In this document: in pieces, positions 1 to 64,000 of the stretch
Position numbering within the stretch: the stretch's first letter is position 1
Layout: each line of letters starts with the position of its first letter
DNA from: Venenivibrio stagnispumantis
GTDB lineage: Bacteria; Aquificota; Aquificia; Aquificales; Hydrogenothermaceae
Assembly (NCBI RefSeq): GCF_900182795.1
Contig: NZ_FXTX01000007.1
Coordinates: 1-64,000 of the forward strand
Direction of reading: 5' to 3'
DNA length: 64,000 nt
The notes under the pieces: model-generated
Databases searched by the model: none
What the model saw: only the letters and a program-made list of their open reading frames with translations
Told to the model about the DNA's origin: nothing
Translations under genes and position numbers: made by a program

Positions 1-435
1 TGCTTTAAGATAATCTTTTTCTATATATCCTTTTTTAAATTGTTTTCTTATTTGTCTTTGTATGTTTAATATAAATAATGGTGATTTTTGTAGATGGTCT
101 GCTAAATAATTTTCATTCCAAAATATAGTGCAGGGATGATTTACCATAAATTCATATATTTCTTTTCTTTCTATTTGAGAGCGAAGTATTTGTCCGGTTA
201 ATTCTAAGGAGTTTCTATATACTCTTGATGGTATCCATTTTTCTTCATTTTTTATATCTTTTTTTAGGATAGTTAAAGCTTTTCCTGATTGTTTTAATTT
301 ATTTAATGTTTCATTGTTCCATAGATTATTTATCCAGTTATTTATCTTTCTTTTGTTTATTGATATTAGATAATCTAAATGTGGATATATGCTTTGTGGT
401 AGGGTTAGACTGTATGATAGTATTATGCTACTCAT
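1..435 (-). CDS. tnpB: TnpB-like transposon nuclease (IS605/IS607 OrfB family), partial
   Basis: An uninterrupted frame of 145 codons runs from ATG at 433-435 to the window edge. The N-terminus (MSSIILSYSLTLPQSIYPHL) and the later stretch VYRNSLELTGQILRSQIERK resemble the N-terminal helical part of TnpB/OrfB proteins of Aquificota elements. The RuvC catalytic residues and zinc finger expected in the C-terminal half are outside the window. TnpB proteins are RNA-guided DNA nucleases that use an RNA made from the element's other end, which is also not visible. The start overlaps the stop of the tnpA-like stub. The call is by resemblance only; another OrfB-like protein is possible. Confidence 0.6.
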   Translation of the reverse strand, partial: MSSIILSYSLTLPQSIYPHLDYLISINKRKINNWINNLWNNETLNKLKQSGKALTILKKDIKNEEKWIPSRVYRNSLELTGQILRSQIERKEIYEFMVNHPCTIFWNENYLADHLQKSPLFILNIQRQIRKQFKKGYIEKDYLKA

Positions 436-488
436 TTATATACTCTCAATATTTGTGATGCTTGACTAATTCTTAATAACTTTCTCAT
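432..488 (-). pseudogene. Remnant of IS607 tnpA (serine recombinase), N-terminal 18 codons only
   Basis: A short frame reads MRKLLRISQASQILRVYK and then TGA, overlapping the tnpB ATG as ATGA. The first 15 residues look like the MerR-like helix-turn-helix that opens IS607-family serine recombinases (pattern L-R-I-x-x-A-S/A-x-x-L-G-V). Normal tnpA is about 200 codons, so the catalytic domain is missing. The frame probably now acts as a translational leader for tnpB; that is inference. Confidence 0.5.
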
Positions 489-534
489 GCTAGTAATTAT
501 AGATAAATATAATTAAAAAATCAAGGTGCTGTTG

Positions 535-846
535 TTAGCCCTTTGATATAATAAATTTGTTATCAGATGGGATTATTAAATCTTTATGGAATTTTGCTCC
601 TTCTGTTTCTTGAACACAATGGGGTGGCCATATTCCACCATATCCTTTAAATGAGATATGATTTTCCGGATGCCAATCCCTTGTAAAAAATACCGGTTGT
701 CCTTTTTCAGCAAATCTATTTATATATTCATTTAATACAGGAACTATTTTATCTGCATCTTTTACAGGTAATATGCCATCCGGCATAAAATCATTTTGCA
801 TATCTACAACTATAAGAGCATCATATTCGGTAATTTTAACCATCAT
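535..846 (-). pseudogene. pncA: Nicotinamidase PncA, truncated by the TnpB element
   Basis: The 103 residues match the N-terminal half of nicotinamidase, which converts nicotinamide to nicotinate for NAD salvage. D15 in VVDMQNDF is the catalytic Asp position. D57, H59 and H63 in RDWHPENH are the metal ligands, followed by the WPPHC motif, and K102 in FIISKG is the catalytic Lys position. The frame ends one codon later at the element junction, so the nucleophilic Cys and the C-terminal half (family length about 180-210) are absent and the product should be inactive. The ATG overlaps the dksA stop, placing it last in the minus-strand operon. The other half may lie beyond the element. Confidence 0.85.
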
Positions 847-1196
847 TCTTCCTCTTCTTCCTGCTTTTCTTTACAATTTATGCATAAACTTGCTACCGGT
901 CTAGCTTTTAATCTTTTATAAGGAATTTCTGCACCACAACTTTCACATATACCGTAAGTTCCGTTTTCTATTTTTGTAAGGGTATATTCTATTTTTTTAA
1001 GCAATTTTCTATCTCTGTCAAGATTTCTTAATGTAAGTAATCTATCTGCTTCTAAATCTGCCCTATCTATCTCATCTCCGCCTTGATAAGACATAGTTTC
1101 ACCTACAGATTGTCTTGTTCCTTCCAAAAGTTTATTTTTCCATTCAATTAATATATTTCTTAGTTCTTCTATCTGCTCCGGTGTTAGATGTTTCAT
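843..1196 (-). CDS. dksA: DksA/TraR-family zinc-finger transcription factor
   Basis: A 117-residue protein with an N-terminal helical hairpin and a C-terminal zinc finger of C84-x2-C87 and C105-x2-C108. The hairpin tip keeps the acidic pattern D41-x2-D44-x-A46 seen in DksA, which enters the RNA polymerase secondary channel and works with ppGpp. It is shorter than E. coli DksA (151) and ends in a run of glutamates. The start ATG overlaps the mtnC stop by 4 bases and its own stop overlaps the pncA start, so translation is probably coupled. A ppGpp-dependent role is inferred from the family. Confidence 0.85.
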   Translation of the reverse strand: MKHLTPEQIEELRNILIEWKNKLLEGTRQSVGETMSYQGGDEIDRADLEADRLLTLRNLDRDRKLLKKIEYTLTKIENGTYGICESCGAEIPYKRLKARPVASLCINCKEKQEEEEE

Positions 1197-1867
1197 AGTA
1201 AATCTCCTAATTCTTCAAAATTTGTAATTACTTTATGCTTAGATTCATTATTGCCATATCTTGCTACTTTTATGGTTTGGAATCCTGCCTCTTTTGCTGC
1301 ATTAAGTTCTTCTTCTATATCTGATAAAAATAATATATTTTCCGGTTTTTCATTTATCTGTTTTGCTATTTCTTTATAAGATTTACTTTCTTTTTTGCTA
1401 CCTATATTTGTATCAAAATATCCTGAAAATAAATAATTTACATCTCCATATTGGGTATGGGAGAAAAATAATTTTTGAGCTTTCACAGAGCCGGAAGAAT
1501 ATACATATATATCAATACCTTTTTCTTTCCATTCCTTTAATTTTTTATAAGCATCTTCGTATAAATCGGATTTGAGCTCACCGGATTTATATCCTTCTTC
1601 CCATATAAGCCCTTGTATAGTTTTTAATGGAGTAATTTTTTTATCTTCTTTTATCCATTCTTTTAATTGATTAATTGCTTCATCTACGGATAGATTTTTT
1701 CCTACTTCTTTATTTATATGGTTTAAAACTTCCTGAACTTCCGGATTATTTATATTTTTTTTGATAAATTCTTCTAGGTGAGCTTCAGAATAAGGAAATA
1801 AAACATCTTTTACAAAAGATATAGAAGAGATAGTGCCTTCAATATCTACAACAACTTTCTTTACCAT
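1193..1867 (-). CDS. mtnC: Enolase-phosphatase E1 (methionine salvage)
   Basis: A 224-residue HAD-superfamily protein of usual length for MtnC. Motif I is D8-x-E10-G11-T12, with Glu in place of the second Asp as is typical of MtnC. Motif II is Y-S-S-G at 123-126, followed by a lysine-rich motif III near 158-163 and motif IV S182-D183. MtnC enolises and dephosphorylates 2,3-diketo-5-methylthiopentyl-1-phosphate, giving acireductone in the methionine salvage pathway. No other mtn gene is in the window. It lies 45 bases after the ABC permease gene and overlaps dksA, so it is probably cotranscribed with the exporter. Confidence 0.9.
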   Translation of the reverse strand: MVKKVVVDIEGTISSISFVKDVLFPYSEAHLEEFIKKNINNPEVQEVLNHINKEVGKNLSVDEAINQLKEWIKEDKKITPLKTIQGLIWEEGYKSGELKSDLYEDAYKKLKEWKEKGIDIYVYSSGSVKAQKLFFSHTQYGDVNYLFSGYFDTNIGSKKESKSYKEIAKQINEKPENILFLSDIEEELNAAKEAGFQTIKVARYGNNESKHKVITNFEELGDLL

Positions 1868-1911
1868 CTAAATCCTCATCCTTTTTTCTTAATTATATCA
1901 TAAATCTATAT

Positions 1912-2994
1912 TTAAAATAATCTACCTATCTTCCTAAATCCAAATATATAAAGTATTAAACTTAAGATAGATAAAGCTACAAAATAAGGAATTAGTTCTA
2001 TAAAAGGAGTTCCCCTAAAAAATATACTTAAACTTCCTTCAATATAATATCTTAAAGGTGATAAATAAGATAAATATTGAATAACAGGATGCATAGAATA
2101 AATAGGAGTCCATGCACCACTTAAAAATATCATTGGCATAATAATGAGAATTGAAGATTGAGCCACTTTTAACATATCATTAGAAATAGATGCTATAAAT
2201 AAACCAATACCTGTTACAGAAAATAAATATACTAAAGTTAAAATTATAAAAACAAAAAAACTTCCATTAATAGGCACTTTAAAAACACCAAATAAAACAA
2301 TGCCAATACTTATTGTCGCATATATTAATATTATTACAATTTGAGAAAAGCTTTTTGCAAGAATTATAATTTTTGAATTAGCAGGCATAAGAAGCATTAA
2401 ATCCCAAGTCCCTTTTTCTTTTTCTCTTACGAAAACAATTGCTGATAAAATAACACCCATGAGAGTTAGAGTAGATAAAAATTCTGAAAAAGATAAAAAT
2501 TTTTGAGTATCGGCATTTTGATTAAAAAGCTTATGGGTTTTTATTTCAACCGGCAATTTTAAATCAGATATATTTAAAATTATATTTTGAATATAAAATA
2601 AGGTTATAAAAGATTGGGCTGCAGCTGTTGAATCAAGTAAAACATTTATTTGTGTTTTGCCATTTTTAATTAAATTTTTTTCAAAATCCGGTTCAAAAAT
2701 TATTCCTACAATTATTTCTTTATTAAAGATAGCTTTATTCAGTTCTTTTTCTGAATTAAATTTTTTTGGAGATTGGAACTCCGGCTGATGAAAATGAGAT
2801 AAAATCTTTTTTGATAGAACACTATCTGAATAATCAACATATCCGATAGAAACATTTCTTGGTTTTACTTCAAAACCTTTACCGGCTATATAAACATCTA
2901 CCACAAAAGAATACAAAACAACTAAAACAAGTCCCCAACTTCTCAAAAAAGTGATTATTTCTTTTATAAAAACAGTAAAAAAAGTTCTCATCAA
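1912..2994 (-). CDS. ABC-2 type transporter permease (YbhR/YhhJ-like)
   Basis: A 360-residue membrane protein with the ABC-2 layout: one N-terminal membrane segment (about 10-32), an extracytoplasmic domain (about 40-170), then five hydrophobic segments with the coupling motif VREKEKGTWDLMLLMP near 190-205. It overlaps the second permease by 4 bases (2991-2994). With the partner permease, a two-domain ATPase and a HlyD-type adaptor it forms a complete YbhGFSR-like efflux set. The substrate cannot be read from sequence. ATG at 2992-2994 is followed by a second in-frame ATG, so the start may be one codon shorter. Confidence 0.85.
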   Translation of the reverse strand: MMRTFFTVFIKEIITFLRSWGLVLVVLYSFVVDVYIAGKGFEVKPRNVSIGYVDYSDSVLSKKILSHFHQPEFQSPKKFNSEKELNKAIFNKEIIVGIIFEPDFEKNLIKNGKTQINVLLDSTAAAQSFITLFYIQNIILNISDLKLPVEIKTHKLFNQNADTQKFLSFSEFLSTLTLMGVILSAIVFVREKEKGTWDLMLLMPANSKIIILAKSFSQIVIILIYATISIGIVLFGVFKVPINGSFFVFIILTLVYLFSVTGIGLFIASISNDMLKVAQSSILIIMPMIFLSGAWTPIYSMHPVIQYLSYLSPLRYYIEGSLSIFFRGTPFIELIPYFVALSILSLILYIFGFRKIGRLF

Positions 2995-4109
2995 AGCTCC
3001 TTTTTCATAAACCTAACTCCAATTGTTAAAAGTAATAAAGAATACAAAATTAAGATAAAAAAGTAAAGAATATTTTTTTCAGAAGAAAAACCCTGACCTA
3101 TCAGGAAAGTATCATAAATAATATGGTTATAATACATTACAGGGAAAAGATGTGCTTCAATATAAGCTTCATTTCTTAATGATGATATAGGCATAATAAT
3201 ACCGGAATATAAAAATCCGGGAAGAACGGTTATAACTACTGTCATTATAATTGCAACTATCTGTGTTTTTGTAATGATTGATACTAAAAGACCTATAGAA
3301 AGGCTAATAAAAACATAAATTTCAGATGTTATCCAATAAATAAAAAAATTTCCTCTAAATGGAACTTCAAAAACATATACAGCCCAAAGAAATAAAATAA
3401 AAATATTTATTGAATGAAGTAAGAAAACAGGAGTTAATTTAGCTATTAAAAACTCTATTTTATTTACAGGAGAAGAGTAAAAATTAAAAATTGTTCCGGT
3501 TTCTTTTTCTTTCACGATAAGTAAAGCTGATAAAATAGCCGGTGCAACAAATAGAATTATTCCCAAAAGACCGGGGACTATAGCATTTTCATCTCTCATT
3601 GATTGATTGAATAAAATCCTTTGATTTACTGATATTAAATATTTTTTTGGGTAATCTTTTAAATATTCGGTTGATACATCTAATAAAATCCCCTGTATGT
3701 AGCTTTCAATAGTCGTGCCTCTCATAGGAAAGGAAGCATCAATATAAATACCGATTTCTGTTTTTTGACCTTTTAAAACCCTTTTTTCAAAATCTTCAGG
3801 GATTATAATTAAGGCATCTAATTTGGCTTGTTTCATCAAATTTAAGGCTTTATTTTCTTCTATATCATAAAATTTTACATCAAAATATTTAGAATGCTCA
3901 AATTTTGATATTAAATCGTTAGATAATTTTGATTTATCATAATCAATTATAGCTGTTCTTGTGTGTGTTACTTCCATCCTAATACCGTATCCAAATAATA
4001 GTATTATCATTGTAGGAAGAAGATAAATAGCAATAATTAATCTTGACCTGACAATTTCCGTTATTTCTTTTATTAAATAAGCTTTTATAACATTTAAATT
4101 CATTTTCAA
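2991..4109 (-). CDS. ABC-2 type transporter permease (YbhS-like)
   Basis: A 372-residue paralogue of the next permease: an N-terminal membrane segment (LIIAIYLLPTMIILLFGYGI), an extracytoplasmic domain to about 170, then a cluster of membrane segments. The coupling element VKEKETGTIFNFYSSP lies near 200-215 and the conserved FLYSGIIMPI near 303. In this class the two permeases are thought to form a heterodimer driven by one tandem ATPase. The gene starts 16 bases after the ATPase stop. Starts at residue 1 or residue 3 (both ATG) are equally possible. Confidence 0.85.
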   Translation of the reverse strand: MKMNLNVIKAYLIKEITEIVRSRLIIAIYLLPTMIILLFGYGIRMEVTHTRTAIIDYDKSKLSNDLISKFEHSKYFDVKFYDIEENKALNLMKQAKLDALIIIPEDFEKRVLKGQKTEIGIYIDASFPMRGTTIESYIQGILLDVSTEYLKDYPKKYLISVNQRILFNQSMRDENAIVPGLLGIILFVAPAILSALLIVKEKETGTIFNFYSSPVNKIEFLIAKLTPVFLLHSINIFILFLWAVYVFEVPFRGNFFIYWITSEIYVFISLSIGLLVSIITKTQIVAIIMTVVITVLPGFLYSGIIMPISSLRNEAYIEAHLFPVMYYNHIIYDTFLIGQGFSSEKNILYFFILILYSLLLLTIGVRFMKKEL

Positions 4110-4124
4110 TAAATCCTTCTTAAC

Positions 4125-5741
4125 TTATTCATAAAATTTAACAAATATTTCTTCAAAATTTTTTGCATCCGGAAATCTGTTATATAACTCTTTTATTGTA
4201 GAATCTGCAACTTTTTCCCCATCTTTAAATAAAACTACCCTATCACAATATTCTGCTTCACTCATATAATGAGTAGTTATCAATATGGAAATTCCCCATT
4301 TTACTTTAAGTAAATGTAATAATTTCCAAAGCTGTGCTCTTGCAATGGCATCTACACCACTTGTAGGTTCATCTAAAAATAAAATTAATGGTTCATGTAT
4401 TAATGCTGCAGCTACAGAAATTCTTTGATTAATTCCTAAGGGTAATTCTGATGGAAGATAATTTAGATATTCTTCAAATCTAAGCCCCTTTGCAAGATTA
4501 TTTATTCTACTTAATGCTTTTGAGATAGGGATTTGATGTATATTAGAAAAATATATCAGGTTTTCCTGAACCGTCAAATCATTATAGAGGGCAAACCTTT
4601 GGCTTACATATCCGATTTTTGATTTTAATTCTAATCTATCTTTATAACTTTTTATTTTCTTTCCAAGTAATATCAGCTCTCCTTCATCTATAGGAAGCAA
4701 TCCAAGTAACATTTTAATAAAAGTTGTTTTTCCTGCACCATTTGGACCCAGTAATCCTACAATTTCTCCTTTTTTTATAATCATATCAATATTCTTGTTT
4801 GCAACAAAACTTCCAAACCTTTTTGTTAGACCTTTTGCTTCCATCACAACTTCCGGTATATCTGCTTTGGTTTCTCTATCTTCTATTTTTATATCCGGAA
4901 TATCTTTGTACTTTTTTAAAGCTGTTATAAAAAATATATCTTCAAGTTCCGGTTTAGCATGAGGAGCATTTAAAGGTTTTATTGAGTATGTTTTTTTATT
5001 AAAAGTAAAACAATCATCGGAACAACTCGTTTCTATATATACATTTTCAGCAATAGAGTTTTTTAATTCTTCGCCTTTTCCTTTTGCTATAACCATTCCT
5101 TCATCAAATAAAAGAATTTTATCCATTTTTTCTGCATCTTGCATATAACCTGTGCTGACAATTGCAATTATTCCTTCTTTTTTTCTATTATCATCTATAA
5201 TTTCCCATAGCTTTCTTCTACTTAATGGGTCAACTCCGGTAGTAGGCTCATCAGCTATCAAAAGTTTTGGTTTATGAATTAGGGTACATATTAAAGAAAG
5301 TTTTTGTTGCATACCACCACTTAAATTTTTTGCTAACCTATCTTGAAATTCTGATAAACCTGCCATTTCTAATAAACTTTCTCTATATTGCCAATAATTT
5401 TTATCTTTTTTTATATTTCTTATTGCTGTAAAAAAATCTAAATGTTCTTTTACAGTTAAAAGAGGATAAAGGACAAGACCAATTCCCTGTGGCATAAATC
5501 CGATAAATTGTTTTATATTTTCTGCCTCAGAAGGAGAATGATAACTATATCCTTTATATATCACTTCTCCTTTAAATTTTATTGTGCCGGCTATTGCATG
5601 TAATAAAGAACTTTTTCCGGAACCATCTGCACCTATAAAACCAATAATTTCTCCATCTTCTGCATCAAAGGATGCATCTTTTATTCCTATCTTTTTTCTA
5701 TATTCAACGGTAATGTTATTAACAATTAATGCTTTCATCAT
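4125..5741 (-). CDS. Tandem ABC transporter ATP-binding protein (YbhF-like)
   Basis: 538 residues with two nucleotide-binding domains. Domain 1 has Walker A G37-x4-G-K-S44, signature LSGGMQQK (140-147) and Walker B with D164-E165. Domain 2 has Walker A GPNGAGKT (332-339) and Walker B D457-E458, but its signature reads LPLGINQR (433-440) instead of LSGGQ. LPLGxxQR is the usual form in the second domain of YbhF-type proteins, so this is a family trait, not decay. It powers the two permeases encoded next. The stop-start overlap with the adaptor gene (5738-5741) indicates one operon. Confidence 0.9.
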   Translation of the reverse strand: MMKALIVNNITVEYRKKIGIKDASFDAEDGEIIGFIGADGSGKSSLLHAIAGTIKFKGEVIYKGYSYHSPSEAENIKQFIGFMPQGIGLVLYPLLTVKEHLDFFTAIRNIKKDKNYWQYRESLLEMAGLSEFQDRLAKNLSGGMQQKLSLICTLIHKPKLLIADEPTTGVDPLSRRKLWEIIDDNRKKEGIIAIVSTGYMQDAEKMDKILLFDEGMVIAKGKGEELKNSIAENVYIETSCSDDCFTFNKKTYSIKPLNAPHAKPELEDIFFITALKKYKDIPDIKIEDRETKADIPEVVMEAKGLTKRFGSFVANKNIDMIIKKGEIVGLLGPNGAGKTTFIKMLLGLLPIDEGELILLGKKIKSYKDRLELKSKIGYVSQRFALYNDLTVQENLIYFSNIHQIPISKALSRINNLAKGLRFEEYLNYLPSELPLGINQRISVAAALIHEPLILFLDEPTSGVDAIARAQLWKLLHLLKVKWGISILITTHYMSEAEYCDRVVLFKDGEKVADSTIKELYNRFPDAKNFEEIFVKFYE

Positions 5742-6898
5742 ATTTCAGGTATATCTTTTAAGCTTTTTGGAAGTCCTTTCCCATCTATAGATATAACTCC
5801 TATTGCCGGTATTCCAAGTTTTAAAAGCGGATTTGGTGAAACAGGTTTTAAATGAACAGCAAAAACTCTCTGTATTCTATCTTCTTTTACTGCTACTTCT
5901 TTTGGTGTAAATTCTGCTTTTTGGGAAATTTTCACTACAACAGCAGGAATTGGCATATCAGGATTTGAGTCTAAAAATATAACTCCTTTATCTCCTAATT
6001 TTATCTTTCCATTTTCTATAGTATCTACAAACATTTTTAGATATAAATCATCTTGATTTACTGCTGTAATAACAGCCATTCCTGCTCCCAAAACTTCTCC
6101 TTCATTTGCTATTTTATCAATAACATATCCATTTAATGGAGATATTATTTTCATCTCTTCCAAAATAGCTTCAATCTGTTCTTTTTGAGCTTCTAAGGTG
6201 TTTATTTCATCTTTTAATGCTAATATAGATTTTTCAAGCTCATCTATCTTTTTAAGATTTTGTATAGATTGTTTTAAATTGCTTTCTGATATATTTATTT
6301 CTGCTATTAATTGTTGTTTTTTATCTAATAATGCATTTAATTGATTTATATCTTTTTTTAATTGTAATTCAATTTTTTCAAATTTTTCCTTTGGAATTAG
6401 ACCTTTTTCTAATAGATTTTTATATCTTTCATAATCCTTTTTATCTTGCTCAACTACTTTTTCCAAGGTATCTATATTTTTTTCTAATTCTTTTATTGCT
6501 GATTTTCTTAGTTCTAAGGAAGCTTTTGCTTTTTCTGTATCTTCAGGTAATATTCCCTTGGCAATGTTAAGTTCAATATTTTGGCTTTCTAACATCTTTT
6601 TTTTAGCTTCTATTTGAAATTGTATTGCTTTATATTGAGCTTCATATTCTTTGCTTTCAATGATAGCTATTATTTGTCCTTTTTCTATTTTGTCTCCTTC
6701 ATTTACAAATATTTTTTTTATTCTACCGACATATTTTGTATTAATATTTGTTAAATCTCCGTCAATTTTTCCGGTACCTATAATAATATTTGGTGGCAGC
6801 TCTTTAACATAAAGTTTTTTATAAATAAGATAAGAAGAAATAAGAAAAAGAGATAACACTAATATTGCTGTTAGATATTTTTTAAAGATTTGTACCAT
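5738..6898 (-). CDS. HlyD-family membrane fusion (periplasmic adaptor) protein
   Basis: 386 residues: one N-terminal anchor (about 10-27), a lipoyl half-motif (about 50-78, GRIKKIFVNEGDKIEKGQ), a long coiled-coil hairpin (about 80-245), then the second lipoyl half and beta-barrel (ISPLNGYVIDKIANEGEVLG onward). Adaptors of this kind link an inner-membrane ABC pump to an outer-membrane TolC-like channel; no such channel gene is present here. It is the first gene of the minus-strand operon. A TATAAT box (6928-6933) lies 30 bases upstream, but the region where its -35 would sit is now IS481 sequence. Confidence 0.87.
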   Translation of the reverse strand: MVQIFKKYLTAILVLSLFLISSYLIYKKLYVKELPPNIIIGTGKIDGDLTNINTKYVGRIKKIFVNEGDKIEKGQIIAIIESKEYEAQYKAIQFQIEAKKKMLESQNIELNIAKGILPEDTEKAKASLELRKSAIKELEKNIDTLEKVVEQDKKDYERYKNLLEKGLIPKEKFEKIELQLKKDINQLNALLDKKQQLIAEINISESNLKQSIQNLKKIDELEKSILALKDEINTLEAQKEQIEAILEEMKIISPLNGYVIDKIANEGEVLGAGMAVITAVNQDDLYLKMFVDTIENGKIKLGDKGVIFLDSNPDMPIPAVVVKISQKAEFTPKEVAVKEDRIQRVFAVHLKPVSPNPLLKLGIPAIGVISIDGKGLPKSLKDIPEI

Positions 6899-6927
6899 CT
6901 AAATCCTCACTTTATATAATAAAAAAT

Positions 6928-6933
6928 ATTATA
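6928..6933 (-). promoter_or_regulatory. -10 box of the adaptor/ABC operon, next to the IS481 end
   Basis: The minus strand reads TATAAT 30 bases before the adaptor gene. At 17-base spacing its -35 position (6951-6956, TGAACG) falls inside the IS481 end, which begins at 6945. The insertion therefore replaced whatever stood there. Whether the operon is now weaker, or driven from the IS, cannot be read. Confidence 0.35.
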
Positions 6934-6944
6934 ACAGAAATAAT

Positions 6945-8048
6945 TGTATTCGTTCAGTACATGGTATACACCTACACCTAAAAAAATTATATCACATTCC
7001 ATAAGCTAAATCTGCTGGTCTTTTATAACCAAGTGCATGATGCGGTCTTATAAAGTTGTATATCCTTATATATCTCATTAATTTCTTATTCAGTTCTTCT
7101 ATATAAAAATCTAATCCCTCTATAAACCATAACTCCTCTTCTATTGTCCTTATTACCCTCTCCACATTTGCATTAGTTTTCGGACTCCTTGGATAACTAT
7201 AATAATGCTCTACTCCTATCTCATTCAGATATTTGTTAAACTCTCCTAAAAATTCACTTCCATTATCTGTTTGAACTTTCTTTATTTCAAATCCAAAATA
7301 TTTTTCCATCTCCATAAAAAACTCTTTTGCTTTATTTGAACTTTTAGTTTTGTATAGCTTTGCATAGGATAATCTGCTATACTTATCTATAGCTGTGAAT
7401 TGGTAATATGTTTTGCCTTTCCAGGGTAGGTGTTTTACATCTATCTGCACTACTTCCCCTGGAAAGGATGCTTTTAATCCTTTCTTTGTCCTTTTCTTCA
7501 CTGTTTTTTTCCTTCCCCTTTCTTCTTCTTTCTTTGCTTTATATCTTTCTATTAAATTTGCTTCTTTTAATACTCTATATATAGTAGATGGTGATATTTT
7601 TATTCCTTTTTCTTGATGAAGATATGATGCTATCTTTTCTTTACTCCATGTTGGATATTTTTGCCTTATAGCTATTATCTCATGTTTATATTTATTTCTT
7701 ATTTCCGGTTTTCTTTTGTTATTTGGAGTTTTTGGTCTATTATATAATCCATCAATACCGAACCTTTTAAATCTTTCAAACCATTTATAGAATGTTCTTC
7801 TTGATATACCGAAATGTCTACATGTTTTAGAAATATTCTTATGTTTAAGATAGTAACTAATGAAATTAAATCTGACTTTTGCTTCTTTTGGTAGTTTAGA
7901 AGTATCAATGATGTTTTTAATAGTTTTAGGAAATAGTTTTGTTAGATAAGTAGCTGTTCCAACTTTTCCTTTCATCTTACCTGCCTCCTTTTTTCTAAAA
8001 ATTATAAATAAAAAGGGCAGGTGTATACTATCATTCTGAACTTATACA
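6945..8048 (-). mobile_element. Complete IS481-family insertion sequence with ends and 5-bp target duplication
   Basis: The ends are inverted and both begin TGTAT: left 6945-6973 and right 8048-8019 on the complement share TGTAT, GTTCAG and GTATACACCT with minor gaps. Starting with TGT is typical of IS481 ends. The element is flanked by ATAAT on both sides (6940-6944 and 8049-8053), a 5-base target duplication. The single gene is intact. The insertion sits between the divergent adaptor/ABC operon and comF. Confidence 0.85.
6992..7975 (-). CDS. IS481-family DDE transposase
   Basis: 327 residues. The N-terminal half holds two helix-turn-helix segments (about 45-75 and 105-137), a basic linker (about 145-168), then an integrase catalytic domain (rve). 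The triad is D179 (VVQIDVKH), D237 (VQTDNGSEF) and E272 (NVERVIRTIEEE), with the usual 34 residues between the last two. The C-terminal IRIYNFIRPHHALGYKRP motif is typical of IS481 and IS3 transposases. There is no frameshift and no orfA/orfB split, which favours IS481 over IS3. The gene fills almost all of the element and appears intact. Confidence 0.93.
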   Translation of the reverse strand: MKGKVGTATYLTKLFPKTIKNIIDTSKLPKEAKVRFNFISYYLKHKNISKTCRHFGISRRTFYKWFERFKRFGIDGLYNRPKTPNNKRKPEIRNKYKHEIIAIRQKYPTWSKEKIASYLHQEKGIKISPSTIYRVLKEANLIERYKAKKEEERGRKKTVKKRTKKGLKASFPGEVVQIDVKHLPWKGKTYYQFTAIDKYSRLSYAKLYKTKSSNKAKEFFMEMEKYFGFEIKKVQTDNGSEFLGEFNKYLNEIGVEHYYSYPRSPKTNANVERVIRTIEEELWFIEGLDFYIEELNKKLMRYIRIYNFIRPHHALGYKRPADLAYGM

Positions 8049-8071
8049 ATAATTTTGGTAAAATCTTTATT

Positions 8072-8755
8072 ATGAAAACTTTGTTAAATTTAATTTTTGC
8101 AAGAAAATGTGTTAAATGTGGTATGCCATTTATTTTTGATAACCAAAATCTGATATGTGAAGACTGTATTTCCAAGATAGAAAAATTAGAGATAAATTTT
8201 TGCAAAAGTTGTGGAATATCCTTAAATGATAGATATCTTTTCTGTGATAGTTGTAAGAAAGAGAGATTATATGAATATATATATCACTACACAACTTACT
8301 ATCATATAAAAGAAATTATTACAGAATACAAAATTTCAAAAATAAAATCTTTATCAAAAACAATTGCCGGTATCATAAAAGAAGATATTCTCAACATTGT
8401 GAAGCAAAATAATATAGAAACTATTTTATATATTCCTTTATCTGAGAAGGTTATGAGAAAAAGAGGTTTTAATCATCTTTATGAGATTTTGATAAATATA
8501 TTTCCTAAGTATATGATAAAAGATTTTCTTATAAAAACAAAAGAAACAAAATTTCAGATGGAGCTAAATCAAGAAGAAAGAAATAAAAATTTGATAAATG
8601 CTTTTTCATTGAGAAAAGATACTAAATTTTATGGAGAAAATATTCTTGTTTTTGATGATGTTTTGACAACCGGTGCTACATTAAGGGAAATTGGATATTT
8701 ACTAAAAGGGCAAAATATTGGTAAAATGTATGGATATGTAATTTCAAAAGGATAA
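8072..8755 (+). CDS. comF: ComF-family phosphoribosyltransferase-like protein
   Basis: 227 residues. The N-terminus carries four CxxC pairs (C13/16, C29/32, C44/47, C58/61), probably two zinc ribbons, followed by a type I phosphoribosyltransferase fold with the PRPP motif VFDDVLTTGATL near residue 200. ComFC proteins act with the ComFA helicase in DNA uptake; the substrate of the PRTase-like domain is not known. ATG at 8072 is chosen because a longer in-frame start at 8021 would lie inside the IS481 end. The gene starts 23 bases after the IS, so its original promoter may be disrupted. The CDF gene follows after 7 bases. Confidence 0.85.
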   Translation: MKTLLNLIFARKCVKCGMPFIFDNQNLICEDCISKIEKLEINFCKSCGISLNDRYLFCDSCKKERLYEYIYHYTTYYHIKEIITEYKISKIKSLSKTIAGIIKEDILNIVKQNNIETILYIPLSEKVMRKRGFNHLYEILINIFPKYMIKDFLIKTKETKFQMELNQEERNKNLINAFSLRKDTKFYGENILVFDDVLTTGATLREIGYLLKGQNIGKMYGYVISKG

Positions 8756-8762
8756 AATTTTA

Positions 8763-9695
8763 ATGGAATTTTTAGCAAAAGGAAAAAAAGAGCATAATAA
8801 CGATAATTTAAAAAAGTTAAGCATTGTTATAGCTTTAAATATTGCCATTGTTTTGGGACAGATAATATTTGGAATTATAGCAAATTCTTTATCTTTAATA
8901 ACAGATGCTCTGCATAATCTACAAGATGTTATATCTCTGGTTATATCTTTGATAGCTATTATCTTTATGAGAAAATCTCCTTCTTTGCATATGACTTTTG
9001 GATATCTGCGTTCTCCTGTTTTTGCAGCTTTTATAAATACATCTTTTTTAATAGGTGCAATATTTGTAATATTTATATCTTCTATAAATAGATTATTAAA
9101 TCCGGAGCCGGTAGAAAGTATATATGTTATTGTAGTTGGATTTTTTGCATTTGTGATTAATAGTATTTCTGCTTTTGTATTAAAAGAGCATAATCACCAT
9201 CACCATGAAGATAATCATCACCATCATCATGATGAAGATATTAATATAAAATCTGCTTACTTACATCTTATAACTGATGCCGGACTTTCTTTGGCAGTAG
9301 TTATAGGTGGTATTTTTATTTATCTGTTTAATCTGTATTGGATAGACCCAATTATCTCAATTTTATTTAGTGTATATATCTTTAAAGAGAGTATCCCAAT
9401 TATAAAAAAGAGCTTTTATATATTGATGGAAGGAGCACCTAAGCATATTGATATAGATAAAATAGTTAGGGATATTAAAAATTTACCGGCTGTAAAAGAT
9501 ATACATGATGTCCATCTTTGGGCTTTATCAGATAAAGATATTTATTTCTCAGCCCATATTATTTTAGAAGATATATCCATATCCGGCTTTGATGAAATTT
9601 TATCCAATATTGAAAAAATATTATCAAAAGAAGGTATAAACCATATCACAATTCAGCCGGAAAGTGAAAAATATAAATGCGAGATTTATTATTAA
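8763..9695 (+). CDS. Cation diffusion facilitator (ZitB/CzcD-like zinc exporter)
   Basis: 310 residues with six membrane segments and a cytoplasmic C-terminal domain. The metal site motifs are visible: H-x3-D in segment 2 (ALHNLQD) and H-x3-D in segment 5 (YLHLITDA). A histidine-rich loop of about 12 His lies between segments 4 and 5 (about 141-158), as in Zn-transporting CDF proteins. The C-terminal domain contains HDVHLWAL near 255. It probably exports Zn2+ (possibly Cd2+ or Co2+) in exchange for protons. It ends overlapping the convergent globin-PsiE gene by 4 bases. Confidence 0.92.
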   Translation: MEFLAKGKKEHNNDNLKKLSIVIALNIAIVLGQIIFGIIANSLSLITDALHNLQDVISLVISLIAIIFMRKSPSLHMTFGYLRSPVFAAFINTSFLIGAIFVIFISSINRLLNPEPVESIYVIVVGFFAFVINSISAFVLKEHNHHHHEDNHHHHHDEDINIKSAYLHLITDAGLSLAVVIGGIFIYLFNLYWIDPIISILFSVYIFKESIPIIKKSFYILMEGAPKHIDIDKIVRDIKNLPAVKDIHDVHLWALSDKDIYFSAHIILEDISISGFDEILSNIEKILSKEGINHITIQPESEKYKCEIYY

Positions 9696-10594
9696 CTTCT
9701 ATTTTCTTTATTTTTTATCAGCCAAAATACTACACCAAGGGATAAAATAACTGCTGAATAATAAAGTAGTTCTACACTTTTTTCTGCAGATAAAGAAGCA
9801 ATCAGTATTTTCCTTATCATAGCTGCAAGGGCAATTCCAATAAATACATATAAAGCAAATCCTCCACCTTTAAAATGTTTAATTTCTTCTGACATTAGCT
9901 CTCCTACAGCCCACATTATTAAAAGTGCACCGAGTAATGATAATATACCATATTCAAAATCAACCACTCCAAATGTAAGTTTGTATAAATCATAGAAAAA
10001 TAAAGCAAAAACTAATAATGCAACAATAATTAAAGCTACAAGAACTGCTATATCTAATATATCTGCAAATTTACGGGATATATAAAATAAAGATTTTTCA
10101 AATTTAGACATAACAGCAAGTTTTGATAATTCTTCTTCTCTGTAAGCCATAGTTATAATATCAAGGTTCATATCAAGTAATTTGCCTATGGATGCTACTA
10201 TCTGATTTCTTTCTTCACCACTTCCTATATGGTAATTTATCTTTTCTATAATAAATCTTCTTACAAAATTAAAACTTGCATTAACATAATGGGTAGGAAG
10301 CCCTATATTTACATGAACTTCTCCAATTTTATTTAATCTTAAAAAATATTCAAGGTTATAATTTCCTTCAAAAAGTTTTAAATACCATTCTTTAACTTTT
10401 ATTTTATGCCTGTTTATTATCTCTTCATTTTTCAAAAATTTAGAAGCTTCCGGAAACCTAAATATAAATCTATAAAATCTTTCTATAAATTCATCTGCAT
10501 ATCCCTGCATAATATCTTTTATACTTAATATTCTCTCTACATCTGTTTTATCAAATTCATAATCTTTTTTTATCTGTTCTATATTTTCTATCAT
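9692..10594 (-). CDS. Protoglobin-like sensor domain fused to PsiE-like membrane domain
   Basis: 300 residues in two parts. Residues about 1-165 look like a sensor globin/protoglobin: IGEVHVNIGLPTHYV (90-104) matches the F-helix pattern of globin-coupled sensors, with H94 as the proximal heme ligand. Residues about 172-295 contain four membrane segments and the PsiE-family signature GELMSEEIKHFKGG, followed by IALAAMIRKILI. A soluble heme domain would therefore report O2, NO or redox state to a membrane domain of unknown activity. The gene is coupled by a 4-base overlap to an upstream periplasmic protein. The domain identities are by motif; the fused function is unknown. Confidence 0.75.
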   Translation of the reverse strand: MIENIEQIKKDYEFDKTDVERILSIKDIMQGYADEFIERFYRFIFRFPEASKFLKNEEIINRHKIKVKEWYLKLFEGNYNLEYFLRLNKIGEVHVNIGLPTHYVNASFNFVRRFIIEKINYHIGSGEERNQIVASIGKLLDMNLDIITMAYREEELSKLAVMSKFEKSLFYISRKFADILDIAVLVALIIVALLVFALFFYDLYKLTFGVVDFEYGILSLLGALLIMWAVGELMSEEIKHFKGGGFALYVFIGIALAAMIRKILIASLSAEKSVELLYYSAVILSLGVVFWLIKNKENRS

Positions 10595-10944
10595 TGATAT
10601 TTCCTCATTTTTTCTCTTTCTTTTTGGGCTTTCATTTCATAATATTTTATTTTTAACTCCTGCTCTTGGGCTTTTAATTTTTCTTTTTCTGATTTTATTT
10701 TCTCTCTTAGCTTTTCTTTTTCTTCTTTTTCTTTGATTTTACATTCCTTTTTTTCTTCTTTTGTTTTTGCATTTTTTAAGCATTCTTCTGCTTTTTGTAA
10801 TATTTTAATCTGTTCTTGACGATAATAAATATCAAGCTCATTTTTCTTTTGTTTTATTTCTTCTCTTTTTTGGGATAGCTCATTAGCCATTGAGATTGAA
10901 AATTCTGCAAAAATCAATAACAAAATAGCTATGCCTTTTAACAT
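10591..10944 (-). CDS. Small secreted coiled-coil protein, function unknown
   Basis: 117 residues: a signal peptide (about 1-20, likely cut after SMA) and then an almost continuous Lys/Glu-rich helix with heptad character. Two cysteines lie in the middle (CLKNAKTKEEKKEC), possibly forming a disulfide that pins a helical hairpin in the periplasm. Its stop overlaps the start of the globin-PsiE gene, so the two are almost certainly made together. I do not recognise a family; low-complexity composition limits similarity arguments. Confidence 0.65.
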   Translation of the reverse strand: MLKGIAILLLIFAEFSISMANELSQKREEIKQKKNELDIYYRQEQIKILQKAEECLKNAKTKEEKKECKIKEKEEKEKLREKIKSEKEKLKAQEQELKIKYYEMKAQKEREKMRKYQ

Positions 10945-10969
10945 ATTCTGCCACCTCTATTTTTTTAAG

Positions 10970-10997
10970 TTGAAATTTTATCTTTATTTATTATAAA
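10970..10997 (+). promoter_or_regulatory. Possible dnaE promoter
   Basis: TTGAAA (10970-10975) and TATAAA (10992-10997) are separated by 16 bases, 38 bases before the dnaE ATG. In such AT-rich DNA chance matches are common, so support is moderate. Confidence 0.4.
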
Positions 10998-11035
10998 TTA
11001 TAAATTCCTAAAAATTTTAAACAAGAGGATAAAGA

Positions 11036-14000
11036 ATGTCAAAAGATTTTGTCCATTTACATTTACATACACATTATTCATTACTTGATGGGGCAATTAA
11101 GATAAAGGATTTGGCAAAAAAAGCAGTAGAGTATGGTTATAAAGCTGTTGCTGTAACAGACCACGGAAATATCTTTGGTGCAGTAGAGTTTTATCAAGAG
11201 ATGAAATCAGTTGGTGTAAAACCCATTATCGGTATAGAAGCCTATTTTGCCGGAAATAGATTTGAGAAAAAAGGTAAAGGTTCAGATGATGAGTTAAATG
11301 ATAAAAATTATCATATCATCTTACATGCAAAAGATAAAAAAGGTTTTCAAAATCTTATGAAATTATCTTCTTTAGCTTTTACAGAAGGGTTTTATTATAA
11401 ACCAAGAATAGATTGGGAACTTTTGGAAAAATATCATGAAGGTTTGATATGCCAAACTGCCTGTTTAAAAGGTTTTGTTCCTCATCTTCTTGCTAATGGA
11501 AAAGATGAAGAAGCATTAAAACAGGCAAAAAGATTAAAAGAGATTTTCGGAGATGATTTATATTTTGAGATACAATCAAATGGACTTCCGGAGCAAGATA
11601 GGGCTAATAAAGGTATTCTTGAAATAGCAAAGAAACTGGGTATAAAAGTTGTAGCTACAAATGATGCCCATTATCTAAATTATGAAGATTATCAAGCCCA
11701 TGATATTCTAATGGCTCTTCAAACAAAAACAACAAAAAAAGATGGAAAAGGTTTTCAATTTAGGGTTAGAGGTCTTCATTTTGCTTCGCCGGAAGAAATG
11801 TATGAAAAATTTAAAGGATATGAAGAATATCTCAGAAATACTATGGAGATAGCAGAAAAATGTAATCTTGAGATAGATACTGCCCAAACAAGAGGTTATC
11901 TATTTCCTAAATTTAAAATAGAAGAAGATTTATCACCGGATGAATATTTTGAAAAACTTGCAAGGGAAGGGTTAGAAAAGAGATTAGAAAAAGCAAAGAT
12001 ACCGGAAGAAAAAGCAAAAGAATATAAAGAAAGATTGGAATATGAAATTAAAGTTATAAAAGATATGGGATTTTCTGAATATTTTTTAATCGTTCAGGAT
12101 TTTATTAATTATGCTAAAAAAAATGGTATTCCGGTAGGTCCAGCTAGAGGTTCAGCAGCAGGTTCTCTTGTTGCTTATACTCTTGGTATTACAGATGTTG
12201 ACCCGTTGAAACATGGATTAATTTTTGAGAGATTTTTAAATCCGGAAAGAATATCTATGCCTGATATTGATGTTGATTTTTGTATGGAAAAAAGAGATAA
12301 GGTTATTGATTATGTAAAACAAAAATACGGAGAAGAAAGCGTTGCCCAGATTATAACATTTAACTTTATGAAATCTAAAATGGTTATTAGAGATGTTGCA
12401 AGAGTTCTTGGATTTAGTTATCAGGAAGCAGATAAAATAGCAAAAATGATACTTCCGGGACCGGTTCAGGGAAGCACATTAACAATAGAAGAAAATCTTG
12501 AAGCAAATCCGGCTTTTAGAGAAATTTATGAAAAAGATGAGAGAGTTAGGGAACTTCTTGATTTAGCTAAAAAATTAGAAGGTTCTGCAAGACATACAGG
12601 TATCCATGCAGCAGGTATTGTGATTGCTCCAGGAAAGTTAGAAGATTATGTTCCGGTATATATAGATAAAGACGGAAACAGAGCAACCCAGTTTGATATG
12701 AAAACCCTTGAGCAACTTGGTCTTGTAAAAATGGATTTCCTTGGGCTAAAAACCCTTACAGAACTTGATTTTATGAAAAGGGTAATAAAAGAAAGACATG
12801 GAGTAGATATAGATTATTTATCTCTTGATACATCTGATGAAAAAGTTTATGAATTAATATCTTCCGGAAGAACAACCGGCGTATTTCAGCTTGAAAGCAA
12901 AGGAATGCAGGATTTGTTAGTTAGATTAAAACCAACAAAATTTGATGAAATAATTGCTATATTGGCACTATTTAGACCGGGACCTTTGATGAGTGGTATG
13001 GTTGATGAATATATAGAAAGAAAACACGGAAGAAAACCGGTAGAATATCCATTTCCGGAAGTAGAAGATATATTAAAAGAAACTTACGGGATAATATCAT
13101 ATCAAGAGCAAATCATGTTTATGGCAAATACACTATCCGGTTTTAGTATGGCAGAAGCAGATACCCTTAGAAAAGCCATAGGTAAGAAGAACGCAGAAAC
13201 TATGGCAAAAATGAAAGATAGATTTATAACCGGAGCAGTAGAAAGAGGCTATGATAAAGCAAAAATAGAATCTCTATGGAATGATATAGAAAAATTTGCA
13301 TCTTATTCATTTAATAAATCCCACTCTACAGCTTATGCCTATTTAACATATTGGACAGCCTATATAAAAAAATACTATCCGGAAGAGTTCTTTATGGTAA
13401 AGTTATCAACAGAAAATAATGATACAAAATTCTTAAATCTATTACTTGATATGGAAAATTTTGATATACAATTACTTCCACCGGATATTAACAAAAGTAA
13501 AGCAGATTTTTATATAGAAGATAACAAAAAAATAAGATACGGTCTAAAAAGAATAAAAAACGTAGGAGAAGAAACAGCAAAAGAGATAGAAAAAGAAAGG
13601 GAGAAAAATGGAAATTATAAAGATTTATTTGATATTGCATCAAGATTAGATTCTAAGGTAGTTAATAAAAGGGTTCTTGAAGCTCTAATTAAAGCCGGAG
13701 CTTTTGATTTTGAAAAAATACCAAGATGGATATTATTTGCAAATGTGGACAAAGTTTTAGAAGCCGGACAAAAAGAAAGAGAAAGCAAATTAGCCGGTCA
13801 AGTTTCACTATTCAGCGTGGCACCATCTACCGAAAAAATAAAACATAGTTATGATACAAACAATATAAAAGAATGGACAGAAAAAGAAAAATTATCATAC
13901 GAAAAAGAAGTTCTTGGATTTTATTTATCAGGACATCCTATAAACGCATATAAAAAAGAGTTAAGAAACAAAGAAAGAATACCGAGAATATCCGATATAC

Positions 14001-14566
14001 AGGATATAGTATTAAGTAACAAAGAAAAAGATGAAGAAGAGATAGAAAATAAAAATTTCACCCAAAGAGAAAAATATAAATTAGCCGGTATAATCACAGA
14101 TTTAAAATTCAAAAAAACAAAAAATGGAAACCTTATGGCAGTATTTACATTACAAGATGAATCCGGAAATATAGATTGTAGAGCATTTCCTGATAAAATG
14201 GAAAACAAAGATTTATTAAAGGAAGATAATATAGTAATAGTAGAAGGATTTATAGATATAGATGAAGAACAGGAGGCAATCTCAATGACAGTAAACAATA
14301 TAGAACCAATAGAAAAAATCCATGAAAATATTAGAGCATTAAGGATTAAATTAACAAAAGAAAAAGCTTTAAATTCAGTATCAGAAAAAATAAAAGAGCT
14401 ATTTTTGAAACATAAAGGAGATAAGGAAGTAATCATAGAGATTTATGATAAAAATAAACCAATTTGCGAAATTATGCTTCATAGCGATTTTCATATAAAT
14501 CCTACAGAAGAATTTAAAAATGAATTACTTAAAATATTAAGCGAAAATGAATACAGGTTTGAGTGA
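11036..14566 (+). CDS. dnaE: DNA polymerase III alpha subunit
   Basis: 1176 residues, the usual length for DnaE. The N-terminal PHP domain opens with HLHLHTHYSLLDG (7-19), keeping the metal-binding histidines. The polymerase core has catalytic aspartates in MPDIDVDFC (D410, D412). RHTGIHAAGIVIAPG and the FRPGPLMSG region of the fingers follow, then a C-terminal OB domain (about 1020-1090, YKLAGIITDLKF). It is the replicative polymerase. ATG follows AGAGGATAAAGA. Its TGA overlaps the crcB ATG, and crcB and the DUF190 gene probably belong to the same transcript. Confidence 0.97.
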   Translation: MSKDFVHLHLHTHYSLLDGAIKIKDLAKKAVEYGYKAVAVTDHGNIFGAVEFYQEMKSVGVKPIIGIEAYFAGNRFEKKGKGSDDELNDKNYHIILHAKDKKGFQNLMKLSSLAFTEGFYYKPRIDWELLEKYHEGLICQTACLKGFVPHLLANGKDEEALKQAKRLKEIFGDDLYFEIQSNGLPEQDRANKGILEIAKKLGIKVVATNDAHYLNYEDYQAHDILMALQTKTTKKDGKGFQFRVRGLHFASPEEMYEKFKGYEEYLRNTMEIAEKCNLEIDTAQTRGYLFPKFKIEEDLSPDEYFEKLAREGLEKRLEKAKIPEEKAKEYKERLEYEIKVIKDMGFSEYFLIVQDFINYAKKNGIPVGPARGSAAGSLVAYTLGITDVDPLKHGLIFERFLNPERISMPDIDVDFCMEKRDKVIDYVKQKYGEESVAQIITFNFMKSKMVIRDVARVLGFSYQEADKIAKMILPGPVQGSTLTIEENLEANPAFREIYEKDERVRELLDLAKKLEGSARHTGIHAAGIVIAPGKLEDYVPVYIDKDGNRATQFDMKTLEQLGLVKMDFLGLKTLTELDFMKRVIKERHGVDIDYLSLDTSDEKVYELISSGRTTGVFQLESKGMQDLLVRLKPTKFDEIIAILALFRPGPLMSGMVDEYIERKHGRKPVEYPFPEVEDILKETYGIISYQEQIMFMANTLSGFSMAEADTLRKAIGKKNAETMAKMKDRFITGAVERGYDKAKIESLWNDIEKFASYSFNKSHSTAYAYLTYWTAYIKKYYPEEFFMVKLSTENNDTKFLNLLLDMENFDIQLLPPDINKSKADFYIEDNKKIRYGLKRIKNVGEETAKEIEKEREKNGNYKDLFDIASRLDSKVVNKRVLEALIKAGAFDFEKIPRWILFANVDKVLEAGQKERESKLAGQVSLFSVAPSTEKIKHSYDTNNIKEWTEKEKLSYEKEVLGFYLSGHPINAYKKELRNKERIPRISDIQDIVLSNKEKDEEEIENKNFTQREKYKLAGIITDLKFKKTKNGNLMAVFTLQDESGNIDCRAFPDKMENKDLLKEDNIVIVEGFIDIDEEQEAISMTVNNIEPIEKIHENIRALRIKLTKEKALNSVSEKIKELFLKHKGDKEVIIEIYDKNKPICEIMLHSDFHINPTEEFKNELLKILSENEYRFE

Positions 14567-14943
14567 TGGAAAAATATATTGTTATTGCAATAGGTGGTAG
14601 TATTGGAGCTGTAAGTAGATATATAGTCTCAACTTTATCAGCTAAATATTTCGGGACAGATTTTCCGTATGGAACCCTTATTGTAAATATAATAGGCTCT
14701 TTTATACTTTCATTTTTTATGGTGCTTTCCATAGAAAAACTTGCATTAAATCCTTTATGGAGATTATTTTTTGCTACCGGATTCTTAGGAGCTTTTACTA
14801 CCTTATCATCTATCACTTATGAAACCCTTGCAATTGCCCAAGATGGAGATTATATTAAAGCTTTAATAAATATATTTGCTAATTTTTTCATATCTTTATT
14901 ATTTGCATATATTGGATTTATATTAGCTAAAACATTATTATAG
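14566..14943 (+). CDS. crcB: Fluoride ion channel CrcB/FluC
   Basis: 125 residues with four membrane segments and the family motifs GGSIGAVSRY (7-16), YGTLIVNIIGSF (about 44-55) and the GFLGAFTTLSS (about 72-82) phenylalanine/serine track. FluC channels export F- as antiparallel dimers. ATG 14566 is chosen over a GTG one codon earlier; it overlaps the dnaE stop. No fluoride riboswitch can fit because the gene directly follows dnaE coding sequence, so expression seems tied to dnaE. Confidence 0.93.
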   Translation: MEKYIVIAIGGSIGAVSRYIVSTLSAKYFGTDFPYGTLIVNIIGSFILSFFMVLSIEKLALNPLWRLFFATGFLGAFTTLSSITYETLAIAQDGDYIKALINIFANFFISLLFAYIGFILAKTLL

Positions 14944-14956
14944 GTGGTGATAAATT

Positions 14957-15298
14957 ATGAAAATAGAAGGAGAAGCTATATTAATTAGAATTCATATTGG
15001 AGAAGATGATAAAGTAGATGGAAAATTACTTTATAAAAAGATAATAGAGATACTACGGGAAAATGATATTGCCGGAGCAACTGTTTTAAGAGGAATAATG
15101 GGATATGGGGCTTCATCAATAATACATGCAGCTTCTATTTTAGATATATCTTCAGATTTACCAATAATAGTAGAAATTATAGATAAAGAAGAAAGAATCA
15201 ATAAAGTTTTACCGAAAATAGAACCACTTATAAAAAATGGATTAATAACCCAAGAAAAAGTAAAAGTTATAAAATATATAGCAGAGGAGAAGAAATAA
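14957..15298 (+). CDS. DUF190 protein (PII-like fold)
   Basis: 113 residues. The pattern of a GATVLRGIMGYG turn (about 40-51), followed by DLPIIVEIIDKEE (about 67-79) and a C-terminal GLITQEKVKVIKY, is that of DUF190 proteins, which have a ferredoxin-like fold related to PII regulators. DUF190 genes often sit next to crcB, and some are thought to modulate it; the spacing here is 13 bases with RBS AGGTGGTG. The role is inferred from neighbourhood only. Confidence 0.85.
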   Translation: MKIEGEAILIRIHIGEDDKVDGKLLYKKIIEILRENDIAGATVLRGIMGYGASSIIHAASILDISSDLPIIVEIIDKEERINKVLPKIEPLIKNGLITQEKVKVIKYIAEEKK

Positions 15299-15302
15299 AA
15301 AA

Positions 15303-15923
15303 TTGATAATTAATGAAATATTTTTAGGAATAAATGTAGGTGATGATAGAAGTTTTATAGTATCAATTTTAGATAAAAATAAAAAAGTCGTTGCAATTCA
15401 TAAATTTTGGAAAGAAGGAGTTTTATGGTTTATAGACCATTATAAACCAAGATTAATCTCTTTTGACAGCCCAATTAAAAAAAATATAAAAATAGATGAA
15501 TTTACACCGGAAATATTAAAAGAAAAATATAGTGTAGATTTAGCAAGAAAAATAAAAGAGTTTTTAAAATTTGAATTTGCAGATATTGAAAATATCAAAG
15601 ATAAAACAAAAAAATTATTAATAAGAACAGATGTAGATAAATTTTTATCAAAAATAATTAGAAAAGATTTACTTGCAGAAGATACAATGGAAGGTATAGA
15701 ACAAAGATTATACAATTTATCTAAAACCGGTATTTATTTAGATAAAAATATGATTTCTAAAGAAAGAAAAATGGCAAAAAGACAGATAAGAAGCATTATT
15801 TCAGCATTTTGTTCTTACTCTGTAAATAATGGCAGTTATGAAATAGAAAATGATGAAGAATTTATTGTAATACCAAAATATATATACATAATGAGAAAAG
15901 ATAGAATGGAAGCAGAAAAATGA
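15303..15923 (+). CDS. DUF429-like protein (probable RNase H fold), function unknown
   Basis: 206 residues starting at TTG after an AGGAGAAG motif. The N-terminus (LGINVGDDRSFIVSILDKNK), then PRLISFDSPI near 50-59, DTMEGIEQRLYNL near 124 and a C-terminal AFCSY...EFIVIPKY, follow the order of motifs in DUF429, a group of predicted RNase H-like proteins. The acidic residues needed for nuclease activity are only partly evident. It lies 4 bases after the DUF190 gene and overlaps the response-regulator stub, so it is the last intact gene of the dnaE cluster. Confidence 0.5.
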   Translation: MIINEIFLGINVGDDRSFIVSILDKNKKVVAIHKFWKEGVLWFIDHYKPRLISFDSPIKKNIKIDEFTPEILKEKYSVDLARKIKEFLKFEFADIENIKDKTKKLLIRTDVDKFLSKIIRKDLLAEDTMEGIEQRLYNLSKTGIYLDKNMISKERKMAKRQIRSIISAFCSYSVNNGSYEIENDEEFIVIPKYIYIMRKDRMEAEK

Positions 15924-16057
15924 AAAAAGAGTTTAAAGTATTACTTATAGATGATGAAGAGAGAATTTTAAAAGTAATAGGAAAATCCTTGGAAGATGAA
16001 GGATTTAAAGTAATTAACGCCAATTCTAAAATGAAAAGAACCGTTGATAAACAATAG
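15920..16057 (+). pseudogene. Response-regulator receiver domain, N-terminal stub
   Basis: 45 codons: MKKEFKVLLIDDEERILKVI and then EDEGFKVINA match beta-1, the acidic pocket (D10, D11) and alpha-1/beta-2 of a CheY-like receiver. The phospho-acceptor Asp (near 54), the conserved Lys and any output domain are missing. The frame drifts into NSKMKRTVDKQ before TAG, as expected after an internal deletion. The ATG overlaps the previous stop (ATGA). It is unlikely to be functional. Confidence 0.7.
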
Positions 16058-16147
16058 GTGAAATTTTTATAAATTTGCAAAATTTAATTTATATCTCTTT
16101 TGTTAAGATATTGATAAAATTTTAAAATTTTAATCTTTCTCTTTTTG

Positions 16148-16222
16148 AATTTCCGAATTCGCGTTATTAATAAATGTTCCTAATAATGCATTAATTTTAG
16201 TTTAATTTCCGAACTGGCGTTA
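16148..16222 (+). repeat. Pair of 19-bp direct repeats
   Basis: AATTTCCGAATTCGCGTTA (16148-16166) and AATTTCCGAACTGGCGTTA (16204-16222) differ at three central bases only. They are 56 bases apart, start to start, in an otherwise very AT-rich gap after a decayed gene. Only two copies exist and no third was found in the window, so this is not a CRISPR array. Confidence 0.55.
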
Positions 16223-16230
16223 AAATCAAG

Positions 16231-16254
16231 GAGAGGATTTACCTCTCTTTTTTT
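16231..16254 (+). terminator. Rho-independent terminator of the dnaE-side cluster
   Basis: GAGAGG (16231-16236), a 5-base loop and CCTCTC (16242-16247), followed directly by seven T. It ends the plus-strand cluster just before the convergent D-lactate dehydrogenase-like gene (stop at 16253-16255). Confidence 0.8.
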
Positions 16255-17278
16255 ATTCTTTACAGCAAACAACATTTTTTGGATTATTATTTAAAAATCC
16301 GATTAAGTTATTCAAAGTAATATCAAGAATTCTATATAAAGCATCTTTTGTATTGTATGCATTATGAGGAGAAACTATAACATTTTCAGCATGTAGAACA
16401 TAAAAAGCTTCCATTGCTTTTTTTAATTTTATTGCCGGAATATCATCTCTTTTTAAATACTCTTCTTCTATCCATACATCTTCGGCTTCAAATGTATCAA
16501 GACCTACACCACCGGCAAGTCTTCCTTCTTTAAGTGCCTGCACAATAGCTTCCATCTCTACAACAGGCCCCCTTGATGTATTTATAAGCATCGCATCAAG
16601 TTTCATAAGCTTTATATTAAATCTATTTATTAAATGATGTGTAGCTTTCGTATAAGGAACATGAAGAGTTACTATATCAGATTGTCTAAGCAAATCTTCC
16701 AATCCTACATATTCAACACCGTATTTTTGTATTAGCTCTTCTTCTTTTTGTCTATCGTAAGCTAATATTTTCATGCCAAAGCCATGGGCTATTTTTACAA
16801 CATGGCTTCCTATTCTACCGGTTCCTATTACTCCAATTGTTTTACCTGCTAAATCTATTCCAGTTAAACCGTCCCTTGAAAATATTCCCCTTGATGTTCT
16901 TTCTATCATAGGTTTAAATTTTCTTGCCAAAGCAAGTATTAAAGCGAATGTATATTCTGCAACCGTGTTATTACCATATCCGGGAACATTAGAAACAACT
17001 ATATTATTTTTACGACAATAATCAACATCTATATGGTCAAAACCGGTAGAACGGGTAATTATATATTTTAGATTTGGCAAATTTTGTAATACATCTTTAT
17101 CCAATTTAGAATAAATAAATACAATAGCAATATCTATATCTTTATAAAAAGATACAGAACCACTGTCAAGTGGCTCTTTTGAAAAGATGATTTCTGCTTC
17201 TATCCCTAAATCTTTTATTTTCTTTTCAAGATACAATCTTTCCCAATCTTCAACCTCAAAAAAACCTATTTTAATCAT
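16253..17278 (-). CDS. D-2-hydroxyacid dehydrogenase (D-lactate dehydrogenase type)
   Basis: 341 residues. NAD-binding motif GTGRIG (152-157), then the catalytic set R236 (NTSRGPVV), E264 (DTFEAED) and H305 (SPHNAYN), as in the LdhA/D-lactate dehydrogenase branch. The substrate could be pyruvate/D-lactate or another 2-keto acid. ATG at 17276-17278 is chosen: the longer open frame to 17644 would run through leuD on the other strand and its first 120 residues do not resemble the family. The gene diverges from leuD, with 58 bases between the two starts. Confidence 0.85.
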   Translation of the reverse strand: MIKIGFFEVEDWERLYLEKKIKDLGIEAEIIFSKEPLDSGSVSFYKDIDIAIVFIYSKLDKDVLQNLPNLKYIITRSTGFDHIDVDYCRKNNIVVSNVPGYGNNTVAEYTFALILALARKFKPMIERTSRGIFSRDGLTGIDLAGKTIGVIGTGRIGSHVVKIAHGFGMKILAYDRQKEEELIQKYGVEYVGLEDLLRQSDIVTLHVPYTKATHHLINRFNIKLMKLDAMLINTSRGPVVEMEAIVQALKEGRLAGGVGLDTFEAEDVWIEEEYLKRDDIPAIKLKKAMEAFYVLHAENVIVSPHNAYNTKDALYRILDITLNNLIGFLNNNPKNVVCCKE

Positions 17279-17336
17279 AGCATACCCCCTAAAGTTTGAT
17301 ATAATAATTTTATAACAAATTTGGAGGTTTATATAG

Positions 17337-17834
17337 ATGATTTTAAAAGGCAAAGTTTGGAAATTTAAAGATGATGTAGATACAGACCAGATAATACCTG
17401 CAAGATATCTTGTAACTACAGACCCTAAGGAACTTGCTAAGCATGTTATGGAAGATGCAGACCCAACTTTCCCCCAAAAAGTTAAAGAAGGAGATATCTT
17501 AGTTGCCGGAAAAAATTTCGGATGTGGTTCTTCAAGGGAACATGCACCGCTTGCAATAAAAGGAGCCGGAATATCAGCAGTTATAGCAGAAAGTTTCGCA
17601 AGAATATTTTTCAGAAATGCTATAAATCTTGGACTTTTAATCATTGAATCTCCAGAAATTGCAAAAGAAGCAGAAGAAGGAGATATACTTGAGATAGATA
17701 TGGATAACGGTGTTGTAAGAAATTTAACTAAAAATAAAGAGTATAAAATAAGACCTTTACCTGAAAATCTTAAAAAAATACTTGAAACCGGCGGACTTAT
17801 GGAATATGCAAAAGATAAACTTGCAACTAACTAA
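17337..17834 (+). CDS. leuD: 3-isopropylmalate dehydratase small subunit
   Basis: 165 residues, the short archaeal/thermophile form. Motifs DDVDTDQIIPARYL (12-25), the substrate-binding NFGCGSSREHAP (60-71) and the swivelling-domain AVIAESFARIFFRNAINLG are all present. With LeuC (not in this window) it isomerises 2-isopropylmalate to 3-isopropylmalate in leucine synthesis. The related HacB (homoaconitase) has the same fold, so assignment assumes the common leucine role. A TATAAT box at about 17299-17304 precedes the gene, and RBS TTTGGAGG lies about 10 bases from ATG. Confidence 0.9.
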   Translation: MILKGKVWKFKDDVDTDQIIPARYLVTTDPKELAKHVMEDADPTFPQKVKEGDILVAGKNFGCGSSREHAPLAIKGAGISAVIAESFARIFFRNAINLGLLIIESPEIAKEAEEGDILEIDMDNGVVRNLTKNKEYKIRPLPENLKKILETGGLMEYAKDKLATN

Positions 17835-17883
17835 AACTTATCATAGATTTTAATTGTTCTTTTTATATAAGGAGAGAAATTTT

Positions 17884-19569
17884 ATGAAAAAAATTTTATT
17901 TTTTGCTTTGAATGCAGTGATATTTTCAAATAGTTTTGCTTTTAGTTTTAGCCAAAAAGAAAATCCTTACAAACTGTATGGTTATTGTAAAGTAGCTAAA
18001 AGTTATGGTGATTTGGAAAATGCATATAAATATTGTCAAAAAGCCTTAGAAAAATTACCTGATACTCCTTATATATACAAAGAAACAATAGTTTTATCAT
18101 TACATCTTGGGAAAAAAGAAGAAGCATTATCTCTTTTAGAAAGATATAAAAAACATTTTAAAGATAATGTTGATACTTATCTTTTTGTAGCATCTGTTTA
18201 TAATAGAATTAAAGATACAGATAAAGCAATAGCCACTCTTCAAGAAGGAGAAAAATTATTTCCAAACAATCCCAAGATTTTATCTATGCTCGTTGATTTA
18301 TACATAGTCAAAAACGACCTTCAAAAAGCAAAAGAAACCTTAGAAAGATTAATAAAAAGTTCAGAACATGATAAAGCATCTGCATATTTTTTGCTATCAA
18401 GAATTTATCTTTTTGAGCAAAATAAAGAAAAAGCAATCCAAAATCTACAAGAAGTATTAAAATTACAGCCGGAAAATAAACAAGCAGCTATTTTACTTGG
18501 AGAAATTTACAGACAAAATAAACAGTATGATGAAGCTATAAAGCTATATAACCAAATTCTTGAAAAAAATCCAAGAGATTTAGAGATATTAAACAGATTG
18601 TTTCAAGTTTATGTAGATAAAGCAGATTATCAAAATGCAGAAAAAGTTATAAATAAAATAATAGATATAAATCCAAGAGATAAAGATGCAGTTTTGAAAA
18701 AATTCTTACTTTATATAAAAGAAGGTAAATCTAAGGAAGTTATTCAAGATTTTGAAAATTTATCAAAAGAAAATCCAGACAATCTATTTATAAAATTTAT
18801 TCTTGGAATGGCTTATGAAAATATAGAAGATTATAATAAGGCAATACAGATATATAATGAAATCCTACAAAAACAGCCGGATAATAAAGAAATCTTAGAA
18901 AGATTGGCGACAGCATATACATTATCAAACAATTATGATAAAGCAATAGAAACATATAACAAGATGTATTTACTTGACCCTTCTGATTATAGAGTTCTTA
19001 TGGCTATGGCAGAAGTTGAAGATAAAAGAAAAAACACAAAAAGAGCTTTGGAAATTATAGATGAAGCCCTGAAAATAGCCAAAGATGATGCAACCCTTTA
19101 TTTTATGAAAGCTATATATTTAGATAAATTAAATAGATGGGAAGAAGCAGAAAAAAATTTACAAAGAGCATTGGAATTAAGACAGGAATTTCCGGATGCT
19201 TTAAATTATCTGGGATATTCTTATATAGTAAGGGAAATAAATATAGATAAAGGAATAGAGCTTGTTAGAAAAGCATTATTATTATCTCCTAACAATCCGG
19301 CATATCTTGATAGTCTCGGCTGGGGATATTATAAAAAAGGAAATTTAGAAGAAGCAGAAAAATATATCAAAATGGCTCTTGATTCTATGCCGGAAGACCC
19401 TACTCTAAATGAACATTACGGCGAAATTTTAATTAAAAAAGGAAAAATAGAAGAAGGTTTAAAATATTTACAAAAAGCTCTATCTATTATAGAAAAAGAA
19501 GGAGAAGCTGAGCCAAACCAAAAAGAAAGAATAATTAAATTAATCAATAAAGTAAAAGGTGAAAAGTAA
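17884..19569 (+). CDS. Exported TPR-repeat protein
   Basis: 561 residues: a signal peptide (about 1-20, ending NSFAF) followed by roughly a dozen tetratricopeptide repeats along the whole chain. Typical repeat cores include YIYKETIVLSLHLGKKEEAL, NKEILERLATAYTLSNNYDK and AYLDSLGWGYYKKGNLEEAE. Such proteins are scaffolds in the periplasm or at the outer membrane. ATG 17884 is preferred over an in-frame upstream start because AAGGAGAG sits just before it. The downstream lipoprotein gene follows after one base, suggesting they work together at the envelope. The exact role is unknown. Confidence 0.85.
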   Translation: MKKILFFALNAVIFSNSFAFSFSQKENPYKLYGYCKVAKSYGDLENAYKYCQKALEKLPDTPYIYKETIVLSLHLGKKEEALSLLERYKKHFKDNVDTYLFVASVYNRIKDTDKAIATLQEGEKLFPNNPKILSMLVDLYIVKNDLQKAKETLERLIKSSEHDKASAYFLLSRIYLFEQNKEKAIQNLQEVLKLQPENKQAAILLGEIYRQNKQYDEAIKLYNQILEKNPRDLEILNRLFQVYVDKADYQNAEKVINKIIDINPRDKDAVLKKFLLYIKEGKSKEVIQDFENLSKENPDNLFIKFILGMAYENIEDYNKAIQIYNEILQKQPDNKEILERLATAYTLSNNYDKAIETYNKMYLLDPSDYRVLMAMAEVEDKRKNTKRALEIIDEALKIAKDDATLYFMKAIYLDKLNRWEEAEKNLQRALELRQEFPDALNYLGYSYIVREINIDKGIELVRKALLLSPNNPAYLDSLGWGYYKKGNLEEAEKYIKMALDSMPEDPTLNEHYGEILIKKGKIEEGLKYLQKALSIIEKEGEAEPNQKERIIKLINKVKGEK

Positions 19570-19570
19570 G

Positions 19571-20200
19571 ATGTTTAAAAAGAAATATTTATTGTTTACA
19601 GCAACTTTATCCGTAGGTTTATTTTCCTGTGCTCCTTTACAACAAACAAGTTATGTATGTTCACAAAATTTCCAGCAGATAAAAAGTATTGATAATAAAC
19701 TTCCCGATAAATTTACATTTCAAGGAGCTTTTTACTTTAGAGGATTACCGGCTATTATCAGAGGAGATATAGACAAAAAAGAAAGTATAAATGTATATAC
19801 ACCATTTGGTAAAAATATAGTATCCCTTGAAAAAGAAAATAATAATATTTGTGTAAAATTAGAAGGAAAAAATGAATGTAATAAAGAAGAAGTTTTAAAT
19901 GTTTTATCTTTATATTTTCCGGATTTAAACACGATTCTCAATTTTTCATTTAGAAATCTTGTTATAGGAAAATTTGATTTAAAAGATGATGATAAATTTA
20001 GCTGTGAAAGCAATAAATTAATAGTAGACAGGAAGGATTATAAACTTGTTTATCAAAATGATAAACTTGAAAAAATTCTATATGGCGATTTTGCTATAGA
20101 GTATCTAAGAGATAATGGTAATTCAAAAGAAATAGAAATTAAAACAAAAGATACTACATTAGCCAAAATAAATATATCCCAGATAAAAAATAAGCAATAG
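19571..20200 (+). CDS. Outer-membrane lipoprotein, LolB/DUF4292-like
   Basis: 209 residues with a lipoprotein signal: hydrophobic stretch then LFSC with C20 as the lipidated Cys. The mature part is rich in short beta strands (FTFQGAFYFRGLPAIIRGDI, INVYTPFGKNIVSL, YKLVYQNDKLEKILYGDF), the pattern of LolB/LolA-like half-barrels. Such proteins bind lipid or lipoprotein acyl chains. It begins one base after the TPR gene stop; the pair TPR plus LolB-like lipoprotein suggests an envelope assembly function. Similarity is structural in style and weak in sequence. Confidence 0.6.
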   Translation: MFKKKYLLFTATLSVGLFSCAPLQQTSYVCSQNFQQIKSIDNKLPDKFTFQGAFYFRGLPAIIRGDIDKKESINVYTPFGKNIVSLEKENNNICVKLEGKNECNKEEVLNVLSLYFPDLNTILNFSFRNLVIGKFDLKDDDKFSCESNKLIVDRKDYKLVYQNDKLEKILYGDFAIEYLRDNGNSKEIEIKTKDTTLAKINISQIKNKQ

Positions 20201-20210
20201 AGGTGGTAAA

Positions 20211-21059
20211 ATGGCAGATATTGAAAAGCTTAAAGAGATAGCCAAAGAACTTAGAAGAGATATTATAACAATGGTTTATAATGCCCAGTCAGGACATCCG
20301 GGAGGCTCTTTATCTGCAATAGATATTATGACTGTGCTTTATTTTGGTGGAGTTTTGAGATATAACCCAAAAGACCCTTGGTGGGAAGATAGAGATAGAT
20401 TTGTTTTATCAAAAGGGCATGCTTCACCGGCTTTATACTCTGTTTTGGCAAAAGCCGGATATTTCCCAAGAGAAGAGCTTTTAACTTATAGAAAAACTGA
20501 AGGATATGCAGAAGATGGTTTAAGTAGATTACAGGGACATCCTGCATGGCAAGGAAATAAACATGGATTACCCGGTGTAGAGGCATCTACCGGTTCTCTT
20601 GGACAGGGTTTATCTTTCGGCATAGGAATGGCTTTATCCGGAAGATTATCAAATAAAGATTACAGAGTTTATGTTATGCTTGGAGATGGAGAAATACAGG
20701 AGGGAATGGTATGGGAAGCTTTTATGTTTGCCGGACATCATAAATTAGACAATCTTTGTGCAATCATAGATAATAATAATCTTCAGATAGATGGAGATGT
20801 TAGACAGATTATAAATATTCATCCAATAAAAGAAAAACTCCAAGCTTTTCACTGGCATACCGTAGAAATAGATGGACATGATTATAATCAAATAATTTCT
20901 GCTTTTGAAGAAGCAAAAAATACAAAAGGAAAACCAACCTGTATAATAGCTCATACAATAAAAGGAAAAGGTGTTTCATTTATGGAAAATAACTTTAAAT
21001 GGCATGGTGTAGCACCAAATAAAGAACAATACGAAAAAGCTATGGCTGAATTAAGTTAA
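20211..21059 (+). CDS. Transketolase, N-terminal (TPP-binding) subunit
   Basis: 282 residues covering only the first third to half of classical transketolase. The TPP motif GDGEIQEG (about 162-169) to NNNLQIDG is present, with GHPGGSLSAIDIM (about 27-39) and KGHASPALY. Split transketolases are common in archaea and many thermophiles; the two halves assemble into the active enzyme that transfers C2 ketol units in the pentose phosphate pathway. RBS AGAGGTGG precedes ATG; the C-terminal half follows after a 24-base gap. Confidence 0.93.
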   Translation: MADIEKLKEIAKELRRDIITMVYNAQSGHPGGSLSAIDIMTVLYFGGVLRYNPKDPWWEDRDRFVLSKGHASPALYSVLAKAGYFPREELLTYRKTEGYAEDGLSRLQGHPAWQGNKHGLPGVEASTGSLGQGLSFGIGMALSGRLSNKDYRVYVMLGDGEIQEGMVWEAFMFAGHHKLDNLCAIIDNNNLQIDGDVRQIINIHPIKEKLQAFHWHTVEIDGHDYNQIISAFEEAKNTKGKPTCIIAHTIKGKGVSFMENNFKWHGVAPNKEQYEKAMAELS

Positions 21060-21083
21060 AACGTAGGAGGTGTAAAAAAATTG

Positions 21084-22043
21084 ATGGCTATAAAATCAAT
21101 AAATGAATTACCTAAAAAAGCAATAAGGGATACTTATGGAGAGATGCTTGTTAAACTTGGAGAAATAGATAAAAATATGGTTATATTGGATGCTGATTTA
21201 TCAGAATCTACAAGAACACATAAATTTCATGAAAAATTTCCGGATAGATTCTTTAATGCCGGCATAGCAGAACAAAATATGATAGGTATAGCTGCCGGTT
21301 TAGCATATTCAGGCAGAACTGTTTATGCTTCTTCTTTTGCTATATTTTTATCAGGAAGAGCTTGGGAAATTATAAGACAACAGATAGCATATAATAAACT
21401 AAATGTAAAGCTTGTAGCATCACATGGAGGTGTTTCAGTAGGACAGGATGGAGCATCTCATCAAATGAATGAAGATATCTCTTTAATGAGAACTCTTCCA
21501 AATATGAATGTAATCGTGCCGGCTGATAGCATAGAAATGGAAAAAGTTATGGAAAAAATCCATTTTATAAAAGAGCCATTTTATGTCAGAATGGGTAGAG
21601 AAAAATTCCCTGTAATTATGCCGGAAGATTATCAGTTTGAGCTTGGAAAAGGATATATCTTAAAAGAAGGAAAAGATGTTTCAGTTATAGCTTGCGGTGT
21701 AATGGTTTCAATAGCCTTACAAGCAGCTTTTGAACTGGAAGAAGAAGGAATAGATGTTGAAGTAATAAACATGTCTTCAATTAAGCCAATAGATAAAGAA
21801 CTTATAATACAAACTGCAAAGAAAACCGGATTAATCATAACATCAGAAGAGCATTCTATAATAGGAGGACTTGGCAGTGCCGTAGCAGAAGTTTTATCTG
21901 AAAATTATCCGGTAAAATTAATAAGACATGGTGTAGAGGATAGATTTGCTTTTTCCGGTCCAGCATGGGAAGTAATGGAAAAACTTGGATTGTCAGTAGA
22001 AGGATTAAAGAAAAAAATTAAACAAGGTCTTATTTATAAATGA
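21084..22043 (+). CDS. Transketolase, C-terminal (pyrimidine-binding) subunit
   Basis: 319 residues with the pyrimidine-binding domain (FNAGIAEQNMIGIAAGLA, about 56-73) and the C-terminal regulatory-like domain (TSEEHSIIGGLGSAVAEVL). The Glu in GIAEQN activates thiamine diphosphate. ATG 21084 is preferred over TTG one codon earlier; RBS TAGGAGG lies about 10 bases upstream. The family also includes DXP synthase and dehydrogenase beta chains, but pairing with the TPP half directly upstream supports transketolase. The stop overlaps the trpF start. Confidence 0.92.
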   Translation: MAIKSINELPKKAIRDTYGEMLVKLGEIDKNMVILDADLSESTRTHKFHEKFPDRFFNAGIAEQNMIGIAAGLAYSGRTVYASSFAIFLSGRAWEIIRQQIAYNKLNVKLVASHGGVSVGQDGASHQMNEDISLMRTLPNMNVIVPADSIEMEKVMEKIHFIKEPFYVRMGREKFPVIMPEDYQFELGKGYILKEGKDVSVIACGVMVSIALQAAFELEEEGIDVEVINMSSIKPIDKELIIQTAKKTGLIITSEEHSIIGGLGSAVAEVLSENYPVKLIRHGVEDRFAFSGPAWEVMEKLGLSVEGLKKKIKQGLIYK

Positions 22044-22660
22044 TTATAAAAATCTGCGGAATAACTGAAGAAAATCAAGCAAAAGAGATATCGCAACTTG
22101 GAGCAGATTATATAGGTGTGGTTTTATATCAAAAAAGCCCAAGATTTATTCCTTTGGAAAAAGTAAAAAAAATTAAAAACTCAATTTCAGATAAAACCAA
22201 ACTTGTGGCTGTTGTGGTAAATTCATCTGAAGAAGAGATAAAAGAGATATTAAAAATAGCTGATATTGTCCAACTACATGGAGATGAAGATATAAATTTT
22301 GTAAAAAAATTTCCGAAAAATAAAGTTATAAAAGCATTAAGAATAAAAGATGAAGAAGATATTAAAAAAGTAGAAGAGTTTATAAAAGAAGGCTATATAG
22401 TTTTAGTAGATGCATATAAAGAAGGTGAATATGGTGGAACCGGTAAAAGGATTAATTTGGAACTACTGGAAAAATTAAAACCTTTTGAAAAAAATATAAT
22501 AATATCCGGTGGTTTTTCTGAGGAAAATATAGGAGAAATATTATCTATAATGAAACCATTTGGAATAGATGCATCTTCTAAGCTTGAAATAAAACCCGGA
22601 TTAAAAGATATACAAAAAATAAAAAATTTTATAAAAATAGCAAGAGAGTTGCAAAATTGA
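22040..22660 (+). CDS. trpF: Phosphoribosylanthranilate isomerase
   Basis: 206 residues, a single TIM barrel of family length. K-I-C-G-I-T at 4-9 carries the catalytic Cys7, VQLHGDED lies near 73, and the phosphate-binding end reads IISGGFSEENIGEIL (about 154-168) with D near 175 in GIDASSKLE. TrpF isomerises N-(5-phosphoribosyl)anthranilate in tryptophan synthesis. It overlaps both neighbours by 4 bases, so it is translationally coupled into a transketolase/lipid operon. No other trp gene is near. Confidence 0.93.
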   Translation: MIIKICGITEENQAKEISQLGADYIGVVLYQKSPRFIPLEKVKKIKNSISDKTKLVAVVVNSSEEEIKEILKIADIVQLHGDEDINFVKKFPKNKVIKALRIKDEEDIKKVEEFIKEGYIVLVDAYKEGEYGGTGKRINLELLEKLKPFEKNIIISGGFSEENIGEILSIMKPFGIDASSKLEIKPGLKDIQKIKNFIKIARELQN

Positions 22661-23232
22661 GTGCTTTAATAAAAAATATAAAACCGGCTTTTGAGAAAAG
22701 AACGGCAGTATTAGTAGATTTTTTATATAAAATAAATATAACACCAAATATATTAACAATCTTTGGATTAATTTTTGTAATTATCGGCTCTATATTTATT
22801 GTTTTAAAACAGTTTATAATAGCCGGTATATTTTTGAGTATCGGAAATATTTTAGATGCATTTGATGGTTATCTTGCAAGAAAATATAATCAGGCAACAA
22901 AATTCGGAGCATTTTTGGATTCTGTTATAGATAGATTTTCGGATGCTTTCCCACTAATGGCTATTAGTTATTTACTGAGGAATAATGATTTTATCTTTTT
23001 TATATCTTTACTCTCTATAATTTTTTCTTTTATGGTAAGCTATACAAGAGCTAGGTCTGAAGGGCTTGGCATAGATTGTAAAGTTGGAATATTTGAAAGA
23101 CCGGAAAGAAGTATTATATTAATAATTGGTGTTTTTAGCTCATTTATAGATATTGCAGTAATTATAATAGCTATAGGTTCATTTATCACATTTTTACAAA
23201 GGGTATTTTATTTTTATAAAAAAAGTGTATAA
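22657..23232 (+). CDS. CDP-alcohol phosphatidyltransferase
   Basis: 191 residues with about six membrane segments. The full catalytic signature is present: D67-x2-D70-G71-x2-A74-R75-x8-G84-x3-D88-x3-D92. The later FERPERS segment (about 147-153) is common in phosphatidylinositol-phosphate/archaetidylinositol-phosphate synthase-like members, so the acceptor may be inositol phosphate rather than glycerol phosphate. PgsA is the alternative. The start is TTG overlapping the trpF stop (TTGA). Confidence 0.85.
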   Translation: MSALIKNIKPAFEKRTAVLVDFLYKINITPNILTIFGLIFVIIGSIFIVLKQFIIAGIFLSIGNILDAFDGYLARKYNQATKFGAFLDSVIDRFSDAFPLMAISYLLRNNDFIFFISLLSIIFSFMVSYTRARSEGLGIDCKVGIFERPERSIILIIGVFSSFIDIAVIIIAIGSFITFLQRVFYFYKKSV

Positions 23233-23265
23233 TAATTTTTTAATATTATTTTTGGGGGGACAAAA

Positions 23266-23694
23266 ATGAATGAGAAAGAACTATTAATTTATGATTTTGA
23301 TGTTTTTAAAGCTGTTGTTGAAATTGAAATTGAAAGAATAAAAAGATACAAAGATGGAAAAGTTTTTTCCATTGCATTCATTTACTTTCCAAATTTGGCA
23401 ACAAAAATTAAAGAAATTAAAGCAAAAGAAGATTATTTTATCTTTTTATTCAAAGAAAATGTTAGAACTTCTGATGTATTAGCTCCGGTAGAGGAAGATT
23501 TTGTATTTATGTTTTTCCCATATACAGAAAAAAAAGATGCTGAAAAAGCTATTCAAAGGGTAAAAAATAAACTTAAACTTGATATCATTGAAGGTATAGC
23601 CACATTTCCGGAAGATGGAAAAACATCAAAAGAATTATTTACTAAATTAGTTCAGATTATGAATGATAAATTAATTCCTGTTATAAAGATATAA
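23266..23694 (+). CDS. Degenerate GGDEF-like domain protein
   Basis: 142 residues that follow the GGDEF fold without its active site. RTSDVLAPVEEDFVFMFFP (about 67-85) occupies the place where diguanylate cyclases have a GG(D/E)EF loop, here VEEDF. AEKAIQRVKNKL and GIATFPEDGKTSKELF (about 111-126) match the C-terminal strands and helices of the domain. The protein is too short for extra domains and should not make c-di-GMP; it may be a structural or nucleotide-sensing relic. It lies one base before the PATAN gene. A run of six G precedes the RBS-like region. Confidence 0.65.
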   Translation: MNEKELLIYDFDVFKAVVEIEIERIKRYKDGKVFSIAFIYFPNLATKIKEIKAKEDYFIFLFKENVRTSDVLAPVEEDFVFMFFPYTEKKDAEKAIQRVKNKLKLDIIEGIATFPEDGKTSKELFTKLVQIMNDKLIPVIKI

Positions 23695-23695
23695 A

Positions 23696-24469
23696 ATGAG
23701 TTATAAATTAGAATTAAATCCATTAAATTTGATGGATATGCTTTCATTTATTAAAAAATCAAACAAAAATGGAATTTTAGCCATTGAAAAAACCGGAACC
23801 GGAAATTATGCTCTTTATTTTAAAGAAGGAAATCTTATTTATGTAAGAAGAGTAGATAAAATATTCGGTATCTACTTAGAAATAGATTTTAATCAAGTTT
23901 TATTAAAAGAAAACCTTACAAAAGAAGAGCTTTATACATTATCTTTATTTAGATTGCAAGAAATTCTTAATTTAAAAAAAGGTTTTTTATCTTTCAGCTC
24001 CGGTTTTATAAAGTATGATGATTATCCTTATAAGTATATTTCAATTGAGAAAATAATTATGTATTTGAGTAGAAAACTAACAAAAGAAGATTTAACTGTA
24101 ATAGATGATGAAATGATATTTTACAAGCCTATCGGTTATGAAAACTTAGTTAAAATAGCTTATTTAACAATTAATGAAGAATATATTCTCAATTTTGTAG
24201 ATGGGAAAAGAACGGTAAAAGATATAATAAATATCTCAAAAAAACAACCTTATATAGTAAAAAGAGCTTTATATGGTATGTATTCTGCCGGAATTATTAA
24301 AATCTTTGTATCTGAAAAAGAGAAAAATTTATATATAAAAAATTTAATAACAAATACAAGAGAAAATCCTAACTTATTTGAAAATTTTATAAAAATATTA
24401 TCAAATCTGGAAAAGTATCAGAAAAAGAAAGATTTGAAAGAAGTTATTGAAAAATTAAAGAAAATGTAA
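23696..24469 (+). CDS. PATAN (DUF4388) domain protein with C-terminal winged helix
   Basis: 257 residues. The N-terminal part (KNGILAIEKTGTGNYALYFKEG, then NLIYVRR, about 22-54) resembles PATAN/DUF4388 domains, which are found in response regulators and signalling scaffolds. Residues about 163-205 (FVDGKRTVKDIINISKKQ, then ALYGMYSAGIIKI) match the winged-helix-like segment that often follows DUF4388. It probably partners the degenerate GGDEF protein in a signalling complex. No receiver domain is present. Assignment is by pattern. Confidence 0.6.
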   Translation: MSYKLELNPLNLMDMLSFIKKSNKNGILAIEKTGTGNYALYFKEGNLIYVRRVDKIFGIYLEIDFNQVLLKENLTKEELYTLSLFRLQEILNLKKGFLSFSSGFIKYDDYPYKYISIEKIIMYLSRKLTKEDLTVIDDEMIFYKPIGYENLVKIAYLTINEEYILNFVDGKRTVKDIINISKKQPYIVKRALYGMYSAGIIKIFVSEKEKNLYIKNLITNTRENPNLFENFIKILSNLEKYQKKKDLKEVIEKLKKM

Positions 24470-24479
24470 AAATTAGGTA

Positions 24480-25322
24480 TCAAGAGAAGATTGCACCTAT
24501 TTTTTCAATTTCACCGGTAAGAAGAAGTATTCCCATTAATATTAAAAGTATTCCACCGGCTATCTCAATATAAAGGAAATATCTTTTTATAACATTAAAT
24601 ACCTTGAAAAATCTATCTATTGCTGCTGCTGTCAAGATAAATGGTATTCCAAGACCCATTGAAAAGGCAAACAATAAATAAACACCTTGCATTACAGTTT
24701 CCTGTTGTGATGCATATAACAATATAGCACCAAGGACAGGACCTATACACGGTGTCCATCCAAAAGCAAAAGCTATCCCAACAATAAAAGCTCCAAAAAC
24801 TCCCGGTGGTTTCTTTTTAACTTCCGTTGTTTTTTGTTCATAAAGAATTTTATATATTCCTGCAAAATAAAAAATATCTAAAACGATAGATAAAATAAAG
24901 ATATAAAAATAGATATTAAAAATCTGATTTGTTTGAATATAACCGAATATAAATAATCCAATAGATATTAAACTAAAACCTATTAATATCTGCTTAGCTT
25001 TTTCCCATTGAAAAAAGCCTGTAAAATGAATACCAAGTAAAATTACTAAAATAGAAGCTATTTTTGAGATGACAGATTTATATTCTTGTAAGATTTGACC
25101 TACAAAAGTGCTTGCAGCACCAAGTGCAGTAAATACTATAGAAAATCCTATGACAAATGCTATTGCTGCATAAACGACAGATAAATCTCTTTTTTCCTGA
25201 GAATATGCAGACATACCGGTTATATATGCAATATATCCGGGAATAATTGGTAATACACAAGGAGAAATAAATGCCAAAATACCTGCTAAAAATGCTGCTA
25301 AGATGCTTATATTTTGCTCCAT
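24480..25322 (-). CDS. ccdA: Cytochrome c biogenesis / thiol transport protein CcdA
   Basis: 280 residues with the DsbD-core arrangement: C22 in FISPCVLPIIPGY and C192 in GWTPCIGPVLGA are the redox-active pair in pseudo-symmetric membrane hairpins. Usual CcdA is about 220-240 residues; the extra length is two hydrophobic segments between about 120 and 160. CcdA carries electrons from cytoplasmic thioredoxin to periplasmic thiol proteins, needed for cytochrome c maturation. The diheme cytochrome c of petABC next door is a likely client pathway. The thioredoxin-like partner just upstream is truncated. Confidence 0.88.
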   Translation of the reverse strand: MEQNISILAAFLAGILAFISPCVLPIIPGYIAYITGMSAYSQEKRDLSVVYAAIAFVIGFSIVFTALGAASTFVGQILQEYKSVISKIASILVILLGIHFTGFFQWEKAKQILIGFSLISIGLFIFGYIQTNQIFNIYFYIFILSIVLDIFYFAGIYKILYEQKTTEVKKKPPGVFGAFIVGIAFAFGWTPCIGPVLGAILLYASQQETVMQGVYLLFAFSMGLGIPFILTAAAIDRFFKVFNVIKRYFLYIEIAGGILLILMGILLLTGEIEKIGAIFS

Positions 25323-25326
25323 TTTT

Positions 25327-25482
25327 TCACCTTCCCCAAAAATTCAAAACAACAACATTTCCTTTTAAAGATTGGAGATTTATTGTTTTTCCATTTTCAT
25401 CCTTCAATGAAAAATCAGGTGCTTTAATCCTGGCAAAAGAAAGATTGATTAAAATTAATATAAATACAATGAATTTATTCAT
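25327..25482 (-). pseudogene. TlpA/ResA-like thioredoxin, truncated before the CxxC
   Basis: 51 codons from ATG 25480-25482: a signal peptide (about 1-18), then IKAPDFSLKDENGKTINLQ and GNVVVLNFWGR, followed by TGA. In the family this last strand runs straight into W-C-x-x-C. Here the frame stops exactly before that motif and the ccdA start follows 4 bases later, so the catalytic part seems deleted. An RBS (GAGG) is present. The product would be a short secreted peptide without thiol activity. Confidence 0.75.
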
Positions 25483-25532
25483 TATTAACCTCAAAAATAA
25501 TTTGTAATATCTTAACATATTTCGTATACTTA

Positions 25533-25546
25533 TTGATGTTTATCAA
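25533..25546. promoter_or_regulatory. FNR/CRP-family palindrome upstream of petABC
   Basis: TTGATGTTTATCAA is a perfect TTGAT-N4-ATCAA dyad, the FNR consensus. It lies between the divergent thioredoxin-like/ccdA genes and petA, 107 bases before the petA ATG and 51 before the other start. A promoter with the site centred near -41 would start around 25581, with AT-rich TTAATATT (25573-25580) roughly in the -10 region. An activator of the Crp/Fnr family is therefore likely to control the bc1 operon. No such regulator gene is in the window. Confidence 0.6.
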
Positions 25547-25652
25547 TGATAATAATCATAATTTATGTTTAGTTAATATTTACAAACTTACTTAAAACTT
25601 TGGTGTAGGATAATGATAAGAAATAATATTTTATTTTATAAGGAGGTAAATT

Positions 25653-26159
25653 ATGGAAGAGGAAAAAGTTTCCCGCAGAGATTTCTTGCTTTATGCAATG
25701 GGCGGTTGGGCAGCAGTTGGTATAGCCGGTGTATTATATGCAATGTATAAAACATGGGAGCCACTTCCGGAAGTAAAAGCTCAGGCAACTGTGAAATTTG
25801 ATTTGTCATCTGTGGAACCGGGACAAATAAAAGTAGTTGCATGGAGAGGAAAGCCTGTATTTGTTTTAAGAAGAACTCCGGATATGGGTAGCTGTAAAGA
25901 CAGAACTGTTAAAGAAGAATACACAGTAGTAACTGGAATTTGCACACATCTTGGTTGTATTCCAAACTGGGAAGCAGACAAGAAAATATGGCATTGCCCT
26001 TGCCATGGTGGAGAGTATGATGCCTGTGGTAAAAATATATTTGGACCTCCACCAAGACCTTTAGATGTTCCACCATTTAAAATAGAAGGAAATACTATTG
26101 TTTTAGGAGAAGAAGGTCCTGAATATAAACAAATGAAAGAAAAAGGATTGACAACATAA
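25653..26159 (+). CDS. petA: Rieske iron-sulfur subunit of cytochrome bc1 complex
   Basis: 168 residues. A twin-arginine signal anchor (S7-R8-R9-D10-F11-L12, then a membrane helix to about 31) shows Tat export. The [2Fe-2S] ligands are C97-T-H99-L-G-C102 and C115-P-C117-H118, so both Cys-His boxes and the disulfide cysteines are intact. It carries electrons from quinol to the cytochrome c subunit. TatA is encoded at 41 kb. RBS AAGGAGG is strong; cytochrome b follows after 13 bases. Confidence 0.96.
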   Translation: MEEEKVSRRDFLLYAMGGWAAVGIAGVLYAMYKTWEPLPEVKAQATVKFDLSSVEPGQIKVVAWRGKPVFVLRRTPDMGSCKDRTVKEEYTVVTGICTHLGCIPNWEADKKIWHCPCHGGEYDACGKNIFGPPPRPLDVPPFKIEGNTIVLGEEGPEYKQMKEKGLTT

Positions 26160-26172
26160 AGGAGGTTAAGAG

Positions 26173-27363
26173 ATGGGTAAGTTTATAGATTGGTTAGATG
26201 AAAGATTGGCAATTAAAGAATTAATTAAAGTAATGCTTACAGAATATTATGTTCCTAAGAATATCAATTTCCTTTGGAGCTTTGGTGTTCTCTTAATGTT
26301 AGTTATGGCTATTTTATTTGTAAGTGGTATATTTCTTTTAATGTATTATAAACCGGATGCACATCTTGCTTTTGATAGTGTAAATAAAACAATAATGATG
26401 GATGTTGAATATGGATGGTTATTTAGACATACCCATGCAGTTGGTGCAAGTATTATGTTCCTTGTTTTGTATATTCATATGGCAAGGGGAATATATTATG
26501 GTTCATTCAAAAAACCAAGAGAGATTGTTTGGATTACAGGATATATACTTTTTGTATTGATGGCAGCAACTGCTTTTACAGGTTATCTACTTCCTTGGGG
26601 ACAAATGTCTTATTGGGCTGCCCAAACAATCACGACACTTTTTGAAAAAATTCCATTTATCGGTCCTGACCTTGTTATCTGGATTAGAGGGAACTATATA
26701 GTTGAAGATGCCACATTAACAAGATTTTTTGCTTTACATGTAATGTTATTGCCATTACTGCTAATTATATTTACTGCTATCCACTTATATGCTGTTAGAA
26801 TAGCGGGAAGTAATAATGAAGATGGTATAGAACTTACAAAAGAAGAAAAGAAAAAAGGAAAAGGAATACCTTTCTGGCCTGTATTTATGGCTAAGGAATT
26901 TTTTGTTATGTCTGTTTTCTTAATTTTCTTCTTCTATCTTGTATTTTATAATTATAAATTTGCTATGGACCCAATTAACTTCACACCTGCTGATTATTTA
27001 CAAACTCCAATGCATATCTATCCTGAGTGGTATTTCCTTGCTTTTTATGAAGTGTTAAGAGGATTTTTCTTCAGTCAAAATCTTGGATTAATAGCTTTTG
27101 TTTTAAGTATGTTTATAGCAGCATTTTTACCTTGGCTTGATAAATCGCCTATTGTTAGTGGAAAGCATAGACCACTTTATAAAATAGCTTTCTGGATATT
27201 TATAGCGGATTTTGTATTTTTAACAATACTTGGAAAACTTCCTCCAACAGGTCTTTATGCATGGCTTGGATTTATAGGTAGTTTAATATACTTTGCTTTC
27301 TTTATCTCATTACCAATTATCTCTAAGATAGAAAAAAGAAAGCAAAATGGAGGTATTGAATAA
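26173..27363 (+). CDS. petB: Cytochrome b subunit of bc1 complex
   Basis: 396 residues, long enough to hold both the heme-binding N-terminal four helices and the C-terminal helices. Heme ligands lie in FRHTHAVGASIMF and YIHMARG on helix B and in ALHVMLLPLL and IHLYAVR on helix D. The quinol-site motif PEWY is at about 282-285 (YPEWYFLAFYEVLRG). It forms the quinol-oxidising core with PetA and the diheme cytochrome. RBS AGGAGG precedes ATG, and it overlaps petC by one base. Confidence 0.96.
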   Translation: MGKFIDWLDERLAIKELIKVMLTEYYVPKNINFLWSFGVLLMLVMAILFVSGIFLLMYYKPDAHLAFDSVNKTIMMDVEYGWLFRHTHAVGASIMFLVLYIHMARGIYYGSFKKPREIVWITGYILFVLMAATAFTGYLLPWGQMSYWAAQTITTLFEKIPFIGPDLVIWIRGNYIVEDATLTRFFALHVMLLPLLLIIFTAIHLYAVRIAGSNNEDGIELTKEEKKKGKGIPFWPVFMAKEFFVMSVFLIFFFYLVFYNYKFAMDPINFTPADYLQTPMHIYPEWYFLAFYEVLRGFFFSQNLGLIAFVLSMFIAAFLPWLDKSPIVSGKHRPLYKIAFWIFIADFVFLTILGKLPPTGLYAWLGFIGSLIYFAFFISLPIISKIEKRKQNGGIE

Positions 27364-28199
27364 TGAAAGAATTAAAGATTTTACTCATACTGATAGTTAT
27401 TGTTTTAGTGGGATATTGGGGGATAGAGCCTTATGCCCATAGTGTAATGCATGGAACAATTCCAAAACCTGATTTTAGTTATTTAGATTTAAAAAAAGAT
27501 GTTATAACCAACGGTGACCCTGCCCAGGGTAAAGAGCTTTTTATGCAAAATTGTGCTTCTTGCCATAGTATCAAAAAAGAAAATATACCTGCAGGTATAG
27601 ATGCAAATACTGCAATGGCTTCATTTAATGTGGTTCCTCCTGATTTATCTAATATTGGTGGTATTGTAGAAGAGCGTTTCCTTGCTAATTTTATAAAAAA
27701 TCCACAAGAAGCCACTAAATATCCAAAATTTGCTATGCCTCCTATGGCACAACTTTCTGATGAACAAATCGGAGATATTGTTGCTTATCTAAAATCTATA
27801 GCAAATAAAGATTTATCCGGAGAAACAATAATTAAAGAAGCATGTTCCAGATGTCATAGTATTAAATACCAAAAAATATCTGCAGAAACAAACCCTGAAA
27901 ATTTAAAAGCTTATCTTGGCAAAGTTCCACCTGATTTATCAGTAATTGGAAAAGCTAAGGAAGAAGAATATTTAATAACATTTATAAATAATCCACAAAC
28001 TGTATTACCCGGAACATCTATGCCAAGACTTGGATTAACAAAAGAATCTACAGAAAAAGCTGTTGAATATTTAGATAAAATAGCTGACCCACATAGAGAA
28101 GAAAGAAATAGACTTAGTGTATGGGTTCTTGGTTATTTAGTAATTTTAGCCGGATTAACTTTTGCATGGAAGAAAAAAATCTGGAAAAATATCCATTAA
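27363..28199 (+). CDS. petC: Diheme cytochrome c subunit of bc1 complex
   Basis: 278 residues with two heme motifs, C64-A-S-C67-H68 and C161-S-R-C164-H165, each in a class I cytochrome c-like domain with a Met region (FAMPPM, GTSMPRLGL). An N-terminal signal/anchor and a C-terminal membrane helix (about 250-266) hold it in the membrane. This diheme architecture replaces canonical cytochrome c1 and is known from epsilon-proteobacteria and Aquificota, supporting a shared origin. A hairpin terminator follows. Confidence 0.93.
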   Translation: MKELKILLILIVIVLVGYWGIEPYAHSVMHGTIPKPDFSYLDLKKDVITNGDPAQGKELFMQNCASCHSIKKENIPAGIDANTAMASFNVVPPDLSNIGGIVEERFLANFIKNPQEATKYPKFAMPPMAQLSDEQIGDIVAYLKSIANKDLSGETIIKEACSRCHSIKYQKISAETNPENLKAYLGKVPPDLSVIGKAKEEEYLITFINNPQTVLPGTSMPRLGLTKESTEKAVEYLDKIADPHREERNRLSVWVLGYLVILAGLTFAWKKKIWKNIH

Positions 28200-28207
28200 T
28201 CTATTAT

Positions 28208-28240
28208 AAAGTAGGGCACCAAATGCTCCACTTTCTTTTT
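28208..28240 (+). terminator. Terminator after petABC
   Basis: AAAGTAGGGCA (28208-28218) pairs with TGCTCCACTTT (28224-28234) through a short loop, followed by CTTTTT. It separates petABC from the sec genes. Confidence 0.7.
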
Positions 28241-28293
28241 AATCTCTATTGCTGTATAATCTTATTAATAATAAATTAACCATGAGGAAATAA

Positions 28294-29829
28294 ATGAAAG
28301 ATATTAAATGGAAAATATTGGCTGTATTTATTGTTTTTTCTGTATCTATCTATTTTTTACTTACAAAACAGGTTAAACTTGGACTTGATTTGCAAGGCGG
28401 TATAAGTATAACTTTAAAAGTAGATATAGATAAAGTAATAGAAAGGGAATATCAAAATCTTGGGAAAGATATTGAAAAATTATTAAAAGAGAAAAATATA
28501 GATGTTCTAAGTATAAAAGCAGATAAAGATAAACTAATCTTGTCTTTACTTGACCCTACAAAATTAGATACTGCAATCAATATATTAAAAGAAAAATATC
28601 CTCAGATAAATATAGACAGTGAAAATGGAAATCTGATTATAACATTTAAAGATTTTGAATTAAATAGAATAAAAACGGCAACAATGAAACAAACAGTAGA
28701 AACATTAAAAAACAGAATAGACCAGTTTGGAACATTATCTCCTAATATAGCCCAAAAAGGAAAAGACAGGGTATTGGTAGAACTACCTGGTGTTGTAGAC
28801 CCTGAAAGAGCTAAAACAATTATAGGGAAAACAGCACAGCTTGAATTTAAAGAAGTTGTAAAATCAGCTTTTTCTAAAGAAGAACTTCTTAAAGATTTTC
28901 CAAATGGATTACCGGAAGATTTAGAGATATTAGAAGGTCAAGAAGAAGTAATTAATGGCCAGAAAGTTAAAGAATACTTTTTAGTAAAGAAAATACCTGT
29001 TATAACCGGTGCAATGCTAAAAGATGCAAGGGCTTCTATAGACCAGACAGGAAAACCTGCTGTAAATTTTGAACTTACATCGGAAGGAGCAGAAATATTT
29101 GGAGAAGCAACTGCCAATATGATAGGTAAAAGATTGGCAATCGTATTAGATGGGAAAGTTATGTCTGCTCCTGTTATCAGGTCAAGAATAACATCTTCAG
29201 GGCAGATTACAGGTAATTTTACAACAGAGGAAGCAAATGATTTAGCAGTTATTTTAAGAGCAGGAGCTTTACCTGCACCAGTAGAAATAATTGAGGAAAC
29301 AGTAATAGGGCCTACCCTCGGTAGAGATTCTATAGATAAAACAATAACTGCCGGAATTGTTGCATTTATAGGTGTAGGAATATTTATGATATTAAGATAT
29401 GCTGTTTCCGGTTTTATATCAATTATAGCCTTAGTCTTTAACTTATTACTGCTTTGGACTACTATGCTTATTTTTGATATAACCCTTACACTTCCGGGAA
29501 TAGCAGGTATCATTCTTAATATCGGAATGGCAGTAGATGGAAATGTAATTATATTTGAAAGAATAAAAGATGAATTAAGAGCAGGAAAAACATTAAGGGT
29601 TGCAATAAATGAAGGATTTAATAGGGCTTTCTCTGCCATTGTAGATTCACAGCTTACAACATTAATTGCAGCATTGGCATTGTTTGAGTTTGGAACCGGA
29701 CCTTTAAAAGGATTTGCAGCAACATTATCTATCGGAACAATAATAACAATTTATACAGCAGTATTTTTTACAAAGTTATTACTTGATTTAATGCTCGGTG
29801 GAAAAAAATCATTTAAATATGCTTTTTAG
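28294..29829 (+). CDS. secD: Protein translocase subunit SecD
   Basis: 511 residues: an N-terminal membrane helix, a large periplasmic P1 domain (about 30-330, with LKLGLDLQGGI-like start KLGLDLQGGISITL), then five membrane helices. The RND-type motif GMAVDGNVIIFERIKDELR lies near 410-428. SecDF uses the proton gradient to pull exported proteins through SecYEG. secF follows with an 11-base gap, and the operon continues to fmt and rlmB. Confidence 0.96.
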   Translation: MKDIKWKILAVFIVFSVSIYFLLTKQVKLGLDLQGGISITLKVDIDKVIEREYQNLGKDIEKLLKEKNIDVLSIKADKDKLILSLLDPTKLDTAINILKEKYPQINIDSENGNLIITFKDFELNRIKTATMKQTVETLKNRIDQFGTLSPNIAQKGKDRVLVELPGVVDPERAKTIIGKTAQLEFKEVVKSAFSKEELLKDFPNGLPEDLEILEGQEEVINGQKVKEYFLVKKIPVITGAMLKDARASIDQTGKPAVNFELTSEGAEIFGEATANMIGKRLAIVLDGKVMSAPVIRSRITSSGQITGNFTTEEANDLAVILRAGALPAPVEIIEETVIGPTLGRDSIDKTITAGIVAFIGVGIFMILRYAVSGFISIIALVFNLLLLWTTMLIFDITLTLPGIAGIILNIGMAVDGNVIIFERIKDELRAGKTLRVAINEGFNRAFSAIVDSQLTTLIAALALFEFGTGPLKGFAATLSIGTIITIYTAVFFTKLLLDLMLGGKKSFKYAF

Positions 29830-29840
29830 GAGAGTGAAAA

Positions 29841-30749
29841 GTGAGAAACCTATTTTCCCAGCCACCCAATATTGATTTTTTCAAAATAAAAAAGATAGGC
29901 TATATTATATCTTTTGGACTTGTATTTTTTAGTATAGTTTTATTCTTTACAAAAGGATTTAATTTAGGACTTGATTTTACCGGAGGAACATCAATACAGG
30001 TTAAATTCAAAAATAAAACTGATACTGCAACAATTAGAAATGCCCTGAAAGAAGTTAAACTTGAAGATAGTTTAATACAAGAAGTAGGAAAAAATAAAGA
30101 TGAATATGAGATAAGAGTATCTGTAAATAAAGGTAAATCTTCTGATATTGTCCAAAAAGTAAAAGATGCTTTAAAAAAGCAGTATGGAGACAATTTTGAG
30201 ATTGTAAAGATAGATTTTATAGATGCTATGGTAGGAGATGAACTTAGAAGAGCAAGTATATATTCAATAATTTTTGTTATGCTTGGAATTATGGCATATC
30301 TTGCTTATAGATTTGAACCTGTTTTTGCAATAGCTGCAATCATACCGGAATTTCATGATGTTATTATTACCCTTGGTATTTTTTCTTTATTTGATTTAGA
30401 GTTAAATCTTACTGTAATAGCTGCTATTTTAACAGTTTTAGGTTATTCACTTAACGATACAATTATTGTATTTGATAGGATTAGAGAAAATATAAAAATA
30501 AGAGGAAAGAAAAATATTCAAGAAATCATAAATAGAAGTATAAATGAAAATTTTGCCAGAACAGTTATAACCTCTGCTACAACATTATTTGCAACATTAT
30601 CCCTTTTAATATTTGGAGGGGAAGCATTAAAAGGTTTTGCTATTGCTTTATTAATAGGAATAATTTTCGGAACATATTCTTCAATATATGTGGCTTCTGT
30701 ATTAATAATAGAGGTAGAAAACTTCTTAAGGAGAAGAGTTAAAGAATGA
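29841..30749 (+). CDS. secF: Protein translocase subunit SecF
   Basis: 302 residues with GTG start after RBS AGGAGAG. It has the SecF order: N-terminal helix, [17 protein letters not shown] (about 34-50), a small periplasmic domain, then five helices with [19 protein letters not shown] (about 200-218). It partners SecD. The stop overlaps the fmt start by 4 bases. Confidence 0.96.
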
Positions 30750-31672
30750 GAATACTCTTTTGGGGAACTCCTGAGTTTGCAGCAGAAGTATTAAAAACAT
30801 TAATTAATTCAAAACATCAGGTAATAGCCGTTATAACCCAGCCTGATAAACCAAAAGGTAGAGGTCAAAAGGTTACTCCACCACCGGTAAAAGAGATTGC
30901 AATAAAACATAATATTCCGGTATATCAGCCGGAAAAATTAAAAAATAATCAGGAAATTATAAATATTATAAAAGAGTTAAATCCGGATATATCTGTGGTT
31001 GTAGCTTATGGAAAAATAATTCCAAAAGAAATTTTAGATATTCCTAAATATAAAACAATAAATATTCATGCATCTATATTACCAAAATATCGTGGAGCAG
31101 CACCTATACACAGAGCTATAATGGAAGGAGAAAAAGAAACAGGTGTTTCAATTATGGAGCTTGTAGAAAAGCTTGATGCCGGCCCTGTATATGCAATAGA
31201 AAAAATAGAGATAACAGATGAAGATGATATAATCAGCTTACATGATAAATTAGCAAAATTAGGTAGTCAGCTACTGCTAAAAGTATTAGATGATATACAA
31301 AAAGGAGCTACTGCAACACCACAAGATGAAAGTAAAGCAACTTATGCAAAGCCAATTGAAAAGGAAGAAGGTTTAATAGATTGGTCAAAGCCTGCTACAG
31401 AGATATTTAATAAAATAAGAGCCTTAAAAGTATGGCCTAAAGCTTACACAAATTTTAGAGGAGAGCAGATAAAAATATTAGATGCAACGCCACTAAATGA
31501 GGAATATGCCGGAGATTATGGAGAGATAGTTAAAATAGAAAATGGAATAGTAGTTAAAACAGGAAAAGGTTCTTTATTGATAAAACAGCTACAATTTCCA
31601 AACTCAAAACCAATTTCTACATTAGATGCAGTAAGAGGATACCATATAAAAGTAGGAGAGAAATTTGGATAA
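30746..31672 (+). CDS. fmt: Methionyl-tRNA formyltransferase
   Basis: 308 residues, family length. [15 protein letters not shown] opens the Rossmann-like domain. The catalytic segment [20 protein letters not shown] (about 105-124) holds the Asn-His pair, with a later D in EKLDAGPVY. The C-terminal OB-like domain (about 205-305) binds tRNA. It formylates Met-tRNA for initiation. It overlaps secF (ATGA) and rlmB, so it is cotranscribed with both. Confidence 0.96.
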
Positions 31673-32396
31673 TCAGGAAAATAAACTTATTATTTGGGGA
31701 AGAAATCCGGTAATAGAAGCATTAAAAGCAGGAAGAAGCTTAGAAAAAATATTAATAGCCCATGATTCTCATCCACCAAAGGAGCTTTTAGAACTTGCAG
31801 AAAAAAGAAAAGTTAAACTGCAAAAAGTGCCAAGACAAAAGATAGAAGAGCTTGCCGGTACAAAGAAAACCCAAGGTGTAATAGCATTAGTAAGCCCAAT
31901 AAAATATATTGATGAAAATAAATTGTTAAAAAAAATTATAGAAGAAAATGGAATTTTATTAGTATTAGACCATATAACCGACCCGCAAAATGTAGGAAAT
32001 ATAATAAGAACAGCAGAAGTCCTTGGAGCAAATGGAATTTTACTTCCAAAAGAAAGAAGCAGTCCTATAAATGAAGTAGTTGTTAAAAGCTCTACCGGAG
32101 CAGTATTTCATATTCCAATAGCAAAAGTAGGAAGTTTGAGACAAACCCTTGAAAATTTCAAAAAAATGGGTGGTTGGGTCGTTGTAGTTGAAAAAGGTGG
32201 AAAAGATATAGACAAAATAAAATATCCATTTCCATTGGCATTGGTTGTAGGTTCAGAAGGTAAAGGGGTTTCTAAATCCGTTATAGATATAGCTGATATT
32301 ATTGCTACAATACCAATGAAAGGTAAAGTTACATCATTAAATGTTTCATCTGCAACAGCTATTGCATTATGGGAAGCAATAAAACAAAAAATATGA
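31665..32396 (+). CDS. rlmB: 23S rRNA 2'-O-ribose methyltransferase RlmB (SpoU/TrmH family)
   Basis: 243 residues with the RlmB layout: an L30e-like RNA-binding N-terminus ([20 protein letters not shown], about 8-27) and a SPOUT knot C-terminus with motifs [16 protein letters not shown] (about 104-119), [14 protein letters not shown] and [16 protein letters not shown]. It would methylate a guanosine ribose of 23S rRNA. The start is TTG, overlapping the fmt stop by 8 bases. A TATAAT box at its stop codon (32397-32402) probably serves the tRNA cluster. Confidence 0.92.
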
Positions 32397-32417
32397 TATA
32401 ATATTTTTCTCTTATAT

Positions 32418-32490
32418 GAGTCGCTAGCTCAGTCGGTAGAGCACCGGTCTTTTAAACCGGTGGTCCTGGGTTCGATTCCCAGGCGACTCA
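32418..32490 (+). tRNA. tRNA-Lys (anticodon TTT)
   Basis: 73 nt. Acceptor GAGTCGC/GCGACTC, anticodon stem CCGGT/ACCGG with loop CTTTTAA, and a T arm CTGGGTTCGATTCCCAG. CCA is not encoded. TATAAT at 32397-32402 is correctly placed as a -10 box for the Lys-Glu-Val cluster. Confidence 0.97.
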
Positions 32491-32505
32491 CTAAAAATTG
32501 AATAT

Positions 32506-32580
<75 letters not shown>

Positions 32581-32591
32581 CTTTTGAAAAT

Positions 32592-32664
32592 GGTCGGTTA
32601 GCTCAGTTGGCAGAGCACCTGCTCGACACGCAGGGGGTCATAGGTTCAAGTCCTATACCGACCA
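32592..32664 (+). tRNA. tRNA-Val (anticodon GAC)
   Basis: 73 nt. Acceptor GGTCGGT/ACCGACC, anticodon stem CCTGC/GCAGG with loop TCGACAC, and T arm ATAGGTTCAAGTCCTAT. It is followed 4 bases later by a terminator hairpin. CCA is not encoded. Confidence 0.95.
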
Positions 32665-32668
32665 TCTT

Positions 32669-32697
32669 CCGTCCCGTTTGACATACGGGCGGGTTTT
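32669..32697 (+). terminator. Terminator after tRNA-Val, enclosing the next promoter's -35
   Basis: CCG-T-CCCGT (32669-32677) pairs with ACGGGCGG (32685-32692), one base bulged, followed by GTTTT. The loop TTGACAT contains the -35 hexamer of the tRNA-Gly promoter, so the two signals are interleaved. Confidence 0.7.
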
Positions 32698-32706
32698 GCA
32701 TATAAT
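32678..32706 (+). promoter_or_regulatory. Consensus sigma-70 promoter of tRNA-Gly
   Basis: TTGACA (32678-32683), exactly 17 bases, then TATAAT (32701-32706); the tRNA begins 12 bases later. Both boxes are perfect. The spacer carries a G-rich arm of the terminator hairpin. Confidence 0.85.
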
Positions 32707-32717
32707 ATATATATTAT

Positions 32718-32790
32718 GCGAGCGTAGCTCAGTTGGTAGAGCGATTCCTTGCCAAGGAATAGGTCGCGGGTTCGAGTCCCGTCGCTCGCT
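32718..32790 (+). tRNA. tRNA-Gly (anticodon GCC)
   Basis: 73 nt. Acceptor GCGAGCG/CGCTCGC, anticodon stem ATTCC/GGAAT with loop TTGCCAA, and T arm GCGGGTTCGAGTCCCGT. It is transcribed from its own promoter, unlike the three tRNAs before it. CCA is not encoded. Confidence 0.96.
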
Positions 32791-32796
32791 CTCTCT

Positions 32797-33711
32797 TTAT
32801 AATATCCTTTCTAAAATCAAGTAAAAAATAGGTATAGTGATAAAACTAAGTATTATTCCGGAAGCTACAGATGAAACAGCAGTATCTTTATCAAGATTAG
32901 CTTCTATAACATAAATAGAAGCCAAAACCATAGGTGGCATTGCCATCTCTAATAAGCCAACTTTCCATTCTAAGGTTAAATCTACATTTACCAAAATTAA
33001 AATGATTAAAAGTAAAGAAGGAATAAAAATATTCCTAATAAATAAAATAAAAGATATCAGCTTTATATTTTCTTTCAGATGTGAGAATTTTAAAATCATT
33101 CCAAGAGAGAACATAATAAGTGGAATAACTGTATCTCCTAAGGTATGAAGCATTTTTAAAAATAAAGGTGGAAGGTAAAAAGGCTTTAATAAGAAACCTA
33201 TAATCAAAGCTAAAAAAGGAATAGAAAGAAATACAGATTTTAAAATATTTAAAAACTCCAATTTTTTTTCTTCTTTACTAAAAGATAAAATAACCGGTGC
33301 AAGAAAAGAGATAGGAACAAACATTGCCAAATTATCAAAAATGATTGCATATCTCAATCCTTCCTCACCATATAAAGCATGAATAAAAGGATAACCTAAA
33401 AATCCGGTATTGGAAAAGCTAACCATCATTATGACTGTAATGCTTTGTTTTTTATCAAGTTTTAGAAATTTTGAGATTAAATATCCGGTAAAAATACCAA
33501 GCAATATACTAAATACGCCAAAAAGAATAACGTAAATGAATCTAAAATCTATATGCAGATAATACACATTATAAATAACAAGAGCCGGAAAACCCACTTT
33601 CATAATAAAATCAATAAATGCTTTTGAGTAATGCTCAGGAAAAAGATTTAATTTTTTTACTATATATCCGAGAATAAAGATAGAAATCATTATAACTAAA
33701 TTATCAAACAA
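32797..33711 (-). CDS. AEC-family transporter (auxin efflux carrier-like)
   Basis: 304 residues with ten hydrophobic segments in two inverted halves. The family half-site asparagine/proline breaks appear as MVSFSNTGFLGYP (about 90-102) and the C-terminal WKVGLLEMAMPPMVLASIY (about 249-267). Bacterial AEC members export organic acids such as malate or malonate; the substrate here cannot be predicted. The gene converges on tRNA-Gly and diverges from the FliK-like gene. Confidence 0.88.
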   Translation of the reverse strand: MFDNLVIMISIFILGYIVKKLNLFPEHYSKAFIDFIMKVGFPALVIYNVYYLHIDFRFIYVILFGVFSILLGIFTGYLISKFLKLDKKQSITVIMMVSFSNTGFLGYPFIHALYGEEGLRYAIIFDNLAMFVPISFLAPVILSFSKEEKKLEFLNILKSVFLSIPFLALIIGFLLKPFYLPPLFLKMLHTLGDTVIPLIMFSLGMILKFSHLKENIKLISFILFIRNIFIPSLLLIILILVNVDLTLEWKVGLLEMAMPPMVLASIYVIEANLDKDTAVSSVASGIILSFITIPIFYLILERIL

Positions 33712-33768
33712 ATATTAAACCTCCTGAAAAATTTGAAAAAAGAATATCATAAACTTAAAATATTAATC

Positions 33769-34869
33769 ATGATAAATTTCAAACCTGTTATGCAAAATAT
33801 TGAGTTTGTTAATATTGTAAAACCTCTGGGGAGTTCTATATCTTTAAAATCCGGAGAAACATTAAAAGCAGATATTATAGATATACTTCCTTCCGGTGCA
33901 GTAGTAGTAAGATTAAAAGATAGTTTTCTGACATTGAAAACCGAAATACCTCTTTCAAAAGATTACCAATTACTTTTAAAAGTTTTGGATACAGGAAATA
34001 CAGATAATAAAATAAAATTACAAATATTAGATATAATTCCAAAAAAATCAGGTATAGAAAATCTGATAGATTTATTGAAAAATCTAAAATTGATTGATGA
34101 AAAAGAAAATATATCAAATTTACCTAAATTAATAGAAAATCTATTAAACTCAAATGATTTATCAAATCAAATAAAAATATTGATTTTAGAAGAAGCTATC
34201 AAAAATTTTGAGATAAAAAATATTCCATCTTCTTTAATACAAGATATACTTCTAAGCGAAAATATAAAAAATGAGCTATTAAAACAGATAGAAAGCTCAA
34301 TAAAAGAAAGTTTTAAGCAAAAAATAGAAAATATACCGGAAAATGTAAAAAATCTTTTTATAGATATTAAAAAATTAGATGAAAATAATATCAAAGTTGC
34401 CATTCAAAACTCAGGAATATTTTTTGAAAAAAAATTATCAGAAGGAGAAGTTTCACAAGATTTAAAATATATGTTATACCTATCTGAAAATAACGAATTA
34501 TTACAAGATATAAAAAATATGCAGTTATACTCTTATATGACAAACTCAATATTTTTATTTTTGCCTATTGCGTGGAACTATCTTAATTATGCATTTTTTC
34601 AAATGAAAAAACAAAAAATAGATTTAGAAAAAGAAAGCTATCTTGCAAGATTAGATTTAGATTTAAAAGATTATGGAAAATTATCTGTATTAATAGCCTT
34701 ATTTGATAAAAAAGATTTATATATTACATTCGCAATACAAAATAAAAATTTAGAAGATAAAATAAGAAATAATATTTTAGAATTGAAAAAAAGCTTAGAA
34801 GATGTTAATCTTATATCTATAACATTTATAAATAAGGAACCGGTTATAAATATAGATGGAAGAGCTTAA
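33769..34869 (+). CDS. FliK-like (flagellar hook-length control C-domain) protein
   Basis: 366 residues. The C-terminal about 80 residues (LARLDLDLKDYGKLSVLIAL, then LYITFAIQNKNLEDKI) match the FliK C-terminal domain pattern that contacts the FlhB switch. The N-terminal part (about 20-80, SLKSGETLKADIIDI, VVVRLKDSFLTLKTEIPL) is a small beta domain also seen in YlqG-type proteins, and the middle is low-complexity helical. The next gene encodes an isolated FlhB C-domain, as in the ylqG-ylqH pair of Bacillus, which supports the call. ATG 33769 is chosen; TTG 33733 is an in-frame alternative. Confidence 0.6.
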   Translation: MINFKPVMQNIEFVNIVKPLGSSISLKSGETLKADIIDILPSGAVVVRLKDSFLTLKTEIPLSKDYQLLLKVLDTGNTDNKIKLQILDIIPKKSGIENLIDLLKNLKLIDEKENISNLPKLIENLLNSNDLSNQIKILILEEAIKNFEIKNIPSSLIQDILLSENIKNELLKQIESSIKESFKQKIENIPENVKNLFIDIKKLDENNIKVAIQNSGIFFEKKLSEGEVSQDLKYMLYLSENNELLQDIKNMQLYSYMTNSIFLFLPIAWNYLNYAFFQMKKQKIDLEKESYLARLDLDLKDYGKLSVLIALFDKKDLYITFAIQNKNLEDKIRNNILELKKSLEDVNLISITFINKEPVINIDGRA

Positions 34870-35116
34870 AAAAGCAGTTGCTTTAAAATATGAAAGGGAA
34901 AAGGATAATGCTCCTAAGGTTGTGGCAAAAGGTAAAGGTGTAATAGCAGAAAAGATTATACAAACGGCGAAAGAGAATGGAGTATATATAAAGGAAGATA
35001 AATATCTTGTAGAGATGTTATCTAATTTAGAATTATATGAAGAAATTCCGGAAGAGTTATATAAAGTAGTAGCGAAAATTTTTATATTTTTATATACACA
35101 AGTGAGGAGAGAATGA
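34856..35116 (+). CDS. FlhB C-terminal domain homologue (FlhX/YlqH-like)
   Basis: 86 residues that align with the cytoplasmic C-domain of FlhB: AVALKYEREKDNAPKVVAKG (7-26), then GVIAEKIIQTAKENGVYIKED and LSNLELYEEIPEELYKVVAKI. The N-P-T-H autocleavage site lies at the start of the FlhB domain and is absent here, so it is the post-cleavage fragment as a stand-alone protein. It overlaps the FliK-like gene by 14 bases and the PsiE-like gene by 4. It may modulate flagellar export or have been reused. Confidence 0.85.
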   Translation: MEELKKAVALKYEREKDNAPKVVAKGKGVIAEKIIQTAKENGVYIKEDKYLVEMLSNLELYEEIPEELYKVVAKIFIFLYTQVRRE

Positions 35117-35337
35117 AGGATAAAATAAAAAGCATTTTTAAAGATTTTAAATCTGGACATTTTAGATTTCATGGAGAAATAGGTAATTTTTTAGAACTAT
35201 TTGAAGATTTAATAGTTTTTTTACTTACATTATTATTATTTTATCTTAATTTAATAGCTATTTATGATTTGTTTACAGATTTAGTGAGCGGGAGTACTAA
35301 ATTTACAGAGTTAGTCCCAAAACAGATAATAGTATAG
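35113..35337 (+). pseudogene. PsiE-like membrane protein, N-terminal part, disrupted
   Basis: 74 codons: a basic N-terminus (MKDKIKSIFKDFKSGH), then a strongly hydrophobic stretch LIVFLLTLLLFYLNLIAIYD, ending at TAG. Downstream, in other frames, GAFIIISLNIAINVVLTIKE and VSILLSERY (about 35370-35460) resemble the second half of a PsiE-type protein. The break lies between about 35333 and 35370. It starts by a 4-base overlap with the FlhB-like gene. A short functional membrane peptide cannot be excluded. Confidence 0.5.
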
Positions 35338-35734
35338 AAACTCCTATATATTCCGGTAAATGAAAAGTAGGAGCTTTTATAATAATTTCCCTTAATATTG
35401 CTATCAATGTAGTTTTAACTATTAAGGAAGTATCTATTCTTCTTTCAGAAAGATATACAATCATAAGCCTGAATAACTCTGTTAATATAAAAATATATAA
35501 AAATTTAGGGACGGTTCAGTGGTGCCGTTGGGAGTTTCCCTGAAAAGTTCTTCAAAAAGAAGGACAAAATCTAAGGGGAGTTCCCGAAAGTCTGCAGTTG
35601 TCAATGATTGAGTATGTTTTTTGGCAACTGTTGACACCACTTATGTATTATCTTCCTAAATTTTGGTTTAGTAAGGATGTTTTAAGGAAGGATATAGCTA
35701 TAAGAAGAAGATTGAGAAAATTAAAAGAAAAAGG
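35338..35734 (+). other. Gene-poor stretch: decayed PsiE-like tail and possible element remnant
   Basis: 35338-35500 holds out-of-frame coding relics of the preceding gene. From 35517 to 35642 the base composition becomes more GC-rich, and the block is bounded by AGTGGTGCC (35518-35526) and the inverted GACACCACT (35633-35641), so it may be a mobile-element remnant. 35544-35738 contains an open frame (44 codons from ATG 35604, MIEYVFWQLLTPLMYYLPKF onward) with a basic C-terminus that I do not recognise; its stop overlaps the convergent response-regulator stop. Confidence 0.3.
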
Positions 35735-36427
35735 TTAATCTTCATCACAACTCCATCTATATCCTATCCCTCTAACTGTTTTTATGAATTTACCATAATC
35801 TTTTAAGCTATCTCTTAAATGTTTTATATGGACATCTATTGTTCTATCATACACATCTTTTTCTTCATTCCAAACATTATTTAAGATATAATCCCTTGAT
35901 AAAACTCTACCATTTGCAGTAATTAATGCTATCAATAATTTTAATTGTGTTGTGGTTATATTTAATTTTTCATTTTTTAATCTTACTTCAAATTTTTCTG
36001 GAATTATTTCCAAATCTTTAAATTTTATAGTAGGGGATTGGAGTAAAGTAGAATATTTATATCTTCTTAAAACTGTTTTTATTCTTGCTATTACTTCCCT
36101 TATAGAAAAAGGTTTTGTTATATAATCATCTGCTCCAAGTTCTAATCCTACTATTTTATCTATTTCTGTTCCTTTTGCAGTAATCATAATTATCGGTATT
36201 TTTTCTGTATTTTTGTTTGATTTTACAATTTTACAAAACTCTAAACCATCTATATCCGGAAGCATAACATCAAGTAAAATTATATCCGGCTTTATATTCT
36301 TTAGTTCTTCAAGTGCCTGCCTACTGCTTAAAAAAGGCTTTACTTCATATCCTTCTTTTCTTAGATTATAAGTTAATAAATCATTTATATCCCTATCATC
36401 CTCAACAACAAAAACTAAATTTGCCAT
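35735..36427 (-). CDS. OmpR/PhoB-family response regulator
   Basis: 230 residues. The receiver domain (1-120) has acidic pocket D9-D10 (VVEDD), phospho-acceptor D53 (IILLDVMLPD), T82-A83 and K104-P105 (DYITKPF). The winged-helix DNA-binding domain (about 130-228) ends with the wing motif TVRGIGYRW. It resembles PhoB-type regulators of phosphate response. No histidine kinase is adjacent. The gene lies 2 bases after a PsiE-like gene, and in E. coli psiE is a PhoB target, which makes a phosphate link plausible. Confidence 0.92.
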   Translation of the reverse strand: MANLVFVVEDDRDINDLLTYNLRKEGYEVKPFLSSRQALEELKNIKPDIILLDVMLPDIDGLEFCKIVKSNKNTEKIPIIMITAKGTEIDKIVGLELGADDYITKPFSIREVIARIKTVLRRYKYSTLLQSPTIKFKDLEIIPEKFEVRLKNEKLNITTTQLKLLIALITANGRVLSRDYILNNVWNEEKDVYDRTIDVHIKHLRDSLKDYGKFIKTVRGIGYRWSCDED

Positions 36428-36429
36428 TT

Positions 36430-36852
36430 TTATCTCCTTTCTATATTAATTGGTGAAAATTTTACAGATAAAATTCTTATTAAAGTCAAAATTAACAATA
36501 CTATGGATAGATATAAACTATCTTCAAATTTCAATGAATGCTGATATAAACCTATTATTATCTCCCTCATTATAAATATAATCGTAATTTCGGTAATTGT
36601 AGTTATTTTTATTCGTTTATATTGGAAATATTCATTTATGCTTTTTATTATTTCAAGTAAGATAAATATAGAAAATGAAGAATTTATCAGTATATTAAAC
36701 ATATCTTTTGAATTTGGAAAAGATATATATAAATCTTTAAAAAGGTTAAATATAGCAAGTAATAATCCAATAGATAAAAATATTTCCAGTAGTAAGAAGG
36801 TTATATTTACAGCAGTATTTAGTATATTCAATTTTAAAACTAATTCTCTCAT
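36430..36852 (-). CDS. PsiE-like membrane protein
   Basis: 140 residues with four membrane segments. FILLEIIKSINEYFQYKRI (about 64-82), followed by ITEITIIFIMREIIIGL, matches the PsiE signature in which an acidic-aromatic amphipathic segment precedes a helix ending R-K/E-I-I. ATG 36852 is preferred over TTG 36858. It is probably cotranscribed with the PhoB-like regulator. PsiE function is unknown beyond phosphate-starvation induction in enterobacteria. Confidence 0.65.
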   Translation of the reverse strand: MRELVLKLNILNTAVNITFLLLEIFLSIGLLLAIFNLFKDLYISFPNSKDMFNILINSSFSIFILLEIIKSINEYFQYKRIKITTITEITIIFIMREIIIGLYQHSLKFEDSLYLSIVLLILTLIRILSVKFSPINIERR

Positions 36853-36921
36853 ACTCAATATTATATTAATATTTTGTTTAGGGAATATTAAGAATTGGTT
36901 AAAATTTTTTAATATTTTAAA

Positions 36922-37013
36922 CCGGGCACCCCCTCCGGCATAGGAAGTTTGGCTTATCCTTGCTTCCTTCCGGACCTGGGGAGGTTCACCAACTCCTATC
37001 CAGAGGGACCCGG
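36922..37013 (-). ncRNA. ffs: Signal recognition particle RNA (4.5S type)
   Basis: The minus strand forms one long hairpin closed by CCGGG/CCCGG and contains the universal Ffh-binding element CAGGTCCGGAAGGAAGCA. At about 92 nt it is the short bacterial form. It lies 20 bases downstream of tRNA-Ser on the same strand. It guides membrane-protein ribosomes with Ffh. Confidence 0.95.
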
Positions 37014-37033
37014 ATTAGAATCTAATACACAAG

Positions 37034-37123
37034 CGGATAGGGCGGGATTCGAACCCGCGGTACCGGAATTACCGGTACACAGCATTTCCAGTGCTGCTCC
37101 TTCGGCCACTCGGACACCTATCC
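37034..37123 (-). tRNA. tRNA-Ser (anticodon GGA)
   Basis: 90 nt class II tRNA. Acceptor GGATAGG/CCTATCC, anticodon loop TGGAAAT, a long variable arm TACCGGTAATTCCGGTA, and T arm GCGGGTTCGAATCCCGC. CCA is not encoded. TATAAT (complement of 37153-37158) about 30 bases upstream is a probable -10 shared with the SRP RNA. Confidence 0.97.
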
Positions 37124-37194
37124 GATTGACTTTTCATTTTTAAGGAAATAATATTATATCATATAAACAATAAAAAAAATTTCAAGAGGAGTGT

Positions 37195-37419
37195 ATGAAA
37201 ATAATAAAAATAAAAGTAAAACTAAATGCCTCAAAAAATGAGATAAAAAAAATAGAAGAAGATAATTTTGAAATAAGAATAACAACATCACCGGAAAAAG
37301 GAAAAGCAAATCAAAAAGTTATAGAACTTTTAGCTGAGTTTTTAGATATACCAAAATCTAATTTAGAAATTATATCCGGCTTAACATCAAAAGAAAAAAA
37401 GATTTTAATTAAAGATTAA
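37195..37419 (+). CDS. DUF167/YggU-family protein
   Basis: 74 residues. The order IKVKLNASKNEI (6-17), FEIRITTSPEKGKANQKVIE (25-44) and IISGLTSKEKKILIKD (59-74) is the DUF167 signature; the family fold is known but not the function. RBS AGAGGAG precedes ATG. It lies in front of the clpB-like gene, but 90 bases separate them. Confidence 0.9.
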   Translation: MKIIKIKVKLNASKNEIKKIEEDNFEIRITTSPEKGKANQKVIELLAEFLDIPKSNLEIISGLTSKEKKILIKD

Positions 37420-37510
37420 AAATCTATTGCAATTTAAAAAATTTAACTTAAATTTATTTATAATACTATACTAAAATTTTTTATAATTAAAATACTAAAG
37501 GAGAGGAAAG

Positions 37511-40495
37511 ATGTTTAGCGAAAATCTGTTGGAAAAGAAAGCCAAAGATGTTTTAGAAAAGGCACAAGAAATAGCAAAGCAAAAAAATGAACCATTGGTT
37601 GATACAGACCATTTATTACTTGCTCTTATATCTACTTCCCAATCACCACTTTTAAAGCTATTAGAAAAAAGGGATATAGATACTCAGAAATTAAAGGAAG
37701 GTATTTATGAATATCTTGAAAATATTTATTCTCAAATTAATAAAACTTTGGAAGATTATATAAATAACTTAAAAAAAGTTATCCCGCAACTTTCTGAGAT
37801 AAGGGCAGATTATTTAAATCTTACAAAAGAGCTTGAAAGGGTAATTAAAGAAAAAAGAAGATTAAAAGAAAGATTGAGCTATGAGGAAAGCTCATTTTTT
37901 GGATTTTCTTCTACAATAAGAAGAGAGTATGAAAGATTAGATATTTATGAAAAAAATATAATATCTAAGATAGAAGAAATAAAATCTTCTTTGACCCAAT
38001 TGGCAGATAGAAGAACTATAGAAAGATATTTATCAGGAGATATAAGTTTATCAGCATTTATAAATGAGATAATAAAATCACATCCTTTAATAAAACAGAT
38101 AGGAGAGCTTGGATTTTCAGAAGATAGATTTATTTATAAAATATTAAGCAATGTTGTAGATTTTAAACCGGATAAAATATATTCTGATAAAATTGTTAAA
38201 GTTTTAGAACAGGCAGAAAAACTTGCAGTAGAAGGCGGGGAACCACAAGTTAAATTAACTCATATTGCTACTGCATTAATAGAAGCAGAAGATACAATAG
38301 CAGGAAAAATATTAAAAGAAATATTAGATTTAGAAAAAAAAGGAGGAAAAGAAGCAATGAATGGAAAAAACATTCAAAAAGAAATGGCAGAAGAAGAAAA
38401 ATCTGCATTAGAGAAATTTACTACTGATTTAACAAAGTTGGCAAAAGAAGGAAAACTTGACCCTGTTATCGGTAGGGAAAGGGAACTCCAGCAAGTTATA
38501 GAAATATTACTGAGAAGAACAAAAAACAACCCTGTTTTAATTGGAGAAGCCGGTGTAGGTAAAACAGCAATTGTTGAAGGACTTGCTCAAAAAATAGTAA
38601 ATAAAGAAGTTCCGGAAGATTTATATGATAAAAGAATTTTATCTCTTGATATGGGAGCATTGGTTGCAGGTAGTAAATATAGAGGAGAATTTGAAGAAAG
38701 ATTAAAAAATCTTATTGATGAAGTTAAAAAGGAAGGAAATATAATACTGTTTATAGACGAAATACATACTATTGTAGGTGCAGGTAAAGCAGAAGGAGCT
38801 TCTGATGCAGGTAATTTATTAAAACCTGCTCTTGCCAGAGGAGAGCTTAGAGTAATAGGAGCAACAACCCTTGATGAATATAGAAAATATATAGAAAAAG
38901 ACCCGGCATTAGAAAGAAGATTTCAGCCTGTATATGTAGAAGAACCGGATGTAGAAACTACCATAGAGATATTAAGAGCATTAAAACCAAGACTTGAAAA
39001 ACACCATAATGTAAAAATAGATGAAAAAGCTATAGTAGCAGCAGCAAAATTAACCCATAGATATATTCCTTCAAGAAAATTACCGGATAAAGCAATTGAT
39101 GCCTTAGACCAAGCCTGTGCAAGAAAAAAATTAAAACTTGTATATGCTCCACCGGAAGTTATAGAGCTTGAAAGAAGAATAAAAATGATAGATGAACAGA
39201 TAGTTCAGGCTTCCTTAGAAAGAGATTATGAAAAAGAAGCAAAATTAAAGATAGAAAAAGCTAAACTTGAAAAAGAACTTAATGCATTAAAATCTAAATC
39301 TTCCGATGTTAAATCAAAGTTGGAAGAAATTGAGAAAAAAATTCAAGAAATTGATAAAAAGATATTAGAGTATTCTCAAAGAGGAGATTATGAAAAAGAA
39401 GCAGAAGCAAAGATAGAAAAAGCCAAACTTGAAAAAGAACTTAAAGAATTACAACAGAAAATGTCAGAAGAAACTGTTGTTACAGAAGATGATGTAGCAG
39501 AAGTAGTATCTGAATGGACAGGAATACCAATTTCAAAAATGAAAGAAGAAGAGATGGAAAGACTTTTACATCTTGAAGAAGAGATGCATAAAAGATTAAT
39601 AGACCAGGAACATGCAGTAAAACTTGTTGCAGAAGCAATTAGAAGAGCAAGAGCCGGTCTTTCTGATCCAAGAAAACCTCTTGCTTCATTTATGTTCCTT
39701 GGACCAACTGGGGTAGGTAAAACAGAGCTTGCAAAAACTCTTGCAGAGCTTCTTTTTGATGATGAAGATGCACTTATCAGACTTGATATGTCAGAATTTA
39801 AAGAAGAACACTCTGTTGCTAAATTGATAGGAGCACCTCCTGGATATGTTGGATATGAAGAAGGTGGAAAACTTACAGAAGCAGTAAGAAGAAGACCTTA
39901 TTCTGTAATATTACTTGATGAGATAGAAAAAGCTCATCCAAGAGTCTTTGATTTATTCTTACAAGTATTGGATGATGGAAGATTGACAGATTCACAAGGA
40001 AGAACAGTGAATTTTAGAAATACTATTATAATTATGACATCAAATATAGGAAGCCAATATTTAACACTTATTCCGTTTGATGCTCCGGAAGATGTTATAG
40101 AAAAAGAGTTTAATATAGCAAAAGAGAAAGTTTTAGAAGAAATAAAACATTATTTTAGACCGGAATTTTTAAATAGAATAGATGAGATAATAGTATTTAA
40201 GCCATTATTCAAAAAAGATATATTTGCTATTGTTGATATAATGGTATCTAATCTTAACAAAAGATTATTAGATAAAAATATCAGAATAGAATTGACAGAA
40301 AAAGCAAAAGAATTTATTACAAAAGTAGGATATGACCCTCTCTATGGTGCAAGACCATTAAGAAGAGCTATACAAAAATATTTAGAAACTCCTTTATCTG
40401 AAAAGATACTAAGAAAAGAAATCAGAGAAGGAGATACTGTTATAGTAGATTATGATGAAGCATCTAACCAGTTGACATTTACTCCACAAAGATAG
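37511..40495 (+). CDS. clpB: ClpB-like AAA+ disaggregase with enlarged N-domain
   Basis: 994 residues against about 860 for ClpB. Clp_N repeat 1 is at about 5-68 and repeat 2 at about 227-285. Between them is an unusual coiled-coil insertion of about 150 residues. NBD1 has GEAGVGKT Walker A and FIDEIHT Walker B. A middle coiled coil (about 550-650) holds an internal duplication, and NBD2 has GPTGVGKT and LLDEIEKAH. No ClpP-docking (I/L/V)GF loop follows the second TSNIGS, favouring ClpB over ClpC. It would rescue aggregated proteins with DnaK/DnaJ. A terminator follows. Confidence 0.82.
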
Positions 40496-40505
40496 ATATT
40501 TAAAT

Positions 40506-40534
40506 AGAAGCGGTTTTTAACACCGCTTCTTTAT
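40506..40534 (+). terminator. Terminator after clpB
   Basis: AGAAGCGGT (40506-40514) and ACCGCTTCT (40522-40530) form a perfect 9-bp stem with a 7-base loop, followed by TTATT. The U-run is short, so partial read-through into the next gene is possible. Confidence 0.75.
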
Positions 40535-40553
40535 TAAAAAGGAGGGAAGTACC

Positions 40554-40940
40554 ATGAAAAGAGTATATTTCAAACCATCTTATCAAGCAGTATCAGTTAT
40601 AGATGCATTGACAAATGCAGAAATTGCTAAACTTAAAACAGTATCAGAAGCTGTGATATATGCTATTAAAAATGATTATCAAATTCCCGCACAAGCTTTT
40701 AATGGTGAGTTTATAAAAACTGAAAATGGAGATTTTGTTTATGAAACAGAAAAAGGCTTTGAATTGGCAGATGGAACTTTACTGTTAGATGTAAAAAGAT
40801 GCCATAACTGTGGCTATATAGCAGTAAGCAAAGAAATCATAGATGAAGAACAAGAACCAAGGGAATGTTATGTTTGTATAAAATGTGGATGGATTGAAGA
40901 GTGCACACCTGAAATTCCGGAAATAGGAGAAGGGGATTAA
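40554..40940 (+). CDS. Hypothetical zinc-ribbon protein
   Basis: 128 residues. Two CxxC pairs, C83-H-N-C86 and C105/C108-I-K-C111, plus C117 suggest one zinc ribbon in the C-terminal half. The N-terminal half (ALTNAEIAKLKTVSEAVIYA) is helical. I do not recognise the family. RBS AAGGAGGG is strong, 8 bases from ATG. It lies between two terminators and so may be its own small transcript or clpB read-through. Confidence 0.65.
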   Translation: MKRVYFKPSYQAVSVIDALTNAEIAKLKTVSEAVIYAIKNDYQIPAQAFNGEFIKTENGDFVYETEKGFELADGTLLLDVKRCHNCGYIAVSKEIIDEEQEPRECYVCIKCGWIEECTPEIPEIGEGD

Positions 40941-41000
40941 TAAAACTGTTTTTTAATTTTACAGAGTAAAATATATCATTATTAATAGAATTGGAAGAAT

Positions 41001-41027
41001 TGCCTCCTTATAGGAGGCAGTTTTTTT
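41001..41027 (+). terminator. Terminator after the zinc-ribbon gene
   Basis: TGCCTCC (41001-41007), a short loop, GGAGGCA (41013-41019), then seven T. It is oriented for the plus strand and faces the convergent tatA. Confidence 0.85.
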
Positions 41028-41043
41028 ATAGAAAAAATTTAAT

Positions 41044-41277
41044 TTATGTTTCAGTTTTAACCTTTTCTTTTTCTTCTTTCTTTATTACTTCTGCTTCTAT
41101 TTCTTTAGCTTGGACTATTTTTTCTTCTTTCTTTTCTTCTTCACCGCTAAAAGCAGATTTAAAACTTCTAATACCTTCTCCAAGACCTCTTCCTATTTCA
41201 GGAAGTTTCTTGGCTCCAAATAATAATAAAATTATAGCAAATACAAGTAGTAATTCCGGTATTCCTATAGAGCCCAT
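41044..41277 (-). CDS. tatA: Sec-independent translocase component TatA
   Basis: 77 residues: one N-terminal membrane helix ([18 protein letters not shown], 4-21), the hinge [14 protein letters not shown] (20-33), an amphipathic helix ending SFKSAF, then a Lys/Glu-rich tail. It forms the Tat pore with TatC (not here). The Rieske protein encoded at 25.6 kb carries a twin-arginine signal and is a likely client. RBS GGAG precedes ATG. Confidence 0.93.
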
Positions 41278-41486
41278 TTTTTTCTCCTTATTTTTAATTT
41301 GCCTTCTTTATTATTTTAAACCATTTTTTTACAAAAGCAAATAATCTTTAAAAGAGATAAAGGTTATTATATAAACCTGAATTATACTACTAAAATTTTT
41401 AAATTGCAAAAAAATTTTTCTTAAAAAATTTTAAAAATTGAGATATAATTTTTATCCTCTTTATAAGAAAGGGAGAGTGATGCTTA

Positions 41487-42785
41487 ATGGATATCTGGAA
41501 TAAATTAATATCTTCAATAAAAAACAAAATAGATGCTGATTTCTCACTTGCTTTGAGAGATATAAAAGAAGTTGAATTTAAAGATGGTGTTTTATATTTA
41601 TATACACCTATAAAGATATCAAAATCAATAATAGAAAATCAGCTTAAAGATTTAATGGAAGAAACTGCTGAAAAATTACTTGGAAAAAAAGTAAAAATCC
41701 ATGTATCTACAACAAAAATAAAACAACAATCAGAAAAGAAGGAAGATAGCCACTATCAATTTTCCAATCTTAATCCTAAGTATACATTTTCAAATTTGGT
41801 AATTGGAGAATGTAATAAATTAGCATATTCTGCCTGTATAACTGTTGCAGAAAATCCGGGAAAGATATACAATCCATTATTTATATATGGAGATGTAGGA
41901 CTTGGGAAAACCCATTTATTACACGCTACAGCATATTATTTGTTATCTAAAAATCCTTCTGCAAAAATAATTTATACCACAGCAGATACATTTACTTCCG
42001 AACTTATATCTTATATTCAAAAAGGCTCAATTCTTGAATTTAGAAAAAAATATAAAGATTTAACATTATTACTTATTGATGATGTGCAGTTTTTAGCCGG
42101 TAAAGAAAAAACTCAGATAGAGTTTTATCATATTTTTAATGCATTACATCTAATAGGAAGTCAGGTAATCTTATCATCTGATACACCACCTTTAAAAATA
42201 ACCGGTATAGAAAAAAGATTAATAAGCAGATTTGCAAGTGGTTTGGTAGTTGAAGTAAAAAAACCGGATTTAGACACAAAAATATCCATAATAAAGAAAA
42301 AAGCGGAAAGTATGAACATAAATCTATCAAAAGATGTGATGCTATTTATTGCAAAAACAATTGACACAAGTATAAGAGAGATAGAAGGTTCGTTATTAAG
42401 ACTTAAAGCCTATAGTGAAATCCTAAAAAAAGATATAAATTTAGAACTGGCAAGAGAAGTTTTAAGAGATATTTTAGAGCTAAAACAGGTAGAAGAGCTA
42501 TCCATAGAAAAAATTCAAAAAGAAGTGGCGTCTTATCTTGGAATTAATATATCGGAAATAGTTGGAAATTCTAAAAAGAAAAAAGTTGTTATGGCAAGAC
42601 AGATAGCTATGTATCTTTCGAGAGAATTAACAGATAGCTCTTTAACCCAAATCCAAAAAGCTTTTAAGAAAAAAGACCATACAACAATCTTAAGTGCAAT
42701 AGAAAAAGTTAAAGAAACAATGGAAAAAGACAGAAAATTTAAGCTAATGGTAGAATTTTTGAAGGAAAAGATATTATCCCTTTAA
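41487..42785 (+). CDS. dnaA: Chromosomal replication initiator DnaA
   Basis: 432 residues. N-terminal domain I (about 1-75), then NPKYTFSNLVIGECNKLAY, Walker A GDVGLGKTH (135-143), Walker B LLLIDDVQFL and sensor motifs LISRFASGLVVEV. The C-terminal DNA-binding domain has ARQIAMYLSREL and the DnaA signature DHTTILSAIEKV (D-H-T-T). It is intact. TATAAT at 41444-41449 precedes it. Neither dnaN nor obvious DnaA boxes are adjacent, so this need not be the origin. The gene overlaps the convergent hypothetical gene by 12 bases. Confidence 0.95.
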   Translation: MDIWNKLISSIKNKIDADFSLALRDIKEVEFKDGVLYLYTPIKISKSIIENQLKDLMEETAEKLLGKKVKIHVSTTKIKQQSEKKEDSHYQFSNLNPKYTFSNLVIGECNKLAYSACITVAENPGKIYNPLFIYGDVGLGKTHLLHATAYYLLSKNPSAKIIYTTADTFTSELISYIQKGSILEFRKKYKDLTLLLIDDVQFLAGKEKTQIEFYHIFNALHLIGSQVILSSDTPPLKITGIEKRLISRFASGLVVEVKKPDLDTKISIIKKKAESMNINLSKDVMLFIAKTIDTSIREIEGSLLRLKAYSEILKKDINLELAREVLRDILELKQVEELSIEKIQKEVASYLGINISEIVGNSKKKKVVMARQIAMYLSRELTDSSLTQIQKAFKKKDHTTILSAIEKVKETMEKDRKFKLMVEFLKEKILSL

Positions 42786-43583
42786 ATAATCATTTAAAAT
42801 ATCAAATATATCTTTATCTACTTCTATATCTTCTTTATAAAGGATATATATAGATTTACCATTAAATGTAAAATTTATTGATTTATTATATTTTTCATTT
42901 TTGTTTATATCATGACATTCATAAATACCTATTTTTTTACAAATTTTGTTCTCAAAATCTAAAAAAACAACGCCATCTGCTTTTGTTATATCATATATTC
43001 CGGCAATTAATTCATCAATAGAAATATCTTCATTTTTATATGCCCGTAAAATTTTTATTAAATCATTTATATTTTCAAATTTATCTATGAAATTTTTTTG
43101 TTTTATATTTTCATTATACAATTTTTCCATAATTTCTTTATTTTCTTCTATAAAATCATTTATCTCTTTTTGAGTTAATCTAAATTTTAATAAAACTATA
43201 TAAAATGTAGCAGCTAAAGCTATTAATGTATATTCGGAAAAATTAGATATATAAAAGCCATAAGTAATGAGTATAATAGATAAAAGAACTGAAAATACCA
43301 GATGATATTTATTTTTTATATGAGAAAACCAAAAAGGAGCAAAATATAATGATAAATAAGGATGTTGTATAGAATATAAGAAAAAGATTAAAAATCCAAA
43401 ATCATAAACATAATTAAAAAATCCTAAATATTTTTCTTTGTGGAAAGAGTAAATTAAAATATAACCTATAATATAAACAATTAATCCGACAATTAAGCTA
43501 TTTTTATATTCAAAATATCCAATTTTCATAAAGCTTAATATATTAATGGCAAAAATTATTCTAATTAATAAATCAAAAATCAT
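42774..43583 (-). CDS. Membrane protein with possible GAF-like C-domain, unknown
   Basis: 269 residues: about six hydrophobic segments (1-135), a coiled-coil linker (about 136-175), then a domain with SIDELIAGIYDITKADGVVF and LDFENKICKKIGIYECHD (about 185-225). That pattern, a helix leading into a strand with ADGVVF, resembles GAF domains. It has no kinase, GGDEF or other output domain. It probably forms an operon with the degenerate peptidase-like gene and ilvE, lying 10 bases from the former. The family was not recognised with confidence. Confidence 0.5.
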   Translation of the reverse strand: MIFDLLIRIIFAINILSFMKIGYFEYKNSLIVGLIVYIIGYILIYSFHKEKYLGFFNYVYDFGFLIFFLYSIQHPYLSLYFAPFWFSHIKNKYHLVFSVLLSIILITYGFYISNFSEYTLIALAATFYIVLLKFRLTQKEINDFIEENKEIMEKLYNENIKQKNFIDKFENINDLIKILRAYKNEDISIDELIAGIYDITKADGVVFLDFENKICKKIGIYECHDINKNEKYNKSINFTFNGKSIYILYKEDIEVDKDIFDILNDYLKG

Positions 43584-43593
43584 TGCTTGACTC

Positions 43594-44583
43594 CTATAAT
43601 TTATATATAATAGAGTAAATCAAAAAAGCCATTTTTAATATATAACTATCTGGAATAAATAAATCATTAATATAATTTACTTTATTTTGTGATTTGAACC
43701 AAATAAATGGTATGGTAGAGATAACATCATCTATATAACTAAAATCTTTTAAAATATTTTTTGTTGGGGAAATTTTTATCGCATTTAATATATTATCTAT
43801 CTTTTTAATCATTTCTCCATTAAGAAAATATTCTTTATTTTTAATAATAAATTCTTCATTTCCAAATCCTACATCTTCAAGGTTTATAATAGTAACTATA
43901 TTTTGTTTATCTATACTTTTTAAATGCTCTCTTAATCCGGCATAATTATATTTGGATAAATCTGTAAATAAAAACCTTAATTTTTTCCCATAAGGTTTTT
44001 TTACCTGTAAACTCCTTCTTAATATTTCTTTGAAGATTTTATAAGATTGATTAAAAGAAAGTTTATCTTTATCTATTGGAACTAAGATTATAATAAGATA
44101 AGGACTATATCCTATATCAAAAAATATATTTTTGCCTTTTATTAATTTTTCTTTTGATTTAATCTTTAAATTAGCTTCATTTTCTTCTTTTATATCTTTA
44201 TTTGTATAAAATATAGGAAAATCAGGAGAGTATAATATTTCGTTTGGTTTTTGCCGAATAATTATAGCTTTTGGTTCTAAGAGGAAAAGATATTTTAATT
44301 TATACAGATTTTTAATCTCTTTTATATAAATTATTGAATTTATTAAACTTTCTTTTTGTTTGTAAATATAAGATAGATTTAATTTGTTTAAAGAGACTAA
44401 ATTTGTTGCTATATTTTCTGTAAAATTTCCAAAAGATATAGGTTCTAATTTGTACTTACCAGTATTTGTTTTTAATTTTGCTTTTATCGGTAAATTTATT
44501 GAGATAGAAAAATCTTCTTCTTTTATTTCTATATTTTCAAAACTCTTTTTTATATCTTGCTTGATAAAATCATAAATTTTCAA
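43594..44583 (-). CDS. Degenerate M28-peptidase-like protein, unknown
   Basis: 329 residues. The order LIIILVPIDKDK (about 163-174), SYKIFKEILRRSL, LRFLFTDLSKYNYAGLREHL (about 203-222) and VTIINLEDVGFG (about 230-241) follows the M28 aminopeptidase core. There the family has HxD, a long helix, (D/A)EE-x-GL-x-GS and INLDM-x-G. The metal ligands (H, the EE pair) are replaced, so catalysis is unlikely. There is no signal peptide. It starts one base after the ilvE stop. Homology is inferred from motif order only. Confidence 0.45.
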   Translation of the reverse strand: MKIYDFIKQDIKKSFENIEIKEEDFSISINLPIKAKLKTNTGKYKLEPISFGNFTENIATNLVSLNKLNLSYIYKQKESLINSIIYIKEIKNLYKLKYLFLLEPKAIIIRQKPNEILYSPDFPIFYTNKDIKEENEANLKIKSKEKLIKGKNIFFDIGYSPYLIIILVPIDKDKLSFNQSYKIFKEILRRSLQVKKPYGKKLRFLFTDLSKYNYAGLREHLKSIDKQNIVTIINLEDVGFGNEEFIIKNKEYFLNGEMIKKIDNILNAIKISPTKNILKDFSYIDDVISTIPFIWFKSQNKVNYINDLFIPDSYILKMAFLIYSIIYKL

Positions 44584-45492
44584 TTATTTTATTTCTACTA
44601 CCCAGTTTTTGTATTTTTCTATTTTCCCTCTTACTGCATCAAAATATATATTTTGTATAAATTTAGTTATTTTTCCTGGACTACCATCACCTATTACTCT
44701 ATCATCTATAATAACAACCGGAGATATTTGGGCTCCTGTTCCACAGAAAAAGACTTCATCAGCTACATAAAGTTCTGTTCTTGCAATATTTCTTTCTACT
44801 ACCGGTATATTGTTATCTTTTGCAATCTGGATAATTGCTTTTCTTGTTATTCCTTCCAAAATATCATCACTTACTGGTGGTGTTATTAATGTCCCATCTC
44901 TTACTATAAATATATTTTCTGCACTTCCTTCTGAAACGTATCCATTTTTATTTAAAACTATTGCTTCATCTGCACCGGCAAGTAATGCTTCCGTTTTTGC
45001 AAATGCACTATTTACATAGGCTCCGGTTACTTTAAGCCTTGGCGGTATCATATTATCATTTAATCTTGTCCAGGAAGATATTTTTGCTTTTATTCCTTTT
45101 GAAGTATCTATATAATCTCCAAGAGGCAATGTATATATAGCTATTCTTGCAGTATATCCAATTAGCTTAGGACTTATTTTTAAATCTGCGAAATAAACAA
45201 TTGGTCTTATATATACATCTTCTTTATAATTATTTTTCTTGATTAAGTCCTTTGTTATCTCTACAAGCTCATCTATCGTTTCATCTATACTCATATTTAA
45301 TATTTTCATATTTGTAAATAATCTCTGATAATGTTCTTTGAAAAATAATCCATACATGGTGTCATTTTCTTTATTATAATAAGCTCTTATTCCTTCAAAT
45401 ACAGCAGTTCCGTAATGAAAAGAATTTGTTTTTATGCTTATTTTTGCTTCATCTTCATGAACTATTTTTCCTTCAAAATAAACAAAAGACAT
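44584..45492 (-). CDS. ilvE: Branched-chain amino acid aminotransferase
   Basis: 302 residues, PLP fold type IV. Motifs HYGTAVFEGIRAY (27-39), the PLP lysine region VTGAYVNSAFAKTEALLAGADEA (with K in AFAKTEA near 158), GYVSEGSAENIFIV and FFCGTGAQISPV are all canonical. It transaminates Leu, Ile and Val keto acids. RBS GGAGG lies close to ATG. leuD at 17.3 kb belongs to the same pathway but is not linked. Confidence 0.95.
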   Translation of the reverse strand: MSFVYFEGKIVHEDEAKISIKTNSFHYGTAVFEGIRAYYNKENDTMYGLFFKEHYQRLFTNMKILNMSIDETIDELVEITKDLIKKNNYKEDVYIRPIVYFADLKISPKLIGYTARIAIYTLPLGDYIDTSKGIKAKISSWTRLNDNMIPPRLKVTGAYVNSAFAKTEALLAGADEAIVLNKNGYVSEGSAENIFIVRDGTLITPPVSDDILEGITRKAIIQIAKDNNIPVVERNIARTELYVADEVFFCGTGAQISPVVIIDDRVIGDGSPGKITKFIQNIYFDAVRGKIEKYKNWVVEIK

Positions 45493-45533
45493 CTATTTCC
45501 TCCAAAAATGAGATTAAAAATATTATAGCATAG

Positions 45534-45555
45534 AAGGGGGCTTTTTACCCCCTTT
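45534..45555 (-). terminator. Hairpin between sqr operon and ilvE
   Basis: AAGGGGG (45534-45540) and CCCCCTT (45548-45554) with a 7-base loop, directly after the small ORF on the minus strand. The U-run is poor on that strand, so it may be a stability element or weak terminator. Confidence 0.45.
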
Positions 45556-45559
45556 GATA

Positions 45560-45703
45560 TTAATGACCGGTTTTGAAACCTTTTTCTGCAAGTTTTACAG
45601 CTTTTAAAAAACGAAATGCAAGTGCAACTGCTCTAAAAAGTTGGAATATTATAGAATGCATTCTTTTTTTGTCTGAATCTGAAAATCTGAATTTTGCTTG
45701 CAT
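45560..45703 (-). CDS. Small basic protein downstream of sqr, unknown
   Basis: 47 residues: MQAKFRFSDSDKKRMHSII, then a hydrophobic-amphipathic stretch FQLFRAVALAFRFLKAVKLA and a basic end. It has a consensus RBS (GGAGGAAATAA) 7 bases from ATG, which argues that it is translated. It starts 14 bases after the sqr stop and ends before a hairpin, so it belongs to the sqr transcript. A membrane-associated helper of the monotopic SQR is possible, but no family was recognised. Confidence 0.55.
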   Translation of the reverse strand: MQAKFRFSDSDKKRMHSIIFQLFRAVALAFRFLKAVKLAEKGFKTGH

Positions 45704-45717
45704 ATTTATTTCCTCCT

Positions 45718-47148
45718 TTATGGTATTAATTTCCAGAATGGTTTTCCTTGTAATTTCCATAAAAATGCATAATGTAATCCAAGTTTAAACCAAGCTCCTG
45801 CTTTACCTGGTGCTACTATACACAAATCTAAATCTCTTCCATTTGTTTCAGGATATAATTTTCTGTTTCTTACAACCGGATAAATTGCTATTGTTCCTGC
45901 CATTCCACTAAATATACCATTTTTCATTGATGCTATACATAATCCCGGTGTTTCTGCCATTGATGCAGTATTTTGTGGTTCTCTTCCTTCTATCATATCA
46001 ATTATATTTAATGCTGCAGCTTTTCCTGAAAGTTCTGCTGTATAACCTGTTCTTGGAGGTGCCGGTGCAATTATTGTTCCATTTGGAGATTTACCCGGTT
46101 TGGATATGGGTCCCGGTGGTGCAAAAGCAATTCCTGCTGCGAATATATTTTTGTATATAGGATTTTGGTAAGTTTTAGGCCAATCCGGACCATCAAGTTC
46201 TTCATAAGGTTTGCCATAAACTGCATCAACTTTAACAAAACCTGCTGGATTACAAACTTTATCTTTTATATCATTTCCATCTTTATCTATCCATTTAATT
46301 GGTTGCCCTGCAAAAGGAGGAAGAAGCATAGCAAAATCATATTCTATCTCTTTAAATTCGCCATCTAAATTTTCAATATATATCTTTTTCTCATCTACTT
46401 TATGAACATGGCTTCTTATCTCATAATTTATTCCGTAATCATAAAATATACCTTCTGCACTCATTTCAGAAGTAAAAATAAGGGAGCCCATTTTAGCTTC
46501 AACACCATCTATTCCAGCATCACCAAGTCTTGGTTCATTTGATAGCCAAAGTAATTCTACCCTATCTCTTAATCCTCTACTTACCAAGTCATTATGAACA
46601 TTTGTAATGAATTCATAACCTGCTCCTTGGCAGGTACAAGTTCCATGTCCGGTTCCTATCACTATTTTTGCTTTATCTCCTTTTTCCAATCTTTTAACAA
46701 GTTCAAGATATGCTTTGGCTGTTTCTACTGCATGTGGAGGAGTACAAACAGAGTATGTATAACCTTTATCAGGACCAAGTCCGGGAGTTGCATCAAAATT
46801 TAATTTAGGACCTGTTGCCACAAGTAAAAAATCATAATCTAATCTTTCTGTTTGTCCTGATGATTTGTTTTGGATAATTACATAATTTTCATCAGGATGA
46901 ACCTCTGTTAAAAATGCCTGCTTATAATTAATCCCGAATTTGTCATAAACAGGCTTTAATTTAAACTGGGTTTTTTCAACAGGCCACTGTCCTACACCAA
47001 CCCAAATGAGAGAAGGAATGTAATTGAATGTTTCATTTGGCGTCACAACGGTAATCTCATGATTACCTTTGCCTTTTAGACCATCTGCTAAAATAAGTGC
47101 AGCATAATGGCCTGCAAATCCACTTCCTGCAATAACAATCTTTGCCAT
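45718..47148 (-). CDS. sqr: Sulfide:quinone oxidoreductase-like flavoprotein
   Basis: 476 residues with the FAD motif GSGFAGHYAAL (8-18) and later PNGTIIAPAPPRTGYTAELS (about 354-373). Cysteines suited to the sulfur relay occur at C135, C171/C173 and C414. A C-terminal amphipathic/aromatic end (LHYAFLWKLQGKPFWKLIP) fits membrane attachment. SQR oxidises sulfide and reduces quinone, feeding the bc1 complex. The cysteine spacing differs from classical type I SQR, so it may be one of the divergent SQR types or a flavocytochrome c-related enzyme. The FNR-type site lies 171 bases upstream. Confidence 0.85.
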   Translation of the reverse strand: MAKIVIAGSGFAGHYAALILADGLKGKGNHEITVVTPNETFNYIPSLIWVGVGQWPVEKTQFKLKPVYDKFGINYKQAFLTEVHPDENYVIIQNKSSGQTERLDYDFLLVATGPKLNFDATPGLGPDKGYTYSVCTPPHAVETAKAYLELVKRLEKGDKAKIVIGTGHGTCTCQGAGYEFITNVHNDLVSRGLRDRVELLWLSNEPRLGDAGIDGVEAKMGSLIFTSEMSAEGIFYDYGINYEIRSHVHKVDEKKIYIENLDGEFKEIEYDFAMLLPPFAGQPIKWIDKDGNDIKDKVCNPAGFVKVDAVYGKPYEELDGPDWPKTYQNPIYKNIFAAGIAFAPPGPISKPGKSPNGTIIAPAPPRTGYTAELSGKAAALNIIDMIEGREPQNTASMAETPGLCIASMKNGIFSGMAGTIAIYPVVRNRKLYPETNGRDLDLCIVAPGKAGAWFKLGLHYAFLWKLQGKPFWKLIP

Positions 47149-47319
47149 GACAAACCTCCTAAAAATTTAAATATTAAAATATTACCATATAATCTTTATT
47201 TAGTGTTAATAAATATTAATTAATTTTTATCATATACCTAAATTATAAAGTTAGCAACAATTAACCAAAATTTCATAAATTCAATTATTTAAATATTAAT
47301 GTATCCATTTATATTTTCA

Positions 47320-47333
47320 TTGATATATATCAA
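47320..47333. promoter_or_regulatory. FNR/CRP-family palindrome between sqr and ygfZ
   Basis: TTGATATATATCAA is a perfect TTGAT-N4-ATCAA dyad. It lies 64 bases before the ygfZ ATG and 171 before sqr on the other strand. For ygfZ, a site-centred promoter near -41 would start around 47368, with TTAAAATAAT nearby as -10. It matches the site upstream of petABC base for base outside the 4-base spacer. Confidence 0.58.
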
Positions 47334-47396
47334 AATCATAGAAAATTTTTATTTTCAGTTTAAAATAATTAAAAAATCTAATTATGAGGTTAAAAA

Positions 47397-48296
47397 ATGT
47401 ATTGGATAGAATTTAAAAAAGAAAAGGTAAAAGTTTTTGGTAAAAAATCCAAAATTCCTTTCAAAACAGGATTGCAAGATGAACATATTGTATTTCTTGA
47501 TAGTATTTTGACAAATGATATAAAAAAGTTAGAACAAAATAAATTTTATTATGCTTTAAAGCTAAATAAAAATGGTTATGCCGAAAAAGATTTTTTTGTT
47601 TTTAAAGAAGAAGATTTCTTTATTATTGACACAGATTTATCCGCTGATATTCTTATTGAAGAGTTTCAAAAATTGAAATTATCTTTAAAAGTTTATTTTG
47701 AGAAACTACAAGGATATAGACATTTTTATTTATTTGGAGAAGATGCAGAAGAGTTTATAAAAAATAGATTTGATATAACTTTAAATAATTTTGAGTTTAA
47801 AAAATTGGAAGATATATATATTGCTAAAAATCCGGTAAGATTAAACCAAATTGGTTTTGATATTTTTACAAAGAATGAAGATTTTATTAATCTTTTAAAA
47901 GATTTTAAAGAGATTTCTGAAAAAGATTTTGAAGATTTAAGAATAAAAAATTGTGTTCCAAAAATAGGAAAAGAGTTGAAGGAAGGGATTATTCCTCTTG
48001 AAACAAATATTGTGGATTATGCATTTAGTTTTAATAAAGGTTGTTATGTAGGACAGGAAGTAATAGCAAGGGTATATTTTAGAGGCAAATCACCAAGAAC
48101 ATTATCAAAATTTGAGATTTTAAATAATCTAAAAGAAGAAGAAAAAATAATAGAGGAAAAACCTATTGGATTTATTAGCTCTATTAATTCGGAAAATAAC
48201 TATGCTCTTGGATTTATACTTAGGGCAAAAGCAGAAGAAGGAAAAATATATAAAACTGAAAATAATGGAGAAATAAAACTTTTAAAAATATGTTAA
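47397..48296 (+). CDS. ygfZ: YgfZ/GcvT-like folate-binding Fe-S maturation protein
   Basis: 299 residues, family length. The hallmark K-G-C-Y-x-G-Q-E appears as NKGCYVGQEVIARVYFRGK (about 214-232). The N-terminal SILTNDIKKL (about 36-45) is the usual folate-domain start. YgfZ helps repair or assemble 4Fe-4S clusters using folate. RBS ATGAGG is present. It faces sqr across a 248-base divergent region with the FNR-type palindrome. Confidence 0.88.
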   Translation: MYWIEFKKEKVKVFGKKSKIPFKTGLQDEHIVFLDSILTNDIKKLEQNKFYYALKLNKNGYAEKDFFVFKEEDFFIIDTDLSADILIEEFQKLKLSLKVYFEKLQGYRHFYLFGEDAEEFIKNRFDITLNNFEFKKLEDIYIAKNPVRLNQIGFDIFTKNEDFINLLKDFKEISEKDFEDLRIKNCVPKIGKELKEGIIPLETNIVDYAFSFNKGCYVGQEVIARVYFRGKSPRTLSKFEILNNLKEEEKIIEEKPIGFISSINSENNYALGFILRAKAEEGKIYKTENNGEIKLLKIC

Positions 48297-48331
48297 AATA
48301 TCTTTAATTTAAAAAATTTGAGGTAAATGAT

Positions 48332-48572
48332 ATGAAAAAGTATCTTTCTATTTTTTTATTTCTTATTACTATATTTTATATTTCCTTTGGTTTAGAAGGT
48401 TCTACAAAAGGTTTTCCAAAAAAAGTATGCAATTATATTTATTGCAGTAGACCATTCAGCAAAAGTTACAATTATTGATAAGAAGGGCTATATCAGAGAA
48501 GAATTTATCTCTATGTATCTACCGGTAGATAAAATAGTAAAAGATGTAATTTATCTAATAAATGAAAATTAA
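48332..48572 (+). pseudogene. SCO1/SenC-like copper chaperone remnant
   Basis: The ATG frame gives a signal peptide (KKYLSIFLFLITIFYISFG) and stops after 48 codons. From about 48435 the next frame reads IIFIAVDHSAKVTIIDKKGY, then ending at TAA 48570-48572. V-D-H-S followed by a strand and I-D-K-x-G is the C-terminal part of SCO1/SenC proteins, with the His ligand. The CxxxC copper site and most of the thioredoxin fold are missing, so an internal deletion plus frameshift inactivated it. Confidence 0.55.
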
Positions 48573-48877
48573 ACCTTCCACCCAAGTTGTTTTAATTTTT
48601 CTTTACCTTCTTCTGAAATAAATGAGCTATTCCACGGTATTGTGAAATCAAAAGTTATATATATCTCTTTTTCTTTAAATTTTGATTTTAATTTATCTTT
48701 TACTGATTTTAATATAAAATTTTCTAATGGACAGTTTGGTGTAGTTAATGTCATAATTATAAATATTTTATTATTTTCTATTTTCACATTTTTTATTAAC
48801 CCAAGATTAACCAAATCTAATGGTATTTCCGGGTCATAAACCTCTTTTAATGCTTCTATAATATCAAACTCTGTCAT
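48569..48877 (-). CDS. DUF59/MIP18-like Fe-S assembly protein (SufT-like)
   Basis: 102 residues with EVYDPEIPLDLVNLGLIKNV (12-31) and TTPNCPLENFI (45-55), including the conserved Cys49, characteristic of DUF59/SufT proteins that aid Fe-S cluster assembly. Family length is typical. Its start overlaps the pyrC stop by 4 bases, and it converges on the SCO1-like remnant. Confidence 0.88.
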   Translation of the reverse strand: MTEFDIIEALKEVYDPEIPLDLVNLGLIKNVKIENNKIFIIMTLTTPNCPLENFILKSVKDKLKSKFKEKEIYITFDFTIPWNSSFISEEGKEKLKQLGWKV

Positions 48878-50151
48878 TGTTTATCTTTGTAAACCATTTT
48901 TCCATTATAAAATGTATATTTAACCTTTCCTACTAATTTTTTACCAAGTAATGGTGTGTTTTTACTTTTAGACAGGATTGTTTCTTCATTAACTTCCCAG
49001 CTTTCAAAAGGGTCAAAAATTGTAAGTTCTGCAATTTCTCCTTCTTTTAATGCCGGTGGTTTTATCCCTATCTTTTTCGCCGGGTTCGTTGACATTACCT
49101 CTACCAATCTATTTAAATCAAAATAATCTTTTTTCACAAGTTCTAAAACAATAGGTAAAGCAAATTGTAAGCCAATCATACCGGGTGGGCAGATATGTAA
49201 ATCCATCATTTTTTCGTTATGGCTATGAGGTGCATGGTCTGTTGCTACATAATCTATAATTCCGGAAGCAAGTGCCCATCTTGTTGCTTCTATATCTTGA
49301 TGAGTTCTAAGTGGTGGAGAAACTTTTGCTATACAGCTAAAATCTAAAAATTCTTCATCTGTAAGATAAAGATGGTGGGGTGTGACTTCTGCTGTTACTT
49401 TCGCTCCCATTGCTTTTGCCCAAGCTACTATCTCAACAGATAATTTTGAAGATATATGGCAGATATGAACAGGCATACCTGTTTGGATAGATAATATGCA
49501 ATCTCTTGCAACCATTGTATCTTCTGCTTCAGGTGGGAGTGGAGGGAGCCCAAGAGCTGCTGCTATTTCTCCTTCATGGGCTACGCCGTTATTTGAAAGA
49601 TTTAAATCTTCGCAATGGTCTGCCACAAAAGAGCCTATTGAACCGGCATATTCCATTGCTTTTCTCATAATAAAAGAATCCATTACTGGAGCACCGTCAT
49701 CTGTAAAATATACGGCTCCGGCATCTTTCAAAAGAGCCATCTCAGTGAGTTCTTTCCCTTTTCTACCCTTTGTTATAGCAGCAGAAGGTAATACCCTACA
49801 TAAACCTACTTCTTCTCCTTTTTCTATAATATATCTAACAATTGTAACATCATCTATTGCAGGCAAAGTATTTGGCATACATACGACTGTTGTATACCCA
49901 CCGGCAACTGCAGCCAAGCTTCCGGTATATATATCTTCTTTATAGGTTTGTCCTGGGTCTCTAAAATGAACATGTAAATCCACAAAAGAAGGTGTTATTA
50001 TCAAGTTTTCTGCGTTTATAACTTCTACTCCTGCAAATGGCTCTATATTTTTATCTATTTTTTTTATAACTCCATTTTCTATTAAAATATCAAATTTTCC
50101 ATTTAGATTATTTTCTGGGTCAACAAGATAGCCATTTTTTATAATTATCAA
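48874..50151 (-). CDS. pyrC: Dihydroorotase
   Basis: 425 residues of the class I amidohydrolase type. Metal ligands are in VDLHVHFRDPG (about 58-68), DHCED (about 177) and HICHISS (about 229), with catalytic DHAPHS (about 303). The Lys-carboxylation site of class I enzymes may be absent, as in Aquifex-type dihydroorotase. It cyclises carbamoyl aspartate in pyrimidine synthesis. Aquifex PyrC works in a complex with PyrB, not encoded here. Confidence 0.93.
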   Translation of the reverse strand: MIIIKNGYLVDPENNLNGKFDILIENGVIKKIDKNIEPFAGVEVINAENLIITPSFVDLHVHFRDPGQTYKEDIYTGSLAAVAGGYTTVVCMPNTLPAIDDVTIVRYIIEKGEEVGLCRVLPSAAITKGRKGKELTEMALLKDAGAVYFTDDGAPVMDSFIMRKAMEYAGSIGSFVADHCEDLNLSNNGVAHEGEIAAALGLPPLPPEAEDTMVARDCILSIQTGMPVHICHISSKLSVEIVAWAKAMGAKVTAEVTPHHLYLTDEEFLDFSCIAKVSPPLRTHQDIEATRWALASGIIDYVATDHAPHSHNEKMMDLHICPPGMIGLQFALPIVLELVKKDYFDLNRLVEVMSTNPAKKIGIKPPALKEGEIAELTIFDPFESWEVNEETILSKSKNTPLLGKKLVGKVKYTFYNGKMVYKDKQ

Positions 50152-50208
50152 CTCTTCTCTCCTTCTTTTTATTAATTTAAATTTAAAGAGATTTTAAATT
50201 TTGTCAAA

Positions 50209-50907
50209 CTATTGGATAACTTTCCCAAGTCTTTCAAACCTGATTAAAGATAATTTTTTCAAATCTATAGAAAAATATATAACAAATGCCTGACCTATAA
50301 TATAATCATCTGGCACAAATCCCCAAAATCTACTATCTTTACTATTATCCCTATTATCTCCCATAACAAAATAACTATTTGGTGGAACTTGCACAGGTCC
50401 AAAATCTGCTCCTATTCCATCTTCTATTTCCATAACTGTATAGCTGTGATTTTTTCCATCTCTTCTTGGTATTGTTTCTATATATCTTTTTACTTTTTCA
50501 TTTTCCTCTTCATAATAACCATCTTCTTTTCTTTTTAGAGGTTTTCCGTTTAGATAAACTATATCATCTTTAACCTCTACAATATCTCCCGGTAAGCCGA
50601 TTACCCTTTTTATAAAATCTACTGATGGGTCTTCCGGATATTTAAAAACTATTACATCTCCCCTATCAACCTGAGCTAACCTATTATTTTTATGATAAAA
50701 AGTTATATTTGTAAAAGGTATCCCTATATCCCAACTTCCATATACTAATTTATTTACTAATATAAAATCTCCTACCAAAAGAGAAGGTTTCATTGAACCG
50801 GAAGGTATATTAAATGCCTGAACGAAAAAAATCCTCACAATAGAAACAACTACTATAATAAATAAAATGGTTTCTATTAATCCTTTATACCCTTTATTAT
50901 CCTTCAA
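50209..50907 (-). CDS. lepB: Signal peptidase I
   Basis: 232 residues. One N-terminal membrane helix (about 11-30), catalytic S36 in NIPSGSMKPSL and K near 94 in DFIKRVIGLPGD (box D), and box E GDNRDNSKDSRFWGFV near 188-203. It removes signal peptides on the outer face of the inner membrane. It lies one base from the nuclease gene, probably in the purE-gltB operon. Confidence 0.95.
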   Translation of the reverse strand: MKDNKGYKGLIETILFIIVVVSIVRIFFVQAFNIPSGSMKPSLLVGDFILVNKLVYGSWDIGIPFTNITFYHKNNRLAQVDRGDVIVFKYPEDPSVDFIKRVIGLPGDIVEVKDDIVYLNGKPLKRKEDGYYEEENEKVKRYIETIPRRDGKNHSYTVMEIEDGIGADFGPVQVPPNSYFVMGDNRDNSKDSRFWGFVPDDYIIGQAFVIYFSIDLKKLSLIRFERLGKVIQ

Positions 50908-50908
50908 T

Positions 50909-51469
50909 TTATTCTCCTTTAAATAATCCTAATCCTTTCTCTCTTGCTTGTCTAAAACATTCTCTGAATTCTTCTTCATATTTTACATTTGGAGGCACCG
51001 TTAAAGGATAAGCATATCCATTGCAGATTATTTCTTTGTTTAGCATTGTTTTATCATCAAGCCATACATAAGCAAGTAATCTTCCGTATTTATCTCTTTG
51101 CTGAACATCAAACTCAAGATATACTTTCTGCCCCGGTTTTAGTTTTGAAGCTGTAAACTCTTTTGCCAATTTACCAAGCTCAACGATTTCTTGGACATTT
51201 TTACCGGTTTCTTTTTCCTGAATAAAAGCTCTTTTATTTACTCTGCTTTCCGGAGTATCTATTCCTATTAATCTAACCTTTTCTTGCATACCATTTAGAT
51301 TTACAACAATAGTGTCTCCATCAACAACTCTTACAAACTCTGCTTCTACCGTATTTTCTTTTTTTAATGGTTTATTTTCATTTTCTCCTTTGCAACTTAT
51401 AACAATCCAAATTAATAAAAAAGGAATTAGCAATAATTTTTTAAATCTCAATATTTTTAACCTCTTCAT
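50909..51469 (-). CDS. Staphylococcal nuclease-like lipoprotein
   Basis: 186 residues with a lipoprotein signal (LLIWIVISC, lipid Cys at 26). The SNase core follows: VDGDTIVV with metal-binding Asp, LIGIDTPE with catalytic Arg/Glu neighbourhood, and the conserved R-D-K-Y-G-R-L-L-A-Y-V. It would be a Ca2+-dependent nuclease anchored at the envelope, perhaps for nutrient DNA. Its 5' end overlaps purE by 29 bases, so an internal start is conceivable but would remove the signal. Confidence 0.88.
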   Translation of the reverse strand: MKRLKILRFKKLLLIPFLLIWIVISCKGENENKPLKKENTVEAEFVRVVDGDTIVVNLNGMQEKVRLIGIDTPESRVNKRAFIQEKETGKNVQEIVELGKLAKEFTASKLKPGQKVYLEFDVQQRDKYGRLLAYVWLDDKTMLNKEIICNGYAYPLTVPPNVKYEEEFRECFRQAREKGLGLFKGE

Positions 51470-51935
51470 TTGCTTTTAAAACTTTTTCTTTCATTTCTTT
51501 TCTATATTTTATTAATTTTTCTTTAATTTCCGGATAAGCAATTGATAATATCTGTGCTGCCAATACAGCTGCATTTGTTGCTCCGGCTTTTCCTACTGTA
51601 ACAGTAGCCACTGGAATGCCTGGTGGCATTTGAACCGTAGATAAAAGGGAATCTAATCCATTAAAAGAAGAGTTATCCATAGGAATACCAATAACCGGAA
51701 TATTTACTTTTCCTGCTATTGTTCCTGCAAGATGGGCGGCATAACCTGCTGCTGCTATAATTACTCCATAATTTTGTTCTGCTGTTTCGCAAACTTTTGA
51801 TACCTCTTCCGGTGTTCTATGGGCAGATAAAATATAAATATCAAAAGGAATTTCAAAATTTTTCAAAATTTTAAAAGCATCCTTCAAACTTTCTAAATCA
51901 GATTGGCTACCCATAAAGATAGCAACTTTTTTCAT
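51441..51935 (-). CDS. purE: N5-CAIR mutase (class I PurE)
   Basis: 164 residues with GSQSDLESLKDA (9-20), SAHRTPEEV (40-48) and GIPMDNSSFNGLDSLLSTVQMP (about 93-114), the class I signature. It converts N5-CAIR to CAIR in purine synthesis. The start overlaps the gltB stop by 4 bases. No other purine gene is near. Confidence 0.95.
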   Translation of the reverse strand: MKKVAIFMGSQSDLESLKDAFKILKNFEIPFDIYILSAHRTPEEVSKVCETAEQNYGVIIAAAGYAAHLAGTIAGKVNIPVIGIPMDNSSFNGLDSLLSTVQMPPGIPVATVTVGKAGATNAAVLAAQILSIAYPEIKEKLIKYRKEMKEKVLKANEEVKNIEI

Positions 51936-54900
51936 TTTCTAACCTCCAACTCATCTGTTTCTTGGGCTGCTTTTTCTACTACGGGTGGTACTACTTTTAC
52001 AAAATTGTTTATTTCTTCTTCAAAATTATCTATTATCTCTTTTGCTATTTGGCTATCTGTATAACCAAGATGTTTGATTATTAAATCTCTTATTTCTTTG
52101 ATATCTTCTTCTTCAAGCTCTGCAATCTTTACATAAGATGTATTTATTTTATCTTTTACTTCTTCCATTGGGTCATAGATATATAAAGTTCCTCCGGTCA
52201 TTCCGGCACCTATATTTATTCCGGTTTTGCCAAGTATTAAAACTGTTCCTGCTGTCATGTATTCACAAAGGTGGTCTCCTGCTCCTTCTGCAACTGCTAC
52301 TGCTCCACTATTTCTTACTGCAAATCTTTCTCCTACTATACCGGATATAAATACCTGTCCACCTGTTGCACCGTAGAGTATTGTATTACCTGCAATTACA
52401 TGTTCATGGCTTTTTCCTTTAAATTCTTTTGGTGGTTTTATTATTATTGTTCCACCTGCCATTCCTTTTCCTACATAATCATTAGCCTGTCCGGTTAGAG
52501 ATAATGTTAATCCTTTTACGCAAAATGCACCAAAACTTTGTCCTGCTGTTCCTCTCAAATTAAGCTCTATTTTTCCTCTTCTTAATCCTTTATCTCCATA
52601 TCTTTTAACTATTTCATGGGCTATTCTTGTCCCTATTGATCTATATGTATTTTTTACAACATAAAATCCGGCATAATTTTCATCTTTTTCTATATAAGGT
52701 AAAACATCTTTTAATATTTCTAAATCAAAAGGCTGTTTTGATGGTGGTATTTCATTAAATTCATATATAGATTTTCTTGGTTTTTCTGTTAATTTAGCTG
52801 TTTTTAAAATTTCTGATACATCAATATATTTTGCTTTGTAATGATTTTGAGGAATATTTGGTTTAAGTAATTCAGTTTTTCCTATTATCTCATCAAGGGA
52901 TTTATATCCCATATCTGCTAAGTATTGTCTTACTTCTGTTGCTAAAAATTCAAGATATTTAATAATATGTTCAGGAGTTCCGGGGAATTTTTCTCTTAAT
53001 CTTTTATCTTGTGTTGTTATTCCTACTGGACAGGTGTTTAAATGGCATTGTCTTGCCATTACGCAACCTTCTGCTATCATTAAGGCAGTTCCAAGCCCAA
53101 ACTCTTCTGCACCGAGTAATGCTCCGATTATAATATCTCTTCCGGTTTTTATTCCACCATCTACTCTTAATTTAACTCTATTTCTTAAATCATTTTCTAT
53201 TAATGCTTGTTGCACTTCTGAAAGACCAAGTTCCCATATAGAACCTGCATTTTTTATAGATACAAGAGGAGATGCTCCTGTTCCACCATCATGTCCTGAT
53301 ATATGAATAATATCTGCAAAAGCTTTTGCTACACCGGATGCTACTACTCCTATGCCTGTTTCGGCAACCAATTTAACTATAACTTTTGCTTTTGGATTTA
53401 TCATTTTTAAATCATATATTAATTGGGCTAAATCTTCTATTGAGTAAATATCATGGTGAGGTGGTGGTGATATTAATGTTATTCCCGGTTTTGCATGTCT
53501 TAAAAATGCTATGTATGCATCTACTTTTTTACCCGGAAGCTGTCCTCCTTCTCCCGGTTTTGCCCCTTGGGCTATTTTTATTTCTATCTCTTCTGCAGAG
53601 TTTAGATATTCAGGAGTAACTCCAAATCTACCTGATGCTACCTGTTTTATTTTGCTATTTTTTATTGTTCCATATCTTGCAGGGTCTTCTCCACCTTCTC
53701 CGCTGTTTGATTTTGCTCCTACCCTGTTTAATGCTTCTGCTATTGTTTCATGGGCTTCTCTACTTAATGCCCCTATGGACATACCTGCACCGACAAATCT
53801 TTTCATTATACTTTCTATCGGTTCAACTTCTTCTATCGGAATAGGTGGTCTATCACTTACTATTTCAAGTAAATCTCTTAGTTCAACCGGTTTTTCTGCA
53901 TAAGCATACTGGGTAAATGCTTTATATTCATCAAAAATATTATTTCTCACTGCTTTATGTAATGAAGTTAATGCTTTTGGGTTCCAAGAATGGAACTCTC
54001 CGCCTTCTCTTCTGTGTCTGTATTCTCCACCTTGAGGTAAATCTTTCAACTCACCGGAAAATGCCATATTAAATCTTGCAAGGGTTTCTGCTGCAATCTC
54101 TTTTAATCCTATTCCTCCTATTTTAGAAGGTGTTCCTTTAAAATATTTATCTATAATTTCTTTTGATATTCCGAGGGCTTCAAAAAGTCCGGAACCTCTG
54201 TAACTTTTGATTGTGGCTATTCCCATTTTAGACATTATCTTTAATAAGCCTTCATTTACGGCTTTTTTATAATTTGATACTGCTTCCTCAAAAGATAACT
54301 CAAATTTTTTATCTTCTACGGTTAAATTTTTTATTATTTGAACAGCCATATATGGATTTACAAGGGTAGCCCCATATCCTATTAAAAATGCTATACTATG
54401 AGTATCCCTTACCTCTCCACTATCTGCTACTATGCTACATTTGCTTCTTTTTCCTTTTGATGATAGATATGAATTTACTGCTGCAACTGCCAATCCCATA
54501 GGAATAGGTGCACCTTCTATGGATATATCCCTATCTGTAAGAATAATAATTTCTTTTCCGTTATCTACTGCCTCTTCTGCTCTTTTTGCTATATTTTCTA
54601 ATGCCGGCTCTAATGCAGCTTCATAAGGCTCAAATATTGTTGGTATTATTTCAACTTTATTCTCAAATCTTTTTATTAACTCTTCCATTTCATTATCAAA
54701 TATGATAGGCGAGGAAAATACAAGCTGTTTTGCATGCTCAGGAGTTTCTGTTAAGAAATTTTCTTTTTTACCTACATAAGTTTTTAAAGACATAACCTTC
54801 TTTTCTCTGATAGGGTCTATAGGTGGGTTTGTTACCTGAGCAAATCTTTGTTTAAAATAAGAAGCAAGCATTTTTGGTTTTTTGGATAAAACCGAGATAG

Positions 54901-56332
54901 GTGTATCATTTCCCATAGAATAAACCGGCTCTGTTCCTTTTAGAGCCATCTCTTTTACTACCATATTTATCTCATCTTTATCATATCCAAAAACTATTGC
55001 TTCTTGAAGTATATTTTTATACTCTACCTGAGGGTAATCTTTTGCCGGTATAAACTCTACTATATTTTGTTCTACCCATTCTTTATATTTTTTATCTTTT
55101 ACAAGATTTCTGATGATTTCTTGTGAGAAATATATTTTTCCTGTTTTTGTATCTAATGCTATTTTATCACCGGGTCCAAGTCTTCCCTTTATTTTTATCT
55201 CTTCTTCCGGTAAATCTATAATACCTACTTCTGAAGCCATATAAATAATATCATCCGTTATTATATATCTTGCCGGTCTAAGTCCATTTCTATCTAATTT
55301 GCCACCTATTATTTCACCATCGGTAAATGCTATTGCTGCCGGTCCATCCCAGCTTTCAAATATACATGCAAAATACTCATAAAATGCTTTTTCTTCCGCA
55401 GATAGCCTATCATCATTTTCCCAAGCTCTTGGGACAAGAGCATTAATAGCAGTTAAAATATCTTTTCCGCTATGATATAAAAACTCTATAGCATTATCCA
55501 AAGATGCAGAATCGCTATCTTCATCTTTTACAATAGGAAGTATATCCTCTGCTAAATCTCCCCATATAGCCCTTATATCTTCTTCTTTTGCCCTGAGCCA
55601 ATTTCTATTTGCAGTTATTGTGTTTATCTCTCCGTTATGAGCTAACATTCTAAAAGGATGTGCCAATTTCCAGTTAGGGAATGTATTTGTAGAATATCTT
55701 TGATGGAATATTGCTATTGCTGTTTCAAAATTTTCATCCTGCAAATCATAATAAAAATATTTTAATTTAGGAGCTGTTATTAATCCTTTATAAACAATAG
55801 TTTTTGAAGATAAAGAAGGTATATAAAAATCTTTATATTCCGGATTTTTTGTTAATTTTTCTAATTTTTTTCTTAAAATGAATAACTCTCTTTCAAAATT
55901 ATCAATATTTAATCCTTTTTTGGATATAAATGCTTGATATATTGCTGGCTTTGTTCTGCTTGCTATCTCTCCTATCTCTTCTTCATTTATAGGAACTTTT
56001 CTCCATCCGAGGAATTTAAATTTTTGATTTATTATATCTTCTATCTCTTTTTGTATAGTATCTACTTTATTTAAAGGTAAAAAAAACATTCCAACAGCTA
56101 AATCTTCTTTATCCGGAAGTTCTATTCTCAGTTTTTCACATTCTTTTATAAAAAATTTATAAGGTATATGGGTTAATATTCCTGCTCCATCACCGGTTTT
56201 TCCGTCTGCACTTACTGCCCCTCTATGGTCTAAATTTGCAAGACCTTCCAAAGCATAAGATAAAATTTTGTGGCTTTTTATACCTTTTATATCTGCTATA
56301 AATCCAACACCACAAGCATCTTTTTCTATCAA
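51932..56332 (-). CDS. gltB: Glutamate synthase large subunit
   Basis: 1466 residues. The glutaminase domain starts MIEKDACGVGFIAD; C7 becomes the N-terminal nucleophile after a 6-residue propeptide is removed. The FMN/synthase domain follows (GGEDPARYG, GHDGGTGASP near 985). The 3Fe-4S cysteines are CVMARQCHLNTCPVG (C-x5-C-x4-C, near 1060) and a C-terminal GXGXG beta-helix (about 1190-1430) completes the protein. It makes glutamate from 2-oxoglutarate and glutamine. The partner GltD is not in the window. Confidence 0.96.
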   Translation of the reverse strand: MIEKDACGVGFIADIKGIKSHKILSYALEGLANLDHRGAVSADGKTGDGAGILTHIPYKFFIKECEKLRIELPDKEDLAVGMFFLPLNKVDTIQKEIEDIINQKFKFLGWRKVPINEEEIGEIASRTKPAIYQAFISKKGLNIDNFERELFILRKKLEKLTKNPEYKDFYIPSLSSKTIVYKGLITAPKLKYFYYDLQDENFETAIAIFHQRYSTNTFPNWKLAHPFRMLAHNGEINTITANRNWLRAKEEDIRAIWGDLAEDILPIVKDEDSDSASLDNAIEFLYHSGKDILTAINALVPRAWENDDRLSAEEKAFYEYFACIFESWDGPAAIAFTDGEIIGGKLDRNGLRPARYIITDDIIYMASEVGIIDLPEEEIKIKGRLGPGDKIALDTKTGKIYFSQEIIRNLVKDKKYKEWVEQNIVEFIPAKDYPQVEYKNILQEAIVFGYDKDEINMVVKEMALKGTEPVYSMGNDTPISVLSKKPKMLASYFKQRFAQVTNPPIDPIREKKVMSLKTYVGKKENFLTETPEHAKQLVFSSPIIFDNEMEELIKRFENKVEIIPTIFEPYEAALEPALENIAKRAEEAVDNGKEIIILTDRDISIEGAPIPMGLAVAAVNSYLSSKGKRSKCSIVADSGEVRDTHSIAFLIGYGATLVNPYMAVQIIKNLTVEDKKFELSFEEAVSNYKKAVNEGLLKIMSKMGIATIKSYRGSGLFEALGISKEIIDKYFKGTPSKIGGIGLKEIAAETLARFNMAFSGELKDLPQGGEYRHRREGGEFHSWNPKALTSLHKAVRNNIFDEYKAFTQYAYAEKPVELRDLLEIVSDRPPIPIEEVEPIESIMKRFVGAGMSIGALSREAHETIAEALNRVGAKSNSGEGGEDPARYGTIKNSKIKQVASGRFGVTPEYLNSAEEIEIKIAQGAKPGEGGQLPGKKVDAYIAFLRHAKPGITLISPPPHHDIYSIEDLAQLIYDLKMINPKAKVIVKLVAETGIGVVASGVAKAFADIIHISGHDGGTGASPLVSIKNAGSIWELGLSEVQQALIENDLRNRVKLRVDGGIKTGRDIIIGALLGAEEFGLGTALMIAEGCVMARQCHLNTCPVGITTQDKRLREKFPGTPEHIIKYLEFLATEVRQYLADMGYKSLDEIIGKTELLKPNIPQNHYKAKYIDVSEILKTAKLTEKPRKSIYEFNEIPPSKQPFDLEILKDVLPYIEKDENYAGFYVVKNTYRSIGTRIAHEIVKRYGDKGLRRGKIELNLRGTAGQSFGAFCVKGLTLSLTGQANDYVGKGMAGGTIIIKPPKEFKGKSHEHVIAGNTILYGATGGQVFISGIVGERFAVRNSGAVAVAEGAGDHLCEYMTAGTVLILGKTGINIGAGMTGGTLYIYDPMEEVKDKINTSYVKIAELEEEDIKEIRDLIIKHLGYTDSQIAKEIIDNFEEEINNFVKVVPPVVEKAAQETDELEVRK

Positions 56333-56433
56333 TTTAGCTACCTCTAAGCTTTATTTAAATGTAAATAAATATTATAAATTAAAAATATAGAAATTGTCTA
56401 AATTTCCATCAAAATAAAAAGCTGTTATAATAA

Positions 56434-60902
<4,469 letters not shown>

Positions 60903-60980
60903 TTGCTTCTCCTAAGGTTTGATTTTTATAAATTTTTCGTATTATTATATTATAAATGCAAAGTTTTTCATGGTGAAGTT

Positions 60981-62471
60981 ATGAGATTAACTAAATCGGA
61001 GGTTATACAGATTATGAAAAAGGTAGTTCCTGCTATACTTGTAATTTTTGCTGTTTTTTATTTTGTTAAAGCTCAATTTACAAAAGAAAAACCATTTTTT
61101 GAAAATCCTTCATCTCCTGCACCTCAAAGTTATCCAGCATTAGAACAGATAGAGCAAGAAAGAATAAAACTTGTAGAATCGGTTTCACCGGGAGTTGTTA
61201 CGATATTTACAGTTCAAGAGATTACAGTGCCTAATCCATTTGCAGATATACCTTTTGGAGATTTTTTTGGAATACCTAATGATAAACAATTTAAACAAAG
61301 AATTCAGGGACTTGGCTCTGGATTTATAGTAAAAGTTGATAGAGAGAAAAAGTTAGTTTATCTTTTGACAAATAATCATGTTGTTGAAAATGCAAAAAAT
61401 ATTCAGGTAAGATTTAAAAATAAGATGATTTTAGATGCAAAAATAGTAGGAACTGATAAATTAAGTGATGTTGCAGTTATAGCAGTTCCTTTTAAAAGGG
61501 GAATAGAAAATTTTGCTGAAAAAAATATTTTAAGACTTGGTGATTCTGATAAATTGAAAGTAGGAAGCACGGTTATAGCCATAGGAAGCCCTCTTGGATT
61601 GACAAATACGGTAACTATGGGAATAGTATCAGCTTTAAATAGACAGATAGAAGACAGACCGGGAGAAGGTTTTATACAAACAGATGCAGCAATAAATCCA
61701 GGGAATTCAGGAGGGCCCCTTATAAATATTAGAGGTGAAGTTATCGGAATAAATACTGCTATAATACAAGGAGCACAGGGACTTGGTTTTGCTGTGCCTA
61801 TAAACCAAGCAAAATGGGTAATGGAACAGATACTTACTTACGGAAAAGTTAAAAGAAGCAAAATAGGTGTTATTATTCAACCTCTTACAGCAGATTTGGC
61901 AGAACATTTTGGTGTTACAGAAGGAGCCTTGGTTGCCCAAGTTCAACCCGGTTCACCGGCAGATAAAGCAGGTATAAGACCCGGAGATGTTATAGTAGCC
62001 GTAAATGGTAAAAAAATAAGTGATATAACTGATTTACAAAATAATGTAATGAGAAATCCACCGGGAACTGTTTTAAGAATAACAATAATAAGAGATGGAA
62101 AAAAGATAGATTTAGATGTTAAAACAGTATCTTTTGATGAAACTCTGCCAGAAGAAGAAGGAGAAAAACCAACAGATATAGAAACAGATATAGGATTGAT
62201 AGTTAGAGATTTAACACCGGATTTAATGCAAAAATTTAGATTACCTAATGTCCAAGGTGTTTTTGTATATGGAGTAAAATCTGGTTCTCTTGCTGACGAA
62301 GCAGGATTACAAGTAGGAGATATTATATTATCTGTAAATAGAATACCTGTAAAATCAACAAACGAGTTTTGGAATATAATAAAATCAGAAATTAAAAAAG
62401 GAAGTGACTCTGTATTGTTGTATATTCAAAGGGGAGATGCTAAAATATTTATAACAATGCCTTTAAAATAA
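60981..62471 (+). CDS. HtrA/DegP-type periplasmic serine protease
   Basis: 496 residues. N-terminal signal anchor (VVPAILVIFAVFYFVKA, about 14-30), trypsin-like domain with triad H (TNNHVVENA), D (KLSDVAVIAV) and S (NPGNSGGPL), then two PDZ domains (about 295-385 and 400-495). It degrades or refolds damaged envelope proteins. ATG 60981 is preferred over an in-frame TTG-like start at 60903, which lacks signal-like sequence. The stop is followed one base later by nadD. Confidence 0.93.
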   Translation: MRLTKSEVIQIMKKVVPAILVIFAVFYFVKAQFTKEKPFFENPSSPAPQSYPALEQIEQERIKLVESVSPGVVTIFTVQEITVPNPFADIPFGDFFGIPNDKQFKQRIQGLGSGFIVKVDREKKLVYLLTNNHVVENAKNIQVRFKNKMILDAKIVGTDKLSDVAVIAVPFKRGIENFAEKNILRLGDSDKLKVGSTVIAIGSPLGLTNTVTMGIVSALNRQIEDRPGEGFIQTDAAINPGNSGGPLINIRGEVIGINTAIIQGAQGLGFAVPINQAKWVMEQILTYGKVKRSKIGVIIQPLTADLAEHFGVTEGALVAQVQPGSPADKAGIRPGDVIVAVNGKKISDITDLQNNVMRNPPGTVLRITIIRDGKKIDLDVKTVSFDETLPEEEGEKPTDIETDIGLIVRDLTPDLMQKFRLPNVQGVFVYGVKSGSLADEAGLQVGDIILSVNRIPVKSTNEFWNIIKSEIKKGSDSVLLYIQRGDAKIFITMPLK

Positions 62472-63095
62472 ATGATAGCTTTATTTGGTGGAAGCTTTGA
62501 CCCGGTTCATCTGGGTCATCTTCGTATTGCTGAAGATATTAGAGAATATTTTTCTTTTGAAAAGATTATCTTTATTCCTGCTTTTATTTCACCTCTCAAA
62601 GAAAAAAGTTTTGCACCGGCAGAAAAAAGATTAGAGATGTTAAAAATTGCCATTTCTGATAATCCTTATTTTGATGTATCAGATTATGAGATAAAAAAAG
62701 AAGGTAAATCTTACACCATAGAAACTGCTATATATTATCGTAGTATTTTAAATTATAATCCTATATTTATATTAGGCTTGGATGCAATATTAACTTTACA
62801 CAAATGGAAAGAGCCGGAAAAATTATTAAAAATTGCAAATTTTATAGTAGTTCAAAGAGGAGAAGATGGATTTAATAGATTAAAAGATTATTTATCAAAA
62901 AATTTTCCATTTGCTACGATTTTAAAAGATAAAAATATACAAAAAGAAAAAACAGCAATCTATCTATTTAATTCAAGAAAGATTAATATTTCTTCTACAG
63001 AGATAAGGGAAAGAGTAAAATCCGGTAAATCTATAAAATATCTTGTATTATCACAAATAGAAGATTATATCTATAAGAATAAATTATATCTTTAA
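62472..63095 (+). CDS. nadD: Nicotinate-nucleotide adenylyltransferase
   Basis: 207 residues. The nucleotidyltransferase motif GGSFDPVHLGHLRIAE (6-21) and C-terminal ISSTEIRERVKSGKSIKYLV (about 175-194) are canonical. It adenylates nicotinate mononucleotide in NAD synthesis. It starts directly after the HtrA stop. It is needed for both de novo NAD synthesis and salvage, of which the pncA branch is broken in this window. Confidence 0.94.
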   Translation: MIALFGGSFDPVHLGHLRIAEDIREYFSFEKIIFIPAFISPLKEKSFAPAEKRLEMLKIAISDNPYFDVSDYEIKKEGKSYTIETAIYYRSILNYNPIFILGLDAILTLHKWKEPEKLLKIANFIVVQRGEDGFNRLKDYLSKNFPFATILKDKNIQKEKTAIYLFNSRKINISSTEIRERVKSGKSIKYLVLSQIEDYIYKNKLYL

Positions 63096-63123
63096 AAAAT
63101 CTTACAAAACTTTTATCAATATA

Positions 63124-63152
63124 TTGACAAAATTAAACTAAGATTTTATATT
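63124..63152 (+). promoter_or_regulatory. Consensus-like promoter of dnaJ
   Basis: TTGACA (63124-63129), exactly 17 bases, then TATATT (63147-63152), 31 bases before the dnaJ ATG. There is no CIRCE-type inverted repeat nearby, so heat control by HrcA is not evident. Confidence 0.75.
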
Positions 63153-63183
63153 ATTAATAATAATACTCCCTATGAGGTAAAAA

Positions 63184-64000
63184 ATGGCAGAAAAAAAAGA
63201 TTATTATGAAATACTTGGCGTTAGTAAAAATGCTACTGCTGATGAAATAAAAAAAGCATACAGAAAACTTGCAAGACAATATCATCCGGATTTAAATCCG
63301 GGAAGTAAAGAAGCAGAAGAGAAATTTAAAGAAATCAGTGAAGCATACCAAGTTTTATCTGACCCTGAGAAAAGAAAACTTTATGATATGTATGGACATG
63401 CAGGACTTGGAGGAGATACAGGCTCTTACCAATATCAAAGTTATGAAAATTTTAGAGATTTATTTAGAGATATAGATGATATATTAGATGATTTTGGATT
63501 TGGTGGATTTTTCGGTCGCAGAGGTTCTACAGGAGCAAGAAAAGAAAGATACCAAAGAGCAGAAAGAGGGGAAGATATAGCAACAACTGTAAATATATCC
63601 CTTGAAGATGCTTACAGAGGCACAACTGTAACTGTTGATGTGCCAAGATATGTTCTTTGTGAAGCCTGTGGAGGAACAGGAGTAAAAGCAGGAAGCCAGC
63701 CAAGAACTTGTCCAACTTGTGAAGGTAGAGGAGAAATATATAAAAAAGCACCATTTATAATAATATCCCAAACCTGCCCAACATGTGGTGGAACAGGATT
63801 TATACAAGAGCCTTGTGATGTATGTAAAGGAAAAGGAACGGTTTTAAAACCTGAAACCGTTAAAGTAAATATTCCACCGGGAGTAGATAATGGAAATAAA
63901 TTGAGAATACCGGGAAAAGGACATGCAGGAAGATTTGGAGGAACAAACGGAGATTTATGGGTATATATAAATGTATTGCCACATTCTCTTTATGAAAGAA
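63184..64000 (+). CDS. dnaJ: Chaperone DnaJ, N-terminal part (runs off window)
   Basis: The first 272 codons. J domain with [11 protein letters not shown] (H-P-D at about 36-38), a Gly/Phe linker ([10 protein letters not shown]), and the zinc region with four CxxCxGxG repeats ([32 protein letters not shown]), then the start of the substrate-binding domain. This is type I DnaJ, the co-chaperone of DnaK and partner of ClpB. RBS ATGAGG lies 9 bases upstream. The C-terminus is beyond the window. Confidence 0.96.

Follow-up and report, generated by a model that had tools for sequence, protein, structure and literature searches.

A globin-PsiE fusion of the GsGCS type, with PsiE domains that outlive the globin or its heme ligands

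The locus described here raises the question of what a sensory globin does when its polypeptide continues into a PsiE-type membrane domain, and whether such a fusion constitutes a signalling architecture of its own. Within the 64 000 nucleotides of Venenivibrio stagnispumantis DNA that were analysed (the window), a 300-amino-acid protein with an ATG start is encoded on the minus strand at positions 9692–10594. The protein combines a Protoglobin sensor domain at residues 4–155 (10130–10585, minus strand; PF11563, E = 1.4e-28, 100.4 bits versus a cut-off of 25) with a PsiE membrane domain at residues 182–297 (9704–10051, minus strand; PF06146, E = 6.9e-21, 75.1 bits versus a cut-off of 23.9). 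Both domains were also recovered in genome scans, and are backed by a fold match to 2W31 and by the helices of the structure model respectively. A globin followed by PsiE was what the original prediction had read from the letters alone, and both profile searches confirmed it well above the curated Pfam cut-offs. The best PDB and fold matches of the globin half were all globin-coupled sensor (GCS) globins, i.e. heme sensors, and as in other members of this family a non-globin C-terminal domain, here PsiE, lies in the same chain as the protoglobin; the N-terminal half is best interpreted as a sensory globin. Since the full-length fusion recurs at 32–69% identity in about 150 genomes, a chance juxtaposition is excluded.

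The closest structural relative of the window globin was 2W31 (36% identity; TM of 0.94 normalized to the target and rmsd of 1.7 Å for the globin half of the AlphaFold model), the globin domain of Geobacter sulfurreducens GsGCS (Pesce et al., 2009, as cited in PMC4476040 and PMC4686822), which, according to a review, signals to a transmembrane protein (PMC3500211). All 31 Geobacter-order proteins with 55–66% identity to the GsGCS globin run on into a PsiE-type domain, and in that of Geomonas oryzae (L060) both Protoglobin and PsiE were confirmed by Pfam; a scan of the genome collection with the GsGCS globin returned a single locus, also in Geomonas oryzae. The closest globin to GsGCS among the genomes examined shared 68% identity, so that the C-terminus of GsGCS is read here from close relatives (55–68% identical, carrying PsiE as the window protein does) rather than from the G. 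sulfurreducens gene record. The window protein, whose host belongs to a different phylum from that of GsGCS, aligns with the Geobacter-order proteins over its full length (residues 5–297) at 32–39% identity. Other GCSs, i.e. the kinase AfGcHK, the cyclases DosC/EcGReg and BpeGReg, HemAT and Vibrio RsbR, share the globin fold, Tyr-B10 and the proximal His but have soluble outputs (kinase, cyclase, chemotaxis or stressosome) and no PsiE.

The fusion is far from rare. A match was found in 57 of the 61 genomes surrounding that of the window, mostly full-length, and full-length fusions were identified at 47 loci in the order to which the window belongs. In the Geobacter order, 104 of the 141 genomes gave a match, about 100 of these being full-length at 32–39% identity. 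Among plasmid records no full-length relative was found. Sequence divergence of the globin half parallels that of the PsiE half (r = 0.82 over 5253 pairs). A long-established fusion should show this pattern, but shared descent by itself also lifts such a correlation. The suggestion that this locus represents a new signalling architecture must therefore be abandoned, as the close GsGCS relatives examined share it and it is widespread in two orders: globin-PsiE is the known GsGCS architecture, widespread and under-studied. The accompanying remark that no sensor with this output has been characterized still stands. The PsiE profile gave no match to PDB sequences, a fold search of the PDB gave no significant match to PsiE (matches to an Orai-channel fold, with an E of 0.25 and rmsd of 7–8 Å, were disregarded as weak), and no paper naming PsiE together with a globin-coupled sensor was found in the open-access literature.

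Three residues delineate the putative heme pocket. H94 (codon at 10313–10315, minus strand), located in GEVHVNIGLPTHYV and proposed from the outset as the proximal His, indeed aligns with the proximal His in each of the solved GCS globins compared (2W31, AfGcHK, DosC and Vibrio RsbR), which makes it the probable F8 ligand; this His is conserved in 40/47 proteins of the window's order and in all 56 Geobacter-order relatives. Y41 (10472–10474, minus strand) is Tyr-B10, in the column of AfGcHK Tyr45 and of DosC Tyr43, which in DosC/EcGReg stabilizes bound O2 (PMC5549716). H63 (10406–10408, minus strand) is a distal-side His at position E7, in the column of AfGcHK Leu68 and of DosC Leu65, the latter a heme-distal residue according to the title of Nakajima (2012; cited in PMC5549716). 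Tyr-B10, distal His and proximal His are all kept in 39/47 same-order proteins, and a distal His occurs together with the F8 His in 54/56 Geobacter-order proteins.

The position of the distal His differs between the two orders. GsGCS heme is bis-His coordinated by His66 (E11) and the His at F8 (PMC4476040, PMC4686822), its E7 column being occupied by Leu and the ligand His lying four residues later. The window protein shares Tyr-B10 and the proximal His-F8 with GsGCS, but its His is at E7 and its E11 residue is V67, so it lacks the E11 ligand His that typifies GsGCS. AfGcHK, DosC and Vibrio RsbR have His at neither position, and Leu or Val at E7 where the window protein has His. In the window's order, 40/47 proteins place the His at E7 and have no His at E11; 54/56 proteins of the Geobacter order show the opposite arrangement, with a His at E11 but not at E7. 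Both groups thus retain a distal His, at positions separated by one turn of the E helix, a difference that seems to be new here and that offers a clean spectroscopic prediction. By analogy with GsGCS, the ferric heme of the window's lineage may also be bis-His, through a different residue; H63 may either coordinate the iron or form a hydrogen bond with a bound ligand.

We consider it probable that the protein is a GsGCS-type sensor in which a cytosolic gas- or redox-sensing globin controls a membrane PsiE module. The N-terminal globin would lie in the cytosol and bind heme b on H94, and either a gas ligand (O2, NO or CO) or the heme redox state would alter the distal side (Tyr41-B10, His63-E7). 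The AlphaFold model of the fusion (mean pLDDT 84.6; pTM 0.52, the packing of the domains being uncertain) places the last globin helix (127–161) nearly continuous with the first membrane helix (164–207) and predicts four helices in the PsiE domain, each long enough to cross the membrane. The change could thus be passed along this near-continuous helix to a four-helix PsiE domain that would be the output, probably oligomeric and acting within the inner membrane. The lysines of the 236–246 loop and of the C-terminal tail would fit the positive-inside rule with both termini cytosolic. A natural fusion to a heme sensor would provide a handle on PsiE function, as the gas can be varied and the membrane followed.

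In an alternative that we regard as doubtful, the globin is itself the working part, tethered to the membrane by a PsiE domain that serves only as an anchor, and scavenges O2, NO or peroxide or carries electrons. The combination of Tyr-B10, distal His and proximal His does resemble that of redox-active hexacoordinate globins, and membrane-bound redox globins exist in C. elegans (PMC3520999); a bis-His pocket also has its precedent in a sensor domain, that of GsGCS (PMC4476040). What speaks against a mere anchor is the fate of the two halves in other lineages. In one of these (f3), Tyr41, His63 and His94 have been jointly replaced by non-ligand residues (Phe or another) in all six sampled proteins. 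Their PsiE half is 78% identical within the group and, compared with other members of the family, better conserved than the globin half (37% versus 28% identity). Further, within one genus (g11) the fusion is present at L043 (299 amino acids), but at L056 and L057 the same neighbouring genes flank a 144-amino-acid PsiE protein instead; PsiE is the only Pfam match of the L056 protein and tblastn detected no trace of a globin at this syntenic locus. Another apparently standalone PsiE (L058) was set aside as its gene lies at a contig end. Moreover, E232 (codon at 9899–9901, minus strand) and R261 (9812–9814, minus strand) of the PsiE domain are invariant in 103/103 fused proteins, which an anchor would not need. 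Since PsiE is retained where the globin or its heme ligands are gone, only the globin can be dispensed with; together with the invariant Glu and Arg, this argues that PsiE is the output and the globin its regulator. That PsiE outlives the globin is, as judged from these sequences, a new observation.

The f3 proteins also bear on a third account, in which the fusion is a heme-independent membrane stress protein and the globin a relic scaffold. The domain was indeed kept in f3 after the joint loss of Tyr41, His63 and His94, and transmissible stress-tolerance islands are known to carry genes for PsiE proteins (PMC7685784), but the heme-pocket residues are all conserved in the window protein and in most relatives at 32–69% overall identity, and we consider this account very improbable. 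The f3 globin is possibly a heme-less sensor or a domain with altered heme binding; its persistence without heme ligands counts to some extent against a purely sensory reading, as the globin may have a structural role as well. The six f3 proteins (L049–L053 and L055) all retain the His at window-protein position 102, which is invariant in the family. Loss of oxygen respiration, suggested by the absence of COX1 from f3, was rejected as a cause of heme-pocket loss, since f3 keeps a bd oxidase and the window genome, whose pocket is intact, has the same combination of missing COX1 and a bd oxidase. Terminal-oxidase content thus does not track the state of the pocket, a further point against the sensor reading.

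The family name of the membrane half implies phosphate starvation, and this name is the window protein's only link to phosphate, given its score of 20.8 bits versus the 222 bits of the NCBIfam PsiE equivalog cut-off. It shares with E. coli PsiE (PF06146) the PsiE membrane domain, above the Pfam cut-off, but differs from it in the N-terminal globin and in falling far below the equivalog cut-off; the phosphate regulation of E. coli psiE (PMC4415409) is accordingly not carried over to it. PsiE-family proteins are common (present in 6/14 control genomes). E. coli psiE is controlled by PhoB and CRP (PMC4415409) and, in Pseudomonas aeruginosa, PsiE is encoded with KefC in the transmissible stress-tolerance island TLPQC (PMC7685784), but neither the control nor the location assigns PsiE an activity.

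Two further psiE genes lie in the window. A standalone PsiE gene (36430–36858, minus strand) is separated by 2 bp from the downstream gene for a PhoB/OmpR-type response regulator (35735–36427, minus strand), a possible lead on PsiE regulation. Adjoining this pair, a psiE-like gene at 35113–35540 has its C-terminal half inverted (N-terminal half on the plus strand, 35113–35337; C-terminal half on the minus strand, 35300–35533), with 19-nt imperfect inverted repeats at 35298–35316 and 35471–35489. Flipping the segment of roughly 190 bp would restore one open frame of about 120 amino acids, and the copy represents either decay or an invertible switch.

The neighbourhood of the fusion gene in the window is not shared with its relatives. 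Its start overlaps by 4 bp (ATGA) a 117-amino-acid ORF (10591–10944, minus strand) with a hydrophobic N-terminus followed by a charged coiled-coil, with which it is probably co-transcribed, judging from this overlap. The original prediction had taken this ORF for a secreted coiled-coil partner; the coupling itself stands, the conserved partnership does not, as the ORF is specific to the window genome: the search of 40 related genomes yielded nothing beyond a single weak coiled-coil match, and Pfam gave no significant match. At its other end, the fusion gene terminates 4 bp inside a convergent cation-efflux gene (8763–9695), which encodes a His-rich loop at 9179–9240 (HNHHHHEDNHHHHHDED) that probably binds metal. 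Across the window's order no neighbour was conserved between genera, another point against the sensor reading, and contexts were mostly housekeeping or respiratory genes, e.g. a cbb3 oxidase adjoining three loci (L106, L107 and L109) and SCO1 upstream in two (L093 and L094).

In the Geobacter order, by comparison, the fusion gene was on the same strand and 8–89 bp behind hypD in 24 of the 40 loci examined, the usual arrangement being hypB-hypF-hypC-hypD-fusion-HAD phosphatase, a [NiFe]-hydrogenase maturation operon. The gene lay <200 bp from hypD in 49 of 104 carriers, a count obtained by pairing the coordinates of fusion and hypD matches by hand, and directly 3' of it. This linkage appears from the gene orders to be new here. 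It provides a concrete phenotype to test for a PsiE fusion, and could mean that the fusion senses O2 or redox state and tunes maturation or membrane insertion of [NiFe]-hydrogenase, the window's gene doing so at a distance. Carriers are also seldom without HypD (missing in 3/104 carriers versus 7/37 non-carriers; Fisher p = 0.003, confounded by incomplete genomes), and HypD is present in the window genome. Nevertheless, we find a hydrogenase role improbable: although found in many species, the linkage is confined to one clade and thus amounts to a single event kept by descent, while carriers in the window's order had no hyp gene next to the fusion and many of them had no detectable HypD. A more ambitious combination, in which the fused globin places a PsiE membrane effector under direct gas or redox control, the distal His has settled at E7 or E11, and the hyp-operon clade has turned the fusion into an O2 guard for hydrogenase assembly, is a long shot when taken as a whole.

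At L124, L126–L130, L132–L147, L149 and L151, where the fusion lies behind hypD, the next gene codes for a small phosphatase of the HAD family (PGP_phosphatase-like), and at one locus (L150) the HAD gene follows the fusion with no hyp genes present. One Geobacter-order genome (G181, contigs C39 and C146) carries two globin-PsiE paralogues, one hyp-linked and the other not. Lastly, the window's own genome contains a second protoglobin-like stretch (G000:C1:86087-86341; L006 and L039), sub-threshold and within a 687-codon open frame, which is possibly another globin-coupled sensor.
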